Shown here: piece by piece, positions 1-64,000 of the stretch | How positions within the stretch are numbered: the first letter of the stretch is position 1 | Layout of the letters: each line of letters opens with the position of its first letter | Assembly (NCBI GenBank): GCA_030430535.1 | Contig: JAUIKY010000004.1 | Location: forward strand, 62,001-126,000 | DNA: 64,000 nucleotides | Direction of reading: 5' to 3' | Source: Bacteroidia bacterium | GTDB taxonomy: Bacteria > Bacteroidota > Bacteroidia > Flavobacteriales > Flavobacteriaceae | Notes under the pieces: generated by a model | What the model was told of the DNA's origin: nothing | Seen by the model: the letters and a program-made list of their open reading frames with translations, nothing else | The model's database searches: none | Translations under genes and position numbers: made by a program

Positions 1-544
1 AAAAGATGTCGGCACTACGTTGGTACAATTGGCACGATAATTTGCCGTTGGCCACATAAAACTGAAAAAACGCGTGGCAAGGTGGAAGGGCTGCTTTACC
101 ATTGGCCACGTTTTCGCTGAAACTTTTCGATGTGTCTGGCAATACCGAAGGGTTCCACGCAGAAACCAGCATACGTCGGCTATTGGGATTGTTTTTTAAA
201 GTATCGATAACCTCTTTAATTTGGTCGATTTCGTCACTGTTCCAATTGCGCCATTGGTGACCGTAAACCGGACCCAAATCGCCGTTTTCGTCGGCCCATT
301 CGTTCCAGATTCTGACCCCATTTTCGGTAAGGTATTTTATGTTGGTATCGCCTTTTAAAAACCACAATAGTTCATGGATTATCGATTTTAAGTGCAATTT
401 TTTGGTGGTCACCATAGGGAAGCCTTCACTTAAATCGAATCGCATTTGGTAACCAAATACACTTTTGGTGCCCGTGCCCGTACGGTCGCCTTTTTCGTTG
501 CCGTTCTCTAAAACATGCTTTACTAAGTCGTGGTATTGTTTCAT
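1..544 (-). CDS. thyA: Thymidylate synthase, partial (C-terminal end outside the window)
   Basis: Methylates dUMP to dTMP with methylene-tetrahydrofolate in the cytoplasm. 181 codons are visible from ATG at 544 and the frame is still open at base 1, so the C-terminal third is missing. The family landmarks are present: the N-terminal RTGTGT loop near residues 21-26, the HELLWFLKG segment near 57-65, and the catalytic cysteine in LPPCHAFFQ (Cys156). The start has no competing upstream ATG and the N-terminus MKQYHDLV fits the family. The next gene upstream on the same strand would be the secreted protein at 710-4102, about 165 bases away; that gene separates thyA from the nucleoside transporter. 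Confident family call. Confidence 0.95.
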
Positions 545-709
545 GAGCCCATCTTACGTCTTCCCAAAGGGAAGAAACTATTTAAGTTGATAAATAAATT
601 TTGGACTAAATTAAAAATATGTGCAGAATTTTTATGAATTCTAAACAGCATAATATCAAAAGTTATTAACGCTTAAAATTTGAGATGGGATGGTAAATTT
701 TTAAACTTA

Positions 710-3700
710 TTATTTTTTAGAAATACGTTTTGCATAAGTTTGCCCATTATTGGTCACTTTCAATAAATAAATTCCAGAAGGGAAAGCGTTAATGTCAAGT
801 TCTGCATTATTGCTGTTAAGTTTTTTGCTTGCTATTATTCTACCCGTAATATCGTAAATATGTAATTGAGCACCCACTAAAAAATCATCGCCTTCTATGG
901 TAACTTTACTTGAACTTGGGTTGGGGTAAACTTTTAATTTTGATAATGATTCATCTTCAACACTTAATGAAGAACTTAATGTTTGTACCTCTTCCGAATC
1001 CATCAATAACCAACGTTGAATTGTTGCAGAATTTGCAATATTGAATGAACTAGTTGTGGTAACGGAATTATTTGTTGCGGCTAAGGTAGTAGGGAATTCT
1101 TTGGACTCTGGATGGATTATCCAATAACCTTTACCGGTGTACGTTTTGCCTTCAACAGTAACCGTAGATTCTACACGCGCCTGCATGAATTGAAAATAAT
1201 CATTTGCAGCTGGATTTGTTCTTGCGACTGTTCCAAATCCATTGGTCCCAGTATTTTTATAGGTGAAATAGCTTCCCGTGTCAACATTTTTTATCGTGTA
1301 ATAGGAATTGTTCGGATTAAAATCGATATACCACGCGGCTTTGTCATTACTCAATGCCTCGTCTGGAGTCATCATTTCATTCACGAGATTACCTGTGTCA
1401 TTAACCGTTAAAAAGGAAGTGTTTCGCCCCGTTGAAATTCCTTCGCTTTTTATGTAGTATTTAGTATCATCATTTTTCAACTTGAACGTGTATGCAGGCG
1501 TGGCATAGGTGTAGGTTGGGGGTAAACCGTCTTCTCCAAGCGCTTGGTGTACAAGGGCATTGGCTATATATGTAAACTCACTTCCGTTGTCTTCATGTGC
1601 TCCATTAATACCGTAGGGCCACATGTGGACGGAGTCTCCGGTTAAATGACTGCTAGTATCATTATTCAAAAACTGAACAACTGCGTCAGTTCTATCGCCT
1701 AACCAAATACCACCAGAACCTGTCTCCCTTAATGGAGAAGAAGGCCCATACCACATGCTGTGGGTGCCTACGCCTATGGTATGTCCCATTTCATGAAGTG
1801 CGGTGCCAGTTCTCTGGTAAGATTCGTTCGGTCCAAAGGTCATGTAACCTCCATATGAAGCTTCAGCAGTTGGAACTCCCGATGAATAGCCTACCGATAA
1901 ATGATGCCCTTGAATACTGGTGAGGTCGTTGAAATACCCAACAGCAGAAGACATGGCCTCATCAATTCTCGTTAGGATATCACCACTCATGCCGCTTCTT
2001 AGCGAATAAGTTACTGTTCCTTTTGGGATTGTGATGAATTTAACTACCTCTCCATAGCCTACGGCATTTCCATTGGTTAAGGCATAAGCCCTCATGTAAT
2101 AAATAGTAGATGGTTCTAGGTTTTCAATATGATAGATATTCCCATTATTACTAAAATATTTTGTAGTTCTATTATCCGTAATAGTAGGCTCATTATGTGT
2201 ACTCCAACAAAACCCATGTTCTTGAAGCGATGAAAGCGGTATTCCTGTAATGGTGCTTCGGCCAAATGCCATAGTAGCGCCCCTTGCGTAATTCGGATTG
2301 GTAACAACTGTTGGAGCGGTATCTGTTGGGTTTGCCAACTGGTATTCAAAAATGGCCAAATTTAAATCTTCAATGGCATCATTGACAACTTGAGTGCTTG
2401 CTGATAAGGTGTTATTTGTAGTTGTGGCTGAATCAATCGCATCTTGTAATGTTGCAGCTTCGTTGCCACTGCCATCTCCATAAATGATTGTTGCTTCATC
2501 AATTGTATCTTGTAAGTTGTTATAAGAATCAATAGAAACCTGAGCTGCATTTGTAGCATCTATCAATTGTTGAATAACATTGGCGATTTCCTCTTGTGTA
2601 GCGGATGAATTTGCTATGGTTTGTTCTCCAGAATCTATTGCATTAACAAGATCTGTACGACTTGCATCATTCATTTTTTCTGGTAATAATGCGTTTGCAG
2701 TATCGACTAAATCTTGCAGATAAGTTTTTGCGTCTGCAATATCAAAGCCTTTATAGTGTAACCTGTAGTTGTCACAACTAAGCCAATTCCCAGTGGCATT
2801 GTCTGATTTTAAACCAATAGTTACGGTTTCGTTTGTTAAAAAGAAGTCAACCGTTCTATCTTCAAAAATATCTATAGGTGTAGTATCATCGTCGGCAAAA
2901 ATATATGCGCCTGTTTGAGTGCCTCCAGCACCCGACTGTTGAATGTGTCCGGCAGCAACAATGAGGCTATAAAACCCGTTTGGCAACTCGGTTATGGTCT
3001 GTTGAACGCTTACATTTGGAATTTGGTTTCCCGAATTAACCCATCGTTCAACATAAGTATTGCCATCTTTAAGAGGAAAAGCAGTATTTGTTTGAGTGGC
3101 CATTCCATTATTGGCCCAGCCTTCAAAACCTAATTCAAAACTTGGGTTTGTAATTTTGTATGAGATATCGTATGGATTGCTTGGTGATGCACTGTCATAT
3201 TCAAACTGTAAAATAATAGCAGTTAAATTCTCAATAGCAAGCTCAAGTTCTGATGCAGATGATGACTCATTAAGTGTTGTTTTGGCATTTGCTATTCCAT
3301 CCGATAATTCGCTTGAAGGATTTTCATATGCTTCAGCAATATCAATGACAGATTGTAAATTAGCTCTCAATTCTGTTAAAATAAGTTCATTGATATCAGC
3401 AGGTGACAGTTCACGATTATAGATTCTGAAATCAGCAATATTTCCATTAAAGTATGGGTCTGGCCATTGTGATTTTCCTAAATAATTTTGGGTATAATTG
3501 TTTGTTCCGAGGGTTGCGGGAGAATACGCTATGGCTCCCTGTCCATCTAAAACAGAATCCACATAAATTTTTGCTGTATTCCCAGAATAGCTTACAGCCA
3601 CATGAACCCATTCGCCAACAGCCAAGGCACTGCTGCCATCTACAGATACTTCAGTCCCATTGTACTTTATAGCATAACGCACGTTTCCAGAACCTCCTTG

Positions 3701-4102
3701 AGGCGCGAGAAACATATAATTGTCTGTTCCAGAACCAAAATCGAAAATACGCGCCCAAGTAGAATTTCCATTTATATATACCCAAGCCGAAATAGTAAAC
3801 TCCGATAGGCTGCCAAATAAATTACCGGGGGTATTTGTGTTTTCTACTTCAAGGTAATTATTGTCACCACCATCTAAACTTAATGTAGTTTTATAATCTT
3901 TATTGGCAATTGTAGCATTTCCTCTAAGTGTTCCACTGTAGTTGTTTGCTGATTCATCAGAAATAACTCCGTTAGGATCATCGCTAAATGAGTATTGCAA
4001 TACTAAACCGCTGGTTATATCTTGTGAGAATAAGCTGTTTGTGAGAAATAAACTTATTAGTATAAGGTAAAATTGTTTGAATGGAAATGTTTTTATCTTC
4101 AT
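710..4102 (-). CDS. Secreted multidomain protein: LamG, FIVAR-like, putative zinc peptidase, ricin-like, T9SS tail
   Basis: 1130 residues. A signal peptide occupies about residues 1-26 (hydrophobic FYLILISLFLT, cleavage near LFSQ). Residues about 30-235 look like a LamG/concanavalin-type lectin domain. Helical repeats resembling FIVAR modules lie at about 240-300 and 455-590, around a galactose-binding-like beta domain (about 315-450). Residues 597-692 look like a fibronectin-III-like module. HEMGHTIGVGTH at 770-781 is an HExxHxxGxxxH zinc site of the metzincin type, so this is probably a metallopeptidase. Residues about 868-1035 read as a ricin/beta-trefoil-like module, and 1055-1130 is a type IX secretion (Por) sorting tail (KVYPNPSS). 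The protein is therefore probably exported and anchored or released to degrade a polymer; the substrate is unknown. It sits between thyA and the transporter, a position that suggests insertion. Confidence 0.8.
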   Translation of the reverse strand: MKIKTFPFKQFYLILISLFLTNSLFSQDITSGLVLQYSFSDDPNGVISDESANNYSGTLRGNATIANKDYKTTLSLDGGDNNYLEVENTNTPGNLFGSLSEFTISAWVYINGNSTWARIFDFGSGTDNYMFLAPQGGSGNVRYAIKYNGTEVSVDGSSALAVGEWVHVAVSYSGNTAKIYVDSVLDGQGAIAYSPATLGTNNYTQNYLGKSQWPDPYFNGNIADFRIYNRELSPADINELILTELRANLQSVIDIAEAYENPSSELSDGIANAKTTLNESSSASELELAIENLTAIILQFEYDSASPSNPYDISYKITNPSFELGFEGWANNGMATQTNTAFPLKDGNTYVERWVNSGNQIPNVSVQQTITELPNGFYSLIVAAGHIQQSGAGGTQTGAYIFADDDTTPIDIFEDRTVDFFLTNETVTIGLKSDNATGNWLSCDNYRLHYKGFDIADAKTYLQDLVDTANALLPEKMNDASRTDLVNAIDSGEQTIANSSATQEEIANVIQQLIDATNAAQVSIDSYNNLQDTIDEATIIYGDGSGNEAATLQDAIDSATTTNNTLSASTQVVNDAIEDLNLAIFEYQLANPTDTAPTVVTNPNYARGATMAFGRSTITGIPLSSLQEHGFCWSTHNEPTITDNRTTKYFSNNGNIYHIENLEPSTIYYMRAYALTNGNAVGYGEVVKFITIPKGTVTYSLRSGMSGDILTRIDEAMSSAVGYFNDLTSIQGHHLSVGYSSGVPTAEASYGGYMTFGPNESYQRTGTALHEMGHTIGVGTHSMWYGPSSPLRETGSGGIWLGDRTDAVVQFLNNDTSSHLTGDSVHMWPYGINGAHEDNGSEFTYIANALVHQALGEDGLPPTYTYATPAYTFKLKNDDTKYYIKSEGISTGRNTSFLTVNDTGNLVNEMMTPDEALSNDKAAWYIDFNPNNSYYTIKNVDTGSYFTYKNTGTNGFGTVARTNPAANDYFQFMQARVESTVTVEGKTYTGKGYWIIHPESKEFPTTLAATNNSVTTTSSFNIANSATIQRWLLMDSEEVQTLSSSLSVEDESLSKLKVYPNPSSSKVTIEGDDFLVGAQLHIYDITGRIIASKKLNSNNAELDINAFPSGIYLLKVTNNGQTYAKRISKK

Positions 4103-4312
4103 TAGTTCTTAGTTAACACTATTAATTTATAGTAATATTAGCTGTTTATATAGTTTAATTGGTGTGCATAATACTGTAAAATAATTGATAATTATGAAAA
4201 GGGATGAGGTACAAATCAGCAAAAAGTAGTGTAGAAAATGTCCATTTTACTGGAAATTTTGCCTTTTGAAGATAGGATGGCGAAAATAGGTTGGATCTAA
4301 GTTAAGAGGTCC

Positions 4313-5836
4313 TTACCCGATGATCATTCCGGCGATGGTGGCCGATATCAAAGACGCAATCGTGCCGCCAATAAGTGCTTTCATTCCAAATCTGGATAGT
4401 GTTTTTCGTTGCCCAGGCGCCAGCGAGCCAATACCACCAATTTGAATGCCAATGGAAGCGAAGTTGGCAAATCCGCATAGCATGTAAGTGGCCATGATAA
4501 TGGATTTTTCGTAGGTTAAGTGAATGCTGCTTGTGGCATTTTTTAAGTCGGCCAATTGAATGTAGCCAATAAATTCGCTAGCAGCCAATTTTATGCCCAG
4601 CAACTGCCCCATGAGGGCCATGTCTTCTTGAGCTACGCCCATGAGCCACATTAAAGGTGCAAAAATGTAACCGAGTATAAATTCCAATGAAAAACTATCA
4701 TAAGAGGTGTTGCCCGCAATCCAAGTGTTTAACGTTGACCAATCGCCAATCCAACCCAGAATACCGTTGAACATAGCTATAAAAGCCACAAAAACCAAAA
4801 GCATAGCCCCCACGTTTACGGCCAATTTTAGGCCTTCGGTAGTACCGTTGGCAATGGCATCCAAAAAGTTGGAACCTATTTTTTCCTGTGATACCGCAAC
4901 ATCGGTATTCACGTTTTGGGTTTGTGGGTAAAGAATTTTGGAAATGACGATAGCACCCGGGGCAGCCATTACCGATGCGGCCAAAAGGTGCTTGGCATAA
5001 AACAAACGCAATAGGGCATCGTCGCCTCCCAAAAAGCCAATATAGGCTGCTAACACGGCTCCGGCTACGGTAGCCATGCCTCCAATCATCACCAAGAGCA
5101 TTTCGCTCTTGTTCATTTTTTCTAAATAGGCCTTTATTAAAAGAGGCGCTTCGGTTTGCCCTAAAAAGATGTTTCCGGCTACGCTTAAACTTTCAGCCCC
5201 AGAAATTTTCAGAGTTTTTGAAAGCAGCCAAGCCATGGCCTTTACCACTTTTTGAATGATACCTAAATAGAACAGTACCGAGGTTAAAGCTGAAAAGAAT
5301 ATAATGGTGGGTAATACCTGAAAGGCGAAAATAAATCCGAAGGTGTCCATATCGACCACCAAACCTTCAAAAAGAAATTTGCTGCCCGCTTTGGTAAACT
5401 CCAAAATTTGAACAAAAAGTCCGCCAATAAATTCAAAAACCGATTTGATGAAATCAACTTTTAAAACGCCAATGGCAATGAGCAGTTGAAAAGCCAAACC
5501 AATACCAACTATTTTCCAGTTTATAGCCCTGCGATTACTGCTAAAAAGGAATGCCAAAAACACTAAGGCCGCCATGCCTAGCATACCGCGCCAAAGGCTG
5601 TTTATTGAAAACCCTTGACTGGGGATGATTTGTGCTTTAGCAAGAATTTCGGGAGTTGTTTCGGCAACTGCTGCCGTCTCGTTATTTTTCGAAATTTGAG
5701 TTAACGAATCGGGTTGCGTTTCAACCAGCGAAACAGATTGAACGACAGGGGCTAAAGTGTCGTTGTTTTTATTTTGAGCTGAAATGTGGGCAGTAAGTAA
5801 AAAACAGACAGCAAAAAATAAAAACAACTTTTTCAT
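4313..5836 (-). CDS. Concentrative nucleoside transporter (NupC/CNT family) with an N-terminal signal-peptide extension
   Basis: 507 residues, inner membrane. The core from about residue 80 on has the multiple membrane segments of the CNT (SLC28-like) family, including the conserved GQTEAPLLIKAY segment, GGMATVAG and the C-terminal AASEFIGYIQL and CGFANFASIGIQIGG blocks. It should import nucleosides with Na+ or H+. Odd point: residues 1-20 form a signal peptide (FLFFAVCFLLTAHISAQ) followed by about 60 polar residues before the first transporter helix, longer than the roughly 400-residue bacterial NupC. The gene lies 15 bases downstream of the bifunctional nuclease family gene and is probably cotranscribed with it; with thyA nearby it fits nucleotide salvage. 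Confidence 0.9.
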   Translation of the reverse strand: MKKLFLFFAVCFLLTAHISAQNKNNDTLAPVVQSVSLVETQPDSLTQISKNNETAAVAETTPEILAKAQIIPSQGFSINSLWRGMLGMAALVFLAFLFSSNRRAINWKIVGIGLAFQLLIAIGVLKVDFIKSVFEFIGGLFVQILEFTKAGSKFLFEGLVVDMDTFGFIFAFQVLPTIIFFSALTSVLFYLGIIQKVVKAMAWLLSKTLKISGAESLSVAGNIFLGQTEAPLLIKAYLEKMNKSEMLLVMIGGMATVAGAVLAAYIGFLGGDDALLRLFYAKHLLAASVMAAPGAIVISKILYPQTQNVNTDVAVSQEKIGSNFLDAIANGTTEGLKLAVNVGAMLLVFVAFIAMFNGILGWIGDWSTLNTWIAGNTSYDSFSLEFILGYIFAPLMWLMGVAQEDMALMGQLLGIKLAASEFIGYIQLADLKNATSSIHLTYEKSIIMATYMLCGFANFASIGIQIGGIGSLAPGQRKTLSRFGMKALIGGTIASLISATIAGMIIG

Positions 5837-5851
5837 ATAAGAATATGGAGT

Positions 5852-6472
5852 TTATTCCCGTTTAGAGATTTCGTCACGAATATGGGCCGCTTTTTCGTAG
5901 TCTTCCTTGGCTACGGCATCGTCCAGCATTTTTTGAAGCTCGTCTAACGTTTTGCTTCTTAGATTTTCTTTGGGCGATTCGGGCTCCAATTCCTTGGCTA
6001 CCATTTCGTCCATTAAAATGCTGTCTTCCGTACTTTCTTCTTCTTCCTTTTTAGGATTCACTTTAAGGTAGATACCGGCTTTATCGAGAATGTTTTTGTA
6101 TGTAAAAATAGGTGCCTGAAAACGCAGTGCCAAAGCAATGGCATCGCTGGTTCTGGCGTCAATAATTTCTTCAATTTTATCGCGTTCGCAAATTAAACTG
6201 GAATAAAAAACACCATCAACCAATTTATGGATGATCACTTGTTTTACCACGATTTCAAAACGGTCGGCAAAATTTTTAAAAAGATCGTGTGTTAGTGGTC
6301 GCGGCGGACTAATTTCCTTTTCTAAAGCTATAGCAATAGATTGCGCCTCAAATGCGCCAATGACTATAGGGAGTTTACGGTCGCCATCCACTTCATTTAA
6401 AATTAAGGCATAAGCACCATTTTGGGTTTGGCTATATGAAATGCCTTTGATATTTAATCGTACTAAACTCAT
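5852..6472 (-). CDS. Bifunctional nuclease family protein (DUF151/BFN) with C-terminal UVR motif
   Basis: 206 residues from ATG 6472. An in-frame ATG exists at 6490, but MSLVRLNIKGISYSQ is the usual N-terminus of flavobacterial homologues, so the inner start is preferred. Residues about 1-135 carry the BFN domain (LPIVIGAFEAQSIAIALE, then the RTSDAIALALR motif). The last 30 residues (DELQKMLDDAVAKEDYEKAA...) form a UvrB/UvrC-type helical motif, a combination usual in Bacteroidota. The acidic middle (about 138-165) is a linker. The biochemical role is uncertain: the family is named for a plant nuclease, and bacterial members are poorly characterised. Cotranscribed with the downstream nucleoside transporter. 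Confidence 0.85.
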   Translation of the reverse strand: MSLVRLNIKGISYSQTQNGAYALILNEVDGDRKLPIVIGAFEAQSIAIALEKEISPPRPLTHDLFKNFADRFEIVVKQVIIHKLVDGVFYSSLICERDKIEEIIDARTSDAIALALRFQAPIFTYKNILDKAGIYLKVNPKKEEEESTEDSILMDEMVAKELEPESPKENLRSKTLDELQKMLDDAVAKEDYEKAAHIRDEISKRE

Positions 6473-6648
6473 AATTTTTTCAAAACGCAAAGAACTGTTT
6501 AAATTAGAACTTTACCAAGTGCCAAAGCACAATTATGTATAAAATGCTAATTTAAGCAGTTAAAAAGGACTATACAATTTATGAAAAAAATAAATGACTC
6601 AATAATTAATACTTAAAAACATAAATTGAAGTCGAAAATCAAGTTTTA

Positions 6649-6791
6649 CGTCAGTTCGAGTGGATTTTCGATTGAAATGAAGAAAATTTGTATCGAGAAC
6701 TATGGGGGGTTAATTACCTAAAAGTTCTCGATACGATTTTTCGTTCTACTTCGACAAGCTCAGCAACCACTCAAAATCACTCGAACTGACG
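6649..6791. repeat. Long imperfect inverted repeat between etfA and the BFN gene
   Basis: The outer arms CGTCAGTTCGAGTG and CACTCGAACTGACG are exact complements. Inside them GTATCGAGAACTA and AGTTCTCGATAC also pair, giving a hairpin of about 140 bases. The right arm includes a CTTCGACAAGCTCAG stretch, typical of dispersed flavobacterial intergenic elements. It lies just downstream of etfA, fills the 334-base gap and may stop transcription, but it has no clear T-tract. I see no gene in this gap. Confidence 0.7.
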
Positions 6792-6824
6792 AATTAATCA
6801 AAAAACACAACTGCTTAAGCTGTT

Positions 6825-7784
6825 TTATTGTTGCGCTTTAAAAGCTTTTAGTTTCTCAATGAGTTCAGGAACCACTTGAAAGGCATCGCCAACCACTCCG
6901 TAATCGGCGGCTTTAAAGAATGGCGCTTCAGGGTCGGTGTTGATCACTACTTTTACTTTTGAAGCGTTGATACCCGCCAAATGCTGGATGGCACCCGAAA
7001 TACCAACGGCGATGTAAAGGTTGGCCGCTACGGGTTTCCCGGTTTGCCCAACGTGTTCGCCATGGGGCCTCCAGCCTAAATCGGAAACCGGTTTCGAGCA
7101 GGCAGTTGCTGCACCCAATACTTCAGCAAGCTCTTCAATCATGCCCCAGTTTTCAGGCCCTTTTAAGCCTCTTCCGCCAGAAACCACGATTTCGGCATCG
7201 GCAATAGTCACTTTATCGGTGGCTTTGTCAACCGATTCCACATTCACGGTCAATTCTGGAATGGCAGGCGCAAAGTCTTCCGCGGAAGCGCTACCACTAT
7301 TTTCAACCAATCCGAAGGCGTTGTTTGAAACACCAACAATTTTTACATCGGTATTGATTTGTGTGTTTTCAAAAGCTTTGTTGGTAAACGCCGAGCGTTT
7401 AACGGTAAACGGACTCGTGCTTGAAGGCGCAGCCACCACATTGGAAGCGTAACCGGCATTTAAACCAACTGCTAAAAGCGGAGCCAAATATTTGCTATCT
7501 GCACTAGAGCTTACTACCACAACCTTGCTGCCTTCCTGTTCGGCAGCTTGTTGTATGGCTGCAGCGTAGGCTTTGGCGTTGAATTTATTTAATTGCTCGT
7601 TACTTACTTTTAAAACTTTATCTACACCATATTTGGCTAAGGCCGAAGTATCATTATTGTTTATGGCAACGGCGGTAACGGACGTTCCTAATTGGTCTGC
7701 CACGGCCTTGGCGTACGAAGCTACTTCAAAAGCCGCTTTTTTAAATGTACCTTGTTCTGATTCTGTATATACTAAAACTGACAT
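6825..7784 (-). CDS. etfA: Electron transfer flavoprotein, alpha subunit
   Basis: 319 residues, the usual length. ETF alpha carries FAD and, with EtfB, passes electrons from acyl-CoA and other dehydrogenases to ETF-quinone oxidoreductase. The C-terminal FAD-binding domain (about 195-319) is clear: VVSGGRGLKGPENW, PVSDLGWRPHGEHVGQTGKPVAANLYIAVGISGA (read in pieces) and INTDPEAPFFKAADYGVVGD. The N-terminal half is the adenine-nucleotide-hydrolase-like fold shared with EtfB. Start MSVLVYTES is typical. It follows etfB on the same strand after 127 bases that contain a dispersed repeat, and the two are probably one transcript. Confidence 0.96.
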   Translation of the reverse strand: MSVLVYTESEQGTFKKAAFEVASYAKAVADQLGTSVTAVAINNNDTSALAKYGVDKVLKVSNEQLNKFNAKAYAAAIQQAAEQEGSKVVVVSSSADSKYLAPLLAVGLNAGYASNVVAAPSSTSPFTVKRSAFTNKAFENTQINTDVKIVGVSNNAFGLVENSGSASAEDFAPAIPELTVNVESVDKATDKVTIADAEIVVSGGRGLKGPENWGMIEELAEVLGAATACSKPVSDLGWRPHGEHVGQTGKPVAANLYIAVGISGAIQHLAGINASKVKVVINTDPEAPFFKAADYGVVGDAFQVVPELIEKLKAFKAQQ

Positions 7785-7803
7785 AAAAATTTCTTAAATT
7801 TTT

Positions 7804-7902
7804 TCCTGAACTCGTTTCAGGAACTCATGAATATTCTTCTATCTTTTTAAATGATTCCGAAACAACACTTCGACTGCGCTCAGTGTGACAGTTCGGAATG
7901 AT
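7804..7902. repeat. Dispersed intergenic repeat between etfB and etfA
   Basis: Two dispersed modules lie side by side: a small hairpin CCTGAA-ctcgt-TTCAGG at 7805-7821, and AACAACACTTCGACTGCGCT followed by CAGTGTGACA (7860-7890). The second module recurs in opposite orientation at 18689-18719 with one mismatch in the core. It separates two genes that are normally adjacent. Confidence 0.65.
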
Positions 7903-7911
7903 GTAGTGGTC

Positions 7912-8658
7912 TTAAATCACTTTTGCTTCGTTGTGAAGTAAGTTTACCAATTCGTCCAAGTTATCGGGCTCTACTAATTTTACTGCACCCTTTGGAGCTG
8001 GCTTTTCGAATGAAACCGAATTCGTTTCTGGTTCGGCATCAACAGGACCTACTACGTTCAACGGTTTTTTTCTGGCCATCATAATACCTCGCATGTTAGG
8101 AATGCGAAGATCACTTTCTTCAACCAATCCTTTTTGTCCGCCAATAACCAATGGAAGTGCTGTAGAAACGGTTTCCTTTCCTCCGTCAATTTCCCGTGTG
8201 GCTGTGGCCGAAGTGCCTTCCACTTCCAAACCAATACAATTATTCACAAAATTGGCGTCGAGTAATCCGGCAATCATACCTGGAACCATGCCACCGTTGT
8301 AGTCGATAGACTCTCGCCCGGCAATAACCAAATCGTAAACGCCTTCTTTCGCTACTTTAGCTAATTGTTTGGCCACCGAAAAGGCATCGGTAGCTGCTGC
8401 GTCTACGCGAATAGCTTCATCGGCACCAATAGCCAATGCTTTACGCAGCGTAGGTTCGGTTTCTGGACCGCCTACGTTAACTACGCTAACCGTAGCGCCT
8501 TGTTTTTCCTTAAACCACATGGCTCGGGTCAATCCAAATTCGTCGTTCGGGTTAATAACAAATTGTACGCCGTTGGTGTCGAACTTGGTGTCGCCATCGG
8601 TAAAATTGATTTTTGATGTGGTGTCGGGAACATGACTGATACACACTAATATTTTCAT
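7912..8658 (-). CDS. etfB: Electron transfer flavoprotein, beta subunit
   Basis: 248 residues, normal length. Partner of EtfA in a soluble heterodimer that holds FAD and AMP and collects electrons from dehydrogenases of fatty-acid and amino-acid breakdown. Characteristic stretches: MKILVCISHVPDTTSKI at the start, the AIRVDAAATDAFSVAKQLA region, GRESIDYNGGMVPGMIAGLL, and the ETF-beta signature around VEESDLRIPNMRGIMMARKKPL (about residues 175-197). It is divergent from pdhB with a 499-base intergenic region that carries a plausible pdhB promoter and a small palindrome. Confidence 0.96.
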   Translation of the reverse strand: MKILVCISHVPDTTSKINFTDGDTKFDTNGVQFVINPNDEFGLTRAMWFKEKQGATVSVVNVGGPETEPTLRKALAIGADEAIRVDAAATDAFSVAKQLAKVAKEGVYDLVIAGRESIDYNGGMVPGMIAGLLDANFVNNCIGLEVEGTSATATREIDGGKETVSTALPLVIGGQKGLVEESDLRIPNMRGIMMARKKPLNVVGPVDAEPETNSVSFEKPAPKGAVKLVEPDNLDELVNLLHNEAKVI

Positions 8659-8727
8659 GGTGAATGGTATATTAAAATCTCTTATTTTTTCAGGTTACGA
8701 AGTTAATTATTTTATTCTGAATATTTG

Positions 8728-8741
8728 CTATGCGTGCATAG
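8728..8741. promoter_or_regulatory. Short palindrome upstream of etfB (possible operator)
   Basis: CTATGC-GT-GCATAG is a perfect 6-bp inverted repeat with a two-base centre, about 70 bases upstream of the etfB start in the etfB/pdhB divergent region. The position suits an operator, but no regulator is known here and short palindromes occur by chance. Confidence 0.3.
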
Positions 8742-9009
8742 TATTTTTTAAAAAATTGTACGTTGTTTTTACGAAAACCTCATTTGGCTTTATAGGTGTT
8801 AGTGATTTTTAACTTTTTTTAAAGTGCTTGTTTCTACAATTTTTTCAGGAAGAATTACCCTTGTTTTTTAAATATTAAGGAGGCGGCAATGTTAGAAATA
8901 TAGAATAAGTATAAAACTCTTGTAAAGTAATTATATTTCAGTAAAAAGGGAATTTGACCATAAAACCGTAAAAAAATTACGAGAATTAATGCGAATTAGA
9001 TACCAAGTT

Positions 9010-9044
9010 TTTGCCAAGTTTCTAATGAATAATTACTATTTTTG
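9010..9044 (+). promoter_or_regulatory. Predicted Bacteroidota promoter for pdhB
   Basis: TTTG (9010-9013), 23 bases, then TATTTTTG (9037-9044), which matches the Bacteroidota -33/-7 consensus TTTG/TAnnTTTG at the long end of the allowed spacing. Transcription would start near 9050, giving a leader of about 108 bases before the pdhB start. Confidence 0.5.
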
Positions 9045-9157
9045 CTTTTCGAAAAAAATACACTTAATGAAACATCCATAACTAAAAATTTGGCATTATT
9101 GCTAAATTAATGGAGTGGGTGTTACATGTGACCGTTGAAAAACAATAGAAAAAACAC

Positions 9158-10138
9158 ATGAAAACAATTCAATTTAGAGAGGCTATTTGCGAAGCCATGA
9201 GCGAGGAAATGCGCCGCGATGAAAGCGTTTATTTAATGGGTGAAGAGGTAGCCGAATATAATGGTGCCTATAAAGCATCAAAAGGCATGTTGGACGAATT
9301 TGGTCCAAAGCGCGTTATCGATACACCTATTGCCGAGCTAGGTTTTGCTGGTGTAGCCATTGGTTCTACCATGACGGGCAACAGACCGATTGTAGAATAC
9401 ATGACTTTTAACTTCTCTTTAGTTGGAATTGACCAAATTATAAACAACGCTGCCAAAATCCGTCAAATGTCGGGTGGGCAGTTTAAGTGTCCTATCGTAT
9501 TCCGTGGCCCAACAGCTTCGGCCGGACAATTGGGAGCGACGCACTCACAAGCTTTCGAAAACTGGTTTGCAAATACACCAGGTTTAAAAGTGGTAGTGCC
9601 ATCAAACCCTTATGATGCGAAAGGATTATTAAAAGCCGCGATTCGCGATGACGATCCTGTAATTTTCATGGAAAGTGAGCAAATGTATGGCGATAAAGGC
9701 GAAGTGCCAGAAGGCGAATACATTTTGCCATTGGGTGTTGCCGATATTAAACGCAAGGGAGACGATGTAACTATTGTGTCTTTCGGAAAAATCATCAAAG
9801 AAGCTTATAAAGCAGCCGATGAGTTGGAGAAAGAAGGCATTTCTTGTGAAATTATCGATTTGCGCACTGTTCGCCCAATGGACAGAAAAGCCATTTTAGA
9901 GTCGGTTAAGAAAACCAACCGTTTGGTAGTATTGGAGGAAGCTTGGCCATTTGGAAACGTTGCTACCGAAATCACCTATTTGGTACAGTCAGAAGCGTTT
10001 GATTATTTGGATGCACCAGTTGTAAAAATCAACACTGCCGATACCCCTGCACCTTACTCGCCAGTATTGTTGGCCGAATGGTTGCCAAATCACGAAGATG
10101 TGATTAAGGCCGTTAAAAAGGTGATGTACAAATTATAA
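9158..10138 (+). CDS. pdhB: Pyruvate dehydrogenase E1 component, beta subunit
   Basis: 326 residues, the standard length for the beta chain of a split (alpha2beta2) E1. With the alpha chain and thiamine diphosphate it decarboxylates pyruvate and loads acetyl groups on E2. Visible landmarks: GEEVAEYNGAYKASKGM, FGPKRVIDTPIAE, EYMTFNFSLVGIDQIINNAAK (thiamine-diphosphate/K+ side), the FRGPTASAGQLGATHSQ loop and the transketolase C-terminal domain with DLRTVRPMD. The alpha subunit and E2 genes are not next to it. A strong terminator follows 30 bases after the stop, so it is probably transcribed alone. Confidence 0.93.
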   Translation: MKTIQFREAICEAMSEEMRRDESVYLMGEEVAEYNGAYKASKGMLDEFGPKRVIDTPIAELGFAGVAIGSTMTGNRPIVEYMTFNFSLVGIDQIINNAAKIRQMSGGQFKCPIVFRGPTASAGQLGATHSQAFENWFANTPGLKVVVPSNPYDAKGLLKAAIRDDDPVIFMESEQMYGDKGEVPEGEYILPLGVADIKRKGDDVTIVSFGKIIKEAYKAADELEKEGISCEIIDLRTVRPMDRKAILESVKKTNRLVVLEEAWPFGNVATEITYLVQSEAFDYLDAPVVKINTADTPAPYSPVLLAEWLPNHEDVIKAVKKVMYKL

Positions 10139-10167
10139 ATAAATTATATTTTTTTACGTTATATAAG

Positions 10168-10200
10168 CTTCATCGGCAGTATTGCTGATGAAGTTTTTTT
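10168..10200 (+). terminator. Rho-independent terminator after pdhB
   Basis: CTTCATCGGCA pairs with TGCTGATGAAG around a GTAT loop (one mismatch) and is followed by seven or more Ts. It ends the pdhB transcript. Its 3' arm overlaps the first codons of the longest reading frame of the next gene, which argues for the inner start at 10206. Confidence 0.85.
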
Positions 10201-10205
10201 GTATT

Positions 10206-12710
10206 ATGAACTTAAGACTACTTATAGCCCTATTTCTTATCGTAACCTGTTCATCACTCGCCCAAACCAAAGTGAGCGGTCACGTATTTGATGACAACGA
10301 CGAACCCATAGCGTTCGCCAATGTTATTTTTCAAGGTTCTACCCAGGGAACCATTACCGATGAAAACGGGCGGTTTTATTTGGAATCAGATGACACTTGG
10401 AGCGGCGTTACCGTATCGTTTATTGGGTACGAAACTTTAAACGTACCGTTGGAAAAAAAGGTAAACTACAATTTAAAATATGTTTTAAAGGAAGAACGTG
10501 CCGAACTTAGTGAAGTGGTGGTTGTGGCTGGAAAGCAACCCAAAAAGAACAATCCGGCCATCGATTTGCTCCGTAAAATTTGGGCGCACAAACGCAGCAA
10601 CGGCTTAAAGCAGTTCGACCAATACCAGTACGACAAATACGAAAAAGTAGAATTCGATATCAATACCATCGACAGCGCACTCATTAAAAGTAGGTTGTTC
10701 CGTGGGATGGAATTCGTGTTCAACGAAGTGGATACCTCTCGGGTTACGGGTAAAACCTATTTGCCCATGTTCATTAACGAAGCCGCTTCCGAAGTGTATG
10801 GCGATAACACCATCAACAAAACCAAGGAAATTTTAAAAGGCAATAAAAATTCGGGCTTTAGCAATAACCAGGTCATTATCGATTTTGTGGACGATTTGTA
10901 CAACGACTTTAATGTGTACGATAATTATCTGCGTTTTTTCGATAAAAGTTTTGTGAGTCCCCTGTCCAAAACAGGCATCAGCACTTACAATTACAAATTG
11001 TTGGATAGTGCGTACATCGATAACAAATGGTGCTATAATGTGATGTATTATCCGCGCCGAAAAAACGAACTCACCTTTAAGGGCGATTTTTGGGTGGCCG
11101 ATACCACTTATGCCATTAAGGAAATCAACCTGCAGGCATCAAAAAGTGCCAACATCAACTGGGTGAAGGAGATTTATATTGAGCAGGAATTTGAGGTTCT
11201 TAGCGATTCGTTGTTTTTGATAAAGCGCGATTATATGATGACCGATTTCGCGTTCAGTAAAAAGGAAAAATCGCGAGGCGTTTACGGCAAACGCACCACG
11301 CTTTACGATAATTATAAGTTCGACATAAAAAAGGAAGATGCCTTTTACGAAAAAGATGTGTATAACTATAACGAAGATGTGTACAATCGCGATGATGCCT
11401 TTTGGGCACAAAACCGTTTGGAAGACCTGAATAAAGACGAAAAGGGTGTTTACAAAATGCTCGATACCCTGAAAACCGTAAAAAAGTTTAAGCGACTTTA
11501 TAATTTAGGAAGTATTTTGGCGTCGGGCTATATTGAGTTTAACACACTGCCGTTGGATTATGGCCCCATTTTTTCCACTTTTGGGTTTAACGAAGTGGAA
11601 GGCTTGAGACTGCGAACCGGTGGGCGTACCTATTTTGGCCCGAACGATTTATGGCGTTTGGAAGGTTTTGTGGCTTACGGACTTCGCGACGACAAGTTTA
11701 AATATGGTTTATCTGGAAAATGGCTGCTTGATAAAAAAAGCCGATTTATTATTTCCGGAGGAAACCGTCGTGATGTGGAGCAAACGGGAGCGAGCTTAAC
11801 CACCAGTACCGATGTGTTGGGGCGCAGTTTGGCGTCGTCGTCATTGGTGACCACGAGTGCCAACGATAAGCTTACCAATATCAACCTTACCAGTGTGGCC
11901 ATTGAGGCCGAACCGTGGCGAAATGTGGTGCTGCGTTTGGGCGCCAACTACCGAACGTTGGAGTCGGCATCACCAACCTTTAGTTTGGATTACAACACGT
12001 CCGATGGTGTGAAATCGGAAATTAAACAATACGAATCGACCTTTTCGGTATCGTATTTCCCGAAGCGAAAAATGACCGGTTTTGGTGTGGAACGCCGAAC
12101 TGCCAATGACGATTTTGCGCGCTTGTTTGCGCAAGTGAGCCGTGGTGATAAAACGGTAATGGATAGCGATTTCGATTATACCAAACTGCAATTTTCATAT
12201 TTGCAGCCTTGGCATGTGGGAGGCTTTGGTCGATTGACTACCTCGGTGGAAGTCGGCAAAACCTTTGGCGAAGTGCCGCTGGGGCTATTGAGTGTGGTGC
12301 CTGGTAACCAATCGTATTTCTCCATTTACAACACTTTTTCGCAGCTCGATTTCTATGAGTTTGTAACCGATACCTATGCCTCGTTTCATTTTGAGCATAA
12401 TTTTAACGGGCGGTTCTTTTCAAGAATTCCGTGGTTGCGCAAACTCAACCTGCGTGAAATTGTGAGCGTTCGTGGGGCTTGGGGCGAACTGTCTGGCGAA
12501 AATATTGCGCTAAGCACTACCAACAACCCGAACAACATCGAGTTGGTAGCGCCATCAAACGAGCCGTATTACGAATACAGTTTGGGTATCGGTAATATTT
12601 TTAAGGTGTTTAGAATAGACTTTAATTTTAGGGGCAACTATAAAGATAACGAAGCTTACCCCGATGCCCGAAAATTTGGGGTTACGGGCAGTTTTGGGTT
12701 TTATTTTTAG
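10206..12710 (+). CDS. DUF5686 outer-membrane protein with carboxypeptidase-regulatory-like domain
   Basis: 834 residues from ATG 10206 (MNLRLLIALFLIVTCSSLAQ). Upstream in-frame TTG/CTG/ATG codons lie in the pdhB terminator and were rejected. Residues 1-20 are a signal peptide. Residues about 24-110 form a CarboxypepD_reg-like beta domain (VSGHVFDDNDEPIAFANVIF, GTITDENGRF), as in TonB-dependent receptors. The rest matches the Bacteroidota family DUF5686: a long periplasmic part and a C-terminal half rich in alternating aromatic beta strands ending in FGVTGSFGFYF, as expected for an outer-membrane barrel. Function is unknown. No plug domain is visible, so it is not a TonB receptor. Confidence 0.85.
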   Translation: MNLRLLIALFLIVTCSSLAQTKVSGHVFDDNDEPIAFANVIFQGSTQGTITDENGRFYLESDDTWSGVTVSFIGYETLNVPLEKKVNYNLKYVLKEERAELSEVVVVAGKQPKKNNPAIDLLRKIWAHKRSNGLKQFDQYQYDKYEKVEFDINTIDSALIKSRLFRGMEFVFNEVDTSRVTGKTYLPMFINEAASEVYGDNTINKTKEILKGNKNSGFSNNQVIIDFVDDLYNDFNVYDNYLRFFDKSFVSPLSKTGISTYNYKLLDSAYIDNKWCYNVMYYPRRKNELTFKGDFWVADTTYAIKEINLQASKSANINWVKEIYIEQEFEVLSDSLFLIKRDYMMTDFAFSKKEKSRGVYGKRTTLYDNYKFDIKKEDAFYEKDVYNYNEDVYNRDDAFWAQNRLEDLNKDEKGVYKMLDTLKTVKKFKRLYNLGSILASGYIEFNTLPLDYGPIFSTFGFNEVEGLRLRTGGRTYFGPNDLWRLEGFVAYGLRDDKFKYGLSGKWLLDKKSRFIISGGNRRDVEQTGASLTTSTDVLGRSLASSSLVTTSANDKLTNINLTSVAIEAEPWRNVVLRLGANYRTLESASPTFSLDYNTSDGVKSEIKQYESTFSVSYFPKRKMTGFGVERRTANDDFARLFAQVSRGDKTVMDSDFDYTKLQFSYLQPWHVGGFGRLTTSVEVGKTFGEVPLGLLSVVPGNQSYFSIYNTFSQLDFYEFVTDTYASFHFEHNFNGRFFSRIPWLRKLNLREIVSVRGAWGELSGENIALSTTNNPNNIELVAPSNEPYYEYSLGIGNIFKVFRIDFNFRGNYKDNEAYPDARKFGVTGSFGFYF

Positions 12711-12742
12711 GGTAGAATTGGTTTGATTTTTATAAAAAAATA

Positions 12743-12768
12743 AACGCCCTTAAATTGGGCGTTTTTTG
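12743..12768. terminator. Terminator between convergent genes (after the DUF5686 gene)
   Basis: AACGCCC pairs with GGGCGTT around TTAAATT, preceded by an A-rich run and followed by TTTTTT. It ends the plus-strand gene at 12710 and, read from the other strand, could also stop the convergent gene at 12814-13623. Confidence 0.8.
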
Positions 12769-12813
12769 GTTATGTTATGATTGTGCGACGGGTGCTATTG
12801 TTGGTAAATATTC

Positions 12814-13623
12814 TTAATATTTGTTGTCACTCCATCTTTCAAGTTCATCCAATTTGTTTTTTAATATTCTTCTATAAAACCAGTTTTTATTTTTAACAGA
12901 TTCCATTGTTTTATTTAAGAATTCGTCTTTTGTCAAATCAGGATTTGTAAACTTTCCGCTCTCAAAGCAATTTTTACAAAATGCATAATTTTTGGTTTTG
13001 TTTTTATTGGTTCCGTATTTAAGGATTGAAGTGAATTTTTTTCCACAACTTTGGCAATTAGCATATATCTTTTCTTCTTGCTTAGTGGGTTTGTTTTTGT
13101 TTTGTTGAGAAGGAATATCAGCTGTCCACAATAAAATCCCTAAAAATAAAATGAAGAACCCAAAATTTCTTATTTCATCATAATTGTCAAAATACGCTTT
13201 CTTTAAGTTTTCTTCTTCTTCTAGGTATTTTATAGAGAATTCTAGTTTTTTACTAATCAAATCCAATTTAAAGCTATTGGTCAAATAACCTTTCCATAAG
13301 TTGTTTAGAGAGTCACTCACAATCAAGTCATTTTTTGGTCCGTTTAGAATCCTATTGAATGAAACCGTACTGTCAGAATAAGATATAGGATTTTCTACAC
13401 TATATTTTTTTGAAAGAGATTCTGAAATTCCTATTAATGTTTGTTTCTCATTTTTTAAAATCATTTCTGAAAGAAGCAATGAGTCTCTAACTTCTCTATG
13501 TTTATCGATTTCAGAGAAATACTTTTGCTCAATAAATTCTGTATTATAAAAACTATATCCAATAAGAATTAATCCTATTAAAGTTAGCAGTTTATATAGT
13601 TTGTCAGGGATGTTGATGTTCAT
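12814..13623 (-). CDS. Two-helix membrane protein with C-terminal zinc-ribbon (PF12674-like) domain
   Basis: 269 residues. Hydrophobic segments at about 12-26 and 153-167 flank an 125-residue hydrophilic, helix-rich region likely to sit outside the cytoplasm. The C-terminal part (188-240) has CQSCGKKF (Cys190, Cys193), then GTNKNKTKNYAFCKNC (Cys216, Cys219) and SGKFTNPDLTKDEFL, the arrangement of the putative zinc-ribbon family PF12674, usually a stand-alone soluble domain. The combination suggests a membrane sensor or scaffold with a cytoplasmic metal-binding tail; no function is known. It is visibly more A/T-rich than neighbouring biosynthetic genes, as is the next gene, hinting at an accessory island. 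Confidence 0.65.
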   Translation of the reverse strand: MNINIPDKLYKLLTLIGLILIGYSFYNTEFIEQKYFSEIDKHREVRDSLLLSEMILKNEKQTLIGISESLSKKYSVENPISYSDSTVSFNRILNGPKNDLIVSDSLNNLWKGYLTNSFKLDLISKKLEFSIKYLEEEENLKKAYFDNYDEIRNFGFFILFLGILLWTADIPSQQNKNKPTKQEEKIYANCQSCGKKFTSILKYGTNKNKTKNYAFCKNCFESGKFTNPDLTKDEFLNKTMESVKNKNWFYRRILKNKLDELERWSDNKY

Positions 13624-13764
13624 AAATTTTATAAATACCTTGAATGTAATTGGTTGTATGGTTTAGTGCTTAAGTTTGCAAATACACACTAAACTGAAAA
13701 TCCGCAAGGATTGTCGAAAGTAAGCGATAACAAGTAATTTCTTAAAGTTATTGTTAGCAATAGC

Positions 13765-14697
13765 TTATTTATTCGAAATTCCAAATGGTATATGTACTAA
13801 TGGTATTTTGGTTTTTTCTTTATTCAAATGTGTTATTTGGTCATCAAAGTAAATATGAGGTTTTATTACGTTCAGTATTCTTGTTTTGTCGACACCTCCC
13901 ATCAGAAACATTTCGTCTACAGTAACATCCCATTTTTTTAAAGTATTAATTGCTCTTTCGTGCGATGGTGCATTTCTAGCCGTTACAATACTTGTTCGTA
14001 GTATTTTTTTATATTTATTATTTTCATTTTCTTTTTTAGATTCTAATTTTTGGAAGTATCCAAGTTTTTTAAAAAAATCAGCTAAAGGTCCTGGAGGATG
14101 CTCTAATTCAACATTTAAAATTTCGTGCTCATGGAAGGCATTTACATCTTTCGTTTTTTTATAAACTGTTTCAGAACTGTCATCTGCTATAACTCCATCA
14201 AAGTCAAAAGCAACTCTTAGTTCAGTGTCTGTTTCATCATCATCTTCCTGCAAACTATCGGAAATGAATTTTCCAGCTGGAAATCCCTTTTTTATTGAAT
14301 TTTCTACATCTTGATTATCTGTGGATAAAAATAAAGAGATATTATAGGAAGGTATATATTCAAATGGGGATTTTCCTGATGTAAATGCAGCTCTTGATAT
14401 GTCTAAATCATAATGTTGTATTGATTTAAAAATTCTAGTTCCAGTTTCGGGACTGTTTTTAGATAGCAGAACTACTTCTACAGGTTTTTCTTCTGAATAG
14501 TGTTTATTAATGTCTAAAAATCTTTTTATGAATGGAAATGCAACTCCTTTTTCAATTAATTTATCTTTATTATCTATTTGATATTTTCGGTATTTAACAA
14601 CACCTTGCTCTTTAAATATTTTTTCTTCTTCTGTTAAATTAAATAGAGCATTTGATGAAACTCCAACTACTAATTTTTTTTCTATTGGAAATGGCAT
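13765..14697 (-). CDS. Cytosolic 5'-nucleotidase (PF06189 family)
   Basis: 310 residues from ATG 14697 (MPFPIEKKLVVGVSS); a GTG at 14742 would add 15 residues that look unlike the family. PF06189 proteins remove phosphate from nucleoside monophosphates. Visible: the N-terminal KLVVGVSSNALF, the VVLLSKNSPETGTRIF region, AAFTSGKSP, and the HAD-like catalytic motif AFDFDGVIADD (Asp165, Asp167), later DDQITHL. The gene is A/T-rich and flanked by 25-base imperfect direct repeats (13739-13763 and 14709-14733), suggesting it moved as a unit. Family call fairly sure, substrate not. Confidence 0.8.
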   Translation of the reverse strand: MPFPIEKKLVVGVSSNALFNLTEEEKIFKEQGVVKYRKYQIDNKDKLIEKGVAFPFIKRFLDINKHYSEEKPVEVVLLSKNSPETGTRIFKSIQHYDLDISRAAFTSGKSPFEYIPSYNISLFLSTDNQDVENSIKKGFPAGKFISDSLQEDDDETDTELRVAFDFDGVIADDSSETVYKKTKDVNAFHEHEILNVELEHPPGPLADFFKKLGYFQKLESKKENENNKYKKILRTSIVTARNAPSHERAINTLKKWDVTVDEMFLMGGVDKTRILNVIKPHIYFDDQITHLNKEKTKIPLVHIPFGISNK

Positions 14698-14839
14698 TTT
14701 CTGATGTTTTCTTAAAATTATTGCTAACAATTGAATAAACACAATGTGCTTATCCCCACTATATTTATTCCGATAAATATAAATAATTGTCTGTAATCAA
14801 TAGTTGAAAAATGCTACAAAATTAAAATAGTAGCAAAAA

Positions 14840-15437
14840 GAGGCGGTTTAAAAAGTAATAAATTAACGTCATTGCGAGGAGGTACGACGCGGCAATCTGC
14901 TTAAATGGAGTTCCTTTTTAACAGATTACTTCGGTCATGCTTCCCTCGTAATGACGATTTGTTGAGTGTTTTGAAGCTATAAATCTGAATATTTGCGTCA
15001 TTGCGAGGAGGTACGACGTGGCAATCTGCTTAAGTGAAGTTCATTTTTAACAGGTTACTTCGGTCATGCTTCCCTCGTAATGACGATGTGTTGGATGTTT
15101 TAAGCTATAAATCTAAATATTTACGTCATGGCGAGGAGGTAGCTTGTGCTGAGCCTTTCGACTTCGCTCAAGATAAACTGGAGTCGAAGTGACGCAATCT
15201 GCTCGGTTGGAGTTCCCTTTTTAACAGATTATTTCGGTCATGCTTCCCTCGTAATGACGATTTGTTGAGTGTTTTTAAGCTATAAATCTAAATATTTATG
15301 TCATTGCGAGGAGGTAGCTTGTGCTGAGCGAAGTCGAAGTGACGCAATCTCATCATCAGTAACTAGAATTTAAAAGATTCCCACGTCGCTCCTAAATATC
15401 ACTCCTTGTAATGACGAGTATACTTTTTAACCGCCTC
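14840..15437. repeat. Composite repeat: four ~128-base tandem copies inside terminal inverted repeats
   Basis: Four degenerate copies begin with CGTCATTGCGAGGAGG at 14867, 14996, 15124 and 15299 (first base T in the last) and end with CTCGTAATGACGA, itself complementary to the start, so each copy can fold. Spacings are 129, 128 and 175 bases. Copies 3 and 4 carry an added CTGAGCG-AGTCGAAGTGACG module. The array is bounded by GAGGCGGTTTAAAAAGT (14840-14856) and its near complement ACTTTTTAACCGCCTC (15422-15437). A single-copy relative with similar ends lies at 16947-17110. No gene is seen in 14743-15460. Confidence 0.8.
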
Positions 15438-15460
15438 TGCAGTTTTTTGAGAAGCAGAAT

Positions 15461-16003
15461 TTACACAAAGGTAATGCCATGTTCGCCGCAAATGGCAGCC
15501 ACTTTTTCGAAATCGGGTGGGCCAGGAGGCAGTTGCGCCAATGTGTTAAACATGTGTTCAATGCCGGCGGGAAAGGCCGAGGTAATCATTTTGGCTTTTT
15601 CGGTGCCCACCACGGTCCAGGCGTGGGCAATCCCTTTGGGGGCAAAGGCGGTGTCGCCAGCTTTTAAAATAGTGGTGTTGCCATCAACGGTTATTTCAAC
15701 TTCGCCTTTAATCACCCTAAAAATTTCGTCTTCTTTGGTGTGGATGTGTGGCGGAATGCCCACGCCGGGTTCTACGTTATCTACCCATTCCACAATTTGG
15801 TTGTTGGTGTCGCTGCCCACCAGTTTATGGGTTTGAATGTCGCCAATAACGTTTAAAACTTCGCCCTCGCTATCTTTAACGATTTTGGGCTGGGCGGTAG
15901 TGTTGCCGTTGTCTGCTTCTGCGGTTTGACACTGAATGCTACTAGGGATAAGGGCGAGTCCCAAACCTAATCCTGATGTTTTGATAAATGTTTTTCGGTC
16001 CAT
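15461..16003 (-). CDS. Secreted cupin-domain protein
   Basis: 180 residues. The N-terminus MDRKTFIKTSGLGLGLALIPSS has a basic start and hydrophobic core, so export is likely; a lipobox is not convincing. One cupin domain follows: motif 1 GVGIPPHIHTKEDEIF (His86, His88, Glu93) and motif 2 GDTAFAPKGIAHAW (His127), giving a complete metal site of the quercetin-dioxygenase-like superfamily. The substrate cannot be read. The AraC-type regulator gene lies 84 bases upstream on the same strand, so the two are probably cotranscribed or functionally linked, and the pair is bracketed by related palindromic repeats. Confidence 0.8.
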   Translation of the reverse strand: MDRKTFIKTSGLGLGLALIPSSIQCQTAEADNGNTTAQPKIVKDSEGEVLNVIGDIQTHKLVGSDTNNQIVEWVDNVEPGVGIPPHIHTKEDEIFRVIKGEVEITVDGNTTILKAGDTAFAPKGIAHAWTVVGTEKAKMITSAFPAGIEHMFNTLAQLPPGPPDFEKVAAICGEHGITFV

Positions 16004-16087
16004 AATAAATGCTTTTATGCAATTTACAATGGGAATGAAAGCGGCACAATGTGAAAAGTGCCGTAATACCTTAGATTTTGTTTTGGT

Positions 16088-16894
16088 TTAGGCTTTTCGG
16101 AGTTCGGAAGGTGGTATGCCTGTTTGGGTTTTAAAGAAGGCACTGAAATAGTCGGGTGACGAAAACCCCAATTCGAAACTGATTTCCTTTATGGTTTTGT
16201 TCGAAAATTTCAGGGCGTGCCTAGAGCGCATAAGCAACTGTTCTATTAAAATGCTTTTGGAGCTCACTTGAAGTACTTCCTTAACGCATTCGTTGAGGTA
16301 TTTTGGTGAAATATTGAGCATTTTGGCGTAATCGCCCACTTCGTGATAGTTGAAGATATGCTGGTCGGCCAGTTTTTTAAAACTGTAAACAATATTGGCT
16401 TTCGAATTGTTGTCGTTAACCATCGTTTTGATGTTGCATTGCCCGTCGCAATAAATAAAAAAGGTATTGAGCAACGAAAGGATGGCTTCGTCTTTATGGT
16501 TGAGGTGCGAGCCCAAAAGTTCGTCGATCATTTCTAAAATGGACTGCGTGCGTTTTTCAATACCCGGACTGAGCTTAAACATGGGAGTATTGTCACTGCT
16601 GAATAAGCGTACTTTGTTGATGTGCAGATTACTTAATGTGGGCTGGTTCAACACGGCTTCGCTTAAATAAAGTACGTAACCGGAAGCATTGGTGTTTTGG
16701 ATGGAGAGCCGCCATTGGTGTTTGGAGTCGATAAAGAATACGGTATCGGACACGTTTTTATGAAAAACACCGTTAATTTCAATGCCATCAATTTCATTTT
16801 TTACCCAACACACCACAGAGTAGCCCGGTTTTTGTTTTGGGATTTCTACGTGGCTAATGGGCGATATGCTAACGGAGCTTGGCGTCATCAACAC
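16088..16894 (-). CDS. AraC-family transcriptional regulator
   Basis: 268 residues (a start two codons further in is equally possible). The C-terminal 100 residues carry the two helix-turn-helix motifs of the AraC/XylS family: YAKMLNISPKYLNECVKEV and IKEISFELGFSSPDYFSAFFKTQTGIPPSELRK. The N-terminal part (about 15-140) is a beta-rich effector-binding domain of the cupin-like type. It probably controls the cupin gene just downstream; the ligand is unknown. Confidence 0.88.
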   Translation of the reverse strand: MLMTPSSVSISPISHVEIPKQKPGYSVVCWVKNEIDGIEINGVFHKNVSDTVFFIDSKHQWRLSIQNTNASGYVLYLSEAVLNQPTLSNLHINKVRLFSSDNTPMFKLSPGIEKRTQSILEMIDELLGSHLNHKDEAILSLLNTFFIYCDGQCNIKTMVNDNNSKANIVYSFKKLADQHIFNYHEVGDYAKMLNISPKYLNECVKEVLQVSSKSILIEQLLMRSRHALKFSNKTIKEISFELGFSSPDYFSAFFKTQTGIPPSELRKA

Positions 16895-16946
16895 AAATAT
16901 AAGCGTTTTCGTTTTAAAATATGGGTGCTGATTTAAAACGAAAAAA

Positions 16947-17110
16947 GACGGTTTAAAAAGTGAATATAAACGTCATTGCGGGGAGGGTAGCTTGCACTGA
17001 GCGCAGTCGAAGTGAAGCAATCTTATTAATCGGTCACTTGATTTTTAAAAGATTCCCACGTCGCTTCTGTTGTCGCTCCTCGGAATGACGCCTTACTTTT
17101 TAAACCGCCT
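16947..17110. repeat. Single-copy relative of the composite palindromic repeat
   Basis: Ends GACGGTTTAAAAAGT (16947-16961) and ACTTTTTAAACCGCC (17096-17110) are near-perfect inverted repeats and match the ends of the array at 14840-15437. Inside are CGTCATTGCGGGGAGG and GCTCCTCGGAATGACG, again complementary, plus a CACTGAGCGCAGTCGAAGTG module. It separates the regulator gene from metK. Confidence 0.78.
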
Positions 17111-17134
17111 TTATAATTTTATAGGTATTGGGAT

Positions 17135-18388
17135 TTACAGCCCAAATGCTTTTTTAATGGTATCGACGTAATCCAGTTTTTCCCAAGTAAACAATTCCAC
17201 ATCAAGGGTGATGCTTTCGCCGTTAGGTTGCGAAAAGGTTTTTGTAACGGTTTCGTTGGTGCGCCCCATGTGGCCGTAAGCAGCGGTTTCGCTGTACATA
17301 GGGGAACGCAGTTTTAGGCGTTCTTCGATGGCAAACGGACGCATATCGAAAATTTCAGATACTTTTTGGGCAATCTCGCCATTGCTCAAATCCACTTTAC
17401 TGGTGCCATAAGTATCGATAAAAATACCCATAGGCTCTACCACGCCAATCGCATAACTTACCTGAACCAAAACTTCGTCGGCTACACCGGCAGCCACCAA
17501 GTTTTTAGCAATGTGGCGCGTGGCGTAAGCAGCACTTCTATCCACTTTACTCGGGTCTTTTCCGGAGAATGCGCCGCCACCGTGGGCGCCTTTTCCGCCG
17601 TAAGTATCCACAATAATTTTACGTCCGGTTAATCCGGTATCGCCATGTGGGCCACCAATTACGAATTTCCCCGTAGGGTTAATGTGGTATTTTATATTGT
17701 CGTTGAACAGCTTTTGAATGCCTTCTGGTAATTTAGCCACCACACGAGGAATTAAAATCTCAACAATATCTTTTCTAATTTTCGCCAACATGGTCTCGTC
17801 GTCAGCAAAATCGTCGTGTTGTGTAGACACCACAATGGCATCGATACGCTGTGGCACATTATCGTCGCTGTATTCAATGGTTACCTGGCTTTTGCTGTCT
17901 GGGCGCAAATAGGTGATATCCTTATTTTCGCGACGCAACGCCGAAAGTTCCTTTAAAATTCTATGTGACAAATCTAAAGCCAGTGGCATATAGTTTTCGG
18001 TTTCGTTGGTGGCGTAACCAAACATCATCCCTTGGTCGCCAGCACCTTGCTCTTCCTTGCTGCCGCGGTCAACACCTTGGTTAATGTCTTCCGATTGCTC
18101 GTGGATGGCCGAAAATACCCCGCAGGAATTGCCGTCGAACATATATTCGCCTTTGGTATAACCAATGCTGTTAATGGTGTCCCTCGCAATTTTTTGTACA
18201 TCTAAATAGGTGGTCGATTTAACCTCGCCAGCAAGCACCACTTGTCCTGTAGTTACTAAGGTCTCGCAAGCTACTTTCGAGTCGGTATCGAAAGCCAAAA
18301 AGTTGTCGATTAATGCATCGCTAATTTGGTCTGCTACTTTGTCTGGATGCCCTTCAGAAACACTTTCCGAAGTGAATAAATAAGCCAT
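17135..18388 (-). CDS. metK: S-adenosylmethionine synthetase
   Basis: 417 residues, full length for the family. Makes S-adenosylmethionine from methionine and ATP. Landmarks: [17 protein letters not shown] (His14, Asp16), [12 protein letters not shown], the glycine-rich [25 protein letters not shown] loop (read in pieces; the phosphate-binding signature), and [18 protein letters not shown]. The mRNA leader carries a SAM-II-like riboswitch, so the product should repress its own synthesis. Downstream is a palindromic repeat and then the AraC gene. Confidence 0.97.
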
Positions 18389-18439
18389 AATATTTTATTT
18401 TATTGCAAGATTTGACGGAAAACGTCGAAGGAAGTTCGC

Positions 18440-18548
18440 ACTGCCTTTAGCATTTTTAATTTATGCTAAACTTGTTTCAGTATCTTTTCAACTTTACCGA
18501 ACATTTCAGCACAAAAAGAGGTTGCAATCAGTCAAATCTTTCCTCTTG
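18440..18548 (-). ncRNA. SAM-II-like riboswitch upstream of metK
   Basis: Read on the minus strand. AAGAGG pairs with CCTCTT to make P1; between them is GATTTGACTGATTGCAA, closely matching the SAM-II loop GAUUUAACCGUAUUGCAA. Downstream AAAAATGCTAAAGG (ending at 18443) matches the conserved AAAU..GCUAAA..GG pseudoknot strand. Unlike the roughly 50-nucleotide canonical aptamer, about 50 extra nucleotides sit between P1 and the pseudoknot strand. They include TTTAGC, which can pair with GCTAAA and so compete with the pseudoknot. About 55 bases follow before the metK start. Match judged by eye; no covariance search was run. Confidence 0.7.
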
Positions 18549-18561
18549 TTTTTTGATGGCG

Positions 18562-18569
18562 CAAAAGTA
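18562..18569 (-). promoter_or_regulatory. -7 promoter element for metK
   Basis: On the minus strand TACTTTTG fits the TAnnTTTG -7 box. Transcription would start about seven bases later, just before P1 of the riboswitch, as expected. The -33 element is degenerate. Confidence 0.45.
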
Positions 18570-18688
18570 TAAAAATTAAGTAAAACGGTAGTTAAAAATT
18601 TTCTTAAATGGTGAAGCGATATTTGTTTTGAGTGGATTTGTCTGTAGTGAATTATAAAAATTCCTAAAATCGGTACTTAACCCAAAGT

Positions 18689-18786
18689 TGTCACACTGAG
18701 CGGAGTCGAAGTGTTGTTTCAGGCTTTAATCATAAAATGAAGGTTTATTAGCAACATGGGATGCTGAATCGAGTTCAGCATGACGA
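18689..18786. repeat. Dispersed intergenic repeat modules
   Basis: TGTCACACTGAGCGGAGTCG continuing to AAGTGTTGTTT (18689-18719) is the reverse complement of the module at 7860-7890. GATGCTGAATCGAGTTCAGC plus ATGACG (18759-18785) is the reverse complement of the module at 25009-25034 and forms a GCTGAA/TTCAGC hairpin. Confidence 0.65.
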
Positions 18787-18845
18787 AAACGACGTGTTAT
18801 GAAGAAAAGTAAACATTCAATTTTAAGGATTTCTTTTCAAAAAAA

Positions 18846-18876
18846 TTGGCTGTTACATTTTATTTGTAAATATTTG
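18846..18876 (+). promoter_or_regulatory. Predicted promoter of the ilv operon
   Basis: TTG (18846-18848), 20 bases, then AATATTTG (18869-18876), a 7-of-8 match to TAnnTTTG. The same AATATTTG box serves the metY leader. Transcription would begin about 18882-18884, only a few bases before the leader-peptide ATG at 18886, so that peptide may be made from an almost leaderless start. Confidence 0.5.
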
Positions 18877-18885
18877 CAATTCAAA

Positions 18886-18951
18886 ATGGAAAACAACGTT
18901 TTAAATATGGTCATTTCTACCGTCGGTGTCATTATTGGGCATCGAAAGTAG
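18886..18951 (+). CDS. ilv operon leader peptide (attenuation sensor)
   Basis: 21 codons, too short for usual gene calling. The peptide contains VLNMVISTVGVII: eight of 21 residues are Val, Ile or Leu, with GTC-GGT-GTC-ATT-ATT clustered just before the stop (TAG 18949-18951). It lies upstream of a terminator hairpin and of ilvD, and the stop codon abuts an antiterminator sequence. Inferred role: ribosomes starved for Val/Ile charging stall on the cluster and let the operon be transcribed. Confidence 0.85.
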   Translation: MENNVLNMVISTVGVIIGHRK

Positions 18952-19010
18952 GGGTGGTTTAGTTGAACGAAAATATAAATTTAAGCCTTCCCGTATGTGA
19001 GGGCTTTTTT
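18951..19010 (+). terminator. ilv attenuator: terminator with competing antiterminator
   Basis: The terminator (18983-19010) is AAGCCTTC / GAGGGCTT, one G-T wobble, loop CCGTATGT, followed by TTTTTT. GGGGTGGTTT (18951-18960), overlapping the leader-peptide stop, can pair with AAGCCTTCCC (18983-18992) in nine of ten positions, two of them wobble, and would then block the terminator. A ribosome at the stop codon would cover this segment and permit termination; one stalled on the Val/Ile codons would leave it free. No protein gene is seen in the remaining 247 bases before ilvD. Confidence 0.82.
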
Positions 19011-19257
19011 AATGCAATTTTTTTTCATTTTGGGCATCATAAAAATATTGACTTAATTTATTGAAAAACAGTTGTTTGTGTTTGTTTTTTGGGTTGTGGA
19101 TTTAACCCGTGAACACAATACGGAGATATGATAAAGCAGCAATAAATTAATTTCGAAAACTGTTTAAGTGGGTTTTGAGGAAAATCTCGTAAAAACCTTA
19201 AAAAGATTAAGATTTTACACTAAAAGAAGATAAAAATAAGAATTATCCATAATAAAA

Positions 19258-20943
19258 ATGAAGGAACTTAATAAATATAGTAGAAGGTTAACTCAGGATG
19301 AATCGCAGCCGGCTTCACAGGCCATGTTGTATGCCGTTGGTTTAACGGACGACGATATGAACAAAGCCCAAGTGGGTATTGCCAGTACAGGTTACGATGG
19401 CAACCCATGTAACATGCATTTAAATGCGCTTAAAGATGAGGTGAAGATAGAGTGCAAAATAGCCAATTTGGTTGGTTTGGGCTTTAACACCATTGGGGTG
19501 AGTGACGGTATTTCTATGGGTACTTCTGGTATGAACTATTCCTTGGCGTCGCGCGATATCATTGCCGATTCTATTGAAACCGTAATGAATGCACAAAGCT
19601 ACGATGCGTTGATTTCTATTGTAGGTTGCGATAAAAATATGCCTGGAGCCGTTATTGCTATGTTGCGTTTAAATCGTCCTTCGATTATGATGTATGGCGG
19701 AACGATTGCTTCTGGAAATTATAATGGAAAAAAATTGAACATTGTTTCGGCTTTTGAAGCCTTGGGGCAAAAAGTAGCGGGTGAGATTGATGAAGACGAA
19801 TACCGCGAAATTATAAAAAGAGCCATCCCTGGAGCGGGCGCTTGTGGTGGTATGTACACGGCCAATACCATGGCGTCGGCTATAGAGTGTATGGGCTTTG
19901 CTTTGCCTTACAACTCTTCTATTCCAGCGGAAAATCCTAATAAATTATCGGAGGCAGAGCGTCATGCCATTGCCATTAAAAAACTGTTGGAATTGGACTT
20001 AAAACCTTTGGATATCATTTCAAAAAAATCCATTGAAAACGCCATCGCTTTAGTAAATGCTTTAGGAGGGTCAACCAACGCGGTATTGCACTTTTTGGCC
20101 ATTGCCCATGCTGCCGATATCGAATTTACTTTAGAGGATTTTCAACGTGTAAGCGACAGAACACCGCTTATTGCCGATTTAAAACCTAGCGGAAAATATT
20201 TAATGGAAGATGTTCACGGTATTGGAGGAACACCAGCCGTAATGAAATATCTTTTGGATAATGGCTATTTACACGGCGATTGTATGACGGTTACCGGAAA
20301 AACCTTGGCGGAAAACCTTGAGGATGTTGAGCCTTTAGAGTTTGAAGAAGATAGCCAAGATGTGATTTACCCAACCGATAAAGCGTTAAAATCTTCAGGG
20401 AACCTTCAAATTCTGTACGGTAACTTGGCCAGCGAAGGTGCTGTAGCAAAAATTTCCGGAAAAGAAGGCTTGGTGTTTGAAGGTAAAGCTGTGGTTTACG
20501 ATGGTGAACAAGCAGCGAATACAGGAATTTCGAATGGTGAAGTTTCAAAGGGTGATGTGGTCGTCATCCGGTACGTCGGTCCTAAAGGTGGTCCCGGTAT
20601 GCCAGAAATGTTAAAGCCAACCTCGTTGATTATGGGAGCTGGCTTAGGTAAATCAGTGGCTTTGATAACCGACGGTCGATTCTCTGGAGGTACGCACGGA
20701 TTTGTGGTGGGGCACATCACGCCCGAAGCGCAAACCGGTGGGGCTATTGGCTTGGTGAAAACTGGTGATAAAATTAGAATCAGTGCTGAAGACAATTCCA
20801 TTAACGTGTTGATTTCAGATGAAGAAATGGCCAAAAGAAAAGCCGAATGGAAAGCGCCAGAGCTTAAACATAAAAAAGGAATTTTATACAAATATGCTAA
20901 ATCGGTAGCATCAGCATCAAAAGGATGCGTTACCGATGCATAA
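19258..20943 (+). CDS. ilvD: Dihydroxy-acid dehydratase
   Basis: 561 residues. Dehydrates dihydroxyvalerate and dihydroxymethylvalerate, the third step of Val/Ile synthesis, using an Fe-S cluster. The cluster cysteines are visible: NPCNMH (Cys51), VGCDKNMPG (Cys124) and [12 protein letters not shown] (Cys196). The C-terminal [11 protein letters not shown] and [17 protein letters not shown] motifs are the family signatures. First structural gene after the ilv attenuator; ilvB follows in 53 bases containing a small TTTCCGC/GCGGAAA hairpin of the dispersed-repeat type. Confidence 0.97.
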
Positions 20944-20996
20944 AATATTGATTTTTTTCATTTCCGCGGAAGCGGAAATCCCAATAAAGTGTGATT

Positions 20997-22730
20997 ATGA
21001 AAACACAAACCGCAGAAAAAACGAAAGAAGTGGCAAATAAAGTAGAACGTATTACAGGCGCCGAAGCCGTTATAAAAAGCTTAATAGCAGAAGGTGTGGA
21101 TATTCTTTACGGATACCCAGGAGGGGCAATCATGCCTGTTTACGATGAGTTATATAAATTTCAAGATCAAATCCATCACGTGTTAACGCGCCACGAGCAA
21201 GGTGCGGCACATGCTGCACAAGGTTATGCGCGTATCTCTGGAAAAGTAGGGGTAGCCATGGCAACATCGGGGCCCGGGGCAACCAACTTAATCACCGGAA
21301 TTGCCGATGCACAAATCGACTCGACGCCGTTGGTGTGCATTACGGGTCAGGTAGCTTCTCATTTATTGGGAAGTGATGCGTTTCAGGAAACCGATATAGT
21401 GGGGATTTCCACGCCAGTAACCAAATGGAATTGCCAAGTAACCAATGCAGCCGATATTCCAGCGGCATTGGCAAAGGCCTTTTATATCGCTAAAAGCGGA
21501 AGACCAGGCCCGGTATTGGTGGATATCACCAAGAATGCCCAGGTCACCGAATTGGATTTTAAATACGAAAAATGTACTGGAGTACGTAGTTATAAACCCG
21601 TTCCAAAAACCGATCCAGAGGCTGTAAAAGCTGCGGCAGAATTGATTAACAACGCCAAAAAGCCCATGATTGTTTGGGGGCAGGGCGTTATTTTAGGTGA
21701 AGCTGAGGCCGAACTGAAAGCGGTTATAGAAAAATCTGGAGTGCCAGCCGCATGGACCATATTAGGAGCGTCGGCATTGCCAACCTCGCATCCGTTAAAT
21801 GTGGGCATGGTGGGTATGCACGGTAACTATGCGCCTAACAAATTAACCAACGAATGCGACGTGCTTATTGCTATCGGTATGCGTTTTGACGACCGTGTAA
21901 CGGGGAATTTGGCAACCTATGCGAAGCAGGCCAAAGTAATTCATTTTGATATTGACCCCGCCGAAATCGATAAAAACGTAAAAACCGATGTGGCCGTTTT
22001 AGGAAATTCGAAAGAGAGTTTGGCGATGTTGGTTGACGCTTTAAAGGAAAACAGTCACGAGGCGTGGTTGCAGGAATTTAAAGACCTATACAAAATTGAG
22101 TTTGAAAAAGTAATTAAAAATGATTTGGAGCCAACCAAGGAAGGCTTGACTATGGGTGAAGTGCTTAAGCAAATCAACATGGAGAGTAAGGGGCAGGCCG
22201 CCATTGTTTCCGATGTGGGGCAGCACCAAATGATTGCTTGTCGTTATGCCGATTTCAACGTCACCAAAAGTAATATCACTTCTGGTGGTTTGGGTACTAT
22301 GGGCTTTGCGCTTCCCGCGGCTATTGGAGCTAAAATGGCGGCACCAGAACGTGAGGTTGTAGCCATAATAGGCGACGGAGGTTACCAGATGAACATTCAG
22401 GAATTGGGCACCATTTTCCAAACCAAAGCCGCTGTTAAGATTGTAGTGCTTAACAACGAATTTTTAGGAATGGTACGCCAATGGCAGCAGTTGTTTTTCG
22501 ATAAGCGTTACGCTTCCACCGAAATGACCAATCCTAATTTTGTGGCGATTGCCGAAGGGTATTACATCAAGGCCAAGCGTGTAACCAAGCGCGAGGAATT
22601 GGCCGATGCCGTTAAGGAGATGATGGCTTCAAAAGAGTCGTACTTCCTTGAGGTTTGTGTGGAGAAGGAAGATAACGTATTCCCAATGATACCTACAGGG
22701 GCATCAGTTTCAGATGTAAGATTAAGCTAA
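20997..22730 (+). CDS. ilvB: Acetolactate synthase, large (catalytic) subunit
   Basis: 577 residues from ATG 20997 (a GTG two codons earlier is possible). Condenses two pyruvates, or pyruvate and 2-oxobutyrate, with thiamine diphosphate and FAD. Landmarks: GYPGGAIMPVYD, the catalytic-glutamate motif TRHEQGAAHAAQGYA (Glu67), TSGPGATNL, and the cofactor-binding GDGGYQMNIQELGT ... LNNEFLGMVRQWQ near the C-terminus. Followed by ilvN for feedback control. Position in ilvDBNC is standard for the group. Confidence 0.96.
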   Translation: MKTQTAEKTKEVANKVERITGAEAVIKSLIAEGVDILYGYPGGAIMPVYDELYKFQDQIHHVLTRHEQGAAHAAQGYARISGKVGVAMATSGPGATNLITGIADAQIDSTPLVCITGQVASHLLGSDAFQETDIVGISTPVTKWNCQVTNAADIPAALAKAFYIAKSGRPGPVLVDITKNAQVTELDFKYEKCTGVRSYKPVPKTDPEAVKAAAELINNAKKPMIVWGQGVILGEAEAELKAVIEKSGVPAAWTILGASALPTSHPLNVGMVGMHGNYAPNKLTNECDVLIAIGMRFDDRVTGNLATYAKQAKVIHFDIDPAEIDKNVKTDVAVLGNSKESLAMLVDALKENSHEAWLQEFKDLYKIEFEKVIKNDLEPTKEGLTMGEVLKQINMESKGQAAIVSDVGQHQMIACRYADFNVTKSNITSGGLGTMGFALPAAIGAKMAAPEREVVAIIGDGGYQMNIQELGTIFQTKAAVKIVVLNNEFLGMVRQWQQLFFDKRYASTEMTNPNFVAIAEGYYIKAKRVTKREELADAVKEMMASKESYFLEVCVEKEDNVFPMIPTGASVSDVRLS

Positions 22731-22846
22731 TTGGAAAATAACAATATAGATAAAAGCATATAGAAACTAGAGATGGTGCAAGGGTTTTAAAATTAGATTT
22801 AAACGTCTTTTCTCTTTCATCTTTTCTCTTTCATCTTTTTTAAAAA

Positions 22847-23380
22847 ATGAACGAAGACATAAAAACATTCACTATATCGATTTATACCGAAAACAATATT
22901 GGTTTGTTAAACCGTATTTCGGCTATATTTCAAAGGAGGCATATCAACATTGAAAGCTTGACCACATCGCAGTCTGAAATTGATGGCGTAAACCGTTTCG
23001 TTATTGTGGTGAACATCACCGAGACCAATGCGAAAAAAATCGTTAAGCAAATTGAAAAGCAGGTAGAAACGATTAGAGCCTATTATCATACTGATGAAGA
23101 AACGATTTTTACCGAGTCTTGTATGTTCAAAATCAAGTCGAGCTTGTTGTTTGACGAACCTCAAATTCAAAATATAATTAAGGAAAGCGATACCAGAATA
23201 GTTACTGTAAACCGTGAGTTTTTTGTGCTTGAAAAATCGGGCAGACGCCACGAAATCGAGGCTTTGCGTCGCGATTTAAACGTATTCGGTATCATGCAAT
23301 TTGTGCGCTCGGGCCGAATTGCGGTAACCAAAGATGAAATGAAAGTAACCGAATTGCTTAAGGCATTCAATAACCAATAA
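22847..23380 (+). CDS. ilvN: Acetolactate synthase, small (regulatory) subunit
   Basis: 177 residues. The N-terminal 80 residues are an ACT domain ([32 protein letters not shown]), which in this family binds valine and activates and feedback-inhibits the large subunit; the C-terminal part is the usual ALS_ss_C-like region. The 116-base gap after ilvB contains short TCTTTTCTCTTTCA repeats and no gene. ilvC follows in 25 bases. Confidence 0.95.
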
Positions 23381-23405
23381 TAGAATAATAACAATTAAAA
23401 TTAAA

Positions 23406-24881
23406 ATGGGAAATTATTTTAACACACTGTCGTTAAGAGACAAACTAAATCAATTATCGAAGTGTAGATTCATGGATACTTCTGAGTTTTCAGATGGAGT
23501 AAATGCATTAAAAGGAAAGAAAATCGTTATAGTAGGATGCGGTGCCCAAGGGTTAAACCAAGGGTTGAACATGAGGGATTCTGGATTGGATATTTCTTAT
23601 GCATTGCGCGATGCCGCTATTTCAGAGAAGCGTGCTTCTTATGTTAATGCTACCGAAAACGGATTTACTGTTGGTACTTACCAAGAATTGATTCCAACGG
23701 CCGATTTAGTGCTTAACCTTACGCCAGACAAGCAGCACACCAACGTGGTAAACGCTGTAATGCCTTTGATGAAAAAAGGGGCTACTTTGGCTTATTCCCA
23801 TGGGTTTAATATTGTTGAGGAAGGAATGCAAATTCGTGAAGACCTTACCGTAATCATGGTGGCGCCTAAGTCGCCAGGTTCTGAGGTTCGCGAAGAATAT
23901 AAAAGAGGTTTTGGTGTGCCAACTTTAATCGCGGTACACGAAGAAAATGACCCAGAAGGAAAAGGTTGGGCGCAAGCCAAAGCGTATGCCGTAGCTACTG
24001 GAGGCGATAGAGCAGGTGTATTGGCATCGTCTTTTATTGCTGAAGTGAAGTCCGATTTAATGGGTGAGCAAACCATTCTTTGTGGATTGTTACAAACCGG
24101 TTCTATCCTTTGTTTCGACAAAATGGTTGAAAAAGGAATCGAGCCTGGTTACGCTTCAAAATTAATCCAATACGGATGGGAAACCATTACTGAAGGATTG
24201 AAATATGGTGGTGTAACCAACATGATGGACCGTTTGAGTAACCCAGCAAAAATAAAAGCTTTTGAATTAGCTGAAGAATTGAAGGATATTATGCGCCCAT
24301 TGTTTCAAAAGCACATGGACGATATTATTGAAGGGGAGTTTTCTAAAGGCATGATGGAAGATTGGGCTAACGACGATAAGAAATTATTGGATTGGAGAGC
24401 TGCAACCGGAGAAACTGCTTTTGAAAAAACGCCTGCTGGAGATGTAGAAATTACAGAACAAGAGTACTACGATAACGGTGTGTTGATGGTAGCTTTTGTA
24501 AAAGCGGGTGTAGAATTAGCTTTTGAAGCTATGGTAGATTCTGGAATTATCGATGCATCGGCTTACTACGAGTCATTGCACGAAACACCACTTATCGCCA
24601 ACACGATTGCTAGAAAGAAATTGTTCGAAATGAACCGTGTGATTTCTGATACAGCTGAGTACGGATGTTACTTGTTCGATCATGCTTGTAAGCCTTTGTT
24701 GGCCGATTTTATGAAGAAAATCGATACCGACGTAATTGGTAAAGCATACGCTAAAGACAACGGAAAAGGCGTTGATAACGCTAAGTTGATTGCAGTGAAT
24801 AAAGCTTTGAGAAATCACCCTGTTGAAAAAGTAGGTGAGTTCCTTAGAGCGTCAATGACCGCTATGAAACCAATAGTTTAA
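23406..24881 (+). CDS. ilvC: Ketol-acid reductoisomerase, class II (long form)
   Basis: 491 residues. Isomerises and reduces acetolactate/acetohydroxybutyrate with NADPH and Mg2+. The nucleotide-binding motif [15 protein letters not shown] is at about 41-55. The length, about 150 residues over class I enzymes, reflects the duplicated C-terminal knotted domain of the class II (E. coli-like) form. Last gene before a strong terminator, so ilvDBNC is one unit and ilvA is outside it. Confidence 0.96.
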
Positions 24882-24920
24882 ACCATTAAAAAAGACTAAA
24901 CTAAACTAAATTTTGATGGT

Positions 24921-24958
24921 AAAACCTGTTGGATTTGTAAAGTCCAACAGGTTTTTTT
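24921..24958 (+). terminator. Terminator at the end of ilvDBNC
   Basis: AAACCTGTTGGA pairs perfectly with TCCAACAGGTTT around TTTGTAAAG, followed by TTTTT. It ends the operon 40 bases after ilvC. Confidence 0.9.
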
Positions 24959-25008
24959 ATGACTAATAAATATTAATTATCCTATTTTAGTCATGATACT
25001 TTGCTATC

Positions 25009-25034
25009 GTCATGCTGAACTCGATTCAGCATCG
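25009..25034. repeat. Dispersed hairpin repeat before ilvA
   Basis: CGTCATGCTGAACTCGATTC plus AGCATC forms a GCTGAA/TTCAGC hairpin and is the inverted copy of 18759-18785. It lies in the 258-base gap between ilvC and ilvA, where no gene is seen. Confidence 0.65.
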
Positions 25035-25139
25035 CATGATGTTTGTAAATCAGTGTTTTATGATGCGGCCCTTAAACAATTTTAGGGTGTCGAGCAATTT
25101 TCTGGTTGATAACGGACATTCATAAAAAAATCAAAAGCT

Positions 25140-26399
25140 ATGAAAAGCCAAGTCTATTTCCCAAAATTGGAAGACATAAAAAAAGCAGCCGAAACCATTA
25201 AAAACGTTTCGGAAGTAACTCCGTTAAGTAAAGGTTTGAGGTATTCAAAACGGTTTGGTGCAGAAATTTATTTTAAGCGCGAAGACCTTCAGCAAGTACG
25301 TTCGTATAAAATTCGTGGGGCGTACAATAAAATTAGTTCCTTGACTAAGGAGGAAGCCGAAAATGGCGTAGTGTGTGCCAGTGCGGGAAACCATGCCCAA
25401 GGGGTGGCTTTGTCCTGTAAATTATTAAAAATAAAAGGATCAATTTTTATGCCGGCACCAACGCCCAACCAAAAGGTGGAACAGGTAAAGATGTTTGGTG
25501 AAGATTTTATCGAGATTAAATTGGTGGGCGATACTTTTGATGATGCTAGTGAGGCTGCCATGAAGGAATGCAAAGAGCAGGGTAAAACCTTTATTCACCC
25601 TTTTGATGACCAAAAAGTGATTGAAGGGCAGGGAACGATAGGTTTGGAAATTATTGAGCAAACCCAATTGCCGATTGATTATATGTTTGTGGCTATTGGT
25701 GGTGGCGGGCTGGCATCGGGATTGTCAACCGTATTTAAGGAATTGTCGCCCAACACAAAAATTATTGGCGTGGAGCCTGAAGGCGCACCATCGATGAAAA
25801 CCTCCATTGAAAATAATAAAAACACCGAACTCGAACATATTGAAAAGTTTGTGGACGGCGCTGCGGTAAAACGAGTGGGCGATTTAAACTTTGCAATCTG
25901 TAAACAGAATCTCGACGACGTGATTACCGTTCCCGAAGGCAAGGTTTGCGAAACCATTTTGGAACTTTATAATAAAGATGCCATTGTGGTAGAGCCTGCT
26001 GGCGCACTAAGCACGTCCGCTTTAGATTTTTATGCAGACAAAATAAAAGGCAAAAATGTAGTCTGCGTCATTAGCGGAAGTAATAACGACATTACCCGAA
26101 CCGCAGAAATAAAGGAACGGGCCTTGCTTTATGCCAATTTAAAGCACTATTTTATTGTGAATTTCCCCCAACGTGCCGGAGCATTGAAGGAGTTTGTGGT
26201 TGAAATTTTAGGGGAAAATGATGATATTACTTATTTTCAATATGCCAAAAAAACCAATCGGGAAAATGGTTCAGCCGTGGTGGGTGTGCAATTAAAATCG
26301 GCCAACGATTTAGAGCCACTCATTGCTAAAATGAAAAAACGAAATTTTTACGGCGATTATTTAAACAACAAACCAGATTTGTTTCAGTTTTTAGTGTAG
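25140..26399 (+). CDS. ilvA: Threonine ammonia-lyase (threonine deaminase)
   Basis: 419 residues. Converts threonine to 2-oxobutyrate, the entry step to isoleucine. The PLP lysine is in VRSYKIRGAYNKI (Lys57); CASAGNHAQGVA and the phosphate-binding GGGGLASG follow. The C-terminal ~85 residues (HYFIVNFPQRAGALKEFVVEIL...) are one ACT-like regulatory domain, against two in the 514-residue E. coli enzyme, so feedback control may differ. It has its own leader after the ilvC terminator. Confidence 0.94.
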   Translation: MKSQVYFPKLEDIKKAAETIKNVSEVTPLSKGLRYSKRFGAEIYFKREDLQQVRSYKIRGAYNKISSLTKEEAENGVVCASAGNHAQGVALSCKLLKIKGSIFMPAPTPNQKVEQVKMFGEDFIEIKLVGDTFDDASEAAMKECKEQGKTFIHPFDDQKVIEGQGTIGLEIIEQTQLPIDYMFVAIGGGGLASGLSTVFKELSPNTKIIGVEPEGAPSMKTSIENNKNTELEHIEKFVDGAAVKRVGDLNFAICKQNLDDVITVPEGKVCETILELYNKDAIVVEPAGALSTSALDFYADKIKGKNVVCVISGSNNDITRTAEIKERALLYANLKHYFIVNFPQRAGALKEFVVEILGENDDITYFQYAKKTNRENGSAVVGVQLKSANDLEPLIAKMKKRNFYGDYLNNKPDLFQFLV

Positions 26400-26572
26400 T
26401 TTTTAAATGAATCGATTTGTTTCAATCGTTTTCGTTCAGATACTGGTAATTCTGAATTTTTCAAACATAAAGTCTGAGTAATTTTTCTTTACTTTGGTAA
26501 GGTCAATAAAAGTATTCCAAACATTCTAATGAATACTGCCTTGGCAATGGCTACTAACAAAAAGCAAACACA

Positions 26573-28165
26573 ATGAGCAATACATTCCACGACATTCCGG
26601 AAGCATTTAAAATAGATTCCATTTATCATCAAAACACCTATTTATCTGGTGGCGAACTAAAACACTGGGAAGGCGATACGGCCGAGGTGTATTCTACCAT
26701 TTCATCAACGGAAAAGTATCGTCCAACCTTGTTGGGAACGGTGCCGCAGTTGGGCGAAGAAGAAGCAATGGATGCGCTGAATTCCGCAGTATCTGCTTAC
26801 GATAATGGAAAAGGCTTGTGGCCAACCATGAAGGTGGTAGACCGCATTGCTTGCATGGAGAAATTCGTTAAGCAAATGAAAACCAAGCGAGATGAAGTGG
26901 TGAAGTTCATCATGTGGGAAATTGGTAAAAACCTTCCAGATTCTGAAAAAGAATTTGATAGAACGGTCGATTATATTTACGATACCATTGAGGCTTATAA
27001 ACAAATAGATCGCGACTCGGCCAAGTTTGAAAAAAACTCTGGGGTTTATGCGCACATTCGTCGTGGGCCGCTTGGTGTGGTACTGTGTTTGGGGCCTTAC
27101 AACTACCCGCTTAACGAAACCTTTACTTTGCTCATTCCTGCTTTGATGATGGGCAATACCGTGATTTTTAAACCGGCAAAATTAGGGGTTTTGCTTATTT
27201 CGCCGTTGTTGGAGGCTTTTCAAAATAGTTTCCCAAAAGGCGTGGTAAACGTGATTTACGGCCGTGGAAGAGTGTTGGCAACACCTATAATGAAATCAGG
27301 AAAAATAGATGTTCTCGCTTTGATTGGTAACAGTAAGTCGGCCAATGCCTTGCAAGCGCAACATCCTAAAGGGAATAGACTTCGTATGGTTTTAGGGTTG
27401 GAAGCCAAAAACCCAGCAATAGTACTGCCCGATGCTGATTTAGATTTGGCGGTTGAAGAATGTATTACCGGAACGCTGTCTTTTAACGGGCAACGTTGTA
27501 CGGCCTTAAAAGTGGTGTATGTACACGAATCGGTGGTTGAAGAATTCAACAGGCGTTTTTCGTATAAAGTAGATCAATTAAAATTTGGAAATCCATGGGA
27601 ACCAGGCGTGAAACTAACACCGCTGCCAGAGGTTGAAAAACCAGCGTTTATTCAGGAGTTGATTGACGATGCATTGGCTAAAGGCGCAAAAATATTAAAT
27701 GACAAAGGCGGCAAGTTAACCGAGAATTTTATTTTTCCTGCAGTATTGTATCCGGTGAGCAAAGATATGCGCGTGTTTAAAGAGGAGCAATTTGGTCCGG
27801 TAATTCCGGTAGTGCCTTTTTCGGATATTGACGAGCCTTTAGACGATATGGCTGAATCGGATTACGGACAGCAAGTGAGTTTGTTCGGAAAGAACATCCA
27901 AACCCTATCGCCGCTAATCGATACTTTGGTGAATTTAGTTTGCCGCGTAAACCTGAACAGCTCGTGCCAACGTGGGCCAGATGTCTATCCGTTTACAGGA
28001 AGAAAAGATTCAGCCTTCGGAACACTTAGTGTACACGATGCGTTACGTTCGTTTTCAATCAGGACATTTGTGGCTTCAAAAGATAACCCATATAATAACG
28101 CTATCCTGCAAGAATTGCTTGAGAAAAAATCCTCTAATTTTATCAGTACCGATTATATTTTGTAA
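26573..28165 (+). CDS. gapN: NADP-dependent glyceraldehyde-3-phosphate dehydrogenase (non-phosphorylating), ALDH family
   Basis: 530 residues, aldehyde dehydrogenase superfamily. Oxidises glyceraldehyde-3-phosphate directly to 3-phosphoglycerate with NADPH production. Catalytic residues are visible: Glu277 in LGLEAKNP and Cys309 in [11 protein letters not shown]; the cofactor region [22 protein letters not shown] is typical. The C-terminal [28 protein letters not shown] segment (read in pieces) is characteristic of GapN-like enzymes. Assignment to GapN rather than another ALDH is by resemblance. The azurin gene follows 11 bases later, probably on the same transcript. Confidence 0.85.
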
Positions 28166-28176
28166 TTAAAACCAAT

Positions 28177-28686
28177 ATGATGTTTGTTTCTAAATATGTT
28201 ACGCTTTTACTTTTGGCTGTATCCTTAGTGGCTTGCGGCAACAAAGACAAAGAGAAAAAAGAAAATTTTTCTTATGAAAAAACAACGGAAGCTCCAAAAG
28301 CAGTCACCGAAAACCCCAACGATGTGGTCATAACAGGTAATGATGCCATGCAGTTCAATAAAAACGAGATTAAGGTTGAGGCTGGTAAAAAAGTAAAAAT
28401 TACATTGAGGCACATTGGTAAAATGGACAAAAACGTGATGGGGCACAATTTTGTGTTGCTAAAACAAGGCGTTGATGTGATGGCTTTTGGAAATAAAGCA
28501 GCGGCATATAAGGATAACGAATTTATACCCGAAAATACCCAAGATGTTATTGCTCACACCAAGCTAATTGGTGGAGGAGAAACGGCCGTAATCGAGTTTG
28601 ATGCGCCTGAACCAGGGGTTTACGATTTTATCTGCAGTTTCCCTGGGCATTATGCGCTTATGAAAGGTAAATTTATTGTTGAATAA
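28177..28686 (+). CDS. Azurin-family cupredoxin lipoprotein
   Basis: 169 residues. Lipobox LVAC with Cys20 marks a lipoprotein. After a charged linker, the azurin fold starts near residue 45. All type 1 copper ligands are visible: His90 (MGHNFVLL), Cys153, His158 and Met162 in FICSFPGHYALMKG. It is a small periplasmic electron carrier; its partner is not identifiable. It ends only ten bases from the convergent DUF1080 gene. Confidence 0.93.
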   Translation: MMFVSKYVTLLLLAVSLVACGNKDKEKKENFSYEKTTEAPKAVTENPNDVVITGNDAMQFNKNEIKVEAGKKVKITLRHIGKMDKNVMGHNFVLLKQGVDVMAFGNKAAAYKDNEFIPENTQDVIAHTKLIGGGETAVIEFDAPEPGVYDFICSFPGHYALMKGKFIVE

Positions 28687-28696
28687 GAACGATAGA

Positions 28697-29497
28697 TTAT
28701 AGTTCTAAAATTTCAATATTTTTAAATTCTATGGGGTGGCTTTCGCTTTGTAAAGAAATGTAGCCACCCTTTACCGGTGTGCCTTCTTTAAAAGAGGTAT
28801 TAAAATCGCCGCCATAAACGGGTTTTGTGTATGACAGAACAACGGTGCCGTTTATTTTATGGTTTATTAACGAGTCGCTGTAAACTTCAACTTCGGCAGT
28901 AACCCATTGGTCGCCATAATAAGTTTCCGAAGAGGAGGATGTGCAATGCGCCGTTGTAAGTTTTTTGTTTAGGTGAACATGTGTACCGGGAGTACACAAA
29001 TTACCCGTTGGGCGTGCAACGCCATCTTCAATTCCGCCCAACAACTGGACTTCGAGTGAAACCGGGAAGGATTGATCCAATTCCATGCTTTCCGGAGATT
29101 GGCAATGAATCATGATGCCACTGTTTTTTTTGGCCCAGGCTTCGCCACCGTTTGCTTGGTTGCCCGTAAATCTGTACTTGAGCCTTAATTTGTAATTGGA
29201 AAAAGGGATCTTGTAAAATAAGTGTCCAAACTGGTTGGTAAACGTCTCGTAGTTTTCGTATGATACTTTTATCGCACCGTTTTCTACTTTAAATGTGTTG
29301 TTGTAATTTTCGTTTAGGGGGTAGCCGCTTATTTTGGGTATCCATCCATCAAAATTTTTTCCGTTGAACAGTGACTGCCATGTTTCTGTTTTTTTTGAAA
29401 CGGAAACAGTTTCATCAGTCTTTTTTTCTTTCGTTTTACATCCTGTGTAAAATGCGAGGAATAAACAAAAAAATAGGGGTTTTAAGTAGTGTTTCAT
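28697..29497 (-). CDS. DUF1080 lipoprotein, 3-keto-disaccharide hydrolase-like (first copy)
   Basis: 266 residues. Lipobox YTGC (Cys20). The DUF1080 (PF06439) fold begins with SLFNGKNFDGWIPK and ends with YISLQSESHPIEFKNIEIL, a jelly-roll related to concanavalin-like glycosidases. Characterised members cleave glycosides whose sugar has first been oxidised at C3, so a lyase or hydrolase acting on 3-keto-glycosides is the inferred role. It is the last gene of the minus-strand operon after the GMC dehydrogenase and its small subunit, one base from the latter. Confidence 0.85.
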   Translation of the reverse strand: MKHYLKPLFFCLFLAFYTGCKTKEKKTDETVSVSKKTETWQSLFNGKNFDGWIPKISGYPLNENYNNTFKVENGAIKVSYENYETFTNQFGHLFYKIPFSNYKLRLKYRFTGNQANGGEAWAKKNSGIMIHCQSPESMELDQSFPVSLEVQLLGGIEDGVARPTGNLCTPGTHVHLNKKLTTAHCTSSSSETYYGDQWVTAEVEVYSDSLINHKINGTVVLSYTKPVYGGDFNTSFKEGTPVKGGYISLQSESHPIEFKNIEILEL

Positions 29498-29498
29498 T

Positions 29499-30098
29499 TT
29501 ATAGGGAATAAGATTTTCCGCCCGTTAGGTTATTAATATTTCCGCAAAAGTACTGTGTGGGTACAGGGTCGTAAGCCAGTACGTTTTCGCCTATGCTTTC
29601 GGTGTTTAGAAAGGCATTTATGGCCATCCATTTCAAATGGTTTAAAAATTCCGACTTGGTGAACCCGAATGCTTTAGGGGTGGCCTCCCTTTCCTCGTCA
29701 ATATAACCAGTAATGGGCATGTATTGGTCTAAATATAATTTATAGGTTGCTTCGGTAACATCCTCGATTGGCGTGTCAGGATGGGGTTTCAATTGCGTAA
29801 CCATATTGGCAAAAGCCGTTTTAACGTACTCTTGATCTTCAGTGAGAAGTATTTCGTTAAAATATTTATCGATAAATTCGGGAACATTTAATTCTGTTGC
29901 CGATGGTAAGTGGTCTGTTTTGGGTAAAATGATGTCCACCAATTTTTGCAGCACAATACCTTGGTCTGCACTTAGGAATTCTGGGGTCCAGATTTTAGTA
30001 TTGCTGGTGCAGCTCTGCAATAAGCTTGTTATTGTTGGGCTTGCAACAAATAATCCTGTGGCCAGTCCGAGATTTTTTAAAGCTTCTCTTCGTTTCAT
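29499..30098 (-). CDS. Gluconate 2-dehydrogenase subunit 3 family protein
   Basis: 199 residues. The N-terminus MKRREALKNLGLATGLFVAS is a Tat-type signal (RREALK then a hydrophobic stretch). The rest matches the small subunit family of membrane/periplasmic GMC dehydrogenases (LSADQGIVLQKLVDIILPKTDHLPSA; WMAINAFLNTESIGENVLAYDP, in pieces). Such subunits form a complex with the large GMC flavoprotein and carry the export signal for both, which fits here because the neighbouring GMC protein has no signal of its own. Nine bases separate the two genes. Confidence 0.88.
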   Translation of the reverse strand: MKRREALKNLGLATGLFVASPTITSLLQSCTSNTKIWTPEFLSADQGIVLQKLVDIILPKTDHLPSATELNVPEFIDKYFNEILLTEDQEYVKTAFANMVTQLKPHPDTPIEDVTEATYKLYLDQYMPITGYIDEEREATPKAFGFTKSEFLNHLKWMAINAFLNTESIGENVLAYDPVPTQYFCGNINNLTGGKSYSL

Positions 30099-30107
30099 AA
30101 CTGCATA

Positions 30108-31826
30108 TTAAAAGTTGTTTTTCTTAATTTCTTGGGCGGCATGGTTTGCTGCCCTAGCGGTAAATGCCATATAAGTTAATGAAGGGTTTTGGCAACCTGC
30201 AGAGGTCATAAAAGCACCATCGGTAACATATACGTTTTTACAGGCGTGTACTTGATTGTATTGGTTTAAAACCGATGTTTTGGGGTTTCTGCCCATTCTT
30301 GCTGTTCCCATTTCATGAATGCCAAGCCCCAAAGCCTGTCCTTCAGGGTTATCGTAGCCCTTAACGTCTGAGAAGCCAGCGGCTTCAAGCATTTTTACGG
30401 CCTGTTCCTGCATATCCTTACGCATGGCCCATTCATTTTCGCCAAACGCAGCATCAAAGGTTACGGTGGGCAGCCCCCATTGGTCCAGTTTTTTATAGTC
30501 TAAATACATTTTGTTATTGTGATTGGGTAAAACTTCACCAAAGGCAAGCAGGTTAATACGCCATTCGCCTGGCTTTAAAATGGCTTCTTTTAGTTCGGTG
30601 CCATATTTTAGTTCGGCGACCAATTCTGAAGTTTTAGATCTACTGGCTCCCCCTTGGTAGCCATAACCGCGTTTGAATTCCTTAACATTGGTACGCCCCC
30701 CAAGATTTCTGAACCTCGGGATGTAAATACCATTGGGTCTTCGGCCTTTGTTTATTTTGTCGCTAAAACCGTCGGCTTTGGCAGATGCGCCAACATGAAA
30801 ATGATGATCCATGATATTGTGTCCCAATTCTCCGCTGTCATTGCCTAGGCCATTTGGAAAACGTTCCGATTTCGATTGTAGTAAAATGGATGCTGATGCT
30901 ATGGCCGAGGCGCATAGGAAAATGACTTTGGCCGTAAACTCTAATACCTCTTTGGTTTCAGAATCGATTACTTTTACTCCGGTAGCTTTTTTTGTGTTGT
31001 CGTCATAAATAATTTCGTGTACTATAGAGTTTGGTCTTAGCGTCATGTTGCCTGTGGCTTCGGCGACAGGTAGAGTAGATGAAACACTGCTAAAGTATGC
31101 GCCGTAAGGGCAACCACGACTACACCGACTTCTGTACTGGCATGAACTTCGTCCGAAACCAGGTTTTGTGCCTTCCGATAGGTTTGCTGTTCGTCCAATA
31201 GTTAAAAGCCTGCCGTCGTTGAAGTTCTCAGAAATTTTTGCTTTTAGCTTTTCTTCAACGCAATTAAGGTTCATGGGTTTTAAAAATTTACCGTCGGGCA
31301 ATTGTTTTAAACCCAGATTTTCTCCACTTACGCCTATAAACTCTTCTACTTTGTCGTACCATGGCGCAATGTCTTTGTAACGCACGGGCCAATCAACCGC
31401 AATGCCTTCCTTTTTGTTGGCTTCAAAATCGATATCGCTTAACCTATAACTTTGCCGGCCCCAAGTAATGGAACGCCCGCCAACATGGTAGCCGCGTATC
31501 CAGTCGAAGCGTTTGTCTTCATTATAAGGATGTATAAGGTCGTCAACAAAAAAATGTCCGTGTTCCTGGTTAACGGCATAACCGGTTCTGTGCTGTTTGC
31601 TTTTACGAATTTTGGTGTCTCTTGACGGTGCTCCGCCATTGGGAAAATCCCACGGATCCATATGCGCTGTGGGGTAATCTTCAATATGTTTTATCATTCT
31701 GCCGCGTTCAAGAACCAAGGTTTTTAAACCGTTTTCACAAAGCTCTTTGGCTGCCCATCCTCCAGAAATGCCAGTGCCCACCACAATGGCATCGTAAGCA
31801 TTTGTTTGGTTGCTTTTTTTATTCAT
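30108..31826 (-). CDS. GMC-family flavoprotein dehydrogenase (likely glycoside 3-dehydrogenase)
   Basis: 572 residues. FAD-binding motif DAIVVGTGISGGWAAKEL (G17, G19, G22) and the C-terminal GIHEMGTARMG and GCQNPSLTYMAFTARAA blocks hold the active-site His and Asn of the GMC family. No signal peptide. Paired with the subunit-3 gene and two DUF1080 genes it resembles glucoside 3-dehydrogenase large subunits that oxidise the C3 hydroxyl of sugars; the substrate is inferred from context only. First gene of the minus-strand operon, divergent from 32030 across a 36-bp palindrome. Confidence 0.87.
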   Translation of the reverse strand: MNKKSNQTNAYDAIVVGTGISGGWAAKELCENGLKTLVLERGRMIKHIEDYPTAHMDPWDFPNGGAPSRDTKIRKSKQHRTGYAVNQEHGHFFVDDLIHPYNEDKRFDWIRGYHVGGRSITWGRQSYRLSDIDFEANKKEGIAVDWPVRYKDIAPWYDKVEEFIGVSGENLGLKQLPDGKFLKPMNLNCVEEKLKAKISENFNDGRLLTIGRTANLSEGTKPGFGRSSCQYRSRCSRGCPYGAYFSSVSSTLPVAEATGNMTLRPNSIVHEIIYDDNTKKATGVKVIDSETKEVLEFTAKVIFLCASAIASASILLQSKSERFPNGLGNDSGELGHNIMDHHFHVGASAKADGFSDKINKGRRPNGIYIPRFRNLGGRTNVKEFKRGYGYQGGASRSKTSELVAELKYGTELKEAILKPGEWRINLLAFGEVLPNHNNKMYLDYKKLDQWGLPTVTFDAAFGENEWAMRKDMQEQAVKMLEAAGFSDVKGYDNPEGQALGLGIHEMGTARMGRNPKTSVLNQYNQVHACKNVYVTDGAFMTSAGCQNPSLTYMAFTARAANHAAQEIKKNNF

Positions 31827-31871
31827 CTTTAATTGTTTTTGCGACGAAATTTAATAAGTGTTCATTTTTTG

Positions 31872-31907
31872 CCTTAAAATAATTAAATATATTTAATTAT
31901 TTTAAGG
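31872..31907. promoter_or_regulatory. Perfect 36-bp palindrome in the divergent sugar-locus promoter region
   Basis: CCTTAAAATAATTAAATA is followed immediately by its exact reverse complement, with no loop. It lies 45 bases upstream of the GMC start and 122 bases upstream of the TIM-barrel gene at 32030. It may be an operator bound by a dimer or tetramer controlling both operons; a hairpin or cruciform role is also possible. No T-tract follows and neither operon encodes a regulator. Confidence 0.6.
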
Positions 31908-32029
31908 TTGTTTTGTTGGTGAAAGTTGTGAAACGAAGTTGGTGCTGATTATCGGAGGAAAAATCCTTTTAAAACTGAAAATTTAATACATTGATGCACA
32001 ATTCAAGAATTTAGAACCTTATATTATAT

Positions 32030-33004
32030 ATGCGCTACTTAAAATTTATTCCCTTTTTGGTTTTTGTTGTTTTTTTAACGGTTTTGTCTTGTAAGGAAAA
32101 AACAGAAAGCCAAGCGGCCGAACAAACCGATAATGTACAAAAGGCCAACAATTCTCTGTTTTTTAAATTATCGCTTGCGCAATGGTCGTTGCACAGAACT
32201 TTTAATGAAGACGGCGTGACTCCTTTTAAATTTGCAGAAATGGCCAAAAATATGGGGTTTGAAGGAGTGGAGTACGTAAATACACTTTATGCCGAACAAA
32301 TTAAATTAATGGGTTTCGACAACGTCATCGATTCATTGAAAGTGTTGAGCGCAGAGCAAGGTATAGAAAATGTATTGATTATGGTTGATGCTGAAGGCGA
32401 CCTTGCCGATCCTGATGCGAACCTTCGGAAAGTTGCCGTAGAAAACCATAAAAAATGGATTGATGCTGCAAGTAAATTAGGCTGCCACTCCATTAGGGTT
32501 AATACTTTTGGAACGAACGAGCCCGAGGTTTGGTTGTCTGCCGTTGTAGATGGGCTTACCCAACTGGCAAATTACGCGGCTACAAAAAATATAAATGTTT
32601 TATGTGAAAACCATGGTTGGTTATCGTCCAACGCTCCCGTTTTAATGCAGGCCATAAAAAAGGTAAACATGGAAAATTGCGGAACCCTGCCCGATTTTGG
32701 CAATTGGTGCATCAAGAGAAAAAAAGGAGAGCAGTGGGGCGAATGCGAAGAGGTGTTTCACGACAAGTATCAAGGTATTGAAATGATGCTTCCCGAGGCA
32801 AAGGCTGTTAGTGCCAAATCTTATAATTTTGATGAACAGGGTCACGAAACAACCCTAGATTATTCCAGGATTTTAAAATTGGTTAAAGCATCGGGTTACA
32901 ATGGTTTTATAGGGGTAGAATACGAAGGAAAGCGTTTAAGCGAAAAGGAAGGCATTTTGGCCACAAAAGCTTTGCTGTTAAAATCGGCAGAAGCCATTAA
33001 GTGA
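32030..33004 (+). CDS. Sugar phosphate isomerase/epimerase-like TIM-barrel lipoprotein
   Basis: 324 residues. Lipobox VLSC with Cys21. The remainder is an AP-endonuclease-2-type TIM barrel (PF01261): LSLAQWSLHRTFNEDGVTPF, MAKNMGFEGVEYV, NVLCENHGWLSSN, DFGNWCI and the terminal GFIGVEYEGKRLSEKEG. Because it is a lipoprotein it works in the periplasm, unlike the cytoplasmic copy at 35415. It probably isomerises or cleaves a keto-sugar. First gene of the plus-strand operon; the MFS gene follows in 21 bases. Confidence 0.83.
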   Translation: MRYLKFIPFLVFVVFLTVLSCKEKTESQAAEQTDNVQKANNSLFFKLSLAQWSLHRTFNEDGVTPFKFAEMAKNMGFEGVEYVNTLYAEQIKLMGFDNVIDSLKVLSAEQGIENVLIMVDAEGDLADPDANLRKVAVENHKKWIDAASKLGCHSIRVNTFGTNEPEVWLSAVVDGLTQLANYAATKNINVLCENHGWLSSNAPVLMQAIKKVNMENCGTLPDFGNWCIKRKKGEQWGECEEVFHDKYQGIEMMLPEAKAVSAKSYNFDEQGHETTLDYSRILKLVKASGYNGFIGVEYEGKRLSEKEGILATKALLLKSAEAIK

Positions 33005-33025
33005 TAAAATTTTAAACTAGCCAAA

Positions 33026-34258
33026 ATGATGAAAAAATCAATTCAATTTCAATTGTCGTTAATGATGTTCCTCGAATTTTTTATTTGGGGCGGGTGGTTC
33101 GTAACACTGGGGTCGTTTTTGGGAAACAATTTAAGTGCTTCGGGGGCCGAAACCGCAATGGCTTTTTCTACGCAATCTTGGGGAGCCATAATAGCGCCTT
33201 TTGTTATTGGGTTGATTGCCGACCGTTTTTTTAACGCTGAAAAAATCTTAGGGATATTGCACCTAATAGGTGCGTTTTTAATGTACCAAATGTCGAAAGC
33301 TGATCACTTTTCATTGTTCTATCCTTATGTTTTGGCATACATGGTGGCATACATGCCCACCTTGGCATTGGTAAATTCGGTATCCTTTCATCAAATGAAC
33401 GACCCTGCAAAACAATTTCCCATGGTACGTGTTTTTGGAACCATTGGCTGGGTTGTAGCCGGTCTCACCATTAGTTTGGTGTTTAAATGGGATTCTATTG
33501 AAAACATTGGGAAAGGCATGTTGTCTAACACATTTGTAATGGTAGCTGTGGCATCGGCCATTTTGGGACTTTTTAGTTTTGTACTGCCAAAAACACCACC
33601 CAGTATTTCAAAAGGAGAAAAAGTAACGATTAAGAATATTTTAGGGCTGGAAGCGTTAAAATTATTGAAAGACCGGAATTTTTTGGTGTTCTTTTTGGCT
33701 TCGGTGCTTATATGTATTCCATTGGCCTTTTACTATCAAAATATTAGTCCGTTCCTCACAGAATACAAGGTTGAAAATTCCACTGCATGGGCTTCCCTGG
33801 GGCAAGTGTCCGAAATTGGGTTCATGCTCCTGTTGCCATTTTTCTTCAAAAAATATGGTTTTAAAAAAACGATTTTATTAGGCATGTCGGCATGGGGAAT
33901 TCGCTATATTTTGTTTGCTTACGGGAATGCTGGCGACCTGTTTTTTATGTTGGTGCTCGGTATTGCGCTGCACGGTATTTGTTACGATTTCTTTTTCGTT
34001 TCTGGACAGATTTATACCGATTCGAAAGCAGGCGGAAAAGCCAAAAGCGCAGCACAAGGGCTTATTGCCTTAGCTACTTATGGCGTTGGTATGCTGGTAG
34101 GGTTTTGGGTGGCAGGACAAATAGTCGATCAGAATAAACTGCTGGATGGTACGCACAATTGGGGCGATGTTTGGGTGTTTCCGGCGCTGTTTGCATTTGC
34201 AGTTTTTGTATTGTTTGCCGTAGTGTTTAAAAATGAAAAAGTAGAATATAAAGCATAA
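33026..34258 (+). CDS. MFS transporter of the nucleoside:H+ symporter (NupG-like) family
   Basis: 410 residues, about 12 membrane helices. MMFLEFFIWGGWFVTLGSFLG at the N-terminus is the hallmark of PF03825 permeases, and VRVFGTIGWVVAGLTI follows. In this locus the substrate is more likely a sugar or keto-sugar product than a nucleoside; family members beside Gfo/Idh and TIM-barrel genes are common in Bacteroidota. One base separates it from the next gene, so the two are probably translated in a coupled way. Confidence 0.82.
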   Translation: MMKKSIQFQLSLMMFLEFFIWGGWFVTLGSFLGNNLSASGAETAMAFSTQSWGAIIAPFVIGLIADRFFNAEKILGILHLIGAFLMYQMSKADHFSLFYPYVLAYMVAYMPTLALVNSVSFHQMNDPAKQFPMVRVFGTIGWVVAGLTISLVFKWDSIENIGKGMLSNTFVMVAVASAILGLFSFVLPKTPPSISKGEKVTIKNILGLEALKLLKDRNFLVFFLASVLICIPLAFYYQNISPFLTEYKVENSTAWASLGQVSEIGFMLLLPFFFKKYGFKKTILLGMSAWGIRYILFAYGNAGDLFFMLVLGIALHGICYDFFFVSGQIYTDSKAGGKAKSAAQGLIALATYGVGMLVGFWVAGQIVDQNKLLDGTHNWGDVWVFPALFAFAVFVLFAVVFKNEKVEYKA

Positions 34259-34259
34259 A

Positions 34260-35408
34260 ATGTTTTTTATGGGAAAGAAAATAAAATTGGGTGTTCTAGG
34301 TGGGGGTAAAAATTCACTCATCGGTGTTTTGCATAGAGTCGCATCTACCATGAACGACAGCTATGAAGTTGTTGGAGGTGTTTTTAATTCAAAATGGGAT
34401 GATAATTTAAGTTTTTCTGAAAACATTGGGCTTCCCCCCAATCGGGTCTATAAAGATATTGATGCCTTAATTAGCGCTGAACTCAAGCTTCCAGAGGCAG
34501 AAAGAATGCAGGCAGTTTCTATACTTACGCCAAATTATTTGCATTATGAGATGACAAAAAAGCTGTTGGAAAATGGATTTCATGTTATTTGTGAAAAACC
34601 GTTTACCACCACCTACCAAGAGGCAAAAACGCTATATGATACCTTAAAAAAATCGAAAAAGGCATTGGGTATAACCTATACTTATACGGGCTACCCAATG
34701 GTTAGGCAAATGCGCGAAATGATTTTAAAAGGAGCTATTGGGAAAATCCAAAAAGTAGATGCGCAGTATTATCAAGGTTGGATAAACTCCATTATACACG
34801 ACCCTGAAAAGCGGACGTCCACTTGGCGATTAAACCCTGAAAAATCTGGAATAAGCTGCTGTATTGGCGATATAGGAACCCATGCGTTCAATATGATTGA
34901 GTATGTATCGGGATTAAAAATTGAATCGATATTGGCCGATCTAAATCATTTGTACCCCGACAACAAAATGGATATTGACGGCACGGTGTTACTGCGCTGT
35001 ACCAATAATACTAAAGGGGTGCTGCGTGCGAGCCAAATTGCTACCGGAGAGGAAAACAATCTTTCAGTAAAAATTTACGGAGATAAAGCAGGGATTAAAT
35101 GGGAGCAGGAAAATCCAAATTATCTTTATTTCATGGAAGAAGGTAAGCCGCTACAAGTGCTCAAACCGGGGCATCAATATAATTCAGAATTGTCTTTGGC
35201 CGGAACCAAATTGCCGCCCGGCCATCCCGAAGGGATTTTCGATGCCATGGGCAACATATATCATGGTATGGCAAAGGCTATAAATAACCAGCCATACAAT
35301 AGCGGTGAATTTCCCAATATAATGGATGGTTTACGGGGAATGGATTTTATTGAAAAAGCCGTAGAGTCACATCAAAAAGGGAATATTTGGATAAATATTG
35401 AAAATTAA
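34260..35408 (+). CDS. Gfo/Idh/MocA-family oxidoreductase
   Basis: 382 residues; a second start lies three codons in (MGKKIKLGVLGGG). Rossmann domain with LGVLGGGKNSLIGVLHRVAST near the N-terminus, then the conserved CEKPFTTTYQEAK and the C-terminal substrate domain (ISCCIGDIGTHAFNMIEYVSG). These NAD(P)-dependent enzymes oxidise or reduce sugars and inositols; here a step in the return of a 3-keto sugar to the hexose pool is likely. No signal peptide, so cytoplasmic. Followed by the TIM-barrel gene in seven bases. Confidence 0.88.
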   Translation: MFFMGKKIKLGVLGGGKNSLIGVLHRVASTMNDSYEVVGGVFNSKWDDNLSFSENIGLPPNRVYKDIDALISAELKLPEAERMQAVSILTPNYLHYEMTKKLLENGFHVICEKPFTTTYQEAKTLYDTLKKSKKALGITYTYTGYPMVRQMREMILKGAIGKIQKVDAQYYQGWINSIIHDPEKRTSTWRLNPEKSGISCCIGDIGTHAFNMIEYVSGLKIESILADLNHLYPDNKMDIDGTVLLRCTNNTKGVLRASQIATGEENNLSVKIYGDKAGIKWEQENPNYLYFMEEGKPLQVLKPGHQYNSELSLAGTKLPPGHPEGIFDAMGNIYHGMAKAINNQPYNSGEFPNIMDGLRGMDFIEKAVESHQKGNIWINIEN

Positions 35409-35414
35409 AGAATT

Positions 35415-36470
35415 ATGCAAACAATAAAAGGACCCGCCGTTTTTTTAGCACAATTTGCAGGTAGCGAAGCGCCATTCAATTCATTGGATGGGATGTGCCA
35501 ATGGGCGGCAGATTTAGGCTATAAAGGCATACAAATACCAACCTGGGAAACCAGTTTAATCGATATTGAAAAAGCTGCCGAAAGCCAAACGTACTGCAAT
35601 GAGCTAAAAGGAAAAGTACAATCGTACGGATTGGAAATCACCGAACTTTCCACGCATTTGCAGGGGCAGTTGGTGGCGGTGCATCCAGCTTACGATGCCT
35701 TGTTTGATGGTTTTGCGCCCGAGCATGTAAGAGGAAATCCAAAAGCCCGAACCGAATGGGCGATAGATTTTGTTAAAAAATGTGGAACCGCCAGTGGGCG
35801 TTTGGGTTTAAAATCGCACGCCAGTTTTTCGGGGGCATTGCTTTGGCAAACGGTGTATCCGTGGCCGCAGCGACCTGCTGGATTGGTGGATTTAGGCTTT
35901 AAAGAACTGGCCAGTCGTTGGTTACCCATTTTAAATCATTTTGATGAGCATGGGGTGGATGTGTGTTACGAACTGCATCCGGGCGAAGATTTGCACGATG
36001 GTATTACTTTCGAGCGTTTTTTAGAAGCTACGAACAACCACAAACGTGCTAATATTTTATACGACCCGAGCCATTTTGTACTTCAGCAATTGGATTATTT
36101 AACGTTTATCGATTATTACCATGAGCGTATAAAATCGTTCCATGTGAAAGATGCCGAGTTCAATCCTTCCGGCAAACAGGGGGTTTATGGCGGGTATTCC
36201 GATTGGAAAGAGCGTGCTGGGCGCTTTAGAAGTCTGGGCGACGGACAAGTGGATTTTAAAGGCATTTTTGCAAAACTCACCCAATATAATTGCGATGTTT
36301 GGGCCGTTATGGAGTGGGAGTGCTGTATAAAATCTTCGGCGCAAGGTGCCAAGGAAGGTGCGCCATTTATTCAAAAGCATATTATTGAAGCTGCCGAGCG
36401 TAGTTTTGATGATTTTGCAGGCTCCAAACCAGATGAAGGCTTTTTGAAAAAAATTTTAGGTGTAAAGTAA
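35415..36470 (+). CDS. Sugar phosphate isomerase/epimerase (cytoplasmic TIM barrel)
   Basis: 351 residues, no signal peptide. PF01261-type barrel with ELSTHLQGQLVAVHPAYDALFDGFAPEHVRGNP (in pieces), CYELHPGEDLHDG, ILYDPSHFVLQQLDYL and SFHVKDAEF, the metal-ligand stretches of this family. It probably acts with the preceding Gfo/Idh enzyme on the same sugar. The end of the gene is 95 bases from the start of the last gene of the operon. Confidence 0.86.
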   Translation: MQTIKGPAVFLAQFAGSEAPFNSLDGMCQWAADLGYKGIQIPTWETSLIDIEKAAESQTYCNELKGKVQSYGLEITELSTHLQGQLVAVHPAYDALFDGFAPEHVRGNPKARTEWAIDFVKKCGTASGRLGLKSHASFSGALLWQTVYPWPQRPAGLVDLGFKELASRWLPILNHFDEHGVDVCYELHPGEDLHDGITFERFLEATNNHKRANILYDPSHFVLQQLDYLTFIDYYHERIKSFHVKDAEFNPSGKQGVYGGYSDWKERAGRFRSLGDGQVDFKGIFAKLTQYNCDVWAVMEWECCIKSSAQGAKEGAPFIQKHIIEAAERSFDDFAGSKPDEGFLKKILGVK

Positions 36471-36564
36471 ATTATGAAATGAGCCATAACAAATCTTGAT
36501 ACGCACCAAGATGGTTATTGGCGAATTACATCTGACCATTAAAAAAACAAATAATAATAAACAG

Positions 36565-37362
36565 ATGAAAAATATTTTAATTCTATTATTGGCTTTTGTC
36601 TTTGTAGTGTCTTGTAAGCACAACTCTAAAGAGGTCGAACTTGAAAAGGGAAAAGCGACAGATGCTGGCCCTGTAGAGCCAACAAAACCTGAAGATACCG
36701 AAATTTGGGAACCCAAACCTAAAGTGGTAACTATTGATGAAGAAACCGGAATCCCTTCGGATGCTATCGTACTTTTTAACGGTGAAAATTTTAATGAATG
36801 GGTGTCGGCTAAAGATTCATCTGCAGTGGACTGGATTTTGAATGCAGACAAAAGTATGACGGTTAAAGATAAGTATGGCGATATTCAAACCAAACGAGAT
36901 TTTGGTGATATCCAATTGCATATTGAATGGAAATCGCCAACAGATGTGCGTGGCAATGGCCAACATCGAGCTAACAGTGGTGTTTTTCTCCAAAACAGGT
37001 ACGAAGTTCAGGTTTTAGATAATAACGACAATGATACCTATGTAAACGGTCAGGTTGGTTCTATTTATAAGCAATCCATTCCTCTGGTTCAAGCTTCGAG
37101 TAAAACGGGCGAATGGAATGCTTACGATATGGTTTACCGTGCTCCTGTTTTTAACGAAATGGGTGAAAAAACAACACCAGCCACGATTACTGTATTGCAT
37201 AATGGAGTACTTATTCAAGACCATGTTGAAATAAAAGGAACTACTGAATTTATCGGCTGGCCAAAAAATAACCCGCATAATAAAGCACCAATAAAACTGC
37301 AGGACCACGGAGACAATAGTGGAGTGAGTTATAGGAATATTTGGGTGCGGGAATTAAATTAA
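36565..37362 (+). CDS. DUF1080 lipoprotein, 3-keto-disaccharide hydrolase-like (second copy)
   Basis: 265 residues from ATG 36565; the longer in-frame start at 36496 has no signal peptide at its N-terminus and was rejected. MKNILILLLAFVFVVSC gives a lipobox with Cys17, then an acidic linker. The DUF1080 domain starts at IVLFNGENFNEWVSAKD and includes GQHRANSGVFLQNRYEVQVLD, typical of the family. With the copy at 28697 it would handle different linkages or bond steps. Last gene of the plus-strand operon. Confidence 0.85.
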   Translation: MKNILILLLAFVFVVSCKHNSKEVELEKGKATDAGPVEPTKPEDTEIWEPKPKVVTIDEETGIPSDAIVLFNGENFNEWVSAKDSSAVDWILNADKSMTVKDKYGDIQTKRDFGDIQLHIEWKSPTDVRGNGQHRANSGVFLQNRYEVQVLDNNDNDTYVNGQVGSIYKQSIPLVQASSKTGEWNAYDMVYRAPVFNEMGEKTTPATITVLHNGVLIQDHVEIKGTTEFIGWPKNNPHNKAPIKLQDHGDNSGVSYRNIWVRELN

Positions 37363-37448
37363 AAATGAAATAATGTTAAAGCGAATTGTTTTTATGGGGC
37401 TATGGCTTATAGTGAACAATCGAATACTTTTATTTTATTAAGATAATG

Positions 37449-37478
37449 TTGTGTATTTCATAATAAGTTGTAATTTTG
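37449..37478 (+). promoter_or_regulatory. Predicted promoter of the arginine operon
   Basis: TTG (37449-37451), 19 bases, then TAATTTTG (37471-37478), an exact TAnnTTTG at ideal spacing. Transcription would start near 37485, leaving a leader of about 285 bases before the first enzyme gene. Confidence 0.65.
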
Positions 37479-37543
37479 CGCCTTATATTAACGAAAGGGG
37501 CTCACGCCGACGATTTAGAGTTAATAGTAAAGATAGTTATTCA

Positions 37544-37636
37544 GTGAAAACAGGAAACAACATATCTCCTATCTCTTCTATTCTAGCAAAAGCTGCTAGA
37601 GCTGTTGTTGTGCGTTTTCCTAAAACTCGCCCCTAA
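37544..37636 (+). CDS. Candidate arg operon leader peptide (30 codons)
   Basis: GTG start inside the transcribed leader; the peptide begins MKTGNNISPISS and ends RAVVVRFPKTRP, with three Arg codons (AGA, CGT, CGC) in its last 12 residues and the stop at 37634-37636. Upstream of the GTG the same frame continues with GSRRRFR, but that part is mostly within 60 bases of the predicted transcription start and has no good start codon. A hairpin with a T-run follows. It could couple Arg-tRNA supply to transcription. Evidence is suggestive only; no conservation test was possible. Confidence 0.45.
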   Translation: MKTGNNISPISSILAKAARAVVVRFPKTRP

Positions 37637-37653
37637 GGGGGAATCCAGTTTAA

Positions 37654-37745
37654 GAAAGTATTCGCTACTTTCAATTTTTCGTTATTATTTTAGATTAAAA
37701 TAAAAAAGCCTTAACGGCTCTTAGAAATCTTTGCCCGTTTTTTGT
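37654..37745 (+). terminator. Candidate attenuator hairpins in the arg leader
   Basis: GAAAGTA-ttcgc-TACTTTC (37654-37672) is a perfect 7-bp hairpin followed by AATTTTT. A weaker AACGG/CCGTT stem with a T-run ends at about 37743. Either could end the transcript before the first enzyme gene if the leader peptide is translated freely. An A-rich AGCC/GGCT hairpin at 37706-37719 would act only on the minus strand. Confidence 0.4.
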
Positions 37746-37768
37746 GCAAGGTTCGATAATTTTTGAAA

Positions 37769-38374
37769 ATGGATTCAGTATTGGATATAGAAAAAAACAC
37801 CTTAATTGAGGAAGCAAAAGCCTATTGTGAAGCGCAAGGTTTTGAAATTGTTTTTACCCACGAGATTTCGGCAATTAACTTGCAGATCATCTCCGAAAGA
37901 ACAAAAAACCTTCCCGCTATGTTCCATGCCAATGTGGGCATGTTGCTGGACCGTTTAAAAAACGGATGCTACCTATTAAGGAAAGACGGTGAAATTTACG
38001 GACATATTTTTGCCCACAAGCACGTGGTTGATAAATTCTCGGTTTACGAACGTTCGGCTTTGTGGATTCATGACGCCCATAGAAATCACAATTTAGGATT
38101 GCTTCTAATGGATTTATTGTCGCAAAATTTCAGGAAAGATTTTCTAATTTCCATTGCCCAAGAACCCACAGTTCATCATAATAATTTATTGTTGGGCATG
38201 AAGTTCGTGACCTTAAAAGACTTGTCTCCGGTATTGATTTCAACCTTAGAAAAACTAGGGAAACTAAGAGATGAACTCAAGTATAAATATTACGTTAACC
38301 CTTATTTCGAATCAAAACTTAATCAAATAAATAAGATTTTAAAAAGTAAAATTCCAAACATTCCAAACACATGA
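37769..38374 (+). CDS. GNAT-family N-acyltransferase heading the arginine operon
   Basis: 201 residues from ATG 37769 (an upstream TTG adds two codons). The fold of GNAT acyltransferases is indicated by the beta strand ERSALWIHDAHRNHNLGLLLMDLLSQNF, which includes the acyl-CoA-binding loop, preceded by YLLRKDGEIYGHIF. Its stop overlaps the argG start by four bases (ATGA), so they are translated together. No argA or argJ is seen in the window, so it is a candidate for the glutamate N-acylation step. This is inference from position; its specificity (acetyl or succinyl) is unknown. Confidence 0.75.
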   Translation: MDSVLDIEKNTLIEEAKAYCEAQGFEIVFTHEISAINLQIISERTKNLPAMFHANVGMLLDRLKNGCYLLRKDGEIYGHIFAHKHVVDKFSVYERSALWIHDAHRNHNLGLLLMDLLSQNFRKDFLISIAQEPTVHHNNLLLGMKFVTLKDLSPVLISTLEKLGKLRDELKYKYYVNPYFESKLNQINKILKSKIPNIPNT

Positions 38375-39549
38375 AAAAGTTAGTAATAGCCTATAGTGGC
38401 GGCCTAGACACCTCGTATTGTGCCGTTAGTTTATCAAAAGAGTACGATGTACACGCGGTAAGTGTAAACACTGGTGGTTTTACCAAAAAAGAAATCAAGC
38501 ACATTGAAAGTAACGCTTATAAAATGGGCGTTTCAACCTATAAAAATATCGATGCTGTTTCTACATTTTACCAAAAGGTGGTGAAGTATCTCGTGTTTGG
38601 TAATGTGTTGAAAAATAACACCTATCCGTTGTCGGTAAGTGCCGAGCGAATTGTTCAGGCTATTGAAATTATTGAATACGCTAAAAGTATCGATGCCGAA
38701 TATATTGCCCACGGGAGCACTGGTGCCGGTAACGACCAAGTGCGTTTCGATATGATTTTTCAAACCTTGGCGCCGAATATCAAAATTATTACCCCAATTA
38801 GGGACCAAAAATTAACCCGACAAGAAGAAATCGATTATTTAAAAGAAAACGGTATCGATATGTCTTGGGAAAAAGCCAAATATTCGGTTAACAAAGGACT
38901 TTGGGGAACTAGTGTTGGTGGTGCAGAAACATTGACTTCTGAAAAACCATTGCCAGGAGAAGCATACCCATCGCAACTAAAACATACCGAAGAGGAAAAA
39001 GTAAAACTAACTTTCGAAAAAGGTGAATTGGTGGCCGTAAACGGCATTGAAAATGCTCCCGAAATAAATATTGAAACCTTAAATAATTTGGCGTCGGCTT
39101 ATGCTATTGGTCGTGATATCCATGTGGGCGATACCATTGTAGGAATTAAAGGGCGTGTCGGTTTTGAGGCTGCAGCAGCACTCATCACCATCAAAGCGCA
39201 CCATCTTTTGGAAAAGCACACGCTTACCAAATGGCAGTTGCAGCATAAGGAATATATTGCCAGCTTCTACGGCATGCACTTGCATGAAGGCCAGTACTTA
39301 GATCCCGTAATGCGCGATATGGAGGCCTTTTTGCAAAGCAGTCAAGATAAAGTGTCGGGCGACGTTACCGTTACGTTGAAACCGTATCACTTTACTTTAG
39401 ATGGGATTGTTTCAGACCACGATTTAATGAGCGCTAAATTTGGAAGCTACGGCGAAGAAAACAAAGGTTGGACTGCCGATGAAGCCAAAGGATTTATTAA
39501 AATTGTGGGCAACCAAAATAAAATTTACCAGCAAGTAAATTCGAAATAA
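38371..39549 (+). CDS. argG: Argininosuccinate synthase
   Basis: 392 residues, standard length. Joins citrulline and aspartate using ATP. The pyrophosphatase motif AYSGGLDTSYC is at 7-17; HGSTGAGNDQVRFD, the KYSVNKGLWGTSVGGAET stretch and the YGMHLHEGQYLDPVMRDMEAF region are characteristic. Starts four bases before the GNAT stop; argC follows after 66 bases with a short CTGAGCG-AGTCGAAG repeat at about 39577-39596. Confidence 0.97.
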   Translation: MKKLVIAYSGGLDTSYCAVSLSKEYDVHAVSVNTGGFTKKEIKHIESNAYKMGVSTYKNIDAVSTFYQKVVKYLVFGNVLKNNTYPLSVSAERIVQAIEIIEYAKSIDAEYIAHGSTGAGNDQVRFDMIFQTLAPNIKIITPIRDQKLTRQEEIDYLKENGIDMSWEKAKYSVNKGLWGTSVGGAETLTSEKPLPGEAYPSQLKHTEEEKVKLTFEKGELVAVNGIENAPEINIETLNNLASAYAIGRDIHVGDTIVGIKGRVGFEAAAALITIKAHHLLEKHTLTKWQLQHKEYIASFYGMHLHEGQYLDPVMRDMEAFLQSSQDKVSGDVTVTLKPYHFTLDGIVSDHDLMSAKFGSYGEENKGWTADEAKGFIKIVGNQNKIYQQVNSK

Positions 39550-39615
39550 AACGGGCTTTGATGTGCTGAATTGTCAGGCTGAGCGTAGTCGAAGCCTAAT
39601 TTTAAAGTGTTAAAA

Positions 39616-40599
39616 ATGAAAAAAATAAAAGTAGGAATAATTGGAGGCGCAGGGTACACGGCAGGCGAACTAATCAGGTTGCTGATCAACCACTCGCAAA
39701 CCGAAATCGATTTTGTATTCAGTACCAGTAATGCAGGAAACAAAATAAGCAAGGTACACCAAGACTTAATCGGGTCGTTAGATTTAGAATTCACCGATAC
39801 AGTAAACCCCGATGTCGATGTGTTGTTTTTATGTTTAGGGCATGGTAATTCGGTAAAGTTTTTATCGGCCAATACCTTTTCAGAAAACACGAAAATCATC
39901 GATTTGGGCAACGATTTTAGATTGGAAGCCGATAAGGAATTTGAAGGTAAAACTTTTGTTTACGGATTGCCCGAATTACAAAAAGAAGCCATTGAAAACG
40001 CCAATTATATTGCCAATCCGGGCTGTTTCGCCACCGCTATACAATTGGGGCTTTTGCCATTGGCCAATAAAGGATTATTGAATACCGATGTACACATTAA
40101 TGCCGTAACCGGAGCAACAGGAGCAGGTACATCACTTTCGGCAACCACACATTATACTTGGCGCGATAACAATTTTTCGTATTACAAACCCTTTACCCAT
40201 CAACATTTGGGGGAAATCAACCAATCGGTTAAGCAATTGCAAAATGATTTTTCAAAAGACATCTTGTTTATGCCCAACCGAGGAAATTTTTCAAGAGGTA
40301 TTTTCGCGACTTTATATACCGGTTTCGAAGGCTCGGTAGATGAGGCGAAAACCTTATATAACGAATTTTATAAAGATGCTAATTTCACATTTGTTTCAGA
40401 TGATTTTTTACATTTGAAACAAGTAGTAAATACCAATAAATGTTTAATCCATTTGCATAAGCACAAAGGTAAATTGTTGGTAACAAGTATTATCGACAAC
40501 TTGCTTAAAGGAGCCTCCGGGCAAGCGGTACAAAATATGAATTTAATGTTCGGATTGGAAGAAACAATGGGCTTGAGTTTAAAAGGAACTTATTTCTAA
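39616..40599 (+). CDS. argC: N-acetyl-gamma-glutamyl-phosphate reductase
   Basis: 327 residues from ATG 39616 (MKKIKVGIIGGAGYTAGELI); an upstream GTG adds three codons. Reduces acylglutamyl phosphate to the semialdehyde with NADPH. The GGAGYTAGEL nucleotide motif starts at 10; the active-site cysteine is in YIANPGCFATA (Cys137), and AVTGATGAGTSLS follows. Located second to the acyl chain of the pathway, before proC. Confidence 0.96.
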   Translation: MKKIKVGIIGGAGYTAGELIRLLINHSQTEIDFVFSTSNAGNKISKVHQDLIGSLDLEFTDTVNPDVDVLFLCLGHGNSVKFLSANTFSENTKIIDLGNDFRLEADKEFEGKTFVYGLPELQKEAIENANYIANPGCFATAIQLGLLPLANKGLLNTDVHINAVTGATGAGTSLSATTHYTWRDNNFSYYKPFTHQHLGEINQSVKQLQNDFSKDILFMPNRGNFSRGIFATLYTGFEGSVDEAKTLYNEFYKDANFTFVSDDFLHLKQVVNTNKCLIHLHKHKGKLLVTSIIDNLLKGASGQAVQNMNLMFGLEETMGLSLKGTYF

Positions 40600-40619
40600 T
40601 TATTAACAAACTTTTTGAA

Positions 40620-41414
40620 ATGAAAATAGCCATTATCGGTACTGGTAATTTAGGGAGTTCAATTGCCAAAGGGTTGGTGAAAAACAACACGTTTACATCG
40701 TTGTATTTAAGTGATAAAAATACTGTAAATGTTGATGCGTATAAAAGTCTGCCCAATGTGGTGGTAACTAACGATAATGAGTTGGCCGTAACACAATCTG
40801 ATATTGTGATTTTTGCCCTGCAACCCAAACACATTAATCAAGTTTTAGAGAGCGTGTCTTCTAAAATTACCGATAAGCACGTGGTGATGTCGGTGGCAGC
40901 AGGAGTAGAGATTGCAAGAATCGAAAGCATTATTGGGGCCGATAAAAACATCATCCGCGTGATGCCCAATACGGCTATTTCCATAGGAAAGTCCATGACA
41001 TGCATTGCGGCTAATAAAGCAGCACAAGATAAAGTGCCAATGGCAAATGATATTTTCAATCAGCTGGGCACCACTATGGTTATTCCCGAAGATCAAATTC
41101 AAGCAGCCACGGTAATCTGTGCCAGCGGTATTGCCTTTTGGATGCGTTTGGTACGTGCCACAACCCAAGGGGCTATTCAATTAGGCTTCGAAGCTCATGA
41201 AGCACACCAATTGGCTTTGCAAACTTGTTACGGCGCTGCCAGTTTATTGAAAGAATCCGGAAGGCATCCAGAGGAAGAAATAGATCGTGTAACCACCCCG
41301 AGTGGCTGTACTATTGAAGGACTTAATGAAATGGAGCACCAAGGATTGAGCTCGTCGCTCATTAAAGGAATTAATGCTTCATTTGAAAAAATAAACCAAC
41401 TTAAAAAGAATTAA
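40620..41414 (+). CDS. proC: Pyrroline-5-carboxylate reductase
   Basis: 264 residues. Reduces pyrroline-5-carboxylate to proline. The N-terminal nucleotide motif IIGTGNLGSSIAKGL is followed by VMPNTAISIG; the C-terminal helices ASGIAFWMRLVRATTQGAIQLG and VTTPSGCTIEGLNEMEHQG are the family signature. One base separates it from argD, so the proline step is built into the arginine operon. Confidence 0.95.
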   Translation: MKIAIIGTGNLGSSIAKGLVKNNTFTSLYLSDKNTVNVDAYKSLPNVVVTNDNELAVTQSDIVIFALQPKHINQVLESVSSKITDKHVVMSVAAGVEIARIESIIGADKNIIRVMPNTAISIGKSMTCIAANKAAQDKVPMANDIFNQLGTTMVIPEDQIQAATVICASGIAFWMRLVRATTQGAIQLGFEAHEAHQLALQTCYGAASLLKESGRHPEEEIDRVTTPSGCTIEGLNEMEHQGLSSSLIKGINASFEKINQLKKN

Positions 41415-41415
41415 C

Positions 41416-42573
41416 ATGCCATTATTTGACGTTTACCCATTATACAATGTAACGCCGGTTTCAGCCAAAGGACTTTATGTTTACGACGATGCTGATAACG
41501 AATATTTAGATCTTTACGGAGGGCATGCCGTTATTTCCATTGGCCATGCGCATCCAAAATATGTGGATGCCGTTACAAACCAAGTGGCCGATTTGGGCTT
41601 TTATTCCAACGCTATTCAAAATCCGTTGCAGGAGCAATTGGCCGAAAAGTTGGAAGCACTTTCTGGTTGTAAAGGTTACAATTTATTTTTATGCAATTCA
41701 GGAGCTGAAGCCAATGAAAATGCATTGAAATTGGCCTCGTTTAAAACAGGGAAATCGAGAGTGGTGGCCTTTAAAAATGGTTTCCACGGAAGAACCTCGG
41801 CCGCCGTTGCTGCAACCGATAACCCTAATATTATCGCACCGATAAACGCTCAACAAAAAGTAACCATTTTAGAGTTGAATGATATTTTGGGCGTAAAGGC
41901 AGAATTGGAAAAAGGAGATGTTTGTGCTGTTATTGTAGAGTTTATTCAAGGTGTTGGTGGATTGGATCAGGGCACGGCCGATTTTTTCGAGCAGGTTTAC
42001 GCGCTTTGCCAAGCGAATAACACGATGTTTATTGCTGATGAGGTACAATCGGGTTACGGGCGCTCGGGCAAATTTTTCGCTTTTCAACATTACAATGTAA
42101 CGCCAGATATTATTTCAATAGCAAAAGGGATGGGTAATGGTTTCCCTATTGGTGGCATTTTAATCCACCCCGATATTGAGGCCAAGCATGGCATGTTGGG
42201 TACTACTTTTGGTGGGAATCACTTGGCTTGTGCGGCTGGTCTTTCCGTGTTAAATGTTATTGAAGATGAAAAACTAATCGATAACGTTAACGCCATGTCT
42301 GAATACTTTTTGAAACTGGCGAAAAGTGTTCCGCAGATAAAACATATAAAAGGGAGAGGTTTGATGCTTGGTTTGGAATTTGATTTTGAAGTGGGTGAGC
42401 TCAGAAAAAAACTCATTTACAATCACCGCATTTTCACAGGGGGAGCTTCCAACAAAAAACTGTTGCGAATTTTACCGCCACTGACTATTAGAAAAGACCA
42501 CATCAATCATTTCTTTGAAGCATTGATTGAAGCCTTGTCTGAAATTGAAGAAAATCAGTTGCAAAACATTTAG
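41416..42573 (+). CDS. argD: Acetylornithine aminotransferase (class III)
   Basis: 385 residues. PLP-dependent transamination of N-acylglutamate semialdehyde to N-acylornithine. NSGAEANENALKLA, FIADEVQSGYGRSG (Asp208) and the PLP lysine in ISIAKGMGNGFP (Lys237) are clear. Members of this group also act on ornithine or succinylornithine, so the acyl group cannot be stated from sequence. proB follows in 21 bases from its ATG. Confidence 0.94.
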   Translation: MPLFDVYPLYNVTPVSAKGLYVYDDADNEYLDLYGGHAVISIGHAHPKYVDAVTNQVADLGFYSNAIQNPLQEQLAEKLEALSGCKGYNLFLCNSGAEANENALKLASFKTGKSRVVAFKNGFHGRTSAAVAATDNPNIIAPINAQQKVTILELNDILGVKAELEKGDVCAVIVEFIQGVGGLDQGTADFFEQVYALCQANNTMFIADEVQSGYGRSGKFFAFQHYNVTPDIISIAKGMGNGFPIGGILIHPDIEAKHGMLGTTFGGNHLACAAGLSVLNVIEDEKLIDNVNAMSEYFLKLAKSVPQIKHIKGRGLMLGLEFDFEVGELRKKLIYNHRIFTGGASNKKLLRILPPLTIRKDHINHFFEALIEALSEIEENQLQNI

Positions 42574-42594
42574 CAATCGTTGCATACCAAAAGT

Positions 42595-43359
42595 ATGAAA
42601 AGAAAAAAACGTGTTTTATTGAAAGTAGGTTCCAATACGCTTACCAAAGAAACCAACAATATTTCAAGGGGTAAGATTGAAGACTTGGCCAGCCAGATTG
42701 CACAGCTTCAAGATACGCACGAGTTTGTCATCGTCAGTTCGGGGGCTATCGCTGTGGCTAAACAATTTGTAAAGCTGGAAAGCAAGCAAAAGGACGTTTT
42801 TGTAAAACAGGCATTGGCATCCATTGGTCAGCCGCATTTAATCCGTATTTATCAGGAAATCTTCCGCGAATACGGACTTTTGACTTCACAGTGTTTGCTG
42901 AGCTATTCTGATTTTGAAAAAAAGGAAAGCCGAAAAAACATCGTCAATACCATCAATGTTTTGGTGAACAATAACTATATTCCCATCATCAACGAAAACG
43001 ATACGGTGGCTACCGACGAAATTAAATTTGGTGACAACGACAAATTGGGCGCCCTAACCGCATCGCTTTTAAAAGCCGATTTGTTTATTATTGCGACCAA
43101 TACCAACGGGATTTATACCAAAGAATCGTACGAAAACGGTACACCAGAAACCATTAAAGTGGTTGATGATTTTGAAGAGTTGGCCAAGCAGGTGGTCAAT
43201 TCAAAATCTTCACACGGCAGTGGCGGTATGCAATCGAAGATTGAAGCGGCATCTGTAGCAAAAACAGCCAATATTGAAACATGGATCGTTAATGGGTTGG
43301 AAGATCATTTTATTTTAAACGCCATGGAAAACAAAGTGCCATTTACCAAAATAAAATAA
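42595..43359 (+). CDS. proB: Glutamate 5-kinase, short form without PUA domain
   Basis: 254 residues from ATG 42595; a TTG upstream adds five codons. Phosphorylates glutamate, the first proline step. VLLKVGSNTLTKE, IVSSGAIAVAK, INENDTVATDEIKFGDND and SHGSGGMQSKIEAA identify it. It ends where the PUA domain of the E. coli enzyme (367 residues) would begin, so feedback behaviour may differ. The usual partner proA is absent: the next gene is the carbamoyltransferase after 45 bases with a CAGACC/GGTCTG hairpin. Confidence 0.93.
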   Translation: MKRKKRVLLKVGSNTLTKETNNISRGKIEDLASQIAQLQDTHEFVIVSSGAIAVAKQFVKLESKQKDVFVKQALASIGQPHLIRIYQEIFREYGLLTSQCLLSYSDFEKKESRKNIVNTINVLVNNNYIPIINENDTVATDEIKFGDNDKLGALTASLLKADLFIIATNTNGIYTKESYENGTPETIKVVDDFEELAKQVVNSKSSHGSGGMQSKIEAASVAKTANIETWIVNGLEDHFILNAMENKVPFTKIK

Positions 43360-43404
43360 CGATAATGTACAGACCAGACAGGTCTGAAAAAACAAGATAA
43401 AAGA

Positions 43405-44349
43405 ATGAAACATTACACCTCCATACACGATATCGATAATATCAATTCATGGATTGAGGAAGCCAAACAATTAAAGGAAAACCCCTTAAAGCACATTGAA
43501 TTGGGAAAAAACAAAACGTTGGGTTTATTGTTTTTCAATTCGAGTTTGCGTACCCGTTTAAGCACCCAAAAGGCGGCCTTAAATTTAGGGATGAGTCCTA
43601 TTGTAATGAATGTTTCTGGTGATGCTTGGGGGCTGGAGTTTGAAGACGGCACGGTGATGAACGGCTCAACGGCCGAGCACATCAGAGAAGCTGCTGCTGT
43701 AGTGTCCCAATATTGCGATATTATTGCAGTACGAGCCTTTCCAACGCTAACCGACAAACAAAAAGACGAAAGCGAACAAGTGTTGAGTGCCTTTAAAAAA
43801 TATGCATCCGTACCCATTGTAAATATGGAAAGCGCCACAGGCCATCCGTTACAAGGACTTACCGACGCTTTAACTATTGCTGAGCAGGCGCAAACCCAAA
43901 AACCAAAAGTGGTGTTAAGTTGGGCGCCGCATATTAAAGCTTTGCCACATGCCGTGGCCAACAGTTTTACGCAGGCTATGCAAAAAATGGATGTGGAGTT
44001 TGTTATCGCTAATCCCGAAGGCTATGATTTAAATCTAGAAATTACTGGCGATACCAAAATCTATCACAATCAGGAAGAAGCGTTTAAGGATGCCGATTTT
44101 GTGTATGTGAAAAACTGGAGCAGTTACGAAGATTACGGAAAAGTAAAAAGCACCGACCCCAACTGGATGATTACCAAAGAAAAGTTGGGCGATGCTAAAT
44201 TTATGCACTGTTTACCAGTAAGACGAAATGTAATTGTTGAAGATGCCGTGTTGGATAGCGATAGTTCATTAGTAATCGAGCAGGCTAACAATCGAACTTA
44301 TGCCGCGCAGTTGGTGTTAAAGAAAATATTGGAGAATAGCCCCTCTTAA
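43405..44349 (+). CDS. N-acylornithine carbamoyltransferase (ArgF'-like)
   Basis: 314 residues. Transfers carbamoyl phosphate to N-acylornithine, the route used by Bacteroidota instead of ornithine itself. The carbamoyl-phosphate loop is FFNSSLRTRLSTQKAA, an altered form of the STRT motif of ordinary ornithine enzymes; MNGSTAEHIREAAAV, GHPLQGLTDALTI and MHCLPVRRNVIVEDAVLDS complete it. Whether acetyl or succinyl ornithine is the substrate cannot be settled by eye. Confidence 0.9.
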   Translation: MKHYTSIHDIDNINSWIEEAKQLKENPLKHIELGKNKTLGLLFFNSSLRTRLSTQKAALNLGMSPIVMNVSGDAWGLEFEDGTVMNGSTAEHIREAAAVVSQYCDIIAVRAFPTLTDKQKDESEQVLSAFKKYASVPIVNMESATGHPLQGLTDALTIAEQAQTQKPKVVLSWAPHIKALPHAVANSFTQAMQKMDVEFVIANPEGYDLNLEITGDTKIYHNQEEAFKDADFVYVKNWSSYEDYGKVKSTDPNWMITKEKLGDAKFMHCLPVRRNVIVEDAVLDSDSSLVIEQANNRTYAAQLVLKKILENSPS

Positions 44350-44470
44350 TCTCCCCAAAGGGGAGCAATGCGAACCCAATTAAAAGCTAAAGGGAATTTA
44401 GAATTGATAGAAAAAAATTAATATAAAACGCTTGCCAGTTCCTCTCCTTTGGAGGGGTTAGGGCAGGCTT
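44345..44470. repeat. Dispersed repeat between the carbamoyltransferase gene and argB
   Basis: Two hairpins, CTCCCC-aaa-GGGGAG (44351-44365) and CCTCTCC-ttt-GGAGGGG (44441-44457), each followed by GCAATGCG- or GTTAGGGC-type sequence known from flavobacterial intergenic elements. It fills the 128-base gap inside an otherwise tight operon. Confidence 0.65.
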
Positions 44471-44477
44471 CAGTCCA

Positions 44478-45254
44478 ATGGAAAAACTATCCATAGTAAA
44501 AATAGGAGGAAACATTATTGAGGATGAAAGTGCTTTAGATGCCTTTTTAAAATTGTTTTCAAATTTAGAAGGGAAGAAAATTTTGGTGCACGGTGGCGGC
44601 AAACGTGCCACGCATATCGCTTCAAAATTGGGCATTGAATCGCAAATGGTGAATGGCCGCCGAATTACCGATGCCGAAACTTTGGAGGTTATTACCATGG
44701 TTTACGGAGGTTTGGTAAACAAAAATGTGGTCGCCAAATTGCAGGCGTTAAACACGAATGCCATTGGTTTAACAGGTGCTGATATCAACAGTATTAAATC
44801 GGTAAAACGTCCCGTTAAAGAAGTCGATTTCGGTTTTGTGGGCGATGTAGAAAGCGTGTCGTATCAGTCCATTGATAAACTGATTCAGGCTGATTTTACT
44901 CCGGTATTTTGCGCCATCACGCACGACGGAAACGGGCAATTGCTAAATACCAATGCCGATACCATTACCTCGCAAGTGGCGGTGGGTATGAGTCATCTTT
45001 ATGAAACCTCCATTTATTATTGTTTTGAATTGAAAGGGGTTTTAAGAGATATAAACGATAAAAACTCGGTAATAAAACACATCGATACCAAAACTTACAA
45101 AGAACTTTTGGAGCAGGGTATTATTGCAGATGGCATGCTTCCGAAATTGGAGAATTGTTTCGATGCATTGAATAACGGTGTTAGCAACATCAATATGGGG
45201 AATACCTCGATGTTAACAAAAACCGATACTAATTTTACAACCATAACTCTATAA
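44478..45254 (+). CDS. argB: Acetylglutamate kinase
   Basis: 258 residues, typical length. Phosphorylates N-acylglutamate. LSIVKIGGNIIEDE at the start, LVHGGGKRATHIASKLG, NGRRITDAETLEV and LTGADINSI are family signatures. One base separates it from argE. The C-terminal stretch INMGNTSMLTKTDTNFTTI lacks an arginine-sensing extension. Confidence 0.95.
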   Translation: MEKLSIVKIGGNIIEDESALDAFLKLFSNLEGKKILVHGGGKRATHIASKLGIESQMVNGRRITDAETLEVITMVYGGLVNKNVVAKLQALNTNAIGLTGADINSIKSVKRPVKEVDFGFVGDVESVSYQSIDKLIQADFTPVFCAITHDGNGQLLNTNADTITSQVAVGMSHLYETSIYYCFELKGVLRDINDKNSVIKHIDTKTYKELLEQGIIADGMLPKLENCFDALNNGVSNINMGNTSMLTKTDTNFTTITL

Positions 45255-45255
45255 T

Positions 45256-46323
45256 ATGGCGCTACAGGAATTAACCCAAAAAGCCATTGCGCTTTTAAAA
45301 AAACTGATTGAAAAGCAGTCATTTTCTTCTGAAGAAGATGCTACTGCAGCACATATTGAAGAATGGTTCAAACAATTCAATATTGATTACACGCGCACTA
45401 AAAACAACGTTTGGGCGGTCAATAAACACTTTGACGAAAGCAAACCAACGCTGTTGTTAAACTCGCACCACGATACCGTAAAACCGAACAGTGCTTACAC
45501 TAAAGACCCATTTAAGGCCATTGTTGAAGATGGCAAACTGTACGGTTTGGGCAGTAACGATGCTGGGGGCTGTTTGGTGTCGTTAATCGCAACATTTACC
45601 CATTTTTACAATCAAAAAGATTTAAAATATAATTTGGTATTGGTCGCTTCTGCGGAAGAAGAAAGCAGTGGTCCTAATGGGTTGAACAGTATGTTGCCCA
45701 TTATTCCAAAAGTAGATGTCGCCATAGTAGGTGAACCTACGCTGATGAATTTGGCGGTAGCTGAAAAAGGCCTCGTGGTTTTTGATGCGGTGGTGGAAGG
45801 CACACCTAGCCATGCCGCACACCCAAACGATAACAATGCCATTTATAATACAATTGAAGTGTTGCAATGGTTTAAGGATTTTAAATTCGAAAAAAGCACC
45901 GAAGCTTTGGGTGAAGTTAAATTGACGGTAACCCAAATCAATGCCGGTTCGCAGCACAACGTCGTGCCGGGGCATGTCGATTTGGTGGTCGATGTTCGGG
46001 TAAACGACGCATACAGTAATGCCGAAATAGCCGAAATTTTGCAAACAAAATCACCGTGTACAAAAATTACACCGCGTAGTTTACGCTTAAATTCGTCGTC
46101 CATCCCGATGGAGCACGAGTTAGTAAAGGCTGGAATCGCTATGGGTAGAACTACGTATGGCTCGCCTACATTATCAGACCAAGCGGTACTAAAATGCCCA
46201 AGTTTAAAATTGGGCCCTGGCGATAGTACACGCTCGCATTCGGCAGACGAGTTTATTTATATCAACGAAATAGAAGAAGGCATTCAAATTTATGTGGAGT
46301 TGTTGAATCGCGTCATCGTATAA
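45256..46323 (+). CDS. argE: Acylornithine deacylase, M20 family
   Basis: 355 residues. Zinc-dependent amidohydrolase of the M20 family. LLNSHHDTVKPN (His72, Asp73) and GSNDAGGCLVSL (Asp102) are the first metal ligands; the EEESSGPNG stretch holds the general base and a dimerisation domain follows. In the arginine operon it should remove the acyl group from acylcitrulline or acylornithine. It could belong to the acetylcitrulline deacetylase group because the upstream transferase acts on acylated ornithine. Confidence 0.9.
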   Translation: MALQELTQKAIALLKKLIEKQSFSSEEDATAAHIEEWFKQFNIDYTRTKNNVWAVNKHFDESKPTLLLNSHHDTVKPNSAYTKDPFKAIVEDGKLYGLGSNDAGGCLVSLIATFTHFYNQKDLKYNLVLVASAEEESSGPNGLNSMLPIIPKVDVAIVGEPTLMNLAVAEKGLVVFDAVVEGTPSHAAHPNDNNAIYNTIEVLQWFKDFKFEKSTEALGEVKLTVTQINAGSQHNVVPGHVDLVVDVRVNDAYSNAEIAEILQTKSPCTKITPRSLRLNSSSIPMEHELVKAGIAMGRTTYGSPTLSDQAVLKCPSLKLGPGDSTRSHSADEFIYINEIEEGIQIYVELLNRVIV

Positions 46324-46512
46324 CGCCATAGCGAGGAGCGGAGCGACGTGGCTATTTCTTCCTAGTTAAAAAGATTGCCACACTTCGTTAGAAATAATAA
46401 TAAAAATGGTTGTCACCCTGAGCGCTCCCGATAGTTATTGGGACGAAGGGTGTCAACAAAAACTAAAGAATTAAAAGATTCCCGTATTCACGGGAATGAC
46501 AAAAACATAATA
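46324..46512. repeat. Dispersed repeat modules before argH
   Basis: Contains an ACGCCATAGCGAGGAGCGGA-type start, a CACCC/GGGTG hairpin around 46412-46452, and ATTCCCGT-attc-ACGGGAAT (46478-46497). The last module is the reverse complement type of 47839-47858, so argH lies between inverted copies. No gene is seen in this gap. Confidence 0.6.
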
Positions 46513-46513
46513 A

Positions 46514-47788
46514 ATGAAACTCTGGGACAAAGGTATATCCATTGATAAAAAAATAGAACAATTTACAGTTGGTAACGATCGGGAAATTGATATTCACATT
46601 GCAAAATATGATGTTACAGCATCAAAGGCCCATGCCAAAATGTTGCACAAAATAGGCATTTTAACTACGATTGAGTTAGAGCAGTTGTTGGGTGGCTTAC
46701 AAGTGTTGGAAAACCAAATTGAAGCCGGCGAGTTTGTTATCGATGAGCAGTTTGAAGATGTACATTCCAAAATAGAGTACGAGTTAACGGTAAGCTTGGG
46801 CGACGTTGGAAAAAAAATCCACACAGCTCGCTCCAGAAACGATCAAGTTTTAGTGGCGCTCCATTTGTATTACAAAGAGAATTTAGCTTTGGTAAAAGAA
46901 AAGACTAAAACGCTTTTCAATACGCTTTTAGACCAAGCTGAAAATTATAAAGACAAAGTATTACCTGGTTATACGCACCTGCAAGTAGCCATGCCATCAT
47001 CTTTCGGATTATGGTTTTCGGCCTATGCCGAATTGATGGTCGATGATGTGTTTTTGATTGATGCCGCTATAAAAACCGTGGACCAAAATCCGTTGGGGTC
47101 TGCTGCTGGCTACGGAAGTTCATTTCCTATCGACAGGGAATTCACTACAAAAGAAATGGACTTTGCAACGCTAAAATACAATGTGGTAGCGGCACAAATG
47201 GGCCGTGGAAAAAACGAACGCACCATTGCGGCTGCCTTGGGTAGCTTGGCCAATACCATGGCGCGTTTTGCCATGGATACCTGTTTGTACATGAGCCAAA
47301 ATTTCGGATTTATTTCGTTTCCAGAAGAATTGACTACCGGAAGCAGTATTATGCCCCATAAAAAGAACCCTGATGTTTTTGAACTGATTCGTGGTAAGTG
47401 CAACAAAATACAAGCTTTACAAAGTGAAATGGTGCTTATTACCAACAATTTGCCAAGTGGCTATCACCGCGATTTTCAGTTGTTGAAAGAAAACATGATT
47501 GCCGCTTTTGAGGAAATAAAAGATATTTTGGATATTTTCAATTACTCCATTCAGCAAATTATTGTAAAAGATATTGACATCAACAGCGATTTGTACAAAT
47601 ACCTTTTCACAGTTGACAACATCAATAATTTAGTGGTTGATGGCCAAAGCTTCCGTGAGGCGTATCAAAAAATTGGTGGTCAGGTTCAGGATGGTACTTA
47701 CGTGCCTGACACCTCAAAAAAGCACACACACGAAGGTAGTATCCATAACTTATGCTTGGATAAAATCCGGGCTAAATTTCCTGATTAA
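46514..47788 (+). CDS. argH: Argininosuccinate lyase
   Basis: 424 residues. Splits argininosuccinate to arginine and fumarate, the last step. HTARSRNDQVLVALHLYYK, the PGYTHLQVAMPSSFGLW region (His154) and the signature GSSIMPHKKNP (276-286) are present. It is somewhat shorter than the roughly 457-residue E. coli enzyme but all signature blocks remain. It is the last gene of the operon; repeats follow. Confidence 0.96.
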   Translation: MKLWDKGISIDKKIEQFTVGNDREIDIHIAKYDVTASKAHAKMLHKIGILTTIELEQLLGGLQVLENQIEAGEFVIDEQFEDVHSKIEYELTVSLGDVGKKIHTARSRNDQVLVALHLYYKENLALVKEKTKTLFNTLLDQAENYKDKVLPGYTHLQVAMPSSFGLWFSAYAELMVDDVFLIDAAIKTVDQNPLGSAAGYGSSFPIDREFTTKEMDFATLKYNVVAAQMGRGKNERTIAAALGSLANTMARFAMDTCLYMSQNFGFISFPEELTTGSSIMPHKKNPDVFELIRGKCNKIQALQSEMVLITNNLPSGYHRDFQLLKENMIAAFEEIKDILDIFNYSIQQIIVKDIDINSDLYKYLFTVDNINNLVVDGQSFREAYQKIGGQVQDGTYVPDTSKKHTHEGSIHNLCLDKIRAKFPD

Positions 47789-47800
47789 TCAAAAGGAATT

Positions 47801-47965
47801 CCTCGACGCTCTGCGTCGGGGGTTCGGTTGAAATTGTCATTCCCGTGAAAACGGGAATCTAAATACATGATTTCGGTTTTTGACCTTGTGATGTCAAAAT
47901 GCTATGACTGAACTTGCCAAAATGAAACAAGCGAGATCTGTACTAAGCGCAGTCGAAGCATGCCA
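47801..47965. repeat. Dispersed repeat modules after argH
   Basis: CCTCGACGC-tct-GCGTCGGGG (47801-47821), ATTCCCGT-gaaa-ACGGGAAT (47839-47858) and AAGCGCAGTCGAAGCATGCC (about 47946-47965). The first is a compact hairpin that could help end argH transcription. No gene is seen in 47789-48014. Confidence 0.6.
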
Positions 47966-48014
47966 CTATAGCTCTACCTCGTGGATAGTTGTTTCAAGAA
48001 ATTCTATATTATAA

Positions 48015-48761
48015 TCATTTGTTATGAGGGTGTAATGCCGCCACCGCTGCCCCTATTAAACCTGCATAATTTCCTAATTCGGCTGGAAGTACAGGAGTGG
48101 AGACGGTAATCTGTTTTTTGAATTCATCAAAATCTTTTGATGTGCCACCGCCCAAAAAAATATAATCGGGGCATAAAACGGTTTCTACGATTTCCAGAAA
48201 AGTATTAAATCTTTTGCCCCATTTTTTGTAGCTCAAATTTTTCCGTTCTTTAACGGATGCCGCTGCCCATTGCTCAATTTTTTTGTGCTTTTTGTAGGGT
48301 ATTTGGCCTAACTCAAAATTAGGAATCAGTTCCCCGTTATAAAATGCACCGCTTCCTAAACCAGTTCCAATGGTAATCATAATTACTAACCCGGTTTTGT
48401 CTTTTCCAATGCCATAATTCATCACGGCATAACCAGCGGCATCGGCATCATTAACCACGGTAACGGGGAGTCCACACGCATCAGAAAACAAGGCTTCGGC
48501 ATCAACACCTACCCAACTGGAATGCAAGTTTCCTTTCGCACTGCAAACACCGTTTTTTAAAATACTGGGGAACCCACAGCCTATGGAACCCTTATAGTTA
48601 AAATGCTCAACAATGTCTTTGAATGTTTTAGCCATAGGTTTTGGCTTTCGCGATTTTGGGGTTGGAATTCTGTAGCGTTCCGATAAAAGCTCGCCTGTTT
48701 CAGAATCTATTATGGCGCCTTTCATTCCAGAGCCTCCAATGTCAATGCCAAGTATTTCCAT
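48015..48761 (-). CDS. Polyphosphate glucokinase-like ROK kinase
   Basis: 248 residues, ROK family. Phosphorylates glucose using polyphosphate or ATP. Phosphate-binding motif MEILGIDIGGSGMKGAI at the N-terminus, VVNDADAAGYAVMNYG, ITIGTGLGSGAFYNGELIPN and IFLGGGTSKDF. The length and the LIPNFELGQIPYKKHKKIE segment agree with polyphosphate glucokinases (PpgK); ROK enzymes of other specificity cannot be excluded. Divergent from the GH3 glucosidase gene, consistent with using the released glucose. Confidence 0.85.
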   Translation of the reverse strand: MEILGIDIGGSGMKGAIIDSETGELLSERYRIPTPKSRKPKPMAKTFKDIVEHFNYKGSIGCGFPSILKNGVCSAKGNLHSSWVGVDAEALFSDACGLPVTVVNDADAAGYAVMNYGIGKDKTGLVIMITIGTGLGSGAFYNGELIPNFELGQIPYKKHKKIEQWAAASVKERKNLSYKKWGKRFNTFLEIVETVLCPDYIFLGGGTSKDFDEFKKQITVSTPVLPAELGNYAGLIGAAVAALHPHNK

Positions 48762-48834
48762 AATTTACTTTTTTGCACAAGCTAAAAGATACAAAGTTTA
48801 AAATAATATAATCTTCAAATTAAAATGTAATCGA

Positions 48835-48865
48835 TTGCTTTTTATGATTTGAATGTATATTTTTG
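48835..48865 (+). promoter_or_regulatory. Predicted promoter of the GH3 gene
   Basis: TTG (48835-48837), 20 bases, then TATTTTTG (48858-48865), an exact TAnnTTTG. The start of transcription would lie about 30 bases before the gene start at 48903. Confidence 0.6.
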
Positions 48866-48902
48866 GTTTTTCTGTCAAAAAAACAACTTTTTAAACTAAA
48901 TA

Positions 48903-51590
48903 ATGAAGCAACTAAACGAACACTTCAGGTCTTTACATTCTTGTAAAACAGTTCCATTTTACAAATCTATTTTATTTCGTGGAACATTTTTCTTGTTTTT
49001 CATCAGCAGTTTTCTTTCTGCCCAAGAAGCCAATGTTGATTTTTCCTATTTGGATTCAGAGTCAGGTCTCTCTTTTGAAGACCGTGCTGAAAACTTGCTG
49101 CATCAAATGACTTTAGAAGAAAAAGTCAGTCAGCTTTTAAATGATTCTGAAGCAATTCCCAGATTGAAAATCCCGAAATACAACTGGTGGAACGAGTGTT
49201 TGCATGGGGTGGCCCGGGCGGGTTACGCTACGGTATTTCCACAGTCCATTTCAATAGCGGCATCCTTTAATCGCGATTTGTTAAAAGAAGTGGGAACGGT
49301 AATTTCGGATGAAGCCAGAGCCAAACACCACGAGTTTGTTAGAAACGGAAAACGGGGTATTTATACGGGACTCGATTTTTGGTCGCCCAACATCAATATT
49401 TTTAGAGATCCACGTTGGGGAAGAGGCCACGAAACTTATGGTGAAGACCCCTATTTAACGGGTGAGTTGGCTTCACAATTTATTGTTGGTTTACAAGGCG
49501 ACCATCCTAAATATTTAAAAACCATAGCCACGTCAAAACATTTTGCAGTGCACTCGGGGCCAGAAGCCTTGCGCCATACGTTCGATGTGGACGTAAGCGA
49601 CAGGGATTTATACGAAACCTATCTGCCAGCCTTTAGAAAAACGGTAAAAGACGCCAAAGTGTATTCCATTATGGGGGCTTATAACCGATTTAGAGGCGAG
49701 TCTTGCAGTGGACACGATTTCCTTTTGAACCAATTATTGAGGGACGATTGGGGGTTTGATGGCTATGTGGTGTCCGATTGCGGTGCTATTCGCGATATCC
49801 ACACTGGGCACAATTTGGCAAAAACCAAAGCCGAAGCGGCCGCTATTGGGGTAAAAGGTGGGTGCGACCTGAATTGTGGAAGTTATTATCATTCCTTAGT
49901 GGATGCCGTAAATGAAGGTTTGGTTTCTGAGGATGTGATAGATGTTGCCGTAAAACGTGTGTTGATGGCACGTTTTAAACTCGGTATGTTTGATAGCGAA
50001 AACGAAGTGCCTTTTGCAAAAATGCCGTTCGGCATTGTGTGTTCCGATGCCCATAATACTTTAGCCAGAACAGCGGCGCAAGAAAGCATCATTTTAATGA
50101 AAAATGAAAATGGCGTATTGCCGTTGTCAAAATCAAAAATTAAAAAAATAGCCGTTATCGGCCCCAATGCCGATAATTGGGAGTCGTTATTAGGAAACTA
50201 CCACGGTACTCCAAAAAATCCGGTCACTTTTCTAAAAGGGATTAAAAATAAAGTGGAGCCCCGTATTGAAGTGCTGTTTGCCGAAGGTTGCCACCTCTCT
50301 GATGAAGCGACAAATTTAAAACCTATTCCATCTGCATTTTTCCAAACTAAAAGCGGGATACAAGGTTTGGAAGCATCGTATTTCAACAATGTGAAATTTG
50401 AAGGCAAGCCCGTAATGAAACGTATTGATGATAACATCGATTTTTCATGGCAAAATGATATGATTTCAAAGGAACTCGACGATAATTTTTCAGTACGTTG
50501 GGAAGGTGTTTTGGTACCACCAACCGATGGGGAATACGAATTGGGGCTGTTGTCAAAACGTGGAATGACCATTTATATTGAAGGTAAAGAAATTACCAAC
50601 GGAAAAGGCTCGGCACACCACCCTAAATATGCCACTGAAAAAATGTCGCTAGAGGCAGGAAAAGCCTACCCGATTAAGGTGGAATATTTTAGTGATGAAA
50701 CTAATGCTTTGGCCCAGGTTTTATGGACGATGCCAGAGAACGATAAAATTTCTGAAGCTGTAAAAGTAGCTAACCAATCCGACGTGGCCATTGTGGTTTT
50801 AGGGCTGTCGCAGCGTTTGGAAGGTGAAGGCGGAGATAAAAAAGATATAGCATTACCAGAACAACAAACCGAATTACTGAAGGCTGTTAAAGCTACGGGA
50901 AAGCCCGTGATTTTGGTGATTAATGCAGGGAGCGCTTTGGCCATAAATTGGGCAAAAGAAAACGTTGAAGGTATTTTAAACGTGGGCTATCCTGGAGAAG
51001 AAGGAGGTAATGCTCTGGCCGATGTGCTTTTTGGCGATTACAATCCTGCCGGAAGGTTGCCAATTACCTACTACGAATCATTGAGCGATTTGCCGCCCTT
51101 TGAAGATTACAACATGAAAGAGCGCACCTATCGTTATTTTACGGGCAAACCGCTGTATCCGTTTGGTTATGGCCTAAGCTATACCACATTTGATTATTCC
51201 GATTTAACTTTGCCGAAACAAATAAAAGCAGGTGAAAACGTTGAGGTTTCTGTGAAAGTGACCAATACGGGAGACCGCGATGGCGATGAGGTCGTTCAGC
51301 TTTACTTGTCCGATACTAAGGCCTCTACACCACGCCCCACACGGCAATTGGAAGGTTTTGAAAAAATTCACCTGAAAAAGGGTGAAAGCAAAATCGTAGA
51401 ATTTACGTTAACGCCCAGACAACTTTCATTAATCAACAAACGCACCAAACGCGTGGTTGAGGCAGGCGATTTTGTAGTGCATGTTGGAGGAGAACAGCCC
51501 GGTTTTTCGGGAGACGTTAAGGCCAAAACCACTGGAGTGGTGCGTGGTACATTCAATGTGAAAGGCAATATCGAAATTAAAGGACTTTAA
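48903..51590 (+). CDS. Glycoside hydrolase family 3 beta-glucosidase/xylosidase-like with PA14 insertion
   Basis: 895 residues. Signal peptide at about 1-40 (hydrophobic core FFLFFISSFLSAQ). GH3 N-terminal barrel about 60-340 with YNWWNECLHG, DPRWGRGHETYGEDPYL and the catalytic nucleophile in DGYVVSDCGAI (Asp292). GH3 C-terminal domain about 390-760, interrupted at about 485-612 by a PA14 domain (LEASYFNNVKFEG...YIEGKEI). A fibronectin-III-like C-terminal domain occupies 785-880. PA14 placement is that of beta-glucosidases/xylosidases acting on oligosaccharides. Followed after 38 bases by a DUF1080 gene. Confidence 0.9.
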   Translation: MKQLNEHFRSLHSCKTVPFYKSILFRGTFFLFFISSFLSAQEANVDFSYLDSESGLSFEDRAENLLHQMTLEEKVSQLLNDSEAIPRLKIPKYNWWNECLHGVARAGYATVFPQSISIAASFNRDLLKEVGTVISDEARAKHHEFVRNGKRGIYTGLDFWSPNINIFRDPRWGRGHETYGEDPYLTGELASQFIVGLQGDHPKYLKTIATSKHFAVHSGPEALRHTFDVDVSDRDLYETYLPAFRKTVKDAKVYSIMGAYNRFRGESCSGHDFLLNQLLRDDWGFDGYVVSDCGAIRDIHTGHNLAKTKAEAAAIGVKGGCDLNCGSYYHSLVDAVNEGLVSEDVIDVAVKRVLMARFKLGMFDSENEVPFAKMPFGIVCSDAHNTLARTAAQESIILMKNENGVLPLSKSKIKKIAVIGPNADNWESLLGNYHGTPKNPVTFLKGIKNKVEPRIEVLFAEGCHLSDEATNLKPIPSAFFQTKSGIQGLEASYFNNVKFEGKPVMKRIDDNIDFSWQNDMISKELDDNFSVRWEGVLVPPTDGEYELGLLSKRGMTIYIEGKEITNGKGSAHHPKYATEKMSLEAGKAYPIKVEYFSDETNALAQVLWTMPENDKISEAVKVANQSDVAIVVLGLSQRLEGEGGDKKDIALPEQQTELLKAVKATGKPVILVINAGSALAINWAKENVEGILNVGYPGEEGGNALADVLFGDYNPAGRLPITYYESLSDLPPFEDYNMKERTYRYFTGKPLYPFGYGLSYTTFDYSDLTLPKQIKAGENVEVSVKVTNTGDRDGDEVVQLYLSDTKASTPRPTRQLEGFEKIHLKKGESKIVEFTLTPRQLSLINKRTKRVVEAGDFVVHVGGEQPGFSGDVKAKTTGVVRGTFNVKGNIEIKGL

Positions 51591-51628
51591 CGTATCTTTA
51601 AAAAAAATCAAATTTTAAATCATTTGAA

Positions 51629-52516
51629 ATGAAAATAAATAGAGTTTTTTCCATTGTACTTTTTGGAATTTCACTGTTGTTTGTAGGTTGCAAAAGCACG
51701 AACCAGACCGCTAATAATTGGAACCAATTAATCGATAAAGATTTAAGCCAATGGGATGTGTTTATAGGCGTGCCGCATCATTCGTTGGATTTGGAAGGCT
51801 ATGAAAAAGGCGATGGCAAAAGAGGTACGCCGATAGGGCTTAATAACGACCCTTTAAATGTGTTTTCTGTGGTAGAAATGGATGACGAACAGGTGTTAAA
51901 AGTATCAGGTGAAGTGTATGGCGGGTTAAGTACCAAACAGGAATTTGAAAATTACCATTTAAGTTTGGAGTTTAAATGGGGAACCAAAAAATACGAACCC
52001 CGTTTACAGGATAAGCGGGATAGCGGTATTTTGTACCACGCGCAGGAGCCCCATGGACAATTCTGGAATGTTTGGATGAAGTCACTCGAGATGCAGGTGC
52101 AGGAAGGCGATTGCGGAGACTTTTTTGCGTTGGCAGGAACGGGAATTGATATCAAATCGGTTGAAAAAACAGAAGTAGAAAAAGCGTATCGCTTCTATAG
52201 CCCAGATGGTGAATTGCGGCATTTTAAAAGTGGAGGAGATTCAAGATGCCGCCGAATAAAAGATTTAGAAAAACCAAATGGTGAATGGAATAAACTAGAG
52301 TTGGTTTGCGTAGGAAATAAAGCCTATCATATTGTAAATGGAACGGTAGTGATGGTTATGGAAAATCCGGTGATGTATGATGAACAAGGAAATTCAAGTC
52401 CGTTGACCAAAGGTAAAATTCAATTGCAAAGTGAAGGCGCTGAGCTATATTATAAAAACATAAAAATCAGATCTGTAAAAGGTTTGCCTCAGGTTTTTCA
52501 AGAGCAACTCTATTAA
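51629..52516 (+). CDS. DUF1080 lipoprotein (third copy)
   Basis: 295 residues. Lipobox FVGC with Cys21. The domain start is NWNQLIDKDLSQWDVFIG, and RDSGILYHAQEPHGQFW, MKSLEMQVQEGDCGDFF and the terminal GKIQLQSEGAELYYKNIKI match PF06439. Longer than the two other copies. Directly downstream of the GH3 gene and likely cotranscribed, so it may process products or keto-derivatives of the GH3 substrate. Confidence 0.83.
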   Translation: MKINRVFSIVLFGISLLFVGCKSTNQTANNWNQLIDKDLSQWDVFIGVPHHSLDLEGYEKGDGKRGTPIGLNNDPLNVFSVVEMDDEQVLKVSGEVYGGLSTKQEFENYHLSLEFKWGTKKYEPRLQDKRDSGILYHAQEPHGQFWNVWMKSLEMQVQEGDCGDFFALAGTGIDIKSVEKTEVEKAYRFYSPDGELRHFKSGGDSRCRRIKDLEKPNGEWNKLELVCVGNKAYHIVNGTVVMVMENPVMYDEQGNSSPLTKGKIQLQSEGAELYYKNIKIRSVKGLPQVFQEQLY

Positions 52517-52550
52517 AATAGGTTTGTTCAGGGTAGTTTGCCTAGAGTGA

Positions 52551-52925
52551 GTCATGTTGACCTTGGGAGACATCACATAACAGTGGTTTTAGGATAAAGT
52601 GAGTCACGCTTATGAATAAGAGCGTGACATAACATTGGTTTTTCAAAAATTCTGTGATTTCTCACTTTCGTTCGAAATGACTCGTAGCGTCAAAATGGAG
52701 GATGTTAGTCATGTCGACTTCAGGAGACATCACATAACAGTGGTTTTTAAGATAAAGTGAGTCCAACTTACGAATAAAGAGTGTTGCATAACACTGGTTT
52801 CCAAAGACTTTGTGATTTCTCACTTTCGTTCGAAATGACTCGGAACGTCGATTACAATATGTAGTAGTCATGTCGACGAATGGAGACATCGCATAACAGT
52901 GAGTTTACAAAAGTTATTCGGTTTG
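52551..52925. repeat. Tandem repeat block A (three copies, ~158 bases each)
   Basis: Copies of a ~158-base unit start at GTCATGTTGAC/GTCATGTCGAC: 52551, 52708 and 52867, the last truncated. Shared landmarks are GGAGACATCACATAACAGTGG, GTGAGTC, CATAACACTGG and TTCTGTGATTTCTCACTTTCG...CGAAATGACT. The unit sits at the 3' side of the DUF1080 gene and ends near the GIY-YIG gene. Confidence 0.85.
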
Positions 52926-52954
52926 TCATAATTATTCGGAATAGACTTCGTGAA

Positions 52955-53254
52955 CTAAAATATTTGCATGTTTAAACTTTCCCATTTTGGATTGAAATTA
53001 GAAATTAATTCATTCTTCTTTTTTCTGCTCCATTTTTTTAATTGTTTTTCTCGTGCAATACTGAGTTTGGGGAATTCAAAAGTTTCATAATAAACCAAAT
53101 AAATACAGCCATATTTACCAGCAAACGATTTTTTTGCATTTGCGCTATCAAAATAGTGCTGTGATAAGCGTTTTTGTATATTATTGGTAAATCCTATATA
53201 TAGGGTAGTTCGGTAGGCATTGGCAGTGATATAAACAAAGTAATTGTGTTGCAT
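52955..53254 (-). CDS. GIY-YIG nuclease-family protein (single-domain, UPF0213-like)
   Basis: 99 residues. MQHNYFVYITANAYRTTLYIGFTNNIQKRLSQH shows the paired GIY-YIG strands (YFVYI and LYIG) with the arginine-bearing RLSQH helix; YETFEFPKLSIAREKQLKKW continues the fold. Such stand-alone domains are common in Bacteroidota; activity is usually unproven. It lies between two blocks of the same tandem repeat, with which it may be linked. Confidence 0.85.
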   Translation of the reverse strand: MQHNYFVYITANAYRTTLYIGFTNNIQKRLSQHYFDSANAKKSFAGKYGCIYLVYYETFEFPKLSIAREKQLKKWSRKKKNELISNFNPKWESLNMQIF

Positions 53255-53329
53255 ATTTTAAATATAAAAATTACTTTGTAAATAGAATCGGTTGTGCTAT
53301 TGTTTTGATGCTAAGGGTCATCATTTGTT

Positions 53330-53915
53330 GTTGGTTCTGTGATTTCTCATTATCATTCGAAATGACTTTTAGTGTCAAAATGGAGCATGTTAGTCATGTC
53401 GACGATTGGAGACATCACATAGCAGTGGTTTTTAAGGTGAAGTGAGTCAAACTTACGAATAGGCGTGTTACATAACACTGGTTTTCCAAAGATTCTGTGA
53501 TTTCTCATATGCGTTCGAAATGACTTGTAGCGTTGTATTGCGGTAAGTGGTTGGTCATGTCGACTTTAGGAGACATCACATAAGAGTGGTTTTTCAGATA
53601 AAGAGGGGCATATGTACTAATATGAATGTTACATAACAGTAGTTTTGAAAGATTCTGTGATTTCTCACTGGCGTTCGAAATGACTAGGAGGGCTAAAAAG
53701 AAGCGTGTTAGTCATGTCGACTTTAGGAGACATCGCATAACAGTGGTTTTTAGGATAAAGTGAGTCAAACTTACGAATAGGCGTGTTACATAACACTGGT
53801 TTTCCAAAGATTCTGTGATTTCTCATATGCGTTCGAAATGACTTGTAGCGTTGTATTGCGGTAAGTGGTTGGTTTTGTCGACTTTAGGAGACATCGCATA
53901 GCAGTGGTTTTGTTG
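53330..53915. repeat. Tandem repeat block B (four copies)
   Basis: The unit of block A recurs with GTCATGTCGAC (or GTTTTGTCGAC) at 53393, 53554, 53711 and 53872, spaced 161, 157 and 161 bases, all in the same orientation. Copies have diverged by point changes and small indels, for example CTCATATGCGTTCG against CTCACTTTCGTTCG. Block B ends about 60 bases before the CPCC gene. Confidence 0.85.
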
Positions 53916-53973
53916 TCACTAAAAGAAAATCATTATTTTTAAAACTTAACCGTAGCTTTAAATTATTGCAGTT

Positions 53974-54453
53974 ATGAAAAGAACCCTAATTTGCGGAAAG
54001 GATAAGCGCGAACTCACCGAAGAGGAATACCGGATATTGAAACAATTTTATTCCAGACGCACTTATTTTAAAAAATGGCTTAAAACCTACCGTTTGAAAT
54101 GCCATTGCTGTGAGTCTTGTGCCTTTCCAACTTTTACCAGTTTTAATTCATTCGAAATCTGCCATGTTTGTGGTTGGGAAAATAACGACTATGGTGACGA
54201 CGAATTATTGTGGGCAAATCATGATGCTAACGACCCACTTACTTTACTGGATTATCGCCTTGATATTGGTAGAAAATTAAAAATTACTCAAAAAAAGTTT
54301 AATGACCAGCAATATTTTAAATATGCGGTGAGGGTTATAAAAGCCCATGATAATGATTTTGAAAAACTTTGTGAATCTGAATTGACCTATGAGGAATTTC
54401 AAAAACCAGCTGATGAGCTATTTGCGAGCTTACTAAAACAGCTTAATGTTTAA
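53974..54453 (+). CDS. CPCC-type cysteine-rich domain protein
   Basis: 159 residues. Residues 43-98 carry CHCCESCAFPTF (Cys43, 45, 46, 49) and FEICHVCGWENNDYGDDELLWANHDANDPLTL (Cys63 and Cys66; read in pieces), the pattern of the Cys_rich_CPCC family (PF14206). The N-terminal 40 residues are basic and the C-terminus helical. Probably a zinc-binding protein; function unknown. Family members are found near toxin-immunity loci, but nothing here proves that. Confidence 0.72.
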   Translation: MKRTLICGKDKRELTEEEYRILKQFYSRRTYFKKWLKTYRLKCHCCESCAFPTFTSFNSFEICHVCGWENNDYGDDELLWANHDANDPLTLLDYRLDIGRKLKITQKKFNDQQYFKYAVRVIKAHDNDFEKLCESELTYEEFQKPADELFASLLKQLNV

Positions 54454-54551
54454 TGGTTTAGCATAAATGGGCAATTTTAGTCTGTAGTTATATATATGAT
54501 ACTGTTAATAAAGTGTGGCAGAGCATCACGCTAAAAGTTATGAGTTAAAAT

Positions 54552-55142
54552 ATGGGGACAACTTTAAGTTTTATAGCCAATTCTAAACAATTAAGCGATA
54601 TAACTCCAAAAAAATGCGAAGCGATAAAAGCAGAATTGGATAAATTGAATTTTAAACGCGTACTCGAAGGAGGGCAAAGCCATGTTGCTGAAGAGGGAGC
54701 GGGGCAATGACAATATGACATTGTGGATTTTAAAGCAATGGACGGGTATATAACAGGAGTAGAGTTTGATGGCCCTTTTTTGATGTACTTTATAAGGTAT
54801 AGTAACATTACTGTTGTTGATACGTTGTTTAGATACCATCATTTATATTCATTTTCTGATTGGGACGGTTTAAAAGGGTTTAGGAAAGATATTTTTAATC
54901 TACTGGGAATCATTGATGCGACCGAGATAATTTATTTAGCCGACAATGGTGCAGATAAGCTCGATAGTTATCTGAGTAACCTAGCGCATGAAAATGTGCC
55001 TTATCATATTATTAAGGCTAAAATGATTTCAGAACTTGGAAACCCAATTAAAGATTACGGTAAATTGAATATAGATACATTAGATTATAAAAATATAAAA
55101 GAATTCTTTCTTGATGATTTTAAAGATTTAAGATGTTTATGA
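54552..55142 (+). pseudogene. Uncharacterised gene interrupted by an in-frame TGA
   Basis: A single frame runs from ATG 54552 to the stop at 55140-55142, broken only by TGA at 54708-54710 (codon 53, in ...EEGAGQ-stop-QYDIVDF). Both sides have coding character and reading through would give 196 residues; a tryptophan codon (TGG) there would restore it. The 3' part alone, from 54738, has an in-frame ATG. I do not recognise the family. Neighbouring CPCC and GIY-YIG genes suggest a decaying accessory cluster. Sequencing error or recoding are less likely but not excluded. Confidence 0.65.
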
Positions 55143-55164
55143 GATTGAAGTAACTTGCGGATTG

Positions 55165-55280
55165 CGAATGCTTTTGCGTTAGGGATAGTAGTGAAAAGCC
55201 CACAGCAACTCCGATATCTATCGGGGGAGCGAGGACTTGTAACGGATAGCCCGACCCTTGCGGTAACGCCCCAATGAAAC
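55165..55280. repeat. Dispersed intergenic repeat downstream of the pseudogene
   Basis: TTTGCGTTAGGGATAGTAGT followed by GAAAAGCCC, then CTTGTAACGGATAGCCCGAC and CCTTGCGGTAACGCCCC, a module pattern familiar from flavobacterial intergenic regions. No gene is seen in 55143-55378. Confidence 0.6.
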
Positions 55281-55295
55281 TACAGAAAAGACCAT

Positions 55296-55325
55296 TAAAA
55301 AAGCGCATGGGTTACATGCGCTTTT
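55296..55325 (-). terminator. Terminator of the leuA-leuB operon
   Basis: Minus strand: AAAAGCGCATG pairs with CATGCGCTTTT around a five-base loop and is followed by TTTTTT. It lies about 55 bases after the leuB stop; a weaker T-run on the plus strand could make it bidirectional. Confidence 0.88.
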
Positions 55326-55378
55326 AAGGACTTTCCAGTAATGTTTAGTTTTAATATGTTGGCGACTAACTCAAATAA

Positions 55379-56497
55379 TTAAATAATCGTGGATTGTCCT
55401 AAATGTATATTAGTAAAGTTTAGATTGGTCTCGTCTGGATTATTGATAAAATCTTCAATAAAATCGCCCACTTTCGTGGTGCTTATGTTATCGTATTTGT
55501 TGTTTAAATCGGGGGTGGTGATGTGCAGTTTTAAAGACTTATCTACACCTTCCCTAACCAAAGCAGCTTCTTCGTCCAAACCAAAATGATCAAGCAACAT
55601 CGCTGCCGATAAAATGGAAGCGATGGGATTGGCAATGCCTTTATTGGCCGCTTTAGTGTAAGCCCCGTGGATGGGTTCGAACATAACGTGCTCATCGCCA
55701 ATAGAAGCCGAAGCCAATAGGCCAATAGACCCCACGATAACGCTGGCTTCTTCCGAAAGGATATCACCAAACATATTTTCGGTTAAAATCACATCAAATT
55801 GCCGAGGGCGGATAATCAATTCCATTGCGGCATTGTCAATATAAAGATAGTTGACTTTTACATCGGGGTACTGCGGTGCAATTTCAAGAACCACGCGGCG
55901 CCATAGTCTAGAGCTTTCCAAAACATTGGCTTTATCGACCAAAGCTAATTTGCGCTTTCTAGATTGTGCCGCTTTAAAGGCTTGATGAGCAATGCGCTCA
56001 ATTTCGTAACGGTGGTATGTGCAAACATCGGACGCGGTGTTGCCATCTTCGCTCAAGCTTCGTTCGCCGAAATAAATTCCACTGGTCAATTCTCTGTAAA
56101 TAAGAATGTTGGTGTCCTTTATTTGGCGCACTTTTAACGACGATTTGTTCAATAAATCATCGTAGGCAATGATGGGGCGGATATTAGTATGTAGATCCAA
56201 TGCTTTTCTGATGCCCAAAAGCCCTTGTTCCGGACGTATTTTGGCATCGGGATCCAAATCGAAAGCCGTTTTTCCGATGGCTCCAAAGAGAACAGCATCA
56301 GCTTTCTTGCAAATATCGATAGTTTCCTGCGGAAGCGCCGTACACGTTTTATCAATGGCACTGGCGCCAACCAAGGCATAATTAAACGTAAATACGTGGT
56401 TAAATTCCATAGCAATAGCCTTCAAAACCTTAACAGCTTGAGCAATTACTTCTGGACCAATGCCATCACCTGGCAAAACGGCAATATTTAACTTCAT
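55379..56497 (-). CDS. leuB: 3-isopropylmalate dehydrogenase
   Basis: 372 residues. Oxidatively decarboxylates 3-isopropylmalate with NAD+. AVLPGDGIGPEVI at the start, LLGIRKALDLHTNIRPI and REL TSGIYFGE-type substrate residues, the ENMFGDILSEEASVIVGSIGLLASAS signature (in pieces) and FEPIHGAY are characteristic. Fifteen bases after leuA on the same strand. The isomerase genes leuC and leuD are not in the window. Confidence 0.95.
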   Translation of the reverse strand: MKLNIAVLPGDGIGPEVIAQAVKVLKAIAMEFNHVFTFNYALVGASAIDKTCTALPQETIDICKKADAVLFGAIGKTAFDLDPDAKIRPEQGLLGIRKALDLHTNIRPIIAYDDLLNKSSLKVRQIKDTNILIYRELTSGIYFGERSLSEDGNTASDVCTYHRYEIERIAHQAFKAAQSRKRKLALVDKANVLESSRLWRRVVLEIAPQYPDVKVNYLYIDNAAMELIIRPRQFDVILTENMFGDILSEEASVIVGSIGLLASASIGDEHVMFEPIHGAYTKAANKGIANPIASILSAAMLLDHFGLDEEAALVREGVDKSLKLHITTPDLNNKYDNISTTKVGDFIEDFINNPDETNLNFTNIHLGQSTII

Positions 56498-56512
56498 TTC
56501 GTATTTACTGGG

Positions 56513-57688
56513 TTAAGCAGAAGTGATTTCTTTGTACACTTTGCTATTTTCTATGATATAATGGATGTCGTTGTCGTCAACTTCTTTTTTGGTATCGGCA
56601 AAATCTAAGAAATTAGCATAGATTTCGTCCAATTGAAGTTTGGTCAATTCATATCCAATATTTTTTGCTCTGTAAGCTAAAGCGGCTCTACCACTTCTGG
56701 CGGTCAATACAATGGCCGATTCGGTAACACCTACATCTTTAGGATCGATGATCTCGTAAGTTTCACGATTTTTAATCACGCCATCTTGGTGGATGCCCGA
56801 ACTATGCGCAAAGGCGTTGGCTCCTACAATAGCTTTGTTGGGCTGGGTGTAAATACCCATGTTGTCTGAAACCAATTGGCTAATGCCATAAAGCATTTCA
56901 GATTTTATGTTGGTATCCAAATTCAAATAAGGGTGCTGCCTTAAAATCATCACTACTTCTTCTAAAGCCGTGTTTCCGGCACGCTCGCCAATACCGTTTA
57001 TGGTGCACTCAATTTGTCGGGCACCATTAATTACTCCTTCAATAGAGTTGGCGGTGGCCAAACCTAAATCGTTGTGGCAGTGGCAAGATAAAATGGCTTT
57101 ATCAATACCCTTAACGTTTTCTTTCAAATATTTTATTTTCGCACCATACTCGCTAGGTAAGCAATATCCTGTGGTGTCAGGAATGTTCAATACGGTTGCC
57201 CCTGCTTTAATTACAGCTTCGCAAACTTGTGCTAAATAATCGTTATCGGTTCTACCGGCATCTTCAGCATAAAATTCAACATCTTCCACAAAAGTTTTAG
57301 CATAGCTCACTGCTTTTACAGCACGCTCAATAATAGCTTCTCTGTTAGATCTAAATTTGTGTTTTATATGGGAGTCCGAAGTGCCAATCCCTGTATGGAT
57401 TCTTGGGGTCTTAGCATATTTTAAAGCTTCGGCAGCAACTTTTATATCGTTTTCTACTGAACGCGTTAAGCCGCAAACGGTAGCGTTTTTTACAATTTTT
57501 GAAATAGCTTCCACCGATTTAAAATCACCAGGGCTAGATACTGGAAAACCAGCTTCGATAATATCAACCCCCAATTTATCTAGCTGCTCGGCTATGATTA
57601 ATTTTTGGTCGGTATTAAGCTTGCATCCAGGGACTTGCTCGCCATCTCTTAACGTTGTGTCAAAAATTTGTACTTTGTTATCAGACAT
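56513..57688 (-). CDS. leuA: 2-isopropylmalate synthase, short form
   Basis: 391 residues. Condenses acetyl-CoA and 2-oxoisovalerate. [17 protein letters not shown] at the N-terminus and [16 protein letters not shown] metal ligands are clear; [17 protein letters not shown] follows. It stops where the C-terminal leucine-binding regulatory domain of the ~510-residue enzymes would begin, so allosteric leucine inhibition is probably absent or different. A related Claisen-condensing enzyme (e.g. homocitrate or citramalate type) is less likely with leuB downstream. Confidence 0.9.
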
Positions 57689-57837
57689 TTAATTAAAATA
57701 TATTTTCTTTTTGTTCTACGAATGTATATTTTGGTTTCTAAAATACAGAATCCAACAAATTGTTTTTACGATGTTTAAGCGTGTTGATGTTTAGTTAAAT
57801 ATCTGAAAAACAATATTTTAACCTGTTTATTGTAACT

Positions 57838-59391
57838 ATGACAAAAGAGCAAAAAGATAATTTGTTTGTTTTGGTGAAATCCCTTTCTAAGTCTGAAAAA
57901 AGGCAATTTAAGCTTTATGTGGGACGATTGGGAGTGAATGAAGATTCGAAATTCTTGATGCTTTTTAACATTCTCGATAAGCTTTCAGTGTATGACGAAG
58001 CCGCCATTCTCAAAAAAGGCATTGTAAAAAAGCAACAATTATCTAACCTAAAAGCGCATTTGTACAAACAGATATTGATTAGTTTGCGGCTAAACCCTTC
58101 GCATCAAAATGTGAGGATCCAGATTCGAGAGCAGTTGGATTTTGCTACCATTCTTTATCACAAAGGGCTTTACAAGCAAAGCCTGAAAATTCTCGATAAA
58201 GCTAAAAATTTGGCCATTTCGCATGAAGAAAAAAATGCGGCCTACGAAATTGTGGAGTTGGAAAAAGTAATTGAGTCGCAATACATTACCCGAAGTTTGA
58301 GCAACCGTGCCGATGAGCTTTCCATTCAAGCTAAAGAATTGAGTCAGCAAAATGTACTGGCCAGTAAACTGTCTAATTTATCGTTGCAATTGTACGGGTT
58401 GTTTTTAAAAACGGGTTACATAAAAAATGACGAGGAGCACCAAATAGTTACCAAATATTTTAATGACCGTTTACCAAAATACGATATCAATAAACTAGGC
58501 TTTCGGGAAAAACTATGGCTCTACAAATCGTACTTGTGGTACAGTTTTTTAACGGTAGATTTTTTGTCGTGCTATAAATACGCTTCAAAATGGGTTGATT
58601 TGTTTTATGAAAACAAAGACATGATTGTGCTTAACCCAGTTTTCTTTTTACGCGGGAATCATTATTTGTTGGAAGCCTTGTTCTATTTGCAGCAGTACGA
58701 AAAGTTCAAGACGGCACTCCATCGTTTGGAAGACATTACCCAAGAAAAATGGTTTCCGTTGGACGATAACAACGAAAGTTTGGCCTTTTTGTATGTTTAC
58801 AACAATAAGTTCAATTTGCATTTTATGGAAGGCTCTTTTAAAGAGGGCTTGCCGTTAATAGAAGAGGTTTTAGAGCGGTTAAAAAATTACCAAAATCGCA
58901 TAGACGAACATCATATAATGGTGTTTTACTACAAAATAGCCAGTATGTATTTTGGTGCTGGGGAAAACAAAAAATGCATCCAGTTTCTTGATAAAATTAT
59001 AAGTAATAAGTCGCTGCAAATGCGCGAAGACTTGTTGTGTTTTTCGCGTATTTTGAATTTAGTGGCACATTACGAAGCCGGTCTCGATTATAACTTGGAT
59101 GCCTTGATTAGAAGCACTTATAAGTTTTTAATCAAGATGGAAGATCTGTATGAGGTGCAGAAGGAGTTTATCAAATTTTTGCGTGGTTTGGGCGATATCT
59201 ATCCACATGAAGTAAAAAACGAATTTATCAAATTGCATAAAAAATTAAAGGAATTTGAGGACGACCCTTACCAAAGTAGGGCGTTTTTATATTTGGATAT
59301 CATTTCGTGGTTGGAGTCTAAAATCCAGAACAGGCCCATAGGTTTGGTTATAAGAAATAAGTTTCACGAAAGACGGCACGAGAAGCAATAA
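57838..59391 (+). CDS. Conserved uncharacterised helical-repeat protein
   Basis: 517 residues, no signal peptide or membrane segment. The sequence is almost wholly amphipathic helix with TPR-like spacing (for example FATILYHKGLYKQSLKILDKAKNLAI, about residues 100-125, and repeats through about 400). The first 80 residues (LVKSLSKSEKRQFKLYVGRL) look like a separate helical cap. I recognise no catalytic motif. Divergent from leuA across 149 bases and followed by the SAM-I riboswitch. A scaffold or regulatory role is possible but is inference. Confidence 0.7.
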   Translation: MTKEQKDNLFVLVKSLSKSEKRQFKLYVGRLGVNEDSKFLMLFNILDKLSVYDEAAILKKGIVKKQQLSNLKAHLYKQILISLRLNPSHQNVRIQIREQLDFATILYHKGLYKQSLKILDKAKNLAISHEEKNAAYEIVELEKVIESQYITRSLSNRADELSIQAKELSQQNVLASKLSNLSLQLYGLFLKTGYIKNDEEHQIVTKYFNDRLPKYDINKLGFREKLWLYKSYLWYSFLTVDFLSCYKYASKWVDLFYENKDMIVLNPVFFLRGNHYLLEALFYLQQYEKFKTALHRLEDITQEKWFPLDDNNESLAFLYVYNNKFNLHFMEGSFKEGLPLIEEVLERLKNYQNRIDEHHIMVFYYKIASMYFGAGENKKCIQFLDKIISNKSLQMREDLLCFSRILNLVAHYEAGLDYNLDALIRSTYKFLIKMEDLYEVQKEFIKFLRGLGDIYPHEVKNEFIKLHKKLKEFEDDPYQSRAFLYLDIISWLESKIQNRPIGLVIRNKFHERRHEKQ

Positions 59392-59423
59392 TCGAGTGAT
59401 AAACAAAATTTCCTCCTAAAAAA

Positions 59424-59456
59424 TTTGGATATTAACTTTTTCTGAACGAATATTTG
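59424..59456 (+). promoter_or_regulatory. Predicted promoter of the metY transcript
   Basis: TTTG (59424-59427), 21 bases, then AATATTTG (59449-59456), the same -7 variant as the ilv promoter. Transcription would start near 59463, about 24 bases before the SAM-I aptamer. Confidence 0.55.
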
Positions 59457-59486
59457 CATTCGTAAAGTTCAAACACTTATTGAGAT

Positions 59487-59596
59487 GTTATCAAGAAAGG
59501 CGGAGGGATTAGACCCAATGAAGCCTTAGCAACCCTTTATCTGTAAAGAAGGTGCTACATTCTACCCCGTAGTTTAGTACGATTGGATAGATAACC
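59487..59596 (+). ncRNA. SAM-I (S-box) riboswitch
   Basis: The outer stem GTTATC (59487-59492) pairs with GATAAC (59590-59595). Inside are the hallmark AAGAAAGGCGGAGGGATTAG, ACCCAATGAAGCC, TTAGCAACC and AAGGTGCTACATTCTACCCC blocks in the correct order (kink-turn, P2, J3/4 and P4). It lies 119 bases upstream of the metY start, so S-adenosylmethionine should turn off metY and the cotranscribed metX-thrA fusion. Confidence 0.93.
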
Positions 59597-59715
59597 AAAC
59601 AGAATTACTTCAAGTAGTTTTATAATTTCTTCATAACATTTTTCTAATAGGGGTACACTTGTTTTAAGTGCATTAACTTTGTATTATTTTTGTTGAATAA
59701 GAAAAAAATAGAAAA

Positions 59716-60990
59716 ATGAGTAATCAAAAATTAGCAACAAACGCTTTACATGCTGGGCATGACGTAACAACCAATGGAGGAACAAGGGCTGTTCCTATTT
59801 ACCAAACAACATCTTATGTGTTCAACAACACAGACCATGCAGCCAATTTATTTTCATTACAGGAATTAGGGTTTATTTATACCCGTTTAAATAACCCCAC
59901 CAATCAAATCTTGCAAGAACGTTTGGCAGCTGTTGAAGGCGGTATTGGCGCTGTGGTGTTCGCTTCTGGAACCTCCGCAATTTCTACTGGTTTGCTTACT
60001 TTGTTAAAAGCTGGTGACCATATTGTAGCATCAAGCAGTTTGTATGGCGGAACTTATAACTTGTTGAATGTAACTTTGCCAAGGTTAGGCATTACTACAA
60101 CCTTTGTAGATGCCGATAATCCAGATAACTTTGCAGAGGCCGTTCAAGATAATACCAGAGCATTTTTTGTGGAGTCTTTAGGTAACCCCAAGCTGGATGT
60201 GTTGGATTTAAAGTCTATTTCGGTACATGCTAAAGCGGCTGGCGTGCCTTTTATTGTAGATAACACTGTAGCGACTCCAGCTTTGCTTAACCCAATACAG
60301 CACGGAGCGAATATAGTAATACATTCGTTAACAAAATACATTGGAGGGCAAGGAACCTCTTTAGGAGGTGCTATTATTGATGCCGGTACTTTTGATTGGA
60401 CTAATGGAAAATTTCCGGAGTTTACAGAACCATCAGCAGGATACCATGGTTTGGTGTATAGCGAAGCACTTGGTGCAGCAGCCTACACTTTTAAATTGAT
60501 TTTAGAAGGTTTGAGGGATTTAGGTGGCGCTTTGAGCCCAACCAATGCCTTCAATATAATTCAAGGCTTGGAAACTTTGTCAGTCCGTATAAAACAACAT
60601 AGTGAGAACGCACTTGAAATAGCCAAATGGCTGGAAGAACAACCAGAAGTGGCATGGGTTAATTATCCAGGTTTGGAAAGTAGTAAGTATAAAGAATTAG
60701 CTGATAAGTATTTGCCAAAAGGGCAAAGTGGCATAGTTACGTTTGGTGCTAAAGGCGGGTTCGATGCGGCAAAAGCTATATCTGATAATACTAAGTTGTT
60801 CTCACTATTGGCCAATATAGGAGATACCAAATCGTTAATTATTCATCCAGCAAGTACCACTCACCAGCAGTTAACAGAAGAGCAGCAAGCATCAGCAGGT
60901 GTTTCTGGCGATTTAATTAGACTGTCGGTAGGAATTGAGGATGTGGAAGATTTAAAAGCTGATTTAAAAGCAGCGTTCAGAAAAATATAA
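59716..60990 (+). CDS. metY: O-acetylhomoserine sulfhydrylase (aminocarboxypropyltransferase)
   Basis: 424 residues, Cys/Met metabolism PLP enzyme family. Adds sulfide or methanethiol to O-acetylhomoserine to give homocysteine or methionine. PLP Lys207 is in VIHSLTKYIGGQGTSLGG; RLNNPTNQILQERLAAVEGG and HPASTTHQQL are family marks, and the ~425 length separates metY from the ~390-residue cystathionine enzymes. SAM-I control and the downstream metX domain support the role. A 66-base gap without a terminator leads to the fusion gene. Confidence 0.93.
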   Translation: MSNQKLATNALHAGHDVTTNGGTRAVPIYQTTSYVFNNTDHAANLFSLQELGFIYTRLNNPTNQILQERLAAVEGGIGAVVFASGTSAISTGLLTLLKAGDHIVASSSLYGGTYNLLNVTLPRLGITTTFVDADNPDNFAEAVQDNTRAFFVESLGNPKLDVLDLKSISVHAKAAGVPFIVDNTVATPALLNPIQHGANIVIHSLTKYIGGQGTSLGGAIIDAGTFDWTNGKFPEFTEPSAGYHGLVYSEALGAAAYTFKLILEGLRDLGGALSPTNAFNIIQGLETLSVRIKQHSENALEIAKWLEEQPEVAWVNYPGLESSKYKELADKYLPKGQSGIVTFGAKGGFDAAKAISDNTKLFSLLANIGDTKSLIIHPASTTHQQLTEEQQASAGVSGDLIRLSVGIEDVEDLKADLKAAFRKI

Positions 60991-61056
60991 TCGTAGACTA
61001 ATGAGATATTCCGTTGATTATTACCAATTAACAGAATCTTTTAAACCAACAACACA

Positions 61057-64000
61057 TTGAAGCACCCGTTGCAACATATTAATATTAAAAATTACACCAC
61101 CGAAAGTGGTGTGCTGGTTTCAGAACTCAAGTTGAGCTACCAAGTGTTTGGGAAAAAACTTGGTGAAGCCCCTGTTATTCTTGTAAATCATGCCTTGACC
61201 GGAAACAGTAATGTGGCAGGAGATGATGGCTGGTGGAAAGATTTAATAGGCGAGAATAAAGTAATCGATACGAATTTGTACACCATTTTGGCGTTCAATA
61301 TTCCTGGAAACGGTTACGATGGTTTCGTGATTAAAAATTATAAAGATTTTGTGGCCCGTGATGTAGCTAACATCTTTTTGCTTGGGCTGGAACAGTTGAA
61401 GGTTGAAAAGGTATTCGCAACTATTGGTGGTTCGCTAGGTGGCGGTATTGCTTGGGAAATGGCTGTGAACAAGCCCGATTTTACCGAGCATTTAATTACC
61501 GTGGCGACCGATTGGAAAGCCACCGATTGGCTCATTGCCAATTGCCAAATTCAGGAGCAATTTCTGTTGAATTCCAAAAACCCGGTACACGATGCCCGAA
61601 TGCATGCCATGTTGTGTTACCGCACGCCCGAATCGTTTAAGGAACGTTTCAAACGCTCTAAAAATGAAGATTTAGAAATTTTTAATGTGGAAAGTTGGTT
61701 GCTTCATCACGGGAAAAAATTGCAGGAACGGTTTCAGCTTTCGGCCTATAAATTGATGAACCAATTGCTGAAAACCATCGATGTCACCAAAGGCAGGGCA
61801 AACGATTTTAATGTGTTGGATAACATCAAAGCCAATATCCATATTGTTGGGGTAGATTCCGATTTGTTTTTTACCGCTGAAGAAAACCGCGAAACCCACA
61901 AACAATTGGCGCTAACGCACCCTAATGTCACTTATAATGAAATACATTCGGTGCACGGGCACGATGCGTTTTTAATGGAGTACGAGCAGCTTGAAAAAAT
62001 TATTGAAGGCATTTTTGTGCCAGATTCTAAAAGAAAAAGAATGAAAGTATTGAAGTTTGGAGGAAAATCGTTGGCCAACGGTAAAGGTTTGGAAACGGTA
62101 CTTTCCATCATAAAAAATAAAGTAGAGGCAAATGAACGCTTGGCGGTAGTAGTTTCGGCTAGAGGCTCGGCCACCGACGATTTGGAGGCCATTTTAAATA
62201 AGGCTTTAAAGGGAAAACCCTATCAAGAGGAATTGGAAGCTTTTAAGGCATACCAAACTGCACCATCAAAAACCATCGATTTTTCGGAAGAGTTTTCGGT
62301 GCTCGATAAATTGTTTGAGGGCGTGAGTTTGTTGCGCGATTATAGCAAAAAAACTAAGGACAATATTTTAGCCCAGGGCGAATTGTTGTCGGTAAAGCTC
62401 ATTACCAATTTATTGAATGAGCGCGGCATCAAAGCCAAAGCGACCGATGCCCGCGAATTGATAAAAACCGATGAGGCCTTTGGTAATGCGCAACCGCTTT
62501 CAAAATTATCAAAAGAAAATACCGAAAAGTATTTTAAAGCCAATAAAGATGTGGTAAACGTGGTAACAGGTTTTATCGCGTCCAACTTAAAGAATGAAAC
62601 CACTACGCTTGGTCGAAACGGCAGTAATTACACGGCTTCATTGTTGGCAAACTTTTTAGACGCCGAAGAATTGCAGAATTATACTCACGTAAACGGTATT
62701 TATACGGCCGATCCCGGTTTAGTGGCCGATGCCCAGAAGATAAGGGAGCTATCGTACAGTGAAGCTAACGAATTGGCTAATTTCGGTACTTCGGTGTTGC
62801 ACGCGAAAACCATTATTCCTTTGGTTGAAAAGAATATCAACCTTCGTATTTTAAATACCTTTAATCCAGACGATGAAGGGACTTTGATTACCGCAAAACC
62901 GAGCACGAAGGAAGTGACTTCTTTGTCCGTTCTGGATAATGTAGCATTGCTGAATTTAGAAGGTCGTGGATTGCTCGGTAAAATTGGTGTCGATGCCCGG
63001 ATTTTTGGGGCGTTAAGCAACCACGGTATTAGCGTGAGCATTGTGTCGCAAGGTTCTTCGGAACGCGGTATTGGTTTGATTATTGATGCCGATCAAGCCA
63101 CTCAAGCGGTGATTGCTTTGGAGCGTGAGTTTGAAAGCGATTTCTATTCGCAAGATGTTAATAAAATTGATGTGGTGGACGATGTATCGGTGATTTCCAT
63201 TGTGGGGATTGAGCTCAGTTCGTTCCACAAACCTTTCAATGCCTTGATAAAAAACCAAATTACGCCGTTGCTTTTCAATAATACGGTAACCGGTAAAAAT
63301 GTGAGTTTGGTGGTGAAAAAAGCCCAATTGCACAAGGCGGTTAATGTGATTCACGGTGAAGTATTCGGCATTTCAAAAAAGATAAACATTGCCATTTTTG
63401 GTCATGGTGGTGTTGGCGGCGCGTTGATCAATCAGATTTTAAAATCGAAAGCCGATATCGAAAACCGTAAAGGTATCAACCTAAATGTGTTTGCCATTGC
63501 CAATTCGAAGCAGGTGCTTTTAAACCGAAACGGTGCTACAAAAACTTGGAAAGCCGATATTGCAAAAGTAGATAGTAATTTTTCCGTTGAAGACATTATC
63601 ACCTTTGCGAAAAACCATCATTTGGAAAACCTCATTGCGGTGGATAATACGGCGAGTTCAGAATTTTATAAAAACTATGTGCCGTTGATTGAGGCTGGTT
63701 TCGATTTGGTGTCTTCAAATAAAATTGCCAATACCATTTCGCACGATTTTTACAGAGATTTACGTCTTCAGTTAAAAGAGCACAATAAGCAATATTTGTA
63801 TGAAACCACGGTTGGTGCTGGTTTACCGTTGATTGATACCATTAAGCTGTTGCACGAATCGGGAGAGAACATTACGCGAATCCGTGGGGTGTTTTCAGGT
63901 ACGCTGAGCTATTTGTTCAATAATTTTTCGGTTCAGGACAAACCGTTTAGCGAAATCATTCAGGAAACCATTGATAAAGGATTTACTGAGCCCGACCCTC
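61057..64000 (+). CDS. Trifunctional fusion: homoserine O-acetyltransferase, aspartokinase, homoserine dehydrogenase (partial)
   Basis: 981 codons are open from TTG 61057 to the window edge; an in-frame stop at 61042-61044 and lack of an early ATG leave TTG (or another nearby TTG) as start. Residues 1-328: MetX-type alpha/beta hydrolase with the nucleophile in GGSLGGG (Ser126), Asp269 and GHDAFL (His302). Residues 329-770: aspartokinase, KFGGKS at 333-338, TLGRNGSNYTAS and ACT-like repeats near 620-760. From about 776: homoserine dehydrogenase, IFGHGGVGGAL (781-791), ETTVGAGLPLIDTI and RGVFSGTLSYLFN. ATG 62041 is in frame with no stop between domains, so it is one polypeptide unless it restarts there. 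All three activities make O-acetylhomoserine for metY. Confidence 0.88.
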   Translation, partial: MKHPLQHINIKNYTTESGVLVSELKLSYQVFGKKLGEAPVILVNHALTGNSNVAGDDGWWKDLIGENKVIDTNLYTILAFNIPGNGYDGFVIKNYKDFVARDVANIFLLGLEQLKVEKVFATIGGSLGGGIAWEMAVNKPDFTEHLITVATDWKATDWLIANCQIQEQFLLNSKNPVHDARMHAMLCYRTPESFKERFKRSKNEDLEIFNVESWLLHHGKKLQERFQLSAYKLMNQLLKTIDVTKGRANDFNVLDNIKANIHIVGVDSDLFFTAEENRETHKQLALTHPNVTYNEIHSVHGHDAFLMEYEQLEKIIEGIFVPDSKRKRMKVLKFGGKSLANGKGLETVLSIIKNKVEANERLAVVVSARGSATDDLEAILNKALKGKPYQEELEAFKAYQTAPSKTIDFSEEFSVLDKLFEGVSLLRDYSKKTKDNILAQGELLSVKLITNLLNERGIKAKATDARELIKTDEAFGNAQPLSKLSKENTEKYFKANKDVVNVVTGFIASNLKNETTTLGRNGSNYTASLLANFLDAEELQNYTHVNGIYTADPGLVADAQKIRELSYSEANELANFGTSVLHAKTIIPLVEKNINLRILNTFNPDDEGTLITAKPSTKEVTSLSVLDNVALLNLEGRGLLGKIGVDARIFGALSNHGISVSIVSQGSSERGIGLIIDADQATQAVIALEREFESDFYSQDVNKIDVVDDVSVISIVGIELSSFHKPFNALIKNQITPLLFNNTVTGKNVSLVVKKAQLHKAVNVIHGEVFGISKKINIAIFGHGGVGGALINQILKSKADIENRKGINLNVFAIANSKQVLLNRNGATKTWKADIAKVDSNFSVEDIITFAKNHHLENLIAVDNTASSEFYKNYVPLIEAGFDLVSSNKIANTISHDFYRDLRLQLKEHNKQYLYETTVGAGLPLIDTIKLLHESGENITRIRGVFSGTLSYLFNNFSVQDKPFSEIIQETIDKGFTEPDP

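Follow-up and report, generated by a model that had tools for sequence, protein, structure and literature searches.

A probable leader-peptide attenuator upstream of the ilv operon in a Flavobacteriaceae genome and its counterparts in other Bacteroidota

The 64,000-nt stretch of contig JAUIKY010000004.1 analysed here (the window) carries, upstream of ilvD, an element that, with a probability that we put at about 0.92, controls the ilv operon as a ribosome-mediated transcription attenuator of the classical type and senses the charging of Ile- and Val-tRNA. The genes that lie 3' of it, ilvD-ilvB-ilvN-ilvC-ilvA, make up the pathway that its leader would sense. This reading, first put forward in a preliminary description of the DNA, is supported by the joint conservation of leader ORF and terminator and by the alternative helices of the leader RNA. 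We have computed the ORF, the predicted helices and their conservation, the covariation of the 1:2 helix and the geometry, and we infer translation of the leader, ribosome stalling, the response to amino acids through tRNA, and the start site.

Results

Parts of the attenuator and its surroundings

The leader ORF, MENNVLNMVISTVGVIIGHRK, lies on the plus strand at 18886-18951 and by translation has 21 codons and a stop, with four codons for Val, three for Ile and one for Leu (8 of 21). The antiterminator strand GGGGTGGTTT (18951-18960, plus strand) shares the last base of the TAG stop codon of the leader and is complementary to AAGCCTTCCC (18983-18992), with which it can pair. The intrinsic terminator at 18983-19010 (plus strand; stem 18983-19006, U-tract to 19010) is the sole terminator-like site in 18389-19300, where 0.5 would be expected from shuffles. 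All three parts had been described before, and we confirmed each of them at these positions. In addition, a 1:2 (protector/pause) helix is predicted at 18912-18956 (plus strand), in which the Val/Ile codons pair with the start of the antiterminator strand (18912-18920 with 18948-18956, and an inner helix of 18923-18930 with 18938-18945); its counterparts in relatives covary.

The operon begins with ilvD as its first structural gene (19258-20943, plus strand; NCBIfam TIGR00110), followed on the same strand by ilvB, ilvN and ilvC (20991-24881; TIGR00118, TIGR00119 and TIGR00465) and by ilvA for threonine ammonia-lyase (25140-26399; TIGR02079), all above cut-off. On the other side, metK (17138-18388, minus strand) is divergent from ilvD. 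It could be argued that a chance ORF happens to lie beside the ordinary terminator of an upstream gene, as AT-rich DNA yields many small ORFs. However, besides the divergence of metK, the sole plus-strand ORF of at least 80 aa in 16000-19257 is antisense to metK, so that the terminator does not evidently belong to any gene before it. Together with the shuffle controls and the joint conservation given below, this leaves a chance arrangement with a negligible probability.

Two further features of the window may be recorded here. As a SAM-II riboswitch precedes metK (18467-18551, minus strand) and a SAM (S-box) riboswitch is found at 59485-59597 (plus strand), two SAM riboswitch classes occur in one window. 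A scan of the whole window on both strands for ORF-terminator pairs gave one other case, within 4975-5111 (plus strand), where a terminator-like hairpin comes after an Arg-rich ORF of 32 codons.

The leader RNA folds better than shuffled sequences (z -2.95; 1 of 200 shuffles was equally good), which would also be expected if the terminator were switched by a ligand or a protein, that is by a riboswitch, a T-box or an RNA-binding protein, with the ORF incidental. Against such a switch, the Rfam search of 18800-19300 gave no family at gathering score over the attenuator, the coding bias of the ORFs tracks the pathway at ilvD, hisG and PDT, and the geometry relative to codons and stop recurs among relatives. 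We therefore regard it as very improbable. Two weak Rfam matches, to Arrc14 (25.7 bits, cut-off 99) and Phe_leader (25.1 bits, cut-off 55), were not accepted as membership.

Conservation in ilvD loci of relatives

Conservation was followed in 108 ilvD loci, which, being related, are non-independent samples: the best 80 of at least 596 matches and 31 further loci gave 111, from which the duplicates L001, L015 and L109 were removed. An attenuator was called where a 12-32-codon ORF that begins with ATG and has six or more I/L/V in 10 was followed 8-75 nt later by a U-tracted hairpin. Leaders were sought with ATG only, and a GTG-start candidate in L058 was left uncounted; for L082 and L083 we used the full ORF in place of the internal ATG chosen by the script.

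Leader and terminator were found less than 600 nt from ilvD in 44 of the 108 loci, as against 7 of 2160 dinucleotide shuffles. The preliminary description had made its reading depend on joint conservation of the two in relatives, and they are indeed conserved together, their co-occurrence being beyond chance. Where ilvD has 150 nt or more of free upstream DNA, 43 of 81 loci carry an attenuator; where another ORF, of 80 codons or more, is nearer to ilvD than this, 1 of 27 does. The other 64 loci, in which the first criteria gave no attenuator less than 600 nt from ilvD, were scanned again over all upstream DNA at hand with a stricter density of 7 I/L/V in 10. Attenuators were gained in 15 of these (the controls gave none in 192 shuffles and none on 64 opposite strands), one of them doubtful, as the leader of L080 is Leu-rich, has no Ile and lies just upstream of ilvD. 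The other 14 are 1.06-1.4 kb upstream of ilvD, and in the four loci that were typed (L021, L043, L048, L076) the gene in between is ilvE; the attenuator thus tends to mark the start of the operon.

By record title, attenuators occur in Flavobacteriaceae, Saprospiraceae, Chitinophagaceae and Cyclobacteriaceae, and also in the Cytophagia Chryseolinea and Fulvivirga. Two carriers (L018 and L067) have titles outside Bacteroidota; these are MAGs and perhaps misassigned. Five close relatives with at least 89% protein identity (L002, L003, L004, L010, L087) gave no attenuator less than 600 nt from ilvD by the first criteria. In three of them (L002, L004, L087) the DNA upstream of ilvD shows what, by eye, resemble decayed or shortened attenuators, together with a downstream element that is kept, which suggests that the attenuator has been lost in some relatives.

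Over 50 leaders, the codon totals were 268 for Ile, 146 for Val and 62 for Leu. Among the 41 of the 50 attenuators scoring at least 13, the last I/V/L codon starts 12-19 nt before the antiterminator in 31, and in the window it starts 17 nt before it; such a spacing is about the reach of the leading edge of a ribosome. The terminators of the 50 attenuators are of several kinds (26 CCTTCC-like, 11 CCTGTATC-like and 13 other), and the UGA stop is part of the antiterminator in 9 of the 11 attenuators of the CCTGTATC kind.

Two leader-terminator units lie in series in 6 of the 44 loci (L008, L018, L028, L036, L094, L103) and also in the rescanned L012 and L105, eight loci in total. Six of the eight combine a CCTTCC-like first terminator with a CCTGTATC-like second one. 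The second leaders of tandem pairs have no enrichment of promoter boxes (2 of 6; shuffled mean 3.0), and are therefore presumably read from the first promoter.

Alternative helices

That the leaders can form alternative helices is supported by the complementarity between the strand after the stop and the 5' arm of the terminator. The mean within loci was 15.34, compared with 11.85 when strands were swapped between loci (sd 0.40, maximum 13.16 of 500) and 10.92 when the letters of the post-stop strand were shuffled (maximum 11.7 of 200).

Covariation of the 1:2 helix points in the same direction. In an alignment of 18 of the 26 CCTTCC-kind leaders, picked for alignability (A1), the 1:2 helix has two-sided changes in 7 of 8 pairs and a score of 0.452 (0.239 shuffled, at most 0.259 when slid). 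In the alignment of all 11 CCTGTATC-kind leaders (A2), the 1:2 helix and the terminator together have two-sided changes in 8 of 20 pairs and a score of 0.361 (0.222 shuffled, at most 0.145 when slid). Neither score was reached by any of 500 shuffles, which related rows can beat even without structure; the scores also lean towards the scored helices, because these were derived by RNAalifold from the same alignments, with one A1 pair added by hand. The 2:3 helix of A2 is paired in 93.3% of cells with two-sided changes in 1 of 11 pairs, and 89 of 500 shuffles match it; since its strand is conserved and hardly varies, covariation does not test this helix.

A model of switching and its folding tests

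We propose that RNA polymerase would start at a promoter just before the leader ATG (P1) and that a ribosome would begin the leader peptide very close to the 5' end of the RNA. When Ile- and Val-tRNAs are charged, the ribosome would reach the stop codon (18949-18951) and cover the antiterminator, so that the terminator stem (18983-19006) would fold and transcription end. When Ile- or Val-tRNA is uncharged, the ribosome would stall in the V-x-V-I-I stretch and leave 18951-18960 free; this strand could then capture the 5' arm of the terminator before the 3' arm is made, and allow read-through into ilvD-B-N-C-A. If no ribosome is present, the antiterminator strand would be caught in the 1:2 helix, which would thereby promote termination.

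In a folding model that assumes the ribosome edge at 12 nt from the first base of the A-site codon, the terminator of the window had a probability of 0.96 in the naked RNA; a ribosome in the Ile codons lowered this to 0.14-0.27, and one at the stop left it at 0.96. The probability was below 0.5 for free 5' ends at 18926-18951 and at least 0.9 from 18952. This equilibrium switch was seen in the window and L084 only. In the other 48 of the 50 attenuators, including L083 of the same genus, the complete RNA keeps the terminator (P >0.5) despite a stalled ribosome, and we dropped equilibrium folding as a test of switching across the family. Since the terminator wins there at equilibrium, the switch must be kinetic in these 48, with the antiterminator forming first.

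In RNA that does not yet reach the 3' arm, over half of the terminator 5' arm was held upstream in 46 of the 50 attenuators with a stalled ribosome, in 1 with a ribosome at the stop, in 5 with a shuffled spacer and in 22 with a naked leader. The corresponding values for the window were 0.87 (stalled), 0.08 (at stop), 0.60 (mean of shuffled spacers) and 0.39 (naked). As the naked leader holds the 5' arm upstream in 22 of 50, the protector role of the 1:2 helix is not clear-cut; the high mean for shuffled spacers in the window likewise counts against the model.

Predicted promoter and length of the leader 5'UTR

Candidate P1 elements, predicted from the DNA alone, are a -33-like TTGG (18846-18849, plus strand), whose position fits the -33/-7 promoter architecture given in PMC7366714, and a -7-like box AATATTTG (18869-18876, plus strand) with one mismatch to TAnnTTTG. 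As TAnnTTTG is located at -12 to -5 according to PMC9723704, the predicted +1 is at about 18881, 5 nt before the leader ATG. The 5'UTR was predicted as the gap from box to ATG minus 4, which for the gap of 9 in the window gives about 5 nt. Two other upstream boxes tie with AATATTTG and have gaps of 19 and 24 (5'UTRs of 15 and 20 nt); the box at 18869 is the tied candidate that recurs in the close relatives L083-L085 and L027.

Of 44 first leaders, 36 have a box matching at least 5 of 6 positions no more than 36 nt from the ATG (shuffled mean 17.7, maximum 27 in 200 rounds), and the other eight have no promoter-like box. Where boxes tied, the one nearest the ATG was taken, which biases the following lengths to short gaps: the predicted 5'UTR is about 1 nt in 7 of the 36 (gap 5 nt), 2-10 nt in 21 (gap 6-14 nt), 14-18 nt in 7 (gap 18-22 nt), all Flavobacterium by title, and 23 nt in 1 (gap 27 nt). 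For L099, an in-frame ATG 12 nt further upstream was used for the gap. Leaders of hisG and PDT have box-ATG gaps of 6-27 nt and 2-19 nt, respectively.

The start had been called almost leaderless. For the window this is a fair prediction, in that AATATTTG would place it about 5 nt before the ATG, and it is qualified by the two tied boxes and by the variation between lineages. With predicted 5'UTRs ranging from about 1 nt in seven loci to 14-18 nt in the seven of Flavobacterium, near-leaderlessness is, on these predictions, a trait that varies between lineages. The wide range of predicted gaps thus indicates that a very short 5'UTR is common but not essential.

Leaders at other amino-acid operons

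We surveyed other operons in the same genome and 25 relatives. A His-rich leader with a terminator is present at 16 of 18 hisG loci and a Phe/Tyr-rich leader with a terminator at 19 of 20 PDT (pheA) loci, the window's own genome being among both. Its two leader ORFs, which lie outside the window, are MTFIHTHHHFQIGSQAK at hisG (L114; His-rich) and MTTTVYYTYFNNYFFFSGRNEALYV at PDT (L191; Phe/Tyr-rich), each with a terminator. The background of the scan was 1 match in 111,732 shuffled bases of one strand, and the 662,698 real bases (both strands) also held some matches unrelated to the His and Phe/Tyr leaders. Upstream of leuA (26 loci) and the homoserine dehydrogenase gene (26 loci), we found no convincing leader in flanks that may miss the start of thrA; because the search domain is C-terminal, the DNA before the homoserine dehydrogenase gene was probably often not reached. 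On the reverse strand of L139 (3859-3976), an Ile/Leu/Val-rich ORF MLRFDIISNVIILLRET with a terminator lies about 1.2 kb beyond leuA, and is not upstream of leuA.

A conserved element downstream of the terminator

A second conserved element, apparently acting at the level of DNA, follows the terminator at 19025-19164 (plus strand) and consists of sites at 19030, 19058 and 19094 and a promoter-like box. The box, TAATTTCG (19148-19155, plus strand), resembles a -7 box and would belong to a predicted second promoter, P2. In counts made with a position matrix seeded with 14 hand-picked loci, 50 of 108 loci had an element that outscored all shuffled sequences, and 19 of these 50 have no attenuator near ilvD. 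When the first site (TTGGGCATCATAAAAA, 19030) and the TAnnTTyG-like box were sought separately, they were found in 63 and 42 of 108 loci, respectively (13 and 13 shuffled). In 24 of the 29 loci with both, they are 112-115 nt apart (positions swapped: mean 2.8, maximum 9 of 2000). Three close relatives (L002, L010, L087) keep the element and have no recognised attenuator.

RNAalifold predicted no pairs over 36 of the 50 downstream elements (alignment A3), and we dropped the idea that the element is a structured RNA. Its conservation showed no 10.5-bp periodicity; the strongest apparent period is about 33 bp. A motif search seeded with TTGTGGATTTAACC drifted to GC-rich matches (56 of 108 loci, 29 shuffled) and was discarded. 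A small ORF, MQFFFILGIIKILT, lies 3' of the terminator at 19012-19056 (plus strand), and similar ORFs are found in close relatives. We rejected it as a second leader peptide, as it sits on the conserved element and has no terminator after it in the window; the ORFs are probably alike in relatives because they overlap this element.

The element was also sought in 21 genomes with a sequence-only model, scoring 150 candidates in each. In the window's own genome, the ilvD copy is the only strong match (69.1 bits, E 1e-18; next 16.6 bits). Matches with E <1e-6 were found in six relatives, five of them adjoining ilvD or a fragment of this gene and one (G011) about 1 kb upstream of ilvD; several of these ilvD copies are in the model's own alignment and match by construction. 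The strongest other match had 22.4 bits (G001).

We read the element, tentatively, as an array that a regulator would bind before P2. As a conserved element with a promoter-like box at near-fixed spacing lies 3' of the terminator, the attenuator may not be the only gate of ilv. In a stronger form, the attenuator would be real but minor, and ilv would be expressed mainly from P2 under a DNA-binding regulator on the array at 19030-19107. The occurrence of the element without an attenuator, its near-fixed spacing, its lack of predicted RNA pairs and its single strong copy in the genome all favour this view. On the other hand, P2 is a prediction whose box is one position off TAnnTTTG, with no -33 element seen; both motif searches are noisy when taken alone; the genome search was limited to 150 candidates per genome and used a model built from some of the loci that it found; and attenuators persist across many lineages, as would hardly be expected of inert elements. 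We consider a dominant P2 unlikely, though a good deal less so than the other rival readings.

Discussion

Leader-peptide attenuators are known in Proteobacteria from ilvGMEDA, ilvBN, his, trp and phe. The element in the window has in common with these a leader ORF rich in the amino acids of the pathway, alternative 1:2, 2:3 and 3:4 helices, an intrinsic terminator before the first gene, and a stop codon at the antiterminator strand. Unlike them, it is predicted to have a promoter box of the Bacteroidota type and a very short leader 5'UTR, units in series occur in eight loci, and a promoter-like element lies 3' of the terminator.

The preliminary description had held that attenuation is seldom described in Bacteroidota. 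This is right, but it is not undescribed: a flavobacterial transcriptome study of 2021 on Flavobacterium psychrophilum reports 'strong clues' that leader peptides attenuate transcription before amino-acid operons, and says that the 5' elements of pheA and hisG also occur in further genera of Flavobacteriaceae (PMC9723704). F. psychrophilum belongs to the same bacterial family and the mechanism proposed for its amino-acid operons is the same; we found no ilv leader in the parts of the main text consulted. Seven Flavobacterium loci in our sample have longer predicted 5'UTRs than the window. Small ORFs reminiscent of leader peptides are mentioned for Bacteroides in PMC7366714, and PMC4833913 cites a comparative paper by Lopatovskaya and others (2010) that may list cases from Bacteroidota.

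Leader-peptide attenuation outside Proteobacteria has likewise been reported in other phyla than that of the window, namely Actinobacteria (PMC1262725) and, for hisS/hisZ, Firmicutes (PMC2965389). The authors of the latter wrote in 2010 that they knew of no case demonstrated beyond Proteobacteria and Actinobacteria, and no word in their main text starts with 'Bacteroid' or 'Flavobact'. A cis-element upstream of ilvD, of which some copies have a terminator, is the ilvD (WRC-18-2) motif; in this it is like the element in the window, but PMC8632094 gives it for Veillonella (Firmicutes) only, as a weak riboswitch candidate with no leader peptide proposed.

The short 5' end predicted here resembles that of trpL of Sinorhizobium meliloti, where the 5' end of the attenuator RNA is reported to be the leader ATG itself (PMC7298713), as against about 5 nt before the ATG in the window; trpL belongs to an alphaproteobacterial trp operon, whereas the window has ilv. 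As an attenuator RNA that starts at the leader ATG and also acts in trans is described in that paper, the attenuated RNA or the peptide might act in trans here, like peTrpL/rnTrpL, besides or instead of in cis. The peptides of relatives, however, differ outside the Ile/Val stretch, so that constraints on codons and RNA fit better than a conserved function of the peptide, and we hold an action in trans to be improbable.

The mechanism proposed for the window is thus classical and little described in the phylum, and our literature search found no description of its breadth at ilv in Bacteroidota. The search, which was not aimed at serial attenuators or the downstream element, found neither of these described.

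We tentatively suggest, at rather less than even odds, a broader picture in which several classes of Bacteroidota use leader peptides on very short 5'UTRs, almost absent in some lineages, as Ile/Val sensors of ilv, sometimes two in series, and in which part of the Flavobacteriaceae would add a separate, regulator-controlled promoter 3' of the terminator at near-invariant spacing, so that ilv is under two-input control. Leader-peptide attenuation needs the first ribosome to be close behind RNA polymerase, and the mRNAs of Bacteroidota lack Shine-Dalgarno sequences. If the two-input picture is true, the coupling of ribosome and polymerase would be tight from the first codons in Bacteroidota. The conserved attenuation and the spacing between codons and antiterminator would offer a natural test of transcription-translation coupling without Shine-Dalgarno sequences, and also of translation starting on very short 5' ends. 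The attenuator further draws attention to small ORFs that have been overlooked at ilv, his and pheA, and a putative regulator is predicted to act on the element 3' of the terminator.
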